Assembly (NCBI GenBank): GCA_021799615.1
Contig: JAJZAC010000021.1
Span: forward strand, 1-33,524
Length of the DNA: 33,524 bases
Reading direction: 5' to 3'
Source: Actinomycetes bacterium
GTDB lineage: Bacteria; Actinomycetota; Acidimicrobiia; Acidimicrobiales; RAAP-2
Shown here: piece by piece, positions 1 to 33,524 of the stretch
Layout: each line of letters begins with the position of its first letter
Numbering within the stretch: position 1 is the stretch's first letter
Translations under genes and position numbers: made by a program
The notes under the pieces: model-generated
What the model was told of the DNA's origin: nothing
Databases searched by the model: none
What the model saw: only the letters and a program-made list of their open reading frames with translations

Positions 1-81
1 TGAGAAGACCGTCGGTGAGCCGTGTGCGGGCAAATCGCATGCACGGTTCGACGGGCGGGTGCTGGAAACGGAGTGTGCCCC
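1..81 (+). mobile_element. Group II intron 3' end (domain V plus presumed domain VI)
   Basis: Bases 17-49 fold as group II intron domain V. GAGCCGTG pairs with CACGGTTC, a two-base bulge (TG) follows on the 3' side, and TGCG pairs with CGCA under a short A-rich loop. The catalytic-triad AGC is at 18-20. This is the most conserved part of the ribozyme and normally lies just after the intron-encoded reverse transcriptase, which would be left of the window. The loop is one base shorter than the usual 34-nt domain V, so the copy could be slightly decayed. Bases 51-83 form a weaker hairpin (ACGGGC with GCCCCGT) that could be domain VI, but I see no convincing bulged A, so the 3' splice site and the exact end are unknown. 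Confidence 0.7.
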
Positions 82-1281
82 GTGTCTGACGAGTTGCACC
101 ACCGCGCCAGCGCTCGACCCTCGACTGTCGAGGAAGCCGCTCCCCCCAGCGCAGCGCCGGGGGCAGGCAGCGCCGGTGCGGTGTCGTGGGTGGTGGCCGA
201 GCGTACGGCGGCGTGGGTCGGGAACCGCACGCCGGTGCCGGAGCACTACCACCCCGCCGAGCTCCAGGCCCAGTTCGACGAGGTCACGGCGCGCGCCGAG
301 GAACTGGTGGCGGCGTCGACCGGACTGCGTTCGCCCACGGGACCCGCACGCGCCAGGGTGACCGACCGGGCCGGTTGGGTGCGCGCCAACACGGCATCCT
401 TCCGCCGTCTGGTGGGACCACATTTGGACCGCCTCGATCCCGCGTCCAGGCTGGGCGCCGTCGGCCGAGCCGGTCGGCTGCCCGAGCGGGCGGCGAGCTC
501 CCTCGCTGCTGCGGGCCGGGTGGCTACGGGAGCCCAGATGGGCGTGATCCTGGGCTGGATGTCGACCCGGGTGCTCGGGCAGTACGACGTCCTCCTGACC
601 GAGGAGGCGGTCGACGACCAGGACCTGGTGTACTTCGTGGGCCCGAACGTGGTCGCCCTCGAGCGGCGCTACGGGTTCGAGCCCGAGGAGTTCCGCCTGT
701 GGCTCGCGCTCCACGAGGTGACCCACCGATGCCAGTTCACCGCCATCCCGTGGATGCGCGCCCACTTCGTCTCCCTCGTGGACCAGGGGCTCGGTTCGCT
801 CGATCCCGATCCCTCCCGCTTCGCCGAGGCGCTCCGGCGGGTGACCGAGGAGATCCGCGCCGGGCGGAATCCCCTGCGCGATGCCGGTGCGTTGGGGCTG
901 GTCGCCACCGAGGAGCAGCTCGAGGTGGTGCGCCGTATCCAGGCGCTCATGAGCCTGCTCGAAGGGCACGGTGACGTCACCATGGACCGCGCCGGGGCGG
1001 CGGCGATCCCGAGTGCCGCCCGGTTCAGTCGCGTGCTGCGGGAACGTCGACAGCAGGCCCGGGGGGCGGCCCGCCTGCTGCGCCAGCTGATCGGGCTCGA
1101 GGCCAAGCTCCGCCAGTACGAGGAAGGGGAGCGGTTCATCGCGGAGGTCGAGGCATCGGGTGGCCCGGAGCTGCTCGCTCGCGCCTGGCAGGGACCCGAG
1201 TGGCTGCCGACCCTGGCCGAGATCCGCGATCCGCAGTCATGGATCCGCCGTGTCGGCACCCTGCCCGCACTCTCCGTCTGA
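82..1281 (+). CDS. Zinc-dependent metalloprotease of the DUF2342 / F420-biosynthesis-associated family
   Basis: The protein carries LALHEVTHRCQF, an HExxH zinc site (His211 and His215 from the start used here), in a mostly helical zincin-like chain typical of the actinobacterial DUF2342 family. Its substrate is not established. The family commonly precedes tilS and hpt, as here. The ORF-track start at 22 lies inside the intron domain V and is unlikely. GTG 82 follows ggaaacggag, which could be a ribosome site but belongs to the intron end. GTG 181 gives VSWVVAERTAAW, close to where family similarity is expected to begin (366 aa). Residues before it are low complexity, so the original N-terminus and native promoter may have been replaced when the intron inserted. 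The 3' end overlaps tilS by 32 nt. Family call good, start uncertain. Confidence 0.8.
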   Translation: MSDELHHRASARPSTVEEAAPPSAAPGAGSAGAVSWVVAERTAAWVGNRTPVPEHYHPAELQAQFDEVTARAEELVAASTGLRSPTGPARARVTDRAGWVRANTASFRRLVGPHLDRLDPASRLGAVGRAGRLPERAASSLAAAGRVATGAQMGVILGWMSTRVLGQYDVLLTEEAVDDQDLVYFVGPNVVALERRYGFEPEEFRLWLALHEVTHRCQFTAIPWMRAHFVSLVDQGLGSLDPDPSRFAEALRRVTEEIRAGRNPLRDAGALGLVATEEQLEVVRRIQALMSLLEGHGDVTMDRAGAAAIPSAARFSRVLRERRQQARGAARLLRQLIGLEAKLRQYEEGERFIAEVEASGGPELLARAWQGPEWLPTLAEIRDPQSWIRRVGTLPALSV

Positions 1282-2254
1282 GCTCGCCGCGGCGCTCCTC
1301 GAGCGCTGCGACCTCCCACCCCCCGGCACGCCGCTCACGTGCGCGGTCTCGGGCGGACCGGACTCGCTGGCCCTGCTGGCACTGGCGGCCGCCGCCGGCT
1401 GTGCCGTGACCGCCGTGCACGTCGACCACGGCCTCCGTCCCGGGAGTGCCGCCGAGGCCGACGTCGTCGCCGCCGCCGCCGCCCGCTTCGGCGCTGGCTT
1501 CCGGGCGACACGCGTCGAGGTGGCCCCGGGTCCGAACCTCGAGGCCCGGGCCCGCGACGCCCGGCGGGCGGTGCTCGGCGACGACGCGGCCACCGGTCAC
1601 ACGGCCGACGACCAGGCGGAGACGGTGATGGCGAACCTGCTGCGGGGAGCGGGCGTGGAGGGCCTCGCCGGCATGCGGCACGGGCCCCGGCACCCCATCC
1701 TCCGTCTTCGTCGCACCGAGACCCGGGCATTGTGCGAGGCCCTGGGGCTGGTCCCGGTCGACGACCCGATGAACCGGGACCCCCGGTTCCTGCGGACGGC
1801 GGTCCGGGCCCGGCTCCTGCCCCTGTGCTCCGAGCTGGCCGGTCGGGACGTGGTCCCCATCCTGGCCCGTCAGGCGGAGGTCCTGGCCGGCGACGCCGAC
1901 CTGCTGGCCGAGGTCGCCTCCCTCCTCGACCCGACAGACGCCAGGGGCCTGGCCGCCGCCCCCCTCCCCGCCGGGCGGCGGAGCGTTCGTCGCTGGTTGG
2001 CTGGCATGCGGGCCCATCCGCCCTCGCTGGCGGAGGTCGACCGGGTGCTGGCGGTGGCGAAGGGCGAGGTGGTGGCCACCCAACTCGCGGGTGGGACGCG
2101 GGTGGGGCGGTCGGCGGGCAGGTTGTCGCTGTCGGCGGCCTCCGGACCGGCTCCCGGGGCGCTCCTCGGTGGACCCGGGTGGTCCGCATCGGCGGTCCGG
2201 TACAGTCGGCCCGTGCCGCACGGTCCCGCCGCCCGATCCGACGAGCAGGAATGA
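1250..2254 (+). CDS. tilS: tRNA(Ile)-lysidine synthase
   Basis: TilS attaches lysine to C34 of tRNA-Ile(CAU) using ATP, changing the codon read from AUG to AUA. The N-terminal PP-loop motif SGGPDS is clear (VSGGPDSLALLALAA), followed by VHVDHGLRPGSAAEAD and the family segment GHTADDQAETVMANLLRG. The C-terminal part is Arg/Ala-rich and fits the short actinobacterial form. I chose GTG 1250, which overlaps the metalloprotease end; the ORF-track start at 1160 adds an antisense-like, Ser/Pro/Arg-rich prefix. About 334 aa results. The stop overlaps the hpt start as ATGA, so the two genes are very likely translationally coupled. Confidence 0.9.
   Translation: MSAPCPHSPSELAAALLERCDLPPPGTPLTCAVSGGPDSLALLALAAAAGCAVTAVHVDHGLRPGSAAEADVVAAAAARFGAGFRATRVEVAPGPNLEARARDARRAVLGDDAATGHTADDQAETVMANLLRGAGVEGLAGMRHGPRHPILRLRRTETRALCEALGLVPVDDPMNRDPRFLRTAVRARLLPLCSELAGRDVVPILARQAEVLAGDADLLAEVASLLDPTDARGLAAAPLPAGRRSVRRWLAGMRAHPPSLAEVDRVLAVAKGEVVATQLAGGTRVGRSAGRLSLSAASGPAPGALLGGPGWSASAVRYSRPVPHGPAARSDEQE
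2201..2206 (+). promoter_or_regulatory. Possible -10 element for hpt (TACAGT)
   Basis: TACAGT lies inside the 3' end of tilS, 44 nt before the hpt ATG. It matches the TANNNT form of actinobacterial -10 boxes, but no good -35 is visible. It could give hpt an internal promoter; weak evidence. Confidence 0.3.
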
Positions 2255-2826
2255 GCGCACCAGGTGTCGACCCGGACGGGGTCGTGGGCGAGGTCGTCGT
2301 CTCGGAGCTCGAGCTGCGCCGCCGCATCGACGAGCTGGGCACGGCGATCACGGACGACTACGCCGGTCGGCCGCCCCTTCTGGTCGGGGTGTTGAAGGGC
2401 GCGTTCACCTTCATGAGCGACCTGTCCCGCGCCATCCACCTGCCGGTCGAGATCGACTTCATGGCCGTGTCCTCCTACGGCAGCGCGACCCGGACGTCAG
2501 GCGTGGTCCGGATCGTCAAGGACCTCGACGCCGACCTGGCCGGCCGGCACGTGCTGGTGGTCGAGGACATCGTCGACAGCGGCCTCACCCTCAGCTACCT
2601 GCAGCGCTACCTGTGGGCACGCGGCCCGGCGAGCCTGGAGGTGTGCGCGCTCCTCGTCAAGGACGGTCGGCAGCGTACCGAGCTCGATCTCCGCTATGTC
2701 GGGTTCCGTATCCCCCCCGCCTTCGTCGTCGGGTACGGCCTCGACGTGGGTGAGCGCCTGCGCAACCTCCCGGCCGTCCACACCTACCTGGGGCAGCAGG
2801 TACCGACCGTCGGCGGTGGCCGTTGA
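2251..2826 (+). CDS. hpt: Hypoxanthine(-guanine) phosphoribosyltransferase
   Basis: This purine-salvage enzyme makes IMP or GMP from hypoxanthine or guanine and PRPP. The PRPP-binding loop [14 protein letters not shown] is intact, as are the substrate-loop region [15 protein letters not shown] and [10 protein letters not shown]. The 191-aa length is normal. The ATG overlaps the tilS stop (ATGA). In many actinobacteria ftsH follows hpt; here folE starts 16 nt later with its own good ribosome site, so tilS, hpt and folE look like one operon. Identity is secure. Hypoxanthine versus guanine preference cannot be read from the sequence. Confidence 0.93.
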
Positions 2827-2842
2827 GGAGAGGAAGGTGCTC

Positions 2843-3412
2843 ATGAGTGTCGACGCGGTGCGAGTCGAGCGAGCGGTGGCCGAGCTGCTGGAGGCAATCG
2901 GTGAAGACGTGGGGCGTGACGGCCTCCTGCGCACCCCGGCCCGGGTCGCCCAGATGTACGCCGAGCTGTTCGCCGGCCTGGACGAGGATCCGGCGTCCCA
3001 TCTCGAGGTGACGTTCGCCGCCGACCACGACGAGATGGTCATGGTGCGGGACATCCCCTTCGCGTCGCTGTGCGAGCACCATCTCATCCCGTTCATGGGT
3101 CGGGCCCACGTCGCCTACATCCCGGCGGACGACGGCCGGATCACCGGGCTGTCCAAGCTGGCCCGGCTCGTCGACGGGTATGCCCGCCGCCTCCAGGTCC
3201 AGGAGCGGATGACCACCCAGATCGCCAACGCCGTCGAGTCGGCCCTGGCGCCGAAGGGTGTCCTCGTCGTGGTGGAGGCCGAGCACCTGTGCATGTCGAT
3301 GCGGGGGGTGAAGAAACCGGGGACCCTCACCGTCACGTCGTCGGTGCGCGGCCTGTTCCGCACGGATTCGGCCACCCGCGCCGAGGCCATGCAGTTCGTG
3401 CACGGCCACTGA
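2843..3412 (+). CDS. folE: GTP cyclohydrolase I
   Basis: FolE converts GTP to 7,8-dihydroneopterin triphosphate, the first step of folate synthesis. Zinc-site segments are intact: [12 protein letters not shown] (Cys and His ligands) and [14 protein letters not shown] (second Cys). [26 protein letters not shown] is the standard core. ATG 2843 is preceded by gaggagagg about nine bases upstream, which excludes the 49-codon extension of the ORF track. The 189-aa length is normal for a type IA enzyme. It leads the folate set (folE, folP, folB, folK), all present except a dihydroneopterin-triphosphate pyrophosphatase and dihydrofolate synthase, which must be elsewhere. Confidence 0.95.
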
Positions 3413-3474
3413 TCCCGGGTCCGCCGGGCACGTGGTGCCAGGTCCCGGCCCGGCAGAGCAGGTTCACCCTGGCC

Positions 3475-3480
3475 TACGCT
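3475..3480 (+). promoter_or_regulatory. Leaderless-type -10 box for folP (TACGCT)
   Basis: TACGCT ends 8 nt before the folP ATG and there is no Shine-Dalgarno sequence in between. In actinobacteria this spacing puts the transcript start at or next to the start codon. Five other genes in the window show the same layout (see findings). No -35 match. Confidence 0.5.
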
Positions 3481-3488
3481 GAGCGTCC

Positions 3489-4316
3489 ATGGCCACGCCC
3501 CCCGAGCGCCGACGTCCTCTCGTGATGGGCATCCTCAACGTCACTCCGGACTCGTTCTCGGACGGTGGCGAGTGGTTCGAGGCCGACCGCGCCGTCGCCC
3601 GGGGCCACGAGATGGTGGCGCAGGGGGCCGACGTGGTCGACGTCGGCGGCGAGTCGTCCCGCCCCGGGGCGCTCCCGGTCGACGCCGACGAGGAGATCCG
3701 ACGGGTGGTCCCCGTGGTCGAGGCCCTGGCCGGTGTCGTGCGCGTGTCGGTCGACACGGTGAAGGTCGAGGTGGCCGAGGCCGCACTCGCTGCGGGCGCG
3801 ACCCTGGTGAACGACGTGTCGGCGACCCTGTGGCCGGTGGCGGCCGCCCGCGGCGCCGGGTGGGTGGCGATGCACCGCCGGGGAACCCCGGCCGACATGC
3901 AGGACGCCCCCGCGTACGAGGACGTCGTCGCCGAGGTGGGCGCCTTCCTGGCCGCCCGGGCGGCCGACGCCCGCGCCGCCGGGGTCACCGAGATCTGGAT
4001 CGATCCGGGGATCGGGTTCGGTAAGACCGTCGAGCACAACCTGGCCCTGCTCGGGGCGACGGCCGAGCTGGCCGCCAGTGGGTGCCCGGTCCTGGTGGGC
4101 ACGAGCCGCAAGTCCTTCCTCGGTCGTCTGGCCGCCGGACCCGACGGGGCCCCGGCGCCGGTCCACCAGCGCCTGGCCGGCTCCGTGGCCACCGCCACGT
4201 GGGCGATGGCGCAGGGAGCGTCGATGGTGCGGGTCCACGACGTCGCGGAGACGGTCCAGGCCGCCACCCTCGTCGGCGCTCGCCGCCCGAGCGCCCTGCC
4301 GGGATTGGCCCGATGA
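3489..4316 (+). CDS. folP: Dihydropteroate synthase
   Basis: DHPS joins 6-hydroxymethyl-dihydropterin diphosphate to p-aminobenzoate and is the sulfonamide target. Signature segments are all present: VMGILNVTPDSFSDGG at the N-terminus, VDVGGESSRPGA, IWIDPGIGFGKT, LVGTSRKSFLG and MVRVHDVAETVQA. The 275-aa length is normal for a TIM-barrel DHPS. The upstream gap to folE is 76 nt and carries a leaderless-type -10. The 3' end overlaps the next gene as ATGA. Confidence 0.95.
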   Translation: MATPPERRRPLVMGILNVTPDSFSDGGEWFEADRAVARGHEMVAQGADVVDVGGESSRPGALPVDADEEIRRVVPVVEALAGVVRVSVDTVKVEVAEAALAAGATLVNDVSATLWPVAAARGAGWVAMHRRGTPADMQDAPAYEDVVAEVGAFLAARAADARAAGVTEIWIDPGIGFGKTVEHNLALLGATAELAASGCPVLVGTSRKSFLGRLAAGPDGAPAPVHQRLAGSVATATWAMAQGASMVRVHDVAETVQAATLVGARRPSALPGLAR

Positions 4317-4855
4317 GGGGCAAGTGGGCTGCCGGTATCCCGCCCCGGAACTTCACCTGGGTGATCCGGGATCGGTTGGCCATCAGCGAGCGCCCGGGCG
4401 GCTTCGCACCCAACCACCGGCGGGTGCGGCGCAACGAGGAGATCATCTGGCTCCGCGCCCAGGGGTTCAGCCGCGTCGCGTCGCTGCTCCCGTCGCCCCA
4501 CAACCTGGCTGCCTACGAGGAGAAGGGGCTCCCGTTCGTCCACTTCCAGCTGCCGGCCACCGGCGACGTGCGGGCGGTCCTCGAGGAGGTGTTCCACTGG
4601 CTGCATGTCCAGATCACCTCGGGTGAGCGCGTCCTCGTCCACCAGGACGAGCTGGGGGACCGGGTCACCGGGGTGGCCGCCGGTTACCTCCTGTGGTCCG
4701 CACGGCTCCCCAGCGCTCCCCAGGCCACCACGGTCCTCGAGCGGCAGATCGGCCACCCGATGGGTCCGGCGGGCCGGGAGCTGGTGGCGCTGGCTGCGGA
4801 GCTGGCACCGCCCGAGCCGCCCGCAGCTGCCGGATCGGCCCGGGCGCCGGCCTGA
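4313..4855 (+). CDS. Dual-specificity-phosphatase-fold protein lacking the catalytic Cys (pseudophosphatase)
   Basis: The 180-aa protein has the layout of a small dual-specificity or tyrosine phosphatase. WLRAQGFSRVASLLPSPHN resembles the early beta-strand region, LPFVHFQLPATGDV the general-acid loop, and RVLVHQDELGDRVTGVAAGY the P-loop followed by its helix. The usual P-loop is HCxxGxxR; here it reads HQDELGDR, so the nucleophilic Cys is Gln111 while the His (110) and the Arg six residues after Gln111 (117) are kept. The general-acid loop also lacks the expected Asp. The fold may therefore bind phosphate or phosphorylated ligand without hydrolysis. It sits between folP (ATGA overlap) and folB (stop to GTG, 2 nt), which suggests a role tied to folate synthesis. 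Fold assignment is from motif pattern only. Confidence 0.7.
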   Translation: MRGKWAAGIPPRNFTWVIRDRLAISERPGGFAPNHRRVRRNEEIIWLRAQGFSRVASLLPSPHNLAAYEEKGLPFVHFQLPATGDVRAVLEEVFHWLHVQITSGERVLVHQDELGDRVTGVAAGYLLWSARLPSAPQATTVLERQIGHPMGPAGRELVALAAELAPPEPPAAAGSARAPA

Positions 4856-4857
4856 CG

Positions 4858-5247
4858 GTGGGCGCTCCCGACCCGGCGAGGGGCCGGATCGAGGTGCGGG
4901 GCCTGCGGGTCGTCGCCACGCACGGTGTCCTCGCCGAGGAGCAGGCCCGCCCCCAGCCGTTCGAGATCGACGTCGACCTGGACGTCGATCTGGCGTCGGC
5001 GGCGGCGAGCGACGACCTGGCCGAGACGGTCGATTACGGGGCCGTCGTCGACCGTCTCGTGGCTGTCGTGGCGGAGGGCCCGCAGCGCCACCTGCTCGAG
5101 TCCCTGGCCGACGAGCTGTGCCGCGTCGCGCTGGCGGCCGACGATCGCGTCACGGCGGCGACCATCGCTGTGCGGAAGGTCCGACCGCCGGTCGCCGCCG
5201 ACGTCGCCACCGTCGGTGTGCGGATGACCCGGTCGCGTTCCCGGTGA
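4858..5247 (+). CDS. folB: Dihydroneopterin aldolase
   Basis: FolB cleaves 7,8-dihydroneopterin to 6-hydroxymethyl-dihydropterin and glycolaldehyde. The pattern IEVRGLRVVATHGVLAEEQARPQPFEIDVDLDVDL followed by DDLAETVDYGAVVDRL and LLESLADELCRVAL is characteristic of the family. The chosen GTG at 4858 lies two bases after the previous stop and gives 129 aa, a normal length. The ORF-track start at 4693 overlaps the preceding gene and adds low-complexity sequence. The 3' end overlaps folK as GTGA. Confidence 0.92.
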   Translation: MGAPDPARGRIEVRGLRVVATHGVLAEEQARPQPFEIDVDLDVDLASAAASDDLAETVDYGAVVDRLVAVVAEGPQRHLLESLADELCRVALAADDRVTAATIAVRKVRPPVAADVATVGVRMTRSRSR

Positions 5248-5744
5248 CGGTCACGCGGCCGGATTCCCCGACCGTCCGGGCCTTTCTCGGTCTCGGCTCC
5301 AACCTGGGCGACCGGTGGGCGCACCTGCGCCGTGCCGTCGACCACCTGCGGGGGGACGGCGCCACTCCCGTCACCGGGATCTCTCCCGTCTTCGAGACCG
5401 AACCCGTCGGCGGCCCCGCCGATCAGGGTCCCTACCTCAACATGGTGGTCGAGCTGGCCCTCCCCGCCCCGCCCGATCCCTACCGCGTACTGGCCGAGTG
5501 TCGCCGCCTGGAGGCGGCCGCCGGCAGGGTGCGAGCCGTCCGGTGGGGCCCCCGCACGCTCGACGTCGACGTGCTCTGGATCGACGGGGTCCACCTCGAC
5601 GACCCCGAGCTCATCGTTCCCCATCCCCGCCTGTTCGAACGCCGGTTCGTGGTGGCGCCCCTGGCCACCCTGGCCCCGGATCTGGCCGGCCCCGGCGAGG
5701 TGGAGCGCGCTGGTGGCGACGTCGTCGAGGTGGGTACACTGTGA
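5244..5744 (+). CDS. folK: 2-amino-4-hydroxy-6-hydroxymethyldihydropteridine diphosphokinase (HPPK)
   Basis: FolK pyrophosphorylates 6-hydroxymethyl-dihydropterin with ATP to supply FolP. Motifs seen are AFLGLGSNLGDRWAHL, SPVFETEPVGGPADQGPYLN, VRWGPRTLDVDVLW (ATP and metal-binding Asp pair) and IVPHPRLFERRFVVAPLA. GTG 5244 overlaps the folB stop (GTGA) and gives 166 aa. The ORF-track start at 4605 is an upstream read-through. It is the last gene of the folate run; a possible promoter for the next unit lies at its very 3' end. Confidence 0.94.
   Translation: MTVTRPDSPTVRAFLGLGSNLGDRWAHLRRAVDHLRGDGATPVTGISPVFETEPVGGPADQGPYLNMVVELALPAPPDPYRVLAECRRLEAAAGRVRAVRWGPRTLDVDVLWIDGVHLDDPELIVPHPRLFERRFVVAPLATLAPDLAGPGEVERAGGDVVEVGTL
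5735..5740 (+). promoter_or_regulatory. Possible -10 (TACACT) for the DUF2520-pan-nad block
   Basis: TACACT sits at the end of folK, about 67 nt before the DUF2520 GTG. It would give a leader of roughly 60 nt that ends in a ribosome site (gaaagggg). No clear -35. Confidence 0.4.
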
Positions 5745-5807
5745 ACCTGGAATGATGCTCTGACGCGAACGGCACTCCGCGGAGGCCGGAACGTCGAAAG
5801 GGGTCTC

Positions 5808-6626
5808 GTGGACGCGGTGCGCGTGATCGGTCCGGGACGGGCCGGACGGTCAGTGGTTGCGGCGCTCGACGCCGTCGGGGGGGTCACCGTGAAAGGGTTG
5901 CTGGGCCGCGCCGACCGCCTGGAAGGGGCGGCCCACGGCGTCGACCTGCTCATCGTGGCCACCCCGGACGATGCGCTCGCCGGGGTCGCCGCCATGGTCG
6001 AGCCGGACCCCGCCACGGTGGTGGCCCATCTGTCCGGTTCCTGCGGTCTCGACGTGCTCGGGTCGCACCTGCACCGGGCCAGCCTCCACCCGTTGGTGGG
6101 GTTGCCGGACCCCGAGCGGGGTGCGCGCCGCCTGCTCGGGGGGGCCACCTTCGCCGTGTCCGGCTCCGACCAGGTGGCTCGTGCCGGCGTCGAGCGGGTG
6201 GTGGCCGCGCTGGGCGGGACGCCGGTCCGGGTGGCCGAAGAGGACCGCGCCGCCTACCACGCGGCGGCCGCCATCGCCGCCAACCACCTGGTGGCGCTGC
6301 TGGGCCAGGTGGAGCGGGTCGCCGCCACCTCCGACCTGCCGTTGTCCCTGTTCGAGGGGCTGGTGCGCGGAGCCGTCGACGACGCCTTTGCCGCCGGTCC
6401 GGCTGCTGCCCTGACCGGCCCCGCGGCCCGTGGCGACCTCGGGACCCTGCAGCGGCACCGCGCCGTCCTGGCCGGGTTGCCGACGGGTGCCGCGGAGGTC
6501 GCCGCCTACGACGCACTGGTGGCGATGGCCCAGCTGCTGGCCGCCGACCGTACCGGTGGGCGGGCCGGGCCCGATGGGCGGGTCGGATCCCAGCCGGCGC
6601 CGCCTGCAGCCGGAGCAGCAGCGTGA
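5808..6626 (+). CDS. Rossmann-like plus DUF2520 domain protein, dehydrogenase-like
   Basis: The N-terminus VRVIGPGRAGRSVVAALD is a Gly-rich NAD(P)-binding turn, followed by LLIVATPDDALAGVA and VVAHLSGSCGLDVLG, as in Rossmann-like proteins with a C-terminal DUF2520 helical domain (YHAAAAIAANHLVALLGQVE). The overall plan is that of 6-phosphogluconate or ketopantoate reductase-type enzymes. It overlaps panC (GTGA), and the order with panC and panD suggests a job in pantothenate synthesis. Because no panE is in the window, ketopantoate reduction is an attractive but unproven role. GTG 5808 has gaaagggg upstream. The C-terminal 25 residues are Gly/Pro/Ala-rich. Confidence 0.8.
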   Translation: MDAVRVIGPGRAGRSVVAALDAVGGVTVKGLLGRADRLEGAAHGVDLLIVATPDDALAGVAAMVEPDPATVVAHLSGSCGLDVLGSHLHRASLHPLVGLPDPERGARRLLGGATFAVSGSDQVARAGVERVVAALGGTPVRVAEEDRAAYHAAAAIAANHLVALLGQVERVAATSDLPLSLFEGLVRGAVDDAFAAGPAAALTGPAARGDLGTLQRHRAVLAGLPTGAAEVAAYDALVAMAQLLAADRTGGRAGPDGRVGSQPAPPAAGAAA

Positions 6627-7675
6627 CCGCGTCCACCGTCCCCGAGGTCCCGCCCGGGGCGCCGGAACCGGTCGGGCGGCCGGCGGCCGTCTTCGCCCTG
6701 TTGTCGGAGTACGCCTCGGCTCTCGACAAGGTGCGGGCCTCCGGCCGGACGGTGGGCTTCGTTCCCACCATGGGCGCACTCCACGCCGGTCACCAGGCCC
6801 TGGTGCGCCGGGCGGCGTCGGAGTGCGACGTGGTCGCCGTGAGCATCTTCGTCAATCCGCTCCAGTTCGGCGACCCCGACGACCTGGAGCGCTACCCCCG
6901 CCTCCCGGACGAGGACGTCCAGGCCGCAGGGGAGGCAGGCGCCACCTTCGTGCTCATGCCCGAGGTTTCCGAGATGTTCCCCTCGTTCCCGGCGCCAGTG
7001 CCCACCGCCGTCACGGTGAGCGGACTGGCCGACCGGTGGGAGGGCGCCGCCAGGCCGGGCCACTTCAGCGGGGTGGCCACGGTGGTGGCCAAGCTCTTCG
7101 CCGTCACCGGCAGGTGCCGGGCCTACTTCGGCGAGAAGGACTACCAGCAGCTCGCCGTGGTCCGGCGGATGGCAGCCGACCTGTCGTTCCCCGTCGAGGT
7201 GGTCGGCTGCACCACGGTGCGGGACGAGGACGGGCTCGCCCTCTCCAGCAGGAACGTGCGGTTGGGCGCCGAGGAACGGCGGGCGGCGGCGGTGCTGCCC
7301 CAGGCGCTGGCCGCCGGGGCGCGGGCGATCGCCGAGGGCGAGTACCGCCCATCGATGGTGGAGGCGCTCATGAGCCAGGTGGTCGGCGAGGAGCCCGCCG
7401 TCGAGCTGGACTACGCCGTGGTCGTCGACGGCAACGACCTCGCGCCGGCGATCTCCCTCCGTCCCGACCGGCCGCTCCGGCTGCTCATCGCGGCCCATGT
7501 CGGCGGGGTCCGGCTCATCGACAACATCGATCCTGCCGCCGGCACCCGGGGCATCCCCCCGCCCCGGCGCTCCGTCACCTATTCGGCCACCCCCATCAAC
7601 CCGACCCAGCCGGTCATGGTGCACCGGAGCCGGCCCGGCCCCGCCCCCGCCGACGACCCGACGAAAGGGAAGTGA
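6623..7675 (+). CDS. panC: Pantothenate synthetase (pantoate-beta-alanine ligase)
   Basis: PanC joins pantoate and beta-alanine through a pantoyl-adenylate. Motifs are FVPTMGALHAGHQALV (HIGH-like ATP site), VSIFVNPLQFG, YFGEKDYQQLAVVRRM and LALSSRNVRL (KMSKS-like loop). The start GTG overlaps the DUF2520 stop. At 350 aa it is longer than the usual ~280-300 aa, because of a Pro-rich C-terminal tail of roughly 45 residues after LIDNIDP and a short N-terminal Pro-rich stretch. The tail looks disordered. panD follows after 5 nt. Confidence 0.94.
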   Translation: MTASTVPEVPPGAPEPVGRPAAVFALLSEYASALDKVRASGRTVGFVPTMGALHAGHQALVRRAASECDVVAVSIFVNPLQFGDPDDLERYPRLPDEDVQAAGEAGATFVLMPEVSEMFPSFPAPVPTAVTVSGLADRWEGAARPGHFSGVATVVAKLFAVTGRCRAYFGEKDYQQLAVVRRMAADLSFPVEVVGCTTVRDEDGLALSSRNVRLGAEERRAAAVLPQALAAGARAIAEGEYRPSMVEALMSQVVGEEPAVELDYAVVVDGNDLAPAISLRPDRPLRLLIAAHVGGVRLIDNIDPAAGTRGIPPPRRSVTYSATPINPTQPVMVHRSRPGPAPADDPTKGK

Positions 7676-7680
7676 GTCCC

Positions 7681-8073
7681 ATGCGCCGACGCATGATGAA
7701 GTCCAAGATCCACCGGGCGACGGTCACCGACGCCAACCTCAATTACGTCGGGTCGATCAGCCTCGACCCGGAGCTGATGCGTGCCGCCGACATCCTCGAG
7801 TGGGAGCAGGTGACCGTGCTCGACATCGACAACGGCGCCAGGTTCGAGACCTACGCCATCGTCGGCGGACCCGGCCAGGTCTGCCTGAACGGCGCCGCCG
7901 CCCGCCTGGTCCACCGGGGGGACAAGGTCATCGTGATCACGTACGCCGACTACGAGCAGGCGGAGCTCGAGGCGTTCCAGCCGCGCATCGTGCATGTCGA
8001 CCGGGCCAACCGGATCATCGACGAGGAGAGCGCGCGCCTCGACGCCGAGCTCGACCATCTCACCCAGGCGTGA
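7681..8073 (+). CDS. panD: Aspartate 1-decarboxylase proenzyme
   Basis: PanD makes beta-alanine from aspartate for PanC. The chain self-cleaves at Gly24-Ser25 (NYVGSISLD) to form the pyruvoyl cofactor. MMKSKIHRATVTDANLNYVGS and the FETYAIVGGPGQVCLNGAAARL segment are classical. ATG 7681 has gaaagggaag 8 nt upstream. The 130-aa length is normal. Its stop overlaps the nadB start (GTGA), linking the pantothenate and NAD parts of the operon; both branches consume aspartate. Confidence 0.96.
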   Translation: MRRRMMKSKIHRATVTDANLNYVGSISLDPELMRAADILEWEQVTVLDIDNGARFETYAIVGGPGQVCLNGAAARLVHRGDKVIVITYADYEQAELEAFQPRIVHVDRANRIIDEESARLDAELDHLTQA

Positions 8074-9728
8074 CGTCAGCCGGTGCGGGCGGGGGGCCAC
8101 GGCAGGGTGGGCTCGACGTCCTCGTGGTCGGCAGCGGTGTCGCCGGGCTGTCGAGTGCGCTCCGCCTCGCCACCGGTGGCCTCCGCGTCGGGGTCCTGAC
8201 CAAGGGAGAGCTCGTCCAGTCGGCCACCCGCTGGGCCCAGGGCGGCGTCGCCGCCGTGCTCGGCGGCGACGAGGACTCGACCGATCTGCACCTGGCCGAC
8301 ACGCTGGCTGCCGGGGCCGGTCTGTGTGACGTGGCCGCCGTCCGGGTCCTGGTCGACGAGGGTCCCCTCCGGGTGCGGGAGCTGATCGCCCAGGGCGCCC
8401 GGTTCGACATGGGTCCCGGTGGCGACTTCGCCCGGGCCCGTGAGGGCGGCCACTCGGCGGCACGGGTGGTCCATGCCGGTGGGGCGGCCACCGGGGCCGA
8501 GGTGGAGCGGGCGCTGGTCGCTGCCACCCACCAGACGGCCGCCGCCGTCCTCGAGGGATGGTTCGCCCTCGACCTGCTGGTCGAAGGCGGCCGCTGCCAC
8601 GGGGTGCGGGCACTGGCGCCCGCAGGCAGCACGGGCGAGGGCGCCGGACCGGTCGAGGTCCGGGCCACCCACACGGTCCTGGCCACCGGTGGGGCCGGGC
8701 AGCTCTACGCCGTGACCACCAATCCGCCCGAGTCGACGGGCGACGGGCTGGCCATGGCCGTGCGTGCCGGCGTCCCTGTGGCCGACGTCGAGTTCATGCA
8801 ATTCCACCCGACGGCGCTCCACCACCCCGCCATGCCCCGTCCGCTCCTCTCGGAGGCACTCCGGGGCCATGGCGCGATCCTGCGTGATGCCGCCGGCGAG
8901 CGGTTCGTCGACGAGCTCGCGCCCCGCGACGTGGTCAGCCGGGCCATGGCCTCCCGCATGCGCGAGCAGGGGGTGGACCACCTGTGGCTCGATGCGACCG
9001 GGCTGGAGGCCTTCGGGGCGCGCTTCCCGACGATCGCCGCCGAGCTCGAGGCGATCGGTCTCGACCCGGCCTCCGATTGGCTGCCGATCGCACCGGCAGC
9101 CCACTACCTGTCCGGCGGTGTCATGACCGACCTGCAGGGCGCCACCGCGCTGCCCGGCCTGTGGGCAGCGGGTGAGGTCGCCTGCTCGGGTGTCCACGGC
9201 GCCAATCGCCTGGCCTCGAATTCCCTGCTCGAAGGGATGGTGTTCGGCGCTCGGCTGTCCGAGGCGATCCTGGCCGGAGCCGACGGCCCTCGGCCCCTCG
9301 GCGTGCTGCACGCCCTGCTCGCCGGAGGGTCGGACGATCGCGGCCCGACGCTGCCGGTGTCGGCGGCGGAACCCCCGGGTGGCGGGTTGGCGGGTGCTCC
9401 GGCGGACACGGCCAAAGCGCGCGAGGACCTGCAGCGGGCCATGACCGACGGTGCCGGCGTGGTCCGTGACGCCGGGTCGCTGGCGAGTGCCGCGGCCGCG
9501 GCGGCCCGTCTGGCGACCGGCGCGGCACCGGTGGTCGATCGGGCGACCGGCGAGCTCGCCAACCTGCTCGACGTCTCGAATGTCGTGCTCCGGGTGGCGG
9601 GGGAGCGCACCGAGACCCGCGGCGCTCACGCACGCAGTGACTATCCCGCCACCGATCCGGCTTGGCGCCGGAGGATCGTCGTCAGCGCGGGTAGGGTCGC
9701 CGTCCTGGACGAGCCGGTCGCCCCGTGA
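8070..9728 (+). CDS. nadB: L-aspartate oxidase
   Basis: NadB oxidises aspartate to iminoaspartate for quinolinate synthesis. FAD-binding VLVVGSGVAGLSSAL and the family segments ATRWAQGGVAAVLG, GHSAARVVHAGGAATGAEVE, VEFMQFHPTALHHP, HYLSGGVMTDLQGATALPG and GVHGANRLASNSLLEGMVFG are intact. GTG 8070 overlaps the panD stop, giving 552 aa; the ORF-track start is far upstream inside panC. It is followed by nadC (GTGA overlap). nadA, the partner quinolinate synthase, is not in the window. Confidence 0.94.
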   Translation: MTSAGAGGGPRQGGLDVLVVGSGVAGLSSALRLATGGLRVGVLTKGELVQSATRWAQGGVAAVLGGDEDSTDLHLADTLAAGAGLCDVAAVRVLVDEGPLRVRELIAQGARFDMGPGGDFARAREGGHSAARVVHAGGAATGAEVERALVAATHQTAAAVLEGWFALDLLVEGGRCHGVRALAPAGSTGEGAGPVEVRATHTVLATGGAGQLYAVTTNPPESTGDGLAMAVRAGVPVADVEFMQFHPTALHHPAMPRPLLSEALRGHGAILRDAAGERFVDELAPRDVVSRAMASRMREQGVDHLWLDATGLEAFGARFPTIAAELEAIGLDPASDWLPIAPAAHYLSGGVMTDLQGATALPGLWAAGEVACSGVHGANRLASNSLLEGMVFGARLSEAILAGADGPRPLGVLHALLAGGSDDRGPTLPVSAAEPPGGGLAGAPADTAKAREDLQRAMTDGAGVVRDAGSLASAAAAAARLATGAAPVVDRATGELANLLDVSNVVLRVAGERTETRGAHARSDYPATDPAWRRRIVVSAGRVAVLDEPVAP

Positions 9729-10789
9729 GCGGGCCGGATGGGCCGGGCGACCCTAGCGGGCGACCCCGAGGCACGGAGCAGAGGCGCGGCATGGTGGTGG
9801 ACGAGGAGGTGGCGGGCGTGGGAGCCGAGTCCGGAACCCCGACCGACGCCGACCCGCCCCGACCCGCCGTCGTCGAGGTGGTGTCCCGGGCGCTGGCGGA
9901 AGACCTGCTCCCGATGGGCGACCTCACCGCGGGTCTGGTCCCGCCTGGCACCCGCCGGGTCGTGGCCGTGGTGAGCCGGTCCGCAGGCATCGTGGCCGGC
10001 CGGGCCTGTGCCGAAGAGGTCTTCGCCCAGGTGGACCCGACCATCGGCGTCGACTGGCGGCTTGCGGACGGCTCCCCGGTGTCCGCTGGTTCGGTGGTTG
10101 CCGTGATCGACGGGCCACTGCGCTCGATCCTCACTGCCGAGCGCAGCGTGCTCAACCTGCTGTGCCATCTGTCGGGGGTCGCCACCCTGACCCGTCGGTT
10201 CGTCGACGCCGTGGCCGCCGTCAATCCCGCCGTCCGGGTCCTCGACACCCGCAAGACCCTTCCCGGGTTACGTGCGCTACAGAAGGCGGCCGTCCGGGCA
10301 GGCGGGGGGACCAACCACCGGGGCAGCCTCTCGGAGGCAGTGCTGGTGAAGGACAACCACCTCGGTGGGTTGACCATCAGCCACGCGGTGGCGACGGCGC
10401 GCCGCCGGTGGCCCGGGCGGATGGTCGAGGTCGAGTGCGACGCACCCGACCAGGTGGTCGAGGCGGTGGCGGCGGGGGCCACCGTGATCATGCTGGACAA
10501 CATGTCGCCCGACGAGGCAGCCAACTGCGTGGACATCGTCCGCCGCGACGGGCCCGGCATCCTCGTCGAGGTGTCCGGAGGCCTGACCCTGGAGCTGGCC
10601 CCGTCCTACGCCGCCGCCGGCGTCGACCTCGTGTCCGTCGGTGCCCTGACACACTCGGCGCCCGCGCTCGACCTGGCCTTCGACCTGGCCGCCGACCATG
10701 CAGCCGGTCAGGCCGCCGGTCAGGCCGCCGGTCAGGTGCCGGGACCGACGGCACCAGACCCGCCCACCCCCGATCGGCAAGGGAGCTGA
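9725..10789 (+). CDS. nadC: Nicotinate-nucleotide pyrophosphorylase (quinolinate phosphoribosyltransferase)
   Basis: NadC converts quinolinate and PRPP to nicotinate mononucleotide. Signature segments are AERSVLNLLCHLSGVATLT, VLDTRKTLPGLRALQKAAV, AGGGTNHRGSLSEAVLVKDNH and VSGGLTLELAPSYAAAGVD. The start GTG overlaps the nadB stop. The first ~45 residues are a Pro/Gly/Asp-rich extension, so a later start (for example ATG 9791) is possible. The C-terminus ends in AAGQ repeats encoded by a 12-nt tandem repeat and a Pro-rich tail, both outside the catalytic fold. Confidence 0.93.
   Translation: MSGPDGPGDPSGRPRGTEQRRGMVVDEEVAGVGAESGTPTDADPPRPAVVEVVSRALAEDLLPMGDLTAGLVPPGTRRVVAVVSRSAGIVAGRACAEEVFAQVDPTIGVDWRLADGSPVSAGSVVAVIDGPLRSILTAERSVLNLLCHLSGVATLTRRFVDAVAAVNPAVRVLDTRKTLPGLRALQKAAVRAGGGTNHRGSLSEAVLVKDNHLGGLTISHAVATARRRWPGRMVEVECDAPDQVVEAVAAGATVIMLDNMSPDEAANCVDIVRRDGPGILVEVSGGLTLELAPSYAAAGVDLVSVGALTHSAPALDLAFDLAADHAAGQAAGQAAGQVPGPTAPDPPTPDRQGS
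10703..10736 (+). repeat. 12-nt tandem repeat in the nadC 3' end
   Basis: The unit gccggtcaggcc is present 2.8 times and encodes AAGQ-AAGQ-AAGQ. It extends the NadC tail in frame; copy number could vary between strains. Confidence 0.85.
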
Positions 10790-10791
10790 CC

Positions 10792-11631
10792 ATGCTGCTC
10801 GCCATCGACGTCGGCAACACCGAGACCGTGGTCGGCCTGTTCACCGGCGACCTCGTCGCCGCCACGCCCGGCGCGCATCTCGACGGCAGCGAGCCGGCGG
10901 GCCTCGCCCACCACTGGCGGCTGTCGACCGTCGCCGAGCGGACGGCCGACGAGCATGCGCTCCTCCTTACCCAGCTGCTGGACCTGGACGGCCTGGACAT
11001 CGACGCCGAGGTGACGGGGATCGCCGTCACCTCGTCGGTCCCGCTGGTGACGGCGAACCTCCGCCAGATGGCCGCCCGCTGGTTCGACGTCCCCACCGTC
11101 GTCCTCGAACCGGGCGTCAAGAGCGGCATGCCCATCCTCTACGACAACCCGAAGGAGGTCGGTGCCGACCGGATCGCCAACGCGGTTGGCGCCTACGACC
11201 TGTTCGGCGGCCCGAGCGTGGTCGTGGACTTGGGCACGGCGACCACGTTCGACGCCATCTCGGCGGCCGGCGAGTACCTGGGGGGCGCCATCACCCCTGG
11301 CGTCGCCATCAGCCTCGACGCCCTCTTCGCCCAGGCGGCCGCACTGCGGCGGGTGGAGCTCGTCGAGCCTCGCAGCGTGATCGGCAAGTCGACGGTCGAG
11401 TCGATCCAGTCGGGCGCCCTCTACGGGTTCGCCGGTCAGGTCGACGGTCTGTGTCGCCGGTTCGCCGCCGTGCTGGGCGAGTGCACGGTGGTGGCGACCG
11501 GGGGGCTTTCGGAGCTCATCGCGCCGTATGCCGAGACCATCGACCACGTCGAACCGTGGCTCACCTTGCACGGGCTGCGCATCATCTACGACCGCAATGC
11601 CCAGACGACAGGGAGCGGTCGCCGTGGCTGA
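10792..11631 (+). CDS. coaX: Type III pantothenate kinase
   Basis: CoaX phosphorylates pantothenate in the first step to CoA. It starts MLLAIDVGNTETVVGLF (phosphate-binding DxGNT), then has GVKSGMPILYDNPKEVGADRIANAVGA, VVVDLGTATTFDAIS and GGAITPGVAISLDAL, all typical of the type III acetate-kinase-fold enzyme, which is not feedback-inhibited by CoA. ATG 10792 follows aagggagc. The 279-aa length is slightly above the usual ~260. The 3' end overlaps lysS by 8 nt. Confidence 0.94.
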   Translation: MLLAIDVGNTETVVGLFTGDLVAATPGAHLDGSEPAGLAHHWRLSTVAERTADEHALLLTQLLDLDGLDIDAEVTGIAVTSSVPLVTANLRQMAARWFDVPTVVLEPGVKSGMPILYDNPKEVGADRIANAVGAYDLFGGPSVVVDLGTATTFDAISAAGEYLGGAITPGVAISLDALFAQAAALRRVELVEPRSVIGKSTVESIQSGALYGFAGQVDGLCRRFAAVLGECTVVATGGLSELIAPYAETIDHVEPWLTLHGLRIIYDRNAQTTGSGRRG

Positions 11632-13168
11632 CGCCGCCGGAGTCCGCGGGGGCTCGGCAGATGCCGGCGCGAGCGGCGGGAGCGCGGCAGGTGCCGGCCC
11701 AGCAGCCGATCCTCCGGCCGGTGCCGGGGAGCCGGTGACCGCCACCGACGGGTCGGCCCGGGAGCGGCCCGCGCTCCCCTACCGGTTCGACCGCACGGCG
11801 GAGGCGGCCGCCATCCAGGCCCGCTATGCCGATCTCGCCCCCGGGGACGAGACGGGCGACGTCGTCTCCGTGGCGGGTCGGGTCATGCTGCTGCGTGACC
11901 AGGGAAAGCTCGCGTTCGCCCAGCTGCGCGACTCGTCCGGCGCCGTCCAGCTGTTCGCCCTGGCCTCCCTGACCGAGGACTTCGACGCGTTCAGCCGGTT
12001 GTCGCTGGGCGACTGGGTCGGGGCCACCGGCGTGGTGGTGCGCACCCGTCGAGGCGAGCTCAGCGTCAAGGTGTCGCACTGGGTCCTGCTGGCCGAGGCC
12101 CGGCGGGCGTTCGGCGACAAGTGGCGGGGGGTGACCGACGTCGAGACGCGCTTCCGCCAGCGCGAAGTGGACTTGTGGGCCAATGAGCGCAGCAGGGAGG
12201 TCCTGCTGCTGCGCAGCCGGGCCATCTCGTGGTTGCGTCGCTCGCTCGAGGACCGGGGCTTCGTCGAGGTCGAGACGCCCATGCTCCACCCGCTGCCCGG
12301 CGGAGCGACCGCCAGGCCGTTCGTCACCCACCACAACGCACTCGACACGGACCTCTACCTGCGGATCGCCCCCGAGCTGTACCTGAAGCGGATGGTGGTC
12401 GGCGGGTTCGAGCGGGTCTTCGAGATCGGGCGGGTGTTCCGCAACGAGGGGCTGTCCCCCCGCCACAACCCCGAGTTCACCATGCTCGAGCTCTACCAGG
12501 CCTACGCCGACCTCACCGACCTGTTCGTCCTGGTCGAGGAGCTGGTGTCGGGGCTGGCCGTCGACCTGTGCGGGTCCACCACGCTCTCCTACGGCGGGCG
12601 GATCCTGGAGCTGGCACCCCCGTGGCGGCGGGCCACGCTGGCCGAGCTGGTACGCGAGCACTCGGGGCTCGACGTCTCCCTCGACACCCCAGAGGGCGAG
12701 TTGCGCCGGCTGGTGGCCGAGACCGGCGTGGATCCTCAGCCGGGTTGGGGGCCGGGCAAGCTCCTTCTCGAGCTCTACGAGAAGCACGCGGAGCCGGCGC
12801 TGTGGGGACCGATCTTCGTGACCGACTTCCCCGTGGAGGTGTCGCCCCTCGCCCGTCGGCATCGCGACGATCCCCGGCTGACCGAGCGGTTCGAGGCCAT
12901 CCTGGCCGGGAGGGAGCTCGCCAACGCGTTCACCGAGCTCACCGACCCCGACGACCAGCGCCGGCGGTTCGAGGCCCAGGCCGCGGCAAAGTCGGCGGGC
13001 GACGACGAGGCCATGCCGGTCGACGAGGAGTACCTCCGGGCGCTGGAGCACGGCCTCCCTCCCACCGCGGGCCTGGGCATCGGCATCGACCGCCTGGTGA
13101 TGCTTCTGGCCGACGTGGCCAACATCCGGGAGGTCATCGCCTTCCCGACGCTGCGCCCCGACCGCTGA
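11624..13168 (+). CDS. lysS: Lysyl-tRNA synthetase, class II
   Basis: LysS charges tRNA-Lys. The OB-fold anticodon-binding domain is at VVSVAGRVMLLRDQGKLAFAQLRD, class II motif 2 at RVFEIGRVFRNEGLSPRHNPEF, and motif 3 at GLGIGIDRLVMLL. GTG 11624 follows agggagcgg and overlaps the coaX end, giving 514 aa. The first ~45 residues are Ala/Gly/Ser-rich and probably disordered. Placement after panC-panD-coaX is common in actinobacteria. In mycobacteria lsr2 then precedes clpC; here two unrelated genes take that place. Confidence 0.95.
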   Translation: MADAAGVRGGSADAGASGGSAAGAGPAADPPAGAGEPVTATDGSARERPALPYRFDRTAEAAAIQARYADLAPGDETGDVVSVAGRVMLLRDQGKLAFAQLRDSSGAVQLFALASLTEDFDAFSRLSLGDWVGATGVVVRTRRGELSVKVSHWVLLAEARRAFGDKWRGVTDVETRFRQREVDLWANERSREVLLLRSRAISWLRRSLEDRGFVEVETPMLHPLPGGATARPFVTHHNALDTDLYLRIAPELYLKRMVVGGFERVFEIGRVFRNEGLSPRHNPEFTMLELYQAYADLTDLFVLVEELVSGLAVDLCGSTTLSYGGRILELAPPWRRATLAELVREHSGLDVSLDTPEGELRRLVAETGVDPQPGWGPGKLLLELYEKHAEPALWGPIFVTDFPVEVSPLARRHRDDPRLTERFEAILAGRELANAFTELTDPDDQRRRFEAQAAAKSAGDDEAMPVDEEYLRALEHGLPPTAGLGIGIDRLVMLLADVANIREVIAFPTLRPDR

Positions 13169-13185
13169 GCGCTGCCCGTTCCCCT

Positions 13186-13191
13186 TACAAT
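13186..13191 (+). promoter_or_regulatory. -10-like TACAAT upstream of the secreted protein gene
   Basis: TACAAT lies in the 163-nt gap after lysS, an unusually AT-rich spot for this genome (cttacaattccctaa). It would start a transcript with a leader of about 130 nt. No -35 match. Confidence 0.4.
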
Positions 13192-13331
13192 TCCCTAACC
13201 GCACGGTGGTCGTGTGCACACCCAGCCGTGGGACAACGGACATGCGGCCGGGAGGAACCCGGTCGGTCGGAACGGAGCTCCCGCCAGGGGCCCGGTCGAC
13301 GCCGTGACCAGGGAAAGGGAAGGAAACGCCG

Positions 13332-13784
13332 ATGTTGAAGAAGCTCGTAGTCGGGGCGATCGCTGCAGGGACGGTGGCTGCCGGAGCCGCCGGCGTGGCC
13401 GTCGCCTCCGGGAGTGCCAGCCCGTCCACGGCCACGCCGGTGTCAGCCGTCGTCGCCGCCAACCCGTCGACCGGGGCGGTGCCGGCCACGGGGGCGAAGC
13501 ACGCCCGCACGTTCACCTGTGCGAAGGCACCGACCGCCCTGCAGCGCATCGCCACCGTCGAAGCCCGCATCTCGGCCGGCCTCCCCAAGCTCCACTCGGC
13601 CGAGCAGCGGGCGACCGCCGCGGGCAACACCACGCGGGCCGCCCGTATCGAGAAGCGCATCACCCGGCTGGAGAGCCCGTCGTTCCAGACGCGGCTGCAG
13701 CGGGTCACGCAGCGGATCGAGCAGTCGTGCCACGTCTCCGCCCCCTCGACCGGCTCGGCTACCGGATCGACAGCCTCGGCCTGA
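13332..13784 (+). CDS. Small secreted protein with two cysteines, unknown function
   Basis: Not recognised. The 150-aa product has a classic signal peptide: MLKKL, a hydrophobic Ala/Val/Gly stretch to about residue 25, and a likely cut near AVAS-GS. A Ser/Thr/Pro/Ala-rich linker follows, then a charged helical region (residues ~66-132) bounded by Cys63 and Cys133, then a short Ser/Thr/Gly tail. The two Cys could form a disulfide closing a helical hairpin outside the membrane. ATG 13332 is preceded by a strong purine-rich site (gggaaagggaagga). It stands alone between lysS and a convergent gene. Coding is supported by the signal peptide, ribosome site and codon use. Confidence 0.75.
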   Translation: MLKKLVVGAIAAGTVAAGAAGVAVASGSASPSTATPVSAVVAANPSTGAVPATGAKHARTFTCAKAPTALQRIATVEARISAGLPKLHSAEQRATAAGNTTRAARIEKRITRLESPSFQTRLQRVTQRIEQSCHVSAPSTGSATGSTASA

Positions 13785-13821
13785 CGGGCAGCAGGCGGCC
13801 ACTCGGTGGCTGCAGCGACGT

Positions 13822-13850
13822 GATCGGCGCGCCCGTGGGGCGCGCCGATC
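13822..13850. terminator. Perfect hairpin between convergent genes, probable bidirectional terminator
   Basis: GATCGGCGCGCCC and GGGCGCGCCGATC form a perfect 13-bp stem with a GTG loop. It lies 37 nt after the secreted-protein stop and about 100 nt after the convergent polyprenyl synthase stop. No U-tract follows on either side, as is common in high-GC actinobacteria. Confidence 0.7.
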
Positions 13851-13952
13851 GGCGCCAGTCGGGCCTGGACCGGCGTCGGCAGGGCACGCCGCTGCCGCGG
13901 GAACCCCGGCGTCAGCGGTCGTGACGGCGGCGCCGGGGAGCCGGGCGGGGAA

Positions 13953-14930
13953 TCAGCCGGTGGGGAGCCCGTCGAGCAGGGACGCCGCCAGGCGGGCGAG
14001 ACCGGTGCCGAGCTCGGCGTCGGGCAGGACCGACGCCGCACGGGCGGCCTGGTCGGCGTACCGCCGCCCGGTCGCCACCGCGGCGGGGATCGCCGCCGAG
14101 GCGGCCACGATGGAGCGGGCCTTGTCCCGCTCCGGCTGGCCCAGAGGCTGGCCCAGCAGCGGACGGAGCTCGGGGCCGACGGCCGAGTCGGCCAGCGCCA
14201 GCAGCACCGGAAGGGTGTAGATCCCCTCGGCCAGGTCCTGGCCGGCCGGCTTGCCGAGCTCCTCCTCGGTACCCACGACGTCGAGGACGTCGTCGCGCAC
14301 CTGGAAGAGCATGCCGAAGCTCCGCCCGAAGGCGGTGAACGCATCGACCTGGTCGCGGGGGAGGCCGGCCGTGATGGCACCGATCCGGCACGACGTGGCC
14401 ATGAGCGAGGCCGTCTTGCCGGCGATGGCCTGCGTGTAGTCCTCCTCGGTGCGCCCGACCTGGAAGGCGGACCGCACCTCGGTCACCTGGCCCTGGCACA
14501 GGTCGCCCAGGGTCTTGGCCAGCAGTCCGGCGATCTCGGTGCCCAGGCCGGCGGCGATCTCGGCCGACCGGGCGAGGAGGAAGTCCCCGGCCACGATGGC
14601 CACCAGGTTGCCGAACCGGGAGTTCACGCTCTCGACGTTGCGCCGCATGGTGGCCTCGTCCATCACGTCGTCGTGGTACAGCGAGGCCAGGTGGACGAGC
14701 TCCACGGCAACCGCACCCAGCAGGTCCTCCCGGGTGGCGTCCCGCCCCGCCGACGTGGCCGCAGCCAGGGCGAGGACGGGTCGCAGCCGCTTGCCCCCCG
14801 CCGCGATCAGGTGGGTCGTGACCTCGTCCAGGAAGCCGTCGCCGGTCACGACGGACTCCTTCAGGAGGGGCTCGAGCCGTGCCAGCTCTGCTTCGATGCT
14901 GGGAAGACCCAGGACCTCGATGACGTTCAC
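13953..14930 (-). CDS. Polyprenyl diphosphate synthase (trans-isoprenyl diphosphate synthase)
   Basis: The enzyme condenses isopentenyl diphosphate units into a long all-trans prenyl chain, probably for menaquinone. It shows GGKRLRPVLALA, the first Asp-rich motif HDDVMDEATMRRN, GDFLLARS, and the second Asp-rich motif QVRDDVLDVVGTEEELGKP. No extra residues lie within the first Asp-rich motif; chain length cannot be read reliably. The start used is GTG at 14930 (VNVIEVLGLPSIEAEL), which has a TATCGT box 8 nt upstream and so fits leaderless translation. The ORF track begins at TTG 14969 without a ribosome site. It is divergent from clpC and convergent with the secreted-protein gene. Confidence 0.88.
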   Translation of the reverse strand: MNVIEVLGLPSIEAELARLEPLLKESVVTGDGFLDEVTTHLIAAGGKRLRPVLALAAATSAGRDATREDLLGAVAVELVHLASLYHDDVMDEATMRRNVESVNSRFGNLVAIVAGDFLLARSAEIAAGLGTEIAGLLAKTLGDLCQGQVTEVRSAFQVGRTEEDYTQAIAGKTASLMATSCRIGAITAGLPRDQVDAFTAFGRSFGMLFQVRDDVLDVVGTEEELGKPAGQDLAEGIYTLPVLLALADSAVGPELRPLLGQPLGQPERDKARSIVAASAAIPAAVATGRRYADQAARAASVLPDAELGTGLARLAASLLDGLPTG

Positions 14931-14938
14931 CGGGTATG

Positions 14939-14944
14939 ACGATA
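14939..14944 (-). promoter_or_regulatory. Leaderless-type -10 (TATCGT) for the polyprenyl synthase
   Basis: On the minus strand TATCGT ends 8 nt before GTG 14930 and no Shine-Dalgarno is present. This supports the shorter start for the gene. Confidence 0.4.
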
Positions 14945-15007
14945 GGCGCTCTGGCCGATCGTCGGGCAAACGGCGTCTGGTGCGGGTGCGAGCGGCACTC
15001 GCCCCTG

Positions 15008-15013
15008 TAGACT
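15008..15013 (+). promoter_or_regulatory. -10 element of clpC (TAGACT)
   Basis: TAGACT lies 37 nt before the clpC start in the divergent gap, giving a leader of about 30 nt with the ribosome site ggagg. No clear -35 or CtsR-like direct repeat was seen. Confidence 0.45.
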
Positions 15014-15050
15014 CCGATCAGTTGTCACATACCGCATTGGAGGCGGTCGG

Positions 15051-17603
<2,553 letters not shown>

Positions 17604-17611
17604 CCGGGGGA

Positions 17612-17639
17612 CCGGCGGGGATCTGCTGATCCTCGCCGG
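17612..17639 (+). terminator. Hairpin after clpC
   Basis: CCGGCGGGGATC pairs with GATCCTCGCCGG (12 bp, one G-U) around a TGCT loop, 8 nt after the clpC stop. No U-tract. Likely a clpC terminator; the next gene has its own promoter-like box. Confidence 0.6.
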
Positions 17640-17764
17640 GCATCCCGCACGCGGTGCCGCACCCGCAGGCCGGGTCAGGATGCCGCCAGCCGGGTACCGT
17701 CCCGCTCGGACCGGCCCGGCCCCGTCGACCGACCACGTCCCGTAGGAGCGTCACACCCCCACCG

Positions 17765-17770
17765 TACGGT
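17765..17770 (+). promoter_or_regulatory. Leaderless-type -10 (TACGGT) for radA
   Basis: TACGGT ends 7 nt before ATG 17778, with no Shine-Dalgarno between. It overlaps the GTG 17769 used by the ORF track, which argues for the ATG as the true start. Confidence 0.5.
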
Positions 17771-17777
17771 GCCGGGC

Positions 17778-19187
17778 ATGGTCGCCCATGCCTCTCCGCA
17801 CCGCTGCAGCGCCTGCGGGCACCGATCCCTCCGCTGGAGCGGACGGTGCCCGTCATGCTCGGCGTGGAACACCCTCGAAGCCGAGCCGACCGTTCCAGCC
17901 GGACCCCGCGCCCGCACCGGCCCGGCGCCGGTGCCACTGGCAACGGTGGCGATGCAGGGAGTCGCCGCCATCCCGACCGGCGTGTCCGAGCTCGATCGCG
18001 TCCTCGCCGGCGGCCTGGTACCCGGCTCGGTCACGCTCCTCGGCGGCGAACCGGGCATCGGCAAGTCGACCCTGGTCCTCCAGGCCCTCGCCTCCCGGGC
18101 GGCGGCAGGGAGCCGCGTGCTCCTGGCCTCGGCCGAGGAGTCGGCACACCAGGTCCGCCGCCGGGCCGATCGCCTGGGCGACATCCCCGGTGAGCTCCTG
18201 GTCCTCCCGGTGACGAGCGTCGCCGCCATCGAGGCCGCCGTGGACGACACACGGCCCGAGCTGGTGGTGGTCGACTCGATCCAGTCGGTGGTGGCCGGCG
18301 ACGGTGTTGCTGCCCGGTCGGCGGCATCGGGCAGCGTGGCCCGGGTGCGCGAGTGCGCCGAGCTCCTGGTGGCCATGGCCAAGCGCACGGACGTGCCCAC
18401 GGTGCTCGTCGGTCACGTGACGAAGGACGGGTCGCTGGCGGGGCCCCGCGCCCTCGAGCACCTGGTGGACACCGTGCTCTCGTTCGAAGGGGACCGTCAC
18501 CACGCCCTCCGGCTGTTGCGGGCGGTCAAGCACCGCTTCGGGCCCACCGGTGAGATCGGGCTCTTCCAGATGGGCGCTGCCGGCCTGGCGCCTGTGGACG
18601 ACCCCGCCCGCCTGCTCCTCGGCGACCGCCGTCCGGGTGCTCCGGGGGGCACCGTCGTCGCCGTCCTCGAGGGGAGACGCACCCTCGTGGCCGAGCTCCA
18701 GGCGCTCGTCGTCCGGTCCACCACCCAGCAGCCCCGGCGGGCGGCGGTCGGTCTCGATCTCGGTCGCCTGGCCATGACCCTGGCCGTCCTCCAGCGCCAC
18801 ACCGATCTGCCTGTCCGCATGGTGGACGTCTTCACGTCGGTCGTGGGAGGGATCCGGGCCGCCGAGCCGGCTGCCGATCTGGCCGTCGCACTTGCCGTCA
18901 GCTCGGCCATCACCGGCGTGCCGGTCCCCGCGGACCTCGTCGCGGTGGGCGAGGTGGGCCTGACCGGCGAGGTCCGCCAGGTGGCCGACCTCCCCCGCCG
19001 GTTGGACGAATCCGCCCGGTGCGGGTTCACCCGGGCCATCGTGCCCCGTTCGGCCCCGCCCGGACCAGACGGGATGCACGTGGTGCGGGTCGACTCCGTG
19101 GGTCAGGCACTGGCCCATCTCGATCTGGTCGCACTGGTGCCGTCCGCCGGTGCCCGGGGGACGTGCCCGGGTACGCTCTTGGCGTGA
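17778..19187 (+). CDS. radA: DNA repair protein RadA (Sms)
   Basis: RadA is a RecA-like ATPase and helicase that processes branched recombination intermediates. From ATG 17778 it has a C4 zinc finger (Cys10, Cys13, Cys24, Cys27 in RCSACGHRSLRWSGRCPSC), Walker A GGEPGIGKSTLVLQ near residue 94, LVVVDSIQSVV (Walker B), the RadA-specific motif written KHRFGPTGE near residue 251 (the consensus is KNRFG), and a C-terminal Lon-like domain (DLAVALAVSSAITGVPVP, GEVGLTGEVRQV). About 469 aa. The end overlaps disA (GTGA), the standard actinobacterial pair. Confidence 0.95.
   Translation: MVAHASPHRCSACGHRSLRWSGRCPSCSAWNTLEAEPTVPAGPRARTGPAPVPLATVAMQGVAAIPTGVSELDRVLAGGLVPGSVTLLGGEPGIGKSTLVLQALASRAAAGSRVLLASAEESAHQVRRRADRLGDIPGELLVLPVTSVAAIEAAVDDTRPELVVVDSIQSVVAGDGVAARSAASGSVARVRECAELLVAMAKRTDVPTVLVGHVTKDGSLAGPRALEHLVDTVLSFEGDRHHALRLLRAVKHRFGPTGEIGLFQMGAAGLAPVDDPARLLLGDRRPGAPGGTVVAVLEGRRTLVAELQALVVRSTTQQPRRAAVGLDLGRLAMTLAVLQRHTDLPVRMVDVFTSVVGGIRAAEPAADLAVALAVSSAITGVPVPADLVAVGEVGLTGEVRQVADLPRRLDESARCGFTRAIVPRSAPPGPDGMHVVRVDSVGQALAHLDLVALVPSAGARGTCPGTLLA
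19172..19177 (+). promoter_or_regulatory. Leaderless-type -10 (TACGCT) for disA
   Basis: TACGCT inside the radA end stops 6 nt before the disA GTG. disA could thus be read both with radA and from its own leaderless promoter. Confidence 0.4.
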
Positions 19188-20272
19188 GCGCGCACCACCG
19201 GTCCGCCATGGGCGACGCCTTGGCGATGGTCGCACCGGGTCGCCCACTGCGCGAGGGGCTCGACAGGATCCTCCTGGCCAAGCGGGGTGCGCTGGTCGTG
19301 GTAGGCGACGATCCGGCTGTCCTCTCGATCTGCTCGGGTGGGTTCCTCCTCGACGCCGAATTCAGCCCCCAGCGCATCTCCGAGCTGGCCAAGATGGACG
19401 GCGCCATCATCCTCGCCGCCGACGCCTCGCGGATCGCTCGGGCGAACGTGCACCTCGTGCCCAAGGCGTCGATCCCCACCACCGAGACGGGAACCCGGCA
19501 CCGGACCGCCGAGCGGGTGGCCCGGTCGATCGACGTCCCGGTGGTGTCGGTGTCGGCGGCCATGTCGGTCATCGCCGTCTACCGCAACGACCGCAAGCAC
19601 ACCCTCCAGCCCATCGGATGGCTGGTGGACCGGGCCGACCGGGCGCTGGCGACCCTCCAGCGGTTCCGTAGCCGGTTCGACGTGGCCGTGAGCCAGCTCT
19701 CGAGCCTCGAGGTGGAGGACACCGTCTCCGTCGGGGACGTGGTCGGTGTGCTCCAGTCGGCCGAGATGGTGGCCCGTATCGCCGAGGAGGTCGCCGGCTA
19801 CCTGGTCGAGCTGGGGGACGACGGCCGTCTCGTGCGCCTGCAGCTGGCCGAGCTGACCGACGGGGTAGCCGCCACCCTCCGCCTCGTGATCCGGGACTAC
19901 ATGGGCAGACCGACAGGGGGGATGGACCGCATCACCGCGGTGGAACGGGCCGTCGCGGCGCTGTCCGAGCTCACCTCCGACGAACTGATCGACAGCCGGC
20001 GGGTCGCCGAGGTCCTCTCCTTGTCGGCGATGCAGGCCGACCCGCAGGCGGGGGTGGAGCCCCGTGGCTACCGCCTGTTGAGCAGGCTTCCACGGTTCTC
20101 CGACGCCATCATCGAGCGCATCGTCGATCGGTTCGCCAACCTGCAGCAGATCATGCGAGCCTCGCTGTCCGAACTGGAGCAGGTCGAAGGAGTGGGAACG
20201 GCCAAGGCCCGGTCGGTGAAGGACGGCCTGTCCCGGTTGGCCGAGGCGAACATCCTCGAGCGCTATCAGTGA
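19184..20272 (+). CDS. disA: DNA integrity scanning protein DisA, diadenylate cyclase
   Basis: DisA makes c-di-AMP from two ATP and pauses on branched DNA. The DAC domain has the catalytic DGAIILAADASRIARANVHLVP (Asp near residue 72) and the RHR motif in GTRHRTAERVA (about residue 105). A linker domain follows, then a C-terminal helix-hairpin-helix DNA-binding region (LSELEQVEGVGTAKARSVKDGLSRL). GTG 19184 overlaps the radA stop and gives 362 aa, a typical length; the ORF track adds 55 upstream codons. RadA is known to bind and restrain DisA in other bacteria, matching the paired genes. Confidence 0.95.
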   Translation: MSAHHRSAMGDALAMVAPGRPLREGLDRILLAKRGALVVVGDDPAVLSICSGGFLLDAEFSPQRISELAKMDGAIILAADASRIARANVHLVPKASIPTTETGTRHRTAERVARSIDVPVVSVSAAMSVIAVYRNDRKHTLQPIGWLVDRADRALATLQRFRSRFDVAVSQLSSLEVEDTVSVGDVVGVLQSAEMVARIAEEVAGYLVELGDDGRLVRLQLAELTDGVAATLRLVIRDYMGRPTGGMDRITAVERAVAALSELTSDELIDSRRVAEVLSLSAMQADPQAGVEPRGYRLLSRLPRFSDAIIERIVDRFANLQQIMRASLSELEQVEGVGTAKARSVKDGLSRLAEANILERYQ

Positions 20273-20434
20273 ACAGCGCCCACGTTCGGGCAGCTGTCGT
20301 TCCGGGCGAGGGTCGGCTCCCGGCGTGGCGCCCCGGCCCCGCCGGTGGCGCCCCTGACGTGGCCGGTTCCGACCGGGACGGGGATGTCCCCGAGAGAAGA
20401 TCGCGGGCCGGCCGGAGGATGGGCGGCCACCGTG

Positions 20435-20440
20435 TACCCT
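20435..20440 (+). promoter_or_regulatory. -10-like TACCCT upstream of carD
   Basis: TACCCT lies 85 nt before carD in the 253-nt gap 20273-20525. It would give a leader of about 80 nt ending in the strong aggagg site. The rest of the gap is GC-rich with short self-complementary stretches (for example ggggatgtcccc) and no gene I can support. Confidence 0.4.
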
Positions 20441-20525
20441 GGAGTGCCTGATTCAAGGGGCTCCAGCTGCCGATGCGGACGGTGCATGCTGCCCGGATCC
20501 CCGTATGTTCTGCCCAGGAGGCACG

Positions 20526-21002
20526 GTGTTCGACATCGGTGACAAGGTCGTCTATCCCCATCACGGCGCGGCCGTCGTGGAGCGCCGTGAGACGAAGGAG
20601 GCCTTCGGTAAGAAGCAGGAGTACCTCGTGCTCCGGCTCGCCTACGGTGACCTCACCCTGATGGTGCCGGCCGACAACACGGACGGCGTGGGCCTGCGCG
20701 AGGTGATCAACGACGAGGAGGTCGAGGAGGTCTTCGCGGTGCTCCGGAAAAAGGAAGCCCGCATGCCGACCAACTGGTCCCGCCGCTACAAGAACCACTC
20801 GGAGAAGCTTCGCTCCGGCGACATCTACCAGGTGGCCGAGGTGGTGCGGAACCTCTCGATCCGCGACAAGGACAAGGGCCTCTCTGCCGGCGAGAAACGG
20901 ATGCTCGGTCGGGCGCGCCAGATCCTCGTCTCCGAGCTGACCTTCGCCCTCGGGGTGGACGAGGAGGCGGCCGAGCAGCGCCTCGACGAGGCCCTGCCCT
21001 GA
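20526..21002 (+). CDS. carD: CarD-family RNA polymerase-binding transcription regulator
   Basis: CarD binds the RNA polymerase beta subunit and stabilises open complexes, especially at rRNA promoters. VFDIGDKVVYPHHGAAVVERRETKEAFGKKQEYLVLRL is the Tudor-like polymerase-interaction domain, followed by the helical DNA-binding part (NWSRRYKNHSEKLRSGDIYQVAEVVRNL, RARQILVSELTFALG). GTG 20526 has aggagg 4 nt upstream and matches the usual family start; the track ATG 20505 adds seven residues. 158 aa, normal. It precedes ispD, as in mycobacteria. Confidence 0.94.
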   Translation: MFDIGDKVVYPHHGAAVVERRETKEAFGKKQEYLVLRLAYGDLTLMVPADNTDGVGLREVINDEEVEEVFAVLRKKEARMPTNWSRRYKNHSEKLRSGDIYQVAEVVRNLSIRDKDKGLSAGEKRMLGRARQILVSELTFALGVDEEAAEQRLDEALP

Positions 21003-21112
21003 CCCCGACCGCGGGACCGGATGGCCGAGGGAGTCCGTCGCCGGACCGGGGGCGCCCCGCCCCAGCCGGACCGGGAGCCGGCGAGCCCGGCGGGGCGCCG
21101 GCGGCACCGTTG

Positions 21113-21877
21113 GTGTGGGCCGTCGTCGTGGCCGGTGGGAGCGGCCGGCGGTTCGGCGCTCCGAAACAGTTCGCGCACGTGGGTGGACGACCTCTCGTGG
21201 CCTGGGCGCTCGACGCCGCGGCCACCTGTGCGGCCGGGACCGTCCTCGTCGTGCCCCCCGATCGCCTCGCCGGCGGCGCGGTGGTGGGTGCCGGGCGTCT
21301 GCGGGCCGATGCCGTGGTGCCGGGTGGGGCCACCCGGAGCGCGTCCGTCCGGGCCGGCCTGGCAGCCGTGCCCGACGATGCCGGGATCGTGGTGGTCCAC
21401 GACGCGGCCCGCCCCCTGGCCACGCCGTCGCTGTTCCGGGCCGTCGTCAGCGCGCTGGTGGACGACCCCGACCTCGCCGCCGCCATCCCTGGCGTGCCCG
21501 TCACCGACACCCTGAAACGCCTGGACGGCACCCGGGTGGCGGCGACGGTGCCCCGTGACGGTCTGGTGGCGGTCCAGACCCCGCAGGCGTTCCGGGCCGA
21601 CGTGCTCCGCCGAGCCCATGCCTCGGGGGACGATGCCACCGACGACGCCGGGATGGTCGAGCAGGCCGGAGGCACGGTGCGGGTGGTGGAGGGCGAGCAC
21701 GCCAACGTGAAGGTCACCGTCGAGTCCGACCTCGCCCTGGCCGAGTTGCTCGTCGCCTGCGCCGGACGCCGTGGCTCGGCAGGCGCCCGTGAGCGGTCCC
21801 CGAACCCGCCGGGCGCGGCAGCCCCGGGCACATCCGAGCCGGGAACATCCGAGCCGGGAACGGAGGTCGAGGGGTGA
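21113..21877 (+). CDS. ispD: 2-C-methyl-D-erythritol 4-phosphate cytidylyltransferase
   Basis: IspD makes CDP-ME from MEP and CTP in the non-mevalonate isoprenoid pathway. VVVAGGSGRRFGAPKQFAHVGGRPLVAWAL is the nucleotide-binding N-terminus. VVVHDAARPLATPSLF, VPVTDTLKRL, VAVQTPQAFRADVLRRAH and TDDAGMVEQAGGTVRVVEGEHANVKVT are family hallmarks. The start is TTG 21110 or GTG 21113; neither has a ribosome site, and the 110-nt gap after carD holds no gene. The last ~30 residues are a Pro/Gly/Ser tail made of a 15-nt repeat. The end overlaps ispF (GTGA). Confidence 0.92.
   Translation: MWAVVVAGGSGRRFGAPKQFAHVGGRPLVAWALDAAATCAAGTVLVVPPDRLAGGAVVGAGRLRADAVVPGGATRSASVRAGLAAVPDDAGIVVVHDAARPLATPSLFRAVVSALVDDPDLAAAIPGVPVTDTLKRLDGTRVAATVPRDGLVAVQTPQAFRADVLRRAHASGDDATDDAGMVEQAGGTVRVVEGEHANVKVTVESDLALAELLVACAGRRGSAGARERSPNPPGAAAPGTSEPGTSEPGTEVEG
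21826..21864 (+). repeat. 15-nt tandem repeat in the ispD tail
   Basis: gggcacatccgagcc and gggaacatccgagcc, followed by a partial third copy, encode the repeated GTSEP tail of IspD. In frame and outside the catalytic fold. Confidence 0.8.
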
Positions 21878-22392
21878 CGGGTGCCGGCACTGTCCCCCTG
21901 CGGATCGGACAGGGTGTTGATTTCCACCGGTTCAGCGACGATCCCAGCCGCCCGCTGGTCCTCGGCGGCATCACCGTCGACGGGGACGGGGTCCGTGGGC
22001 TCGACGGTCACAGCGACGCCGACGCCCTGGCCCATGCTCTGGCCGACGCCGTCCTGGGCGCGGCGCAGCTGGGCGACCTCGGCGTCCATTTCCCTTCGTC
22101 GGACCCGGTGTGGGCCGGCGCCGACAGCATGGACCTTCTGGCCCGCACCCTGGTGCTGGCCGCGGCTGCCGGCTGGGTGCCGGTGAACGCCGACTGCACC
22201 GTGGTGGCCCAGGTTCCCCGGCTTGCTCATGCCACCGGTCAGATGGCGGATCGGCTCACCGAGGTGACCGGTGCGCCGGTGTCGGTGAAAGCGACTACCA
22301 CGGACGGTTTGGGGGCGATCGGCCGCGCCGAGGGCGTTGGCGCCCTGGCCGTCGTGCTCCTCACCGCCGGTCCGGCCAGGGGGTCGGCATGA
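21874..22392 (+). CDS. ispF: 2-C-methyl-D-erythritol 2,4-cyclodiphosphate synthase
   Basis: IspF cyclises CDP-ME 2-phosphate, releasing CMP. The metal-binding Asp and His lie in GQGVDFHRF, followed by VLGGITVDG, GLDGHSDADALAHALADAVLGAA, DLGVHFPSSDPVWAGADS and the C-terminal VSVKATTTDGLGAIGRAEGVGALAVVLL. 172 aa, slightly above typical. GTG 21874 overlaps ispD and the stop overlaps rlmB as ATGA, so ispD, ispF and rlmB are coupled. Confidence 0.95.
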   Translation: MTGAGTVPLRIGQGVDFHRFSDDPSRPLVLGGITVDGDGVRGLDGHSDADALAHALADAVLGAAQLGDLGVHFPSSDPVWAGADSMDLLARTLVLAAAAGWVPVNADCTVVAQVPRLAHATGQMADRLTEVTGAPVSVKATTTDGLGAIGRAEGVGALAVVLLTAGPARGSA

Positions 22393-23375
22393 CGCCGCCT
22401 CGGGGCCGGGGTCCGGGCGGGCGCGGTAGTTCGGGTGGGCGCGGTGGTTCGGGTGGGCGCGGTCGTCCTGGCAACCGGAGCGGCGGGCAGTCCGCTGGCC
22501 AGGGCGGCGAGCGGGCCGGTTCCGCGCGGCCAGGCACCGGGCGGGCCAGCACCGGGCGGGCCAGCACCGGGCGGGCCAGCCAGCCCGGCCGTGCCACCGC
22601 CCGTATTGGGCGCACCCGATCGGCTTCGGACGGCCTCGGCGGCGACCAGGTGGAGGGGCGCCAAGCCGTGCGAGCGCTCCTCGACGCAGGCCGCCGGCAG
22701 GTGCGAGCTCTCTACCTTGCCGAAGCCATGGACCCCGCCCCAGTCCTGGACGAGATCGAGGAGCTGGCCCGGCGTCGGCGCGTCCGTGTCCAGTACGTGT
22801 CGAGGGGCCGGATCGACGCCATCGCCCGCACCGACGGCCCGCAGGGCGTGGTCGCCCTGGCCGAGCCACTCCGACCGGTGTCCCTCGACGCGTTGTGCGA
22901 AGGCCCGACCGGTGGTGGCAGCGCGTTCCTCCTGGTCCTCGACGGGATCACCGACCCGCAGAACCTCGGCGGGCTCCTGCGCAGCGCCGAGTGCGCCGGC
23001 GCCACCGGCGTGGTCCTCCCCCGCCACCGGTCCGCGCACGTGACCCCGACCGTCACCAAGGTGGCCGCCGGCGCCGTGGAGTACGTTCCCATGGCGCTCG
23101 TTCCGGGCATCCCCACGGCGTTGCGCCAGTTGACCGAACGGGGCGTGTGGACCATCGGCCTGGCCGCGGAGGCGCCGAGGAGCTTCTTCGATCTCGAGCT
23201 CGCCGGGGAGCCGGTCGCCCTCGTGCTCGGCTCGGAGGGATCCGGTATGTCCGAGCTGGCCCGCAAGCGGTGCGACGTCCTGGCCGCGCTGCCCCAGCAT
23301 GGTGTGCTCGGGTCGCTCAACGTGGCCGCCGCCGGGACGGTGGCCTGCTTCGAGATCGCGCGTCTCCGGGGCTGA
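22389..23375 (+). CDS. rlmB: SpoU-family 23S rRNA (guanosine-2'-O)-methyltransferase with an RGG-rich N-terminal extension
   Basis: This SPOUT enzyme probably 2'-O-methylates a guanosine in 23S rRNA. The substrate-binding domain starts at VEGRQAVRALLDAGRRQVRALYLA. SpoU motifs are FLLVLDGITDPQNLGGLLRS (1), VALVLGSEGSGMSELA (2) and LGSLNVAAAGTVACFEIAR (3, knotted SAM site). Residues 1 to ~75 are Gly/Arg/Ser-rich and repetitive, encoded by 18-nt and 15-nt tandem repeats, and look like a disordered RNA-binding tail. ATG 22389 overlaps the ispF stop. cysS, often found between ispF and this gene, is absent. The exact target (G2251 or another) is inferred. Confidence 0.88.
   Translation: MTPPRGRGPGGRGSSGGRGGSGGRGRPGNRSGGQSAGQGGERAGSARPGTGRASTGRASTGRASQPGRATARIGRTRSASDGLGGDQVEGRQAVRALLDAGRRQVRALYLAEAMDPAPVLDEIEELARRRRVRVQYVSRGRIDAIARTDGPQGVVALAEPLRPVSLDALCEGPTGGGSAFLLVLDGITDPQNLGGLLRSAECAGATGVVLPRHRSAHVTPTVTKVAAGAVEYVPMALVPGIPTALRQLTERGVWTIGLAAEAPRSFFDLELAGEPVALVLGSEGSGMSELARKRCDVLAALPQHGVLGSLNVAAAGTVACFEIARLRG
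22421..22456 (+). repeat. 18-nt tandem repeat encoding RGG-type sequence in rlmB
   Basis: gcgcggtagttcgggtgg followed by gcgcggtggttcgggtgg, one mismatch, with a partial third copy. Codes the Gly/Arg/Ser stretch of the RlmB N-terminus. Confidence 0.8.
22536..22580 (+). repeat. 15-nt tandem repeat (three exact copies) in rlmB
   Basis: accgggcgggccagc occurs three times without change and encodes TGRAS units. Exact identity suggests recent expansion or slippage. Confidence 0.88.
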
Positions 23376-23426
23376 CGCCCGGCGCCCGGACCTCCGCACC
23401 CCGGTCCATGCAGACGTCGGTGGACG

Positions 23427-23460
23427 CGCCACGGCCCGACCGGGCGGTCGGGCCGTGGCG
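23427..23460 (+). terminator. Perfect 15-bp hairpin after rlmB
   Basis: CGCCACGGCCCGACC and GGTCGGGCCGTGGCG pair perfectly around GGGC, 51 nt after the rlmB stop, followed by ttctgctgtc. Placed to end the ispD-ispF-rlmB transcript; it also lies just past the minus-strand microprotein, so it may serve both directions. Confidence 0.75.
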
Positions 23461-23498
23461 TTCTGCTGTCGATCCCCGGTGGCAACCCGGGACGTGGT

Positions 23499-23642
23499 TC
23501 AGGTGGCCGACGAGGACACCATCGGAGCCACGAGGGTGAAGTTGCCCGTCGAGCCCTGGAACTTGGCGCCCGGATCGAAGGTGAACACACCGCCGTCGGA
23601 GGCGAACTCCCAGTAGCCGTGGCCGTTGGGATGAAGGTTCAT
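23499..23642 (-). CDS. 47-residue orphan unit of the 'GYW..ASDGGVFTF' surface repeat
   Basis: Too short for the ORF track. The minus strand reads MNLHPNGHGYWEFASDGGVF, then a Gly/Phe-rich stretch ending in VAPMVSSSAT and a stop. This is one near-complete copy of the ~45-residue repeat (GYWLVASDGGIFTFG...FYGSTG...NAPIVGMAAT) that occurs in tandem in large Acidimicrobiia secreted proteins. Here it stands alone. ATG 23642 has GAGGAG 5 nt upstream, so it may be translated as a microprotein with no signal peptide. Alternatively it is the last repeat of a deleted larger gene; no similar coding is visible upstream in 23643-23923, which holds no gene I can support. Confidence 0.6.
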   Translation of the reverse strand: MNLHPNGHGYWEFASDGGVFTFDPGAKFQGSTGNFTLVAPMVSSSAT

Positions 23643-23923
23643 CGCTGCTCCTCGTCGTCGTCGTGGACCGGTGCCTGGCGGAGCTGTCCCTGGTGGGACC
23701 GCCGATCATTGGGCGGGAATCCCGGCGTTCCCGGTCGTCCACCTGGGCGGATGGCGACCGGGAGACGGTCACGTACCTGGAGCATCACCGAGCTCCGGTA
23801 CGGGTTCACATGCCGAGCTCCCCATGGGTGCGCGGCGGGGGACCTCCCGGGACGACAGGGTGGCTAGGCCGCTCCAATGCCGTGTTGCTCCAGAGCTCGA
23901 GCGGGCAACGCGGGGGACGGCCG

Positions 23924-24208
23924 TCAGGCGTCGGTGACGGTGACGCCGCGCCAGAAGGCCCGGTAGTCGCGGATCTCGGCCGCCGCTTCTTTTGGATCCG
24001 GGTAGTACCAGGCGGCGTCGGCGTTCTCAGCGCCGTCGACGATGACGGTCTCATAGCTCGCTTGACCCTTCCACGGGCAGCTCGTGTGGCTCGGGCTCGG
24101 AACGAAGAACTCCCTGCGGACCGAGTCGGGCGGAAAGTAGTGGTTGCCCTCGACGACGATGGTGGCGTCGCTCTCGGCCAGGACGGTGTCGTTCCAGATG
24201 GCTCGCAT
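23924..24208 (-). CDS. DUF427 domain protein
   Basis: The 94-aa product MRAIWNDTVLAESDATIVVE has the DUF427 pattern: GNHYFPPDSVRREFF, then TSCPWKGQASYETVIVDG, then DAAWYYPDPKEAAAEIRDYRAFW. The molecular function of this family is not settled. The track start at 24316 adds a Gly/Arg-rich prefix. ATG 24208 (or ATG 24214) is better, since a TACTGT box ends 8 nt before 24208. It is 115 nt downstream of egtD on the same strand, so it could be read through from egtBD or from its own promoter. Confidence 0.85.
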   Translation of the reverse strand: MRAIWNDTVLAESDATIVVEGNHYFPPDSVRREFFVPSPSHTSCPWKGQASYETVIVDGAENADAAWYYPDPKEAAAEIRDYRAFWRGVTVTDA

Positions 24209-24216
24209 GGTCATGG

Positions 24217-24222
24217 ACAGTA
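24217..24222 (-). promoter_or_regulatory. Leaderless-type -10 (TACTGT) for the DUF427 gene
   Basis: TACTGT in the AT-rich patch gttgtttactgtcc ends 8 nt before ATG 24208 on the minus strand. No Shine-Dalgarno is present. Confidence 0.45.
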
Positions 24223-24259
24223 AACAACCGGTGGAGCCGGCGTGTTCCCGCCCGCGGTC

Positions 24260-24279
24260 CCCGTCCCGTCCCGTCCCGT
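24260..24279. repeat. CCCGT pentanucleotide repeat, four copies
   Basis: Four exact cccgt units in the gap between egtD and the DUF427 gene, about 40 nt upstream of the presumed DUF427 -10 box. Length changes here would alter spacing to upstream elements. Confidence 0.8.
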
Positions 24280-24323
24280 CCGGGAGGCGTGTGGCGGGAC
24301 CACCGGCTCGCCGCACGCCGGCG

Positions 24324-25343
24324 TCAGCAGTACGGCGTGGCCAGGGTCAGCTGGAACTCGTCGGCCGGCGACCGCCAGGTGGCCTGGGTGACGAAGCCGC
24401 ACGCCGCCAGTTCGCTGTCGAGCCCGTCGGGGGTGAACTTGCAGCTGATCTCCGTCAGCAGATCCTCGCCCTCGTCGAAGTCGACGTCGAGGTCGAGGGC
24501 CTCGACCCGCACCGTCGTCCGGCGTTCCGACCGGAGGCGCATCTCGATCCAGCTGCACCCCTCGTTCCACGAGGCGACGTGGGCGAACTCCTCGGGCACG
24601 AACGTCGCACCGAGCTCACGGTTGAGGACGTGGAGGACGTTCCGGTTGAACCGGGCGGTCACGCCTGCGGCGTCGTCGTAGGCGGAGACCAGCCGGCTCC
24701 GGTCCTTCACCAGGTCGGTCCCGAGCAGCAGGCTGTCACCGGGGTCCATCGAGCAGTCGAGGTCGGCGAAGAACCGCCGACGTTGCATCGGGTCCAAGTT
24801 GCCGATGGTCCCGCCGAGAAAGGCGAACATCCGGCTGCCACTGCGGGGGAGGACTCCCAGGTGCCGGTGGAAGTCGGCCACCACTGCGTGGACGGCGAGG
24901 GCGGGGAACTCGCCGGCCAGACCGCCGGCCGCCTCCGTCAGGACTTCCTCGCTGACGTCGAGCGGGACGAATTGCTTGAGCCGACCGGTCGCCTCCATCG
25001 CGCGGAGCAGGATCCGTGACTTGTCGCAAGTGCCCGCTCCCAGTTCGACCAGCGTGTCGGCGCCGGCCAGCGCGGCGATCTCGGCAGCGTTCCGGTCGAG
25101 GATGGAGCGCTCGGACCGTGTCGGGTAGTACTCCTCCAGGCGGGTGATCTCGTCGAACAGCCTGCTTCCCCGCTCGTCGTAGAAGTAGACGGGCGGGAGC
25201 CGTTTCGGCGAGGACGTCAGGCCCGTGCGGACGTCGCGCTCCATGGACGAGCGCAGGTCCTTCGGCGTGAGGTGGACCTCTACCAGGGCCGGATCGTGTC
25301 GTTGGTCGCGGATGGTCCACCTCCCGGGGCCGTTGCCGGTCAT
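24324..25343 (-). CDS. egtD: L-histidine N-alpha-methyltransferase (ergothioneine synthesis)
   Basis: EgtD trimethylates histidine to hercynine with three SAM. Visible segments are VEVHLTPKDLRSSMERDVRTGLTSSPKRLPPVYFYDERGS, RLEEYYPTRSERSIL, the SAM loop LVELGAGTCDKSRILL, FVPLDVSEEVL, FLGGTIGNLDPMQRRRF and LLGTDLVKDRSRLVSAYDDAAGVTARFNRN. ATG 25343 gives 339 aa, near the ~320 aa of known enzymes. An alternative GTG 25412 would overlap egtB by 11 nt and add 23 residues. It follows egtB on the minus strand. Confidence 0.92.
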   Translation of the reverse strand: MTGNGPGRWTIRDQRHDPALVEVHLTPKDLRSSMERDVRTGLTSSPKRLPPVYFYDERGSRLFDEITRLEEYYPTRSERSILDRNAAEIAALAGADTLVELGAGTCDKSRILLRAMEATGRLKQFVPLDVSEEVLTEAAGGLAGEFPALAVHAVVADFHRHLGVLPRSGSRMFAFLGGTIGNLDPMQRRRFFADLDCSMDPGDSLLLGTDLVKDRSRLVSAYDDAAGVTARFNRNVLHVLNRELGATFVPEEFAHVASWNEGCSWIEMRLRSERRTTVRVEALDLDVDFDEGEDLLTEISCKFTPDGLDSELAACGFVTQATWRSPADEFQLTLATPYC

Positions 25344-25401
25344 CGATCGTTCGGAGCGCCGGGGCGTGGCGGATGCCCCTGCGACCGCCGTGCGAGCGCC
25401 C

Positions 25402-26691
25402 TCATCCGTCACGCGCCACCCGGACACCGGCGAACGCCCAGCGAGACGAGGCCGGGAAGAAGTTGCGGTAGGTGGCGCGCCAGTGTCCGGCGGGGGTGGC
25501 GCAGCTCCCACCGCGCAGCACGTACTGGTTGACCATGAACTTGCCGTTGTACTCGCCGACGGCACCAGGGGCGGTGCGGAACCCGGGATACGGTGCGTAC
25601 GAGCTGGACGTCCACTGCCAGACGCCCCCGCCGGGGAGGTCGGGACCGGCGGGGCGCGGATGGAGCCGGTCGAGCTCGAGGTGGCCGGCCACGGGATCGC
25701 CGGTCCCGGCGGCGGCCTCCCATTCTAACTCGGTGGGCAGGCGGCAACCGGCCCAGCGGGCGAAGGCGTCCGCCTCGTAGAGACTGACGTGGCAGACCGG
25801 CTCCCGGGCGCTGACGGGCCGGGGACCACCGAGGGTGAAGACCTGCCATGCGTCGGCGCGGTCCTCGAGGTCCCGGAACCAGTAGAGGGGTGCGTCCCAG
25901 CCGGATGCTTGCGCTGCCGCCCACCCCTCCGACAGCCACAGTTCCGGCCGCGTGTAGCCGCCGTCGTCCATGAAGGCGAGCCAGTCGCCGCAGCTCACCG
26001 GTGCGTCAGCCAGCGCGAAGGGCCGGAGGAGCACGGGGTGACGAGGCAATTCGTTGTCGAATGCGAAGCCCTCGCCGTCGTGACCGATCTCGACGATGCC
26101 GCCGGGGTGCTCCGACCAGCCCCATCCACCGGTGCCGGGCGGGGTCGCGGGCAGGGCGTCGCCGGTGGGGCCAGGAGCAGCCAGGAATGGCTGGTAGGCC
26201 GGTCTCGTCGGGTTTCGTGAGAGGACGTGCTTGATATCCATGAGCAGGAGCTCCTGGTGCTGCTGCTCGTGGTGGATCCCGAGCTCGGCCAAGGTGGCCG
26301 CCCCGGCGTCCAGGTCGCCGAGGAGCAGGCGGTCCATGGATTCGTCCACGTGGGCCCGATAGCGGGCGATCTCCGCGATCCCGGGGCGGGAGATGAGCCC
26401 CCGCTCGGCCCGGGTGTGCCGATCGCCGACGGACACGTAGTACGAGTTGAAGAGGAAGGCGTAGGCGTCGTCGAAGGTCCGGTAGCCCTCGAGCCGGTCG
26501 CGCAGGAGGAAGGTCTCGAAGAACCACGAGGTGTGGGCCCGGTGCCACTTGGTGGGGCTGACATCCGGCATGGACTGGACGGTCTGGTCTTCCGCGGAGA
26601 GCGGCCCGGCAAGGGTCTCGGTCAGTGCTCGCGCCTCCCGGTACCGCGTGGCGAGCGACGGGGGTGCTTGCGTGGTCGTCACGTCCGCCAT
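25402..26691 (-). CDS. egtB: Hercynine oxygenase (ergothioneine sulfoxide synthase)
   Basis: EgtB is the nonheme iron enzyme that joins hercynine to a Cys donor with O2. The N-terminal DinB-like domain has the iron ligands: His50 in KWHRAHTSWFFE, and His141 and His145 in GIHHEQQHQELL. The C-terminal formylglycine-generating-enzyme-like domain shows PVCHVSLYEADAFARWAGCRLPTELEWEAA, WQWTSSSYAPYPGF and VLRGGSCATPAGHWRATYRNFFPASSRWAFAGVRVA. ATG 26691 has gggaggg upstream; the track start adds 104 unrelated residues. 429 aa. egtA, egtC and egtE are not adjacent, so whether it uses gamma-Glu-Cys or free Cys is open. Confidence 0.93.
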   Translation of the reverse strand: MADVTTTQAPPSLATRYREARALTETLAGPLSAEDQTVQSMPDVSPTKWHRAHTSWFFETFLLRDRLEGYRTFDDAYAFLFNSYYVSVGDRHTRAERGLISRPGIAEIARYRAHVDESMDRLLLGDLDAGAATLAELGIHHEQQHQELLLMDIKHVLSRNPTRPAYQPFLAAPGPTGDALPATPPGTGGWGWSEHPGGIVEIGHDGEGFAFDNELPRHPVLLRPFALADAPVSCGDWLAFMDDGGYTRPELWLSEGWAAAQASGWDAPLYWFRDLEDRADAWQVFTLGGPRPVSAREPVCHVSLYEADAFARWAGCRLPTELEWEAAAGTGDPVAGHLELDRLHPRPAGPDLPGGGVWQWTSSSYAPYPGFRTAPGAVGEYNGKFMVNQYVLRGGSCATPAGHWRATYRNFFPASSRWAFAGVRVARDG

Positions 26692-26737
26692 CGACGTTCC
26701 CTCCCGGCGTCCACTCGGTGCCCTGCCCGCATGGTCA

Positions 26738-26762
26738 GGGAACACCGTTCCCGTCGAAGTTA
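26738..26762 (-). promoter_or_regulatory. Candidate egtB promoter and palindromic operator
   Basis: On the minus strand a -10-like TAACTT (26757-26762) is followed at once by the perfect palindrome GGGAAC-N3-GTTCCC (26738-26752), which covers the expected transcript start. The egtB leader would be about 59 nt. The placement fits a repressor site, but the regulator is unknown and the palindrome could be a leader hairpin. The gap 26692-26890 holds nothing else. Confidence 0.45.
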
Positions 26763-26890
26763 GTCCGCGGGCACCACGGGCCGTGCGCGCTGGTGACGGT
26801 GGGTGGGGAAGGGCTGGTCCGGCGTCGGATGCAGCGGCCCTCCCGTGCCCTTCGGGCCCACCGCCCGTCCTTCGGCGCCACGGGCCTCCC

Positions 26891-27736
26891 TCAGGCGTCT
26901 TCCCCTGCGCACCGGTTCCGGATGGTGCCGATCCCGTCGACCCACGATGCGAGCAGCTGGCCGGCCCGGAGGAAGCGGGGCGGCTGGCGGGCGAACCCGA
27001 CACCGCTCGGGGTGCCGGTGAAGATGAGGTCCCCGGGGAAGAGGGTCATGACGGCCGACAGCTCGGCGACCAGCCGGGGGACGCCGAAGACGAGGTCACT
27101 CGTCCTGGCGTCCTGGACGGTCTCGCCGTCGACAGCGCACCCGATGGCGAGGTCGTCGGGATCGCCGAGCTCGTCGGGCGTGACGAGCCACGGCCCGACG
27201 GGCCCGTAGCCCCGGCGGGACTTGCCCAGCGAGAACTGTGACCCGGCGGCGAACTGGAGGTGGCGGTCGGAGATGTCCTGGCCGACGGCGAGGCCGGCGA
27301 CGTGGGACCACCCTTCGCGCTCGGCCACACGGTCGGCTCGACGGCCGATGGCGGCGACCAGTTCGACCTCCCAGTCGTTGGTCTCACCGACCAGCGGGAT
27401 GTCGTCGAACGGCCCGGACAGGCTGGCGGGGAATTTGGTGAAGGTGGCGGGCACCTCGGGTACGGCCATGCCCGACTCCGCTGCATGGTCGCGGTAGTTC
27501 AGCCCGATGGCGAACACCTGGCGAGGCCGGGGCACGGGGCAACGGAGGTCGGACTCGACCAGGCGGGCGGTGGCGGCCTTGCTGGCCCCGGTTGCCTCCC
27601 AGGCGCGGAACTCGTCCCACTCGGCGAGCACGTCCATCGGGTCGGGGCCGAACCGGCCGCCCGACGCGGTCTCGATGTCGACGATCCGGCTCTCGAGCAC
27701 GAGCACGGCACGGCCGGCGGCGTTGGCGAGTCTCAC
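26891..27736 (-). CDS. Fumarylacetoacetate hydrolase family protein
   Basis: The family includes acylpyruvases, oxaloacetate decarboxylases and 2-keto-4-pentenoate hydratases that act on 2-oxo acids with Mg2+ or Mn2+. The core is clear: VFAIGLNYRDHAAESG, PATFTKFPASLSGP, the metal-site EVELVAAIGRRAD, GLAVGQDISDRHLQFAAGSQFSLGKS, GPWLVTPDELGDPDDL and PGDLIFTGTPSGVG. GTG 27736 with ggaaggga upstream gives 281 aa; the track start adds 76 residues of junk. It lies upstream of egtB on the same strand, separated by about 200 nt with a promoter-like element, so a link to ergothioneine is doubtful. Substrate unknown. Confidence 0.88.
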   Translation of the reverse strand: MRLANAAGRAVLVLESRIVDIETASGGRFGPDPMDVLAEWDEFRAWEATGASKAATARLVESDLRCPVPRPRQVFAIGLNYRDHAAESGMAVPEVPATFTKFPASLSGPFDDIPLVGETNDWEVELVAAIGRRADRVAEREGWSHVAGLAVGQDISDRHLQFAAGSQFSLGKSRRGYGPVGPWLVTPDELGDPDDLAIGCAVDGETVQDARTSDLVFGVPRLVAELSAVMTLFPGDLIFTGTPSGVGFARQPPRFLRAGQLLASWVDGIGTIRNRCAGEDA

Positions 27737-27796
27737 GGCGGTCCCTTCCGGTCCCCGGGTCGCCACACCCTCGTGGCAGCCCGGCAGGAAAATGCG

Positions 27797-27802
27797 ATCG
27801 TA
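27797..27802 (-). promoter_or_regulatory. -10-like TACGAT for the FAH-family gene
   Basis: TACGAT on the minus strand in an AT-rich patch (tacgatcgcattttcc), about 60 nt before the GTG. No firm -35. The divergent gap 27737-27984 holds this and the promoter of the next gene. Confidence 0.4.
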
Positions 27803-27971
27803 CCGGGAGCCGACGCCGAGGCGACAGCTCCCCACCGGTACCGCCCGGGCGTGTGTCACCGCCGAGGCGGCCGGGGCGGCGCCCGCCTCGGAGGGCGGAG
27901 GGGACCTCGCGTGTGGCGGGGTCCGAACCCGCCGCGTGAGCGACGGGCCGGCATGCGAGCACACGGGGCGT

Positions 27972-27977
27972 TACGCT
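27972..27977 (+). promoter_or_regulatory. -10 (TACGCT) just upstream of the MgtE-N/CBS gene
   Basis: TACGCT ends 7 nt before ATG 27985. The seven bases are cggaggc, which looks like a ribosome site, but a transcript starting at or next to the ATG would not include it. Confidence 0.45.
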
Positions 27978-27984
27978 CGGAGGC

Positions 27985-29277
27985 ATGGCCGGTGCCACCA
28001 GGTCGAAGCCGCCGGACCTCGCCGTGGAGACGGTGCATCTGTCCTGCCTGCTCGGCGAGCCGGCGATGTCGCCCGAAGGCGATCGCGTCGGGAAGTTGAG
28101 CGACGTCATCGTCCGGTTGGGAGACGGGGGCTATCCCCCCATCACCGGGCTGGTCCTGTCCATCGCCAGGCGACGGCGGTTCGTCCACATGCACGACGTG
28201 GCCACGTTCGATCGCGCCGGGGTGCGGCTGTCGGCCGCACCGGAGTCTCTCGGCGTGTTCGAGCGCCGCCCCGGTGAGGTGCTCCTGGCCACGGACGTCG
28301 CCGGGCGCCATCTCATCCACATCAGCGGCGCCCGCCTGGTCCGTGCCAACGAGATCGAACTGGCCTGCGTCGGGGGGACGTGGTCGGTGATCGGCGTCGA
28401 TCCGACGTCGAAGCCGCTGGTGCGACGGCTCCTGCCCCGTTCGGCGCGGGACCGGATCGGCGCCGGCGGAATCGTGGACTGGGCCGAGATCGAACCGTTC
28501 GTCTCCCACGTGCCGACAGCCCGGCTGCGGATCCCGTTGCGCAAGCTGGCCCGCCTGCACCCGGCCCAGCTGGCCGATCTGGTGGAAGCGGCATCGCACG
28601 ACGAGGGCGAGGAGATCATCGCTGCGGTGGGCGGGGACCGCGAGCTCGAGGCGGACGTGTTCGAGGAGCTCGACATGGAGCACCAGGTCGAATTCCTGCG
28701 GTCGCGATCGGACGAGGAAGCGGCCCGGGTCCTCGCGGCGATGGCGCCCGATGACGCGGTGGACCTCTTGGAGGAGCTCGACCAGGAGCGGCGCCTGCCG
28801 ATCCTGCAACACCTTCCGTCTCCCTACCAGCGCACACTGCGCTCGCTGCTCAGCTACAACCCCGAGACCGCGGGGGGCCTGATGAACCCGGACTTCGTGG
28901 CAGTGCCCATAGAGCGCACCGTGGGCGAAGCCCTGGCGGCCGTGGCGTCCTCGTCGGTGGCTCCCGAAGCATCGGGGGTTGTGCTCGTCACCGACGGTGC
29001 TGGGCACCTGTCGGGGACTGTGCTGGTCGTCGAGCTCCTGCGGGCCGATGCGACGGCCCAGGTCGGCACGGTTGCCCACCCTGATCCGGTCGCGTTGACG
29101 CCCGATGCGGACGTGCACGAGGTGTCACGGACGATGAGCGACTACAACCTGTCCGCCCTGCCCGTGGTGGACGACGACCGGACCGTGCTCGGGCTCATCA
29201 GCGTGGATGACGTCCTGGAGCTGCTCCTCCCTGAGGGGTGGCGCCGCCAGTACGGCATGACGTCCACCAACGGGTAG
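27985..29277 (+). CDS. Soluble PRC-barrel / MgtE-N / CBS-pair protein, presumed Mg2+ sensor
   Basis: The 430-aa protein has an N-terminal PRC-barrel-like region (SCLLGEPAMSPEGDRVGKLSDVIVRLGDG...ITGLVLSI), an MgtE-type intracellular N-domain (LRKLARLHPAQLADLVEAASHDEGEEIIAAV, ELDMEHQVEFLRSRSDEEAARVLAAMAPDDAVDLLEEL) and two CBS domains (NPETAGGLMNPDFVAVPIERTVGEAL to NLSALPVVDDDRTVLGLISVDDVLELLL). The MgtE transmembrane channel is missing, so it is not a transporter itself. In MgtE these domains bind Mg2+ and gate the pore. Here they precede an Nramp-related transporter on the same strand, so a regulatory partner role is the natural inference. Confidence 0.88.
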   Translation: MAGATRSKPPDLAVETVHLSCLLGEPAMSPEGDRVGKLSDVIVRLGDGGYPPITGLVLSIARRRRFVHMHDVATFDRAGVRLSAAPESLGVFERRPGEVLLATDVAGRHLIHISGARLVRANEIELACVGGTWSVIGVDPTSKPLVRRLLPRSARDRIGAGGIVDWAEIEPFVSHVPTARLRIPLRKLARLHPAQLADLVEAASHDEGEEIIAAVGGDRELEADVFEELDMEHQVEFLRSRSDEEAARVLAAMAPDDAVDLLEELDQERRLPILQHLPSPYQRTLRSLLSYNPETAGGLMNPDFVAVPIERTVGEALAAVASSSVAPEASGVVLVTDGAGHLSGTVLVVELLRADATAQVGTVAHPDPVALTPDADVHEVSRTMSDYNLSALPVVDDDRTVLGLISVDDVLELLLPEGWRRQYGMTSTNG

Positions 29278-29365
29278 GGGATCCGGCCCCGGGTAGGGCG
29301 GCACCGTCGCGTGCCCGCCGGCGGGTGGGCAGGTGGGCAGGTGGAGAAGCTCCGGAGACTGCTCG

Positions 29366-29371
29366 TATACT
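29366..29371 (+). promoter_or_regulatory. -10 element (TATACT) for the M-box leader
   Basis: TATACT is the best -10 in the window. Its start would lie at about 29378, some 9 nt before the first helix of the M-box. No clear -35. The 108 nt between the MgtE-N stop and the leader transcript also hold a GC-rich self-complementary stretch, cccgccggcggg. Confidence 0.6.
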
Positions 29372-29386
29372 GGCAGCGCAGTCGCA

Positions 29387-29543
29387 CTCGTTCGGTGAGG
29401 CGTCTGCTCGGACACAGGCCGCTGGCCCCACCTGTCGAGAGACACTCCGGGTCAGGACAGTCCTCCCCGGCCCAAGGGGTGGACCCAAGCGGCTGACCCC
29501 CCCGGGGGGTCTACGCCGGGCAGTGCCAAAGCTCTGACGAGAG
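29387..29543 (+). ncRNA. M-box (ykoK) magnesium riboswitch
   Basis: The sequence matches the M-box consensus block by block: CGTTCGGTGAGGC at the 5' side, GACACAGGCCGCTGGCCCC, TGTCGAGAGAC, GGGTCAGGACAG, and at the 3' side CAGTGCCAAAGCTCTGACGAG. CTCGT (29387-29391) pairs with ACGAG (29537-29541) to close the outer helix. A variable arm contains the hairpin GACCCCCC/GGGGGGTC. M-box RNAs fold when Mg2+ is plentiful and switch off downstream Mg2+ uptake genes. Here the downstream gene is the Nramp-related transporter. Confidence 0.9.
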
Positions 29544-29813
29544 GGTGCGTGCTGGACGGCGTCTGTCCTGGCGGGCAGCAACGCCCGGTCCGCATCCGCA
29601 GCGCGGCTGGCTGCCGTCGCGGCGGGAGAGCCACGGGGCAGGTTCTGCTGGATCGACCGAGGAGCGTCGCTGCATACCGACAGAGGGACACCTCACCGAC
29701 GATCGGCGCCTCCGATCACCGTGGATCCGGCCGCCTGAGCCGGCCTGCCTGGGACCGCGGCGGCGCCTGAGCCTCACTCGCCCCGCCCACCACGTCCCCG
29801 GGAGGCCGCCGCC
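29544..29813 (+). other. Leader between M-box and transporter (possible expression platform)
   Basis: About 270 nt separate the riboswitch from the transporter ATG. There is no U-tract terminator, so control may be by Rho or at translation. A 73-codon ORF starts at GTG 29549 with gagaggg overlapping the 3' strand of the outer M-box helix and ends at 29770, but its third-position GC is lower than in the real genes, so I do not call it a gene. The transporter's ribosome site is gggagg near 29800. Confidence 0.5.
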
Positions 29814-31442
29814 ATGGCCGACGACACAATCGACACATCGGCCGGGCCCAGCGCGGTGCTCGACGAAGCCCACCTCGGCGACATCCGGGGTGCGCTGGGG
29901 ACGATCAAGCAGCACGACCTCGCGGCCCGGCGAACCTGGCGGGCCCGGCTCCTGACCCTGGCCGCCATCGTCGGGCCGGGCATCATCGTCATGGTCGGCG
30001 ACAACGACGCCGGTGGGGTGGCCACCTACTCCCAGGCCGGACAGAACTACGGGACCAGCCTCCTCTGGACGCTGATCCTCCTCATCCCGGTCCTGGTGGT
30101 CAACCAGGAGATGGTCGTGCGGCTCGGTGCGGTGACCGGAGTCGGGCACGCTCGGCTGATCAAGGAGCGGTTCGGAAGGTTCTGGGGATGGTTCTCCGTG
30201 GGGGACCTGTTCCTGCTCGACTTCCTGACCATCGTGACCGAGTTCATCGGTGTCGACCTCGCCCTTTCCTACTTCGGCGTCAGCAAGTACGTCTCGGTGC
30301 CGGTCGCCGCACTCGGGCTCGTCGCCATGACGGCCAGCGGCAGCTTCCGGCGCTGGGAACGGTTCATGCTCGTCTTCGTCGGGGCGAACTTCCTGGTCAT
30401 CCCGCTTGCCGTGTTCGCCCACCCACATGCCGCCCCGATCCTGCACGACCTCGTCGTCCCAGGAATCCGCGGCGGCGTCAACTCGACGTCGGTGCTGTTG
30501 ATCATCGCCATCGTCGGGACCACCGTCGCCCCGTGGCAGCTGTTCTTCCAGCAGTCGAACATCATCGACAAGCGCATCACGCCCCGCTGGATCAACTACG
30601 AACGCGCCGACACCGTCCTCGGGTCGATCGTCACGGTGATCGGCGCCGGCGCCATGATCGTGGCCTGCGCGTTCGCGTTCGACCACAGCCACTACTTCGG
30701 CGCCTTCACCGACGCCGGCGGCGTCGCCCGGGCGCTCTCGCATCAGATCAGCTACACCGCCGGGGCGTTGTACGCCATCGTCCTGGTCAACGCTTCGATC
30801 ATCGGCGCGGCTGCAGTCACGCTCGGAACCTCCTACGCCTACGGAGACATGTTCGGGGCCCGGCACTCGTTGCACCGGAACTTCTTCGAAGCTCCGGGCT
30901 TCTATTCGAGTTTCGCCGGTCTCGTCGCGCTCGCTGCGGGGATCGTGCTGATTCCGGGAGCGCCGTTGGGGCTCATCACGACCTCGGTCCAGGCCCTGGC
31001 CGGCGTGCTGTTGCCGTCAGCCTCCGTCTTCCTGCTGCTGCTCTGCAACGACAAGGAAGTTCTCGGACCGTGGGTCAACCGGCCGTGGCTGAACGTCGTC
31101 GCCGTCTTCATCATCGGCGTACTGCTGGACTTGTCCCTGGTCCTCGTGGTGACCACCATCTTCCCGACCGTCGACGTCGTCCTACTGTCCCTGGTCCTCT
31201 TCGCCGTCCTGATCGTGCTCCTCGCCGGGGGTGGGGTCGTCTACGCCAGGACCCACCGGACGGGTCAGGTCGCCGTACCGGCCGGGCACCGCGACACGTG
31301 GCGGATGCCCCCCCTGACCCTGCTCGGCCGGCCCGAATGGTCGCGGGGGCGCACGGCCGCCATGTGGTCCCTGCGTGGGTACCTCGTCGTCGCGGTGGCG
31401 CTGCTCCTGGTCAAGGCCGTCCAGCTCGGGACCGGCCACTGA
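29814..31442 (+). CDS. Nramp-related magnesium transporter (NRMT-type)
   Basis: The 542-aa protein has about 11-12 hydrophobic segments in the Nramp arrangement. In canonical Mn/Fe Nramps helix 1 has DPGN and helix 6 has MPH. Here helix 1 reads VGDNDAGGVATY (Asp65-Ala-Gly-Gly68) and helix 6 reads VGTTVAPWQLFF (Ala239-Pro-Trp241), so the soft-metal-selecting Met is gone while the Asp stays. These changes match the Nramp-related magnesium transporter branch. The M-box riboswitch upstream and the MgtE-N/CBS gene before it support Mg2+ as the substrate. ATG 29814 has gggagg upstream. The hydrophilic N-terminus (about 40 residues) and C-terminal loop are cytosolic by inference. Confidence 0.88.
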   Translation: MADDTIDTSAGPSAVLDEAHLGDIRGALGTIKQHDLAARRTWRARLLTLAAIVGPGIIVMVGDNDAGGVATYSQAGQNYGTSLLWTLILLIPVLVVNQEMVVRLGAVTGVGHARLIKERFGRFWGWFSVGDLFLLDFLTIVTEFIGVDLALSYFGVSKYVSVPVAALGLVAMTASGSFRRWERFMLVFVGANFLVIPLAVFAHPHAAPILHDLVVPGIRGGVNSTSVLLIIAIVGTTVAPWQLFFQQSNIIDKRITPRWINYERADTVLGSIVTVIGAGAMIVACAFAFDHSHYFGAFTDAGGVARALSHQISYTAGALYAIVLVNASIIGAAAVTLGTSYAYGDMFGARHSLHRNFFEAPGFYSSFAGLVALAAGIVLIPGAPLGLITTSVQALAGVLLPSASVFLLLLCNDKEVLGPWVNRPWLNVVAVFIIGVLLDLSLVLVVTTIFPTVDVVLLSLVLFAVLIVLLAGGGVVYARTHRTGQVAVPAGHRDTWRMPPLTLLGRPEWSRGRTAAMWSLRGYLVVAVALLLVKAVQLGTGH

Positions 31443-31571
31443 CGCGCTGGCCCCGGATCCGGCGGCACGGGACCCGGTGTCACCAACCGGCGCGCCGGCC
31501 CGTGGGGGTCGCACCCCATCCCGCCGGACCTCACGGCTCGTTCGGAACGTGCCAGTTGAGCTGGTAGTTCG

Positions 31572-31617
31572 TGGAGCCGGTGGTGGGACTCGAACCCACG
31601 ACCTGACGATGACAAGG
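31572..31617 (-). tRNA. 3' fragment of a tRNA (Thr-like), probable att-site scar
   Basis: The minus strand contains a T-arm GTGGG-TTCGAGT-CCCAC, then CACCGGC, T and CCA: the acceptor 3' strand, discriminator U and encoded CCA. CTTGTCATCGTCAGGTC before it looks like the anticodon loop, 3' stem and variable loop. The matching 5' acceptor GCCGGTG, D-arm and 5' anticodon stem are missing, so this is not a working tRNA. U73 and the GCC start implied by the acceptor suggest tRNA-Thr. Integrases often leave such 3' halves. It lies in the 348-nt gene-free gap 31443-31790; the rest of that gap shows only the palindrome ccggcgcgccgg near 31488. Confidence 0.7.
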
Positions 31618-31737
31618 GAGCGAAGGGCCGGGCGAGCCTGTGGCTCTTCGTATCCAGGTGTCGCATCCTGGCTGGTAGGGGGCGGCGTCTCGCCGGTCGG
31701 AGCGAATAGCGTGCGACGTTCGGGGGCGGGTCGTGAC

Positions 31738-31753
31738 GCAATTGTTGGGACGG
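31738..31753 (+). repeat. Left copy of a 16-nt near-repeat flanking the ATPase cassette
   Basis: gcaattgttgggacgg here and gcgattgttgggatgg at 33381-33396 differ at two positions and lie in the same orientation either side of the ATPase gene and its promoter. AT-rich words like this are scarce in the window. Confidence 0.4.
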
Positions 31754-31790
31754 GAGTTGGGATGCCGGGACCGCCCGCCGGGCGGACCGG

Positions 31791-33071
31791 TCAGGGTCCG
31801 AGCAGGCCGAGGGGGATGACGGCCACGCCATCGGGACGCCGGTAGGCGTACTCGGTGGCGGTGAGGACCACGAGGGCTGCCGGCGGTCGGATGGTGCGAG
31901 CGGACGCGAGGCGGAGCAGCGCGTTGGCGGCGTCGTCGATGAGGGTGGCGCCGAGTTTGACCTCGGCGCCGATCCAGGCCCCGTCGCGGCGTTCGACCAC
32001 GAGGTCGACCTCGAGCTCGCCGGCTCGCTCACGGTAGTGGTAGACGGCTGCGCCGGCGGCGGCGGCGTAGACGCGGACGTCTCGGGCGGCGAGCGACTCG
32101 AAGAGGTAGCCCAGGGTGTTGAGGTCGCCGAGGAGGCGGATGGGGTCACATCCCATGAGAGCGGCGGCCAGCGACGGATCGACGAGGTGCCGTTTGGGGG
32201 TGGTCATGAGCCTGGTCCTCGATCGCAGCTCCGGGTTCCACGCCTCGAGGTCGTCGACCACCATGAGGCGTGCGAGGGCGTCGAGATAGGGCTCTGCCGT
32301 CCAGCGAGACGGCCCATCGTCTGCGGCACCGCCACGGGCTCGCTCCACGATCGTGCTCAGCCGGGCGGGGTGGGCGCTCATCTGGGCGTAGGCCTGCAGG
32401 AACCTCCTGACGAGGCGCGGATCGCGGCGGGCGCCGGAGACGACGTCGATGTCGTGTTCGATGATGGTGTCGACGTAGCCGTCCATGAACCGCGTGGCGT
32501 CGCTGACCGAGCGTCCGATCAGCCCGGGCCACCCTCCGACGACAATCCGCTCGGCATAGTCGGTCACGTCCAGCGCCGACGTGGTCGCCGGGGGGGCCTG
32601 GCCGTCGAGGAGCGTGGCGAGCGAGACGGTCCCGGTCGAGTACCCCTGCTCGAACAGCGTCATGGGCCGAAGGGTCACCACGCTCATCCGCCCGGCGCCG
32701 GAGTGTCGGACGGCCTGGTCCCGGGGGGTGGCGGAGCCGGTCAGGATGAACTGGCCGGGTGACCTCCGAGTGTCGACCTCCCGGCGCACCGCGTCCCAGA
32801 CCCGCGGTTCTCGCTGCCACTCGTCGACGAGCCGTGGGACCTCACCGGCGAGCAGCAGGCGGGGATCGACCGCTGCGGCGCGCTGGGCCTCGGGGTCCAG
32901 ATCGAGCAGGACCTCGCTCCGGGCGTACTGGCGGGCGGTCTCGGTCTTGCCGCACGCCTTGGGACCCTCGATCATCACCGCGCCGAGCGCTTGGAGTGCG
33001 GACATCACCGAGGCGTCGGCGACGCGTGGCAGGTATGTCGGGTTCCCAGCGGGCGGCACGTCGTTGGCCAT
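31791..33071 (-). CDS. AAA+ ATPase with C-terminal DUF4143 domain
   Basis: The protein has Walker A IEGPKACGKTETA (about residues 36-43), a DE pair PRLVDEWQREP (83-84) as Walker B, sensor-like QFILTGSATPRD, then the DUF4143 region ending in a nuclease-like ELEVDLVVERRDGAWIGAEVKLG (an E..D...ExK-like arrangement). These ATPases occur as multiple paralogs in many bacteria and archaea; their function is unknown. ATG 33071 is supported by a TAGAAT box 6 nt upstream; the track TTG 33074 is one codon earlier. It lies alone on the minus strand at a probable island edge, with three 23-bp repeats over its promoter. Confidence 0.88.
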   Translation of the reverse strand: MANDVPPAGNPTYLPRVADASVMSALQALGAVMIEGPKACGKTETARQYARSEVLLDLDPEAQRAAAVDPRLLLAGEVPRLVDEWQREPRVWDAVRREVDTRRSPGQFILTGSATPRDQAVRHSGAGRMSVVTLRPMTLFEQGYSTGTVSLATLLDGQAPPATTSALDVTDYAERIVVGGWPGLIGRSVSDATRFMDGYVDTIIEHDIDVVSGARRDPRLVRRFLQAYAQMSAHPARLSTIVERARGGAADDGPSRWTAEPYLDALARLMVVDDLEAWNPELRSRTRLMTTPKRHLVDPSLAAALMGCDPIRLLGDLNTLGYLFESLAARDVRVYAAAAGAAVYHYRERAGELEVDLVVERRDGAWIGAEVKLGATLIDDAANALLRLASARTIRPPAALVVLTATEYAYRRPDGVAVIPLGLLGP

Positions 33072-33077
33072 CAAGTC

Positions 33078-33106
33078 ATTCTACAAGTCGCAACCAAATG
33101 GACCAA
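33078..33106 (-). promoter_or_regulatory. Promoter of the DUF4143 ATPase gene (leaderless)
   Basis: On the minus strand TTGGTC (33101-33106), a 17-nt spacer and TAGAAT (33078-33083) form a good sigma-70-type promoter. The -10 ends 6 nt before ATG 33071, so the transcript probably begins at or beside the start codon. Confidence 0.65.
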
Positions 33107-33151
33107 CAAGTCGCAACCTATTGGACCAACAAGTCGCAACCAACGTGATCA
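33083..33151. repeat. Three 23-bp direct repeats over the ATPase promoter
   Basis: Units start at 33083, 33106 and 33129. All begin acaagtcgcaacc; units 1 and 2 share the ending tggacca after a 3-base variable part, and unit 3 diverges to gtgatca. The exact 23-bp period puts the sites on nearly the same DNA face. Unit 1 fills the -10/-35 spacer and touches the -35, so bound protein would affect transcription. Confidence 0.85.
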
Positions 33152-33404
33152 ACAACACATCGGCGTGGTCGATGTGGCTCGCCCTGTGACCATGGCGTCC
33201 ATCAACGTCTGCACCTTGCGGCCCAGCGCCGCCCCACCGATCCGCCCGTCGAGTCGTACCAGCCTCTACATGCCGAGCCTGTCACCGGGTCGGGCAGCAG
33301 ACCTGCCCTACCCGCGGCCGATCTGGCCGTAGCTGGGGCTGGTGCTCGACTATCACGGCGATCGAGCGGACTTCGGGACCGCGATTGTTGGGATGGCCCA
33401 AATT
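33152..33404. other. Gene-poor stretch with no supported gene
   Basis: About 250 nt without a convincing gene. Short open stretches exist on both strands, for instance a minus-strand LVRLDGRIGGAALGRKVQTL, which might be a decayed coding remnant, but I recognise nothing. It contains the right copy of the 16-nt near-repeat at 33381-33396. Confidence 0.4.
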
Positions 33405-33524
33405 GACTCGACTTTCGCAGCTACGCGGCAACGTCCTCCCAGGCCAAGCGGAGGATGGTGATTTCTTGGCTGGTGGGCGGCTGGGACTCGACTTTCGCAG
33501 CTACGCGGCAACGTCCTCCCAGGC
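33405..33524. repeat. 40-bp direct repeat, period 80 bp, cut by the window edge
   Basis: The 40 bases 33405-33444 recur without mismatch at 33485-33524, where the window ends, with an unrelated 40-nt stretch between. The true repeat may be longer on the right. On the minus strand a reading frame enters from the right edge and ends ...TILRLAWEDVAA at a TAG (33421-33423), so this may be a tandem duplication at the 3' end of a gene beyond the window. Confidence 0.8.

Follow-up and report, generated by a model that had tools for sequence, protein, structure and literature searches.

A predicted actinobacterial pseudophosphatase between folP and folB with a function apparently independent of de novo folate synthesis

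Between folP and folB in an Acidimicrobiales genome lies a small gene, here called gene X, which we read with a probability of roughly 0.6 as an ancient actinobacterial pseudophosphatase, its pocket rebuilt for binding a ligand or partner and its role independent of de novo folate synthesis. This reading draws on the predicted fold, on residues conserved across 137 distinct homologs and on patterns of gene loss. The window (the whole stretch of DNA analysed, 33,524 nucleotides of contig JAJZAC010000021.1) has the gene order folE-folP-X-folB-folK, with the following features.

2843..3412, + strand: folE, GTP cyclohydrolase I; open reading frame named by similarity
3489..4316, + strand: folP, dihydropteroate synthase; TIGR01496 297 bits (cut-off 162.6), Pfam Pterin_bind 1.1e-79
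4313..4855, + strand: gene X, predicted pseudophosphatase of the DSP/PTP fold; open reading frame of 180 aa, ATG start, TGA stop
4385..4450, + strand: arginine-rich segment SERPGGFAPNHRRVRRNEEIIW of gene X, residues 25-46; conserved, between strand 2 and helix 1
4640..4663, + strand: degenerate P-loop HQDELGDR of gene X, residues 110-117; family signature H-x-[DE]-x3-[DE]
4858..5247, + strand: folB, dihydroneopterin aldolase; GTG start, TIGR00525 97 bits, PF02152 8.7e-31
5244..5744, + strand: folK, HPPK; TIGR01498 115.8 bits, PF01288 1.7e-33

The coordinates agree with the initial annotation, which had placed gene X (4313-4855) between an overlapping folP and a folB 2 nt away. The ATG of gene X sits on the folP stop in a 4-nt overlap (ATGA, 4313-4316), and the folB GTG (4858) follows 2 nt past the gene X TGA. 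Owing to this overlap and this short gap, gene X is presumably co-expressed with the folate genes. The folE of the window, used as the FolE query, led to the same place in related loci. Upstream of tilS, positions 22-1281 of the window hold an open reading frame with an HEVTH motif, likely a zinc-dependent peptidase.

Fold and distribution of the family

The AlphaFold2 model of the gene X protein (pLDDT 91.6, pTM 0.88) finds human DUSP23/VHZ as its best Foldseek match (PDB 2img, TM 0.75/0.82, E 1.6e-8), followed by the baculovirus RNA 5'-phosphatase and Tk-PTP, with KAP lower. Model and match rule out a different fold and bear out the dual-specificity phosphatase (DSP) fold that the initial annotation had proposed and wished to see compared with such enzymes. 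Sequence searches of solved structures also lead to DSP-type phosphatases: 25xa is found at E 3.5e-5 with the gene X protein alone, and 25xa_A at E 4.2e-9 when the query is a profile built from 67 homologs. In Pfam and NCBIfam no model matched the protein at E<=1. The window protein does not reach the curated cut-off of Pfam DSPc (PF00782) or PF22785, to which 2/67 and 5/67 homologs, respectively, have weak matches (best E about 0.015). By its predicted alpha-beta fold, the protein belongs to the Cys-based PTP/DSP fold superfamily.

Gene X is present in all 45 good genomes among the near relatives and in 255/267 good genomes of the class, nearly always as a single copy; even streamlined genomes of about 1 Mb (family f107) carry it. 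Named relatives with the gene belong to the Acidimicrobiia/Acidimicrobiales. The dN/dS against its nearest relative is about 0.13, indicating purifying selection, and this value, together with the presence in 255/267 genomes, places its conservation beyond chance. Three genomes without gene X (G367, G422, and G473) have their folP at or near a contig edge, and contig ends are probably the reason for the absence. All in all, the family appears to be ancient, class-wide, vertically inherited, and actinobacterial. Our literature search found no description of it: pseudophosphatases are known, but none of the libraries and papers searched describes a bacterial family that spans a class and has its P-loop rebuilt. 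Some homologs have Lys/Ala/Pro-rich tails resembling histone H1-like repeats (L044, 1453-2889; L019; L136). A fusion partner as a clue to function was discarded, since the long L044 frame is a Lys/Ala-rich tail with no domain.

Lost catalytic residues and a fixed new signature

The P-loop of gene X, HQDELGDR, reads QX5R where DSPs carry CX5R, and the general-acid Asp of 25xa (in PDFSAP) aligns with A82; three residues farther on lies D85, at a position that is mostly D/E in the homologs. The initial annotation was thus right that the nucleophilic Cys is replaced by Gln and the general-acid Asp is missing. It also judged the site unfit for Cys-based chemistry, and the family as a whole is of the same kind: none of the 137 distinct homologs has the Cys and Arg of CX5R together. 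Going by this signature, from which both HCX5R and the general acid are absent, gene X would not encode an active Cys-based PTP or DSP, and with its catalytic residues lost in an intact, selected gene, it would count as a pseudophosphatase.

Two other expectations did not survive the wider alignment. The P-loop Arg, described as kept, is R in 102/137 homologs and lost in about a quarter, with at least 21 changes by parsimony on the tree. Nor is the Gln conserved: the Cys position holds Q in 74 homologs, R in 20, G in 12, H in 10, C in 6, and others in the remainder, and parsimony requires at least 25 changes there, which rules out the Gln as a meaningful conserved substitution. A sequencing error or a pseudogene is likewise ruled out, as the nearest homolog (86% identity) carries Gln, as do 74/137 overall, and dN/dS is about 0.13; close homologs with an intact motif, which the initial annotation named as a sign of such an error, do not occur (CX5R in 0/137).

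What is fixed lies around these drifting positions. H110 is found in 137/137 distinct homologs, and the same 137/137 carry an acid, Asp or Glu, at 112 as well as at 116. Residues 26-46, with the pattern ER-x-GG-x4-HR-x2-RR-x-EE-x2-W, are nearly invariant: scored on clusters of the class below 75% identity, G29, G30, R36, R39, R40, E43, and W46 are invariant and E26, R27, H35, and E42 nearly so. PTEN is one of the related enzymes in which the loop joining strand 2 to helix 1 lies alongside the active site, and for this reason the conserved residues of the P-loop and of the arginine loop may meet in the old pocket.

A second class of the phylum has distant homologs, at 24-34% identity. Their P-loop is mostly HCDRVSEW, with the variants HVDRPGEW, HADRANEW, and HIDRKNGW; they have Cys without Arg, the Cys position drifting among C/V/A/I/G and the Arg position being mostly Trp, and nearly all keep the pattern H-x-[DN]-x3-[ED]. 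As this class also lacks the Cys and Arg pair and shares the acid pattern, CX5R was probably lost before the two classes diverged. No fol linkage was found at the second-class loci. A 4HBT_2 thioesterase gene lies near gene X on the same strand in 23/29 loci (f48: L179-L206, L055-L058), a neighborhood that may hint at function.

These comparisons indicate that an ancestral DUSP23-like phosphatase had lost its general acid, its Cys, and an invariant Arg in the P-loop by the time the family spread through both classes. Judging by the residue positions, the old pocket would then have become a polar site to which the P-loop contributes its His and two acids and to which the arginine-rich loop also belongs, and the protein would most likely bind either a small ligand or a partner with a housekeeping role instead of removing phosphate. 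It is a tentative further idea that H-x-[DE]-x3-[DE] and the arginine loop form a new active or ligand site with an activity undescribed for this fold and serving a core function of the class. The family also offers an example of a P-loop that has given up its catalytic pair and acquired another conserved motif.

Two rival explanations turn on the same residues. In the one, gene X encodes an enzyme with Cys-independent chemistry, where the invariant His and both acids are catalytic, possibly aided by a metal, and the arginine loop holds an anionic substrate. An H110 that never varies and an acid at both 112 and 116, next to a drifting Cys and Arg, are indeed the pattern of a re-purposed site, but the motif is without known precedent: we know of no H-x-[DE]-x3-[DE] in a DSP fold. 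Dephosphorylation of dihydroneopterin triphosphate or monophosphate is one possible reaction, and the gene for the dihydroneopterin triphosphate pyrophosphatase was unassigned in most bacteria in a published comparison (PMC1971073). Against a pterin substrate stand the genomes with gene X and without FolE, FolB, and FolK, as well as fol-bearing genomes without gene X, described below. We consider such an enzyme improbable. In the other, there would be no pocket function at all: the acids and arginines, which are conserved together, could form internal salt bridges without any ligand site, neutralizing each other and stabilizing a platform for protein-protein contacts, for example with the TilS/Hpt/Fol neighborhood or the translation machinery. 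The Lys/Ala/Pro-rich tails of some homologs would suit a platform. However, an invariant His, a near-invariant Tyr, and the strict E-R spacing exceed what salt bridges usually need, and no conserved partner gene was found outside the fol neighborhood, making this explanation very improbable.

Linkage to the folate genes and its limits

The initial annotation asked whether the folP-folB position is conserved, and it is: 111 of the 137 distinct loci read FolP-X-FolB. A further 9 read TilS-X and 5 read FolP-X-FolK; 4 loci (in the second class) are without FolP or FolB, with partial or single variants making up the remainder. The FolP-X-FolK loci without FolB belong to families f31 and f32 (L052, L054, L156, L157, and L159); in these genomes, folB is found at another site, next to a second folK.

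In family f7, gene X lies directly downstream of tilS with no adjoining fol genes. In four of its genomes (G129, G183, G205, and G476), all 98-99% complete and G476 a single contig, none of FolB, FolK, FolE, FolE2, and DHPS is detectable. Three of the four have no match to TIGR01496 (DHPS), and the weak match in G129 lies inside a 1351-aa MetH-like frame. Gene X is nonetheless under purifying selection here (G129 versus G183: dN 0.096, dS 0.933, dN/dS 0.10). The f7 genes form a clade (support 0.999) nested inside the order and are therefore orthologs that have been kept. Six other f7 genomes (G042, G151, G173, G309, G415, and G480) have FolB and FolK matches in one frame of 286-420 aa, resembling a FolB-FolK fusion. 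In all of these but G415, a shortened DHPS-like gene, below the cut-off where tested, adjoins that frame, an arrangement that would fit re-acquisition of the pathway.

The reverse pattern is found in family f26 (eight genomes) and in G655 (family f103), from which gene X is missing. At every locus that was read in them, folP is next to folB and the gap is too small to hold gene X; f26 retains a contiguous folE-folP-folB-folK, and f103 has kept its fol genes. Gene X occupies the same place in other orders of the class, and its absence here is therefore a loss. As losses run both ways, de novo folate synthesis does not require gene X and gene X does not require that synthesis; gene X lacks the co-occurrence with the pathway, in either direction, that would mark a folate biosynthesis protein. 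Indirectly, these patterns show a function that appears independent of the de novo pathway; the job of gene X is probably not making folate, and its link to folate is more positional than functional. Of the ligand-binding or regulatory role in a folate operon put forward in the initial annotation, the retention in the operon in most of the class stands, whereas the tie to folate synthesis finds no support. The loss patterns also disfavor a strict missing dihydroneopterin triphosphate phosphatase.

These observations bear on a third rival, the idea of the initial annotation, in which gene X encodes a regulator or scaffold of the folate pathway. By binding to a phosphorylated pterin, or else to FolP/FolB/FolK, the pseudophosphatase would tune or channel the pathway. 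The 111/137 FolP-X-FolB loci and the tight overlap in the window speak for it, and so does the persistence of gene X where FolP (L053) or FolB (f31/f32) is no longer at its usual position. However, four genomes with gene X have none of the five de novo folate families sought, f26 and f103 manage without it, and the second class has no fol linkage. We therefore hold such a regulator to be unlikely. On the other hand, linkage to folP and folB is very strong across most of the class, which would be hard to explain were folate irrelevant. Genomes without folate synthesis still use imported folate, and a role with imported folate, in folate binding or salvage, is possible.

Comparison with known systems

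The closest structural comparison is with the DUSP23/VHZ-type DSPs (2img, 4erc; bacterial-type 25xa). Fold and order of elements are shared, and the N-terminal segment NFxWVIxxxLAxSxxPGG matches. Gene X differs in lacking the Cys nucleophile, the general-acid Asp, and a fixed P-loop Arg, and it alone has the conserved P-loop acids and the extra arginine-rich stretch before helix 1.

Like gene X, STYX, STYXL2, and PTPRU retain a selected fold without its catalytic residues, and these eukaryotic pseudophosphatases act mostly in animal signaling and cell structure (PMC8622459, PMC10211241, PMC7320164, PMC11147509). Gene X differs from them in being a bacterial core gene, in which position 111 drifts freely and another signature is fixed. 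Widespread, single-copy, and undescribed, the family would carry a topic so far centered on eukaryotes into the core genes of a bacterial class. A published search for class-specific proteins took Acidimicrobium ferrooxidans as its query genome (PMC5962788); if f26 is that lineage, the search would have missed gene X, because f26 is without it.

The FolQ Nudix dihydroneopterin-triphosphate pyrophosphatase (PMC1971073) was likewise a once-unassigned gene in a fol cluster, in Lactococcus. In contrast to FolQ, gene X has an unrelated fold and no catalytic motif; the pathway genes can do without gene X, and gene X can do without them. The family also warns against inferring function from operon position alone.
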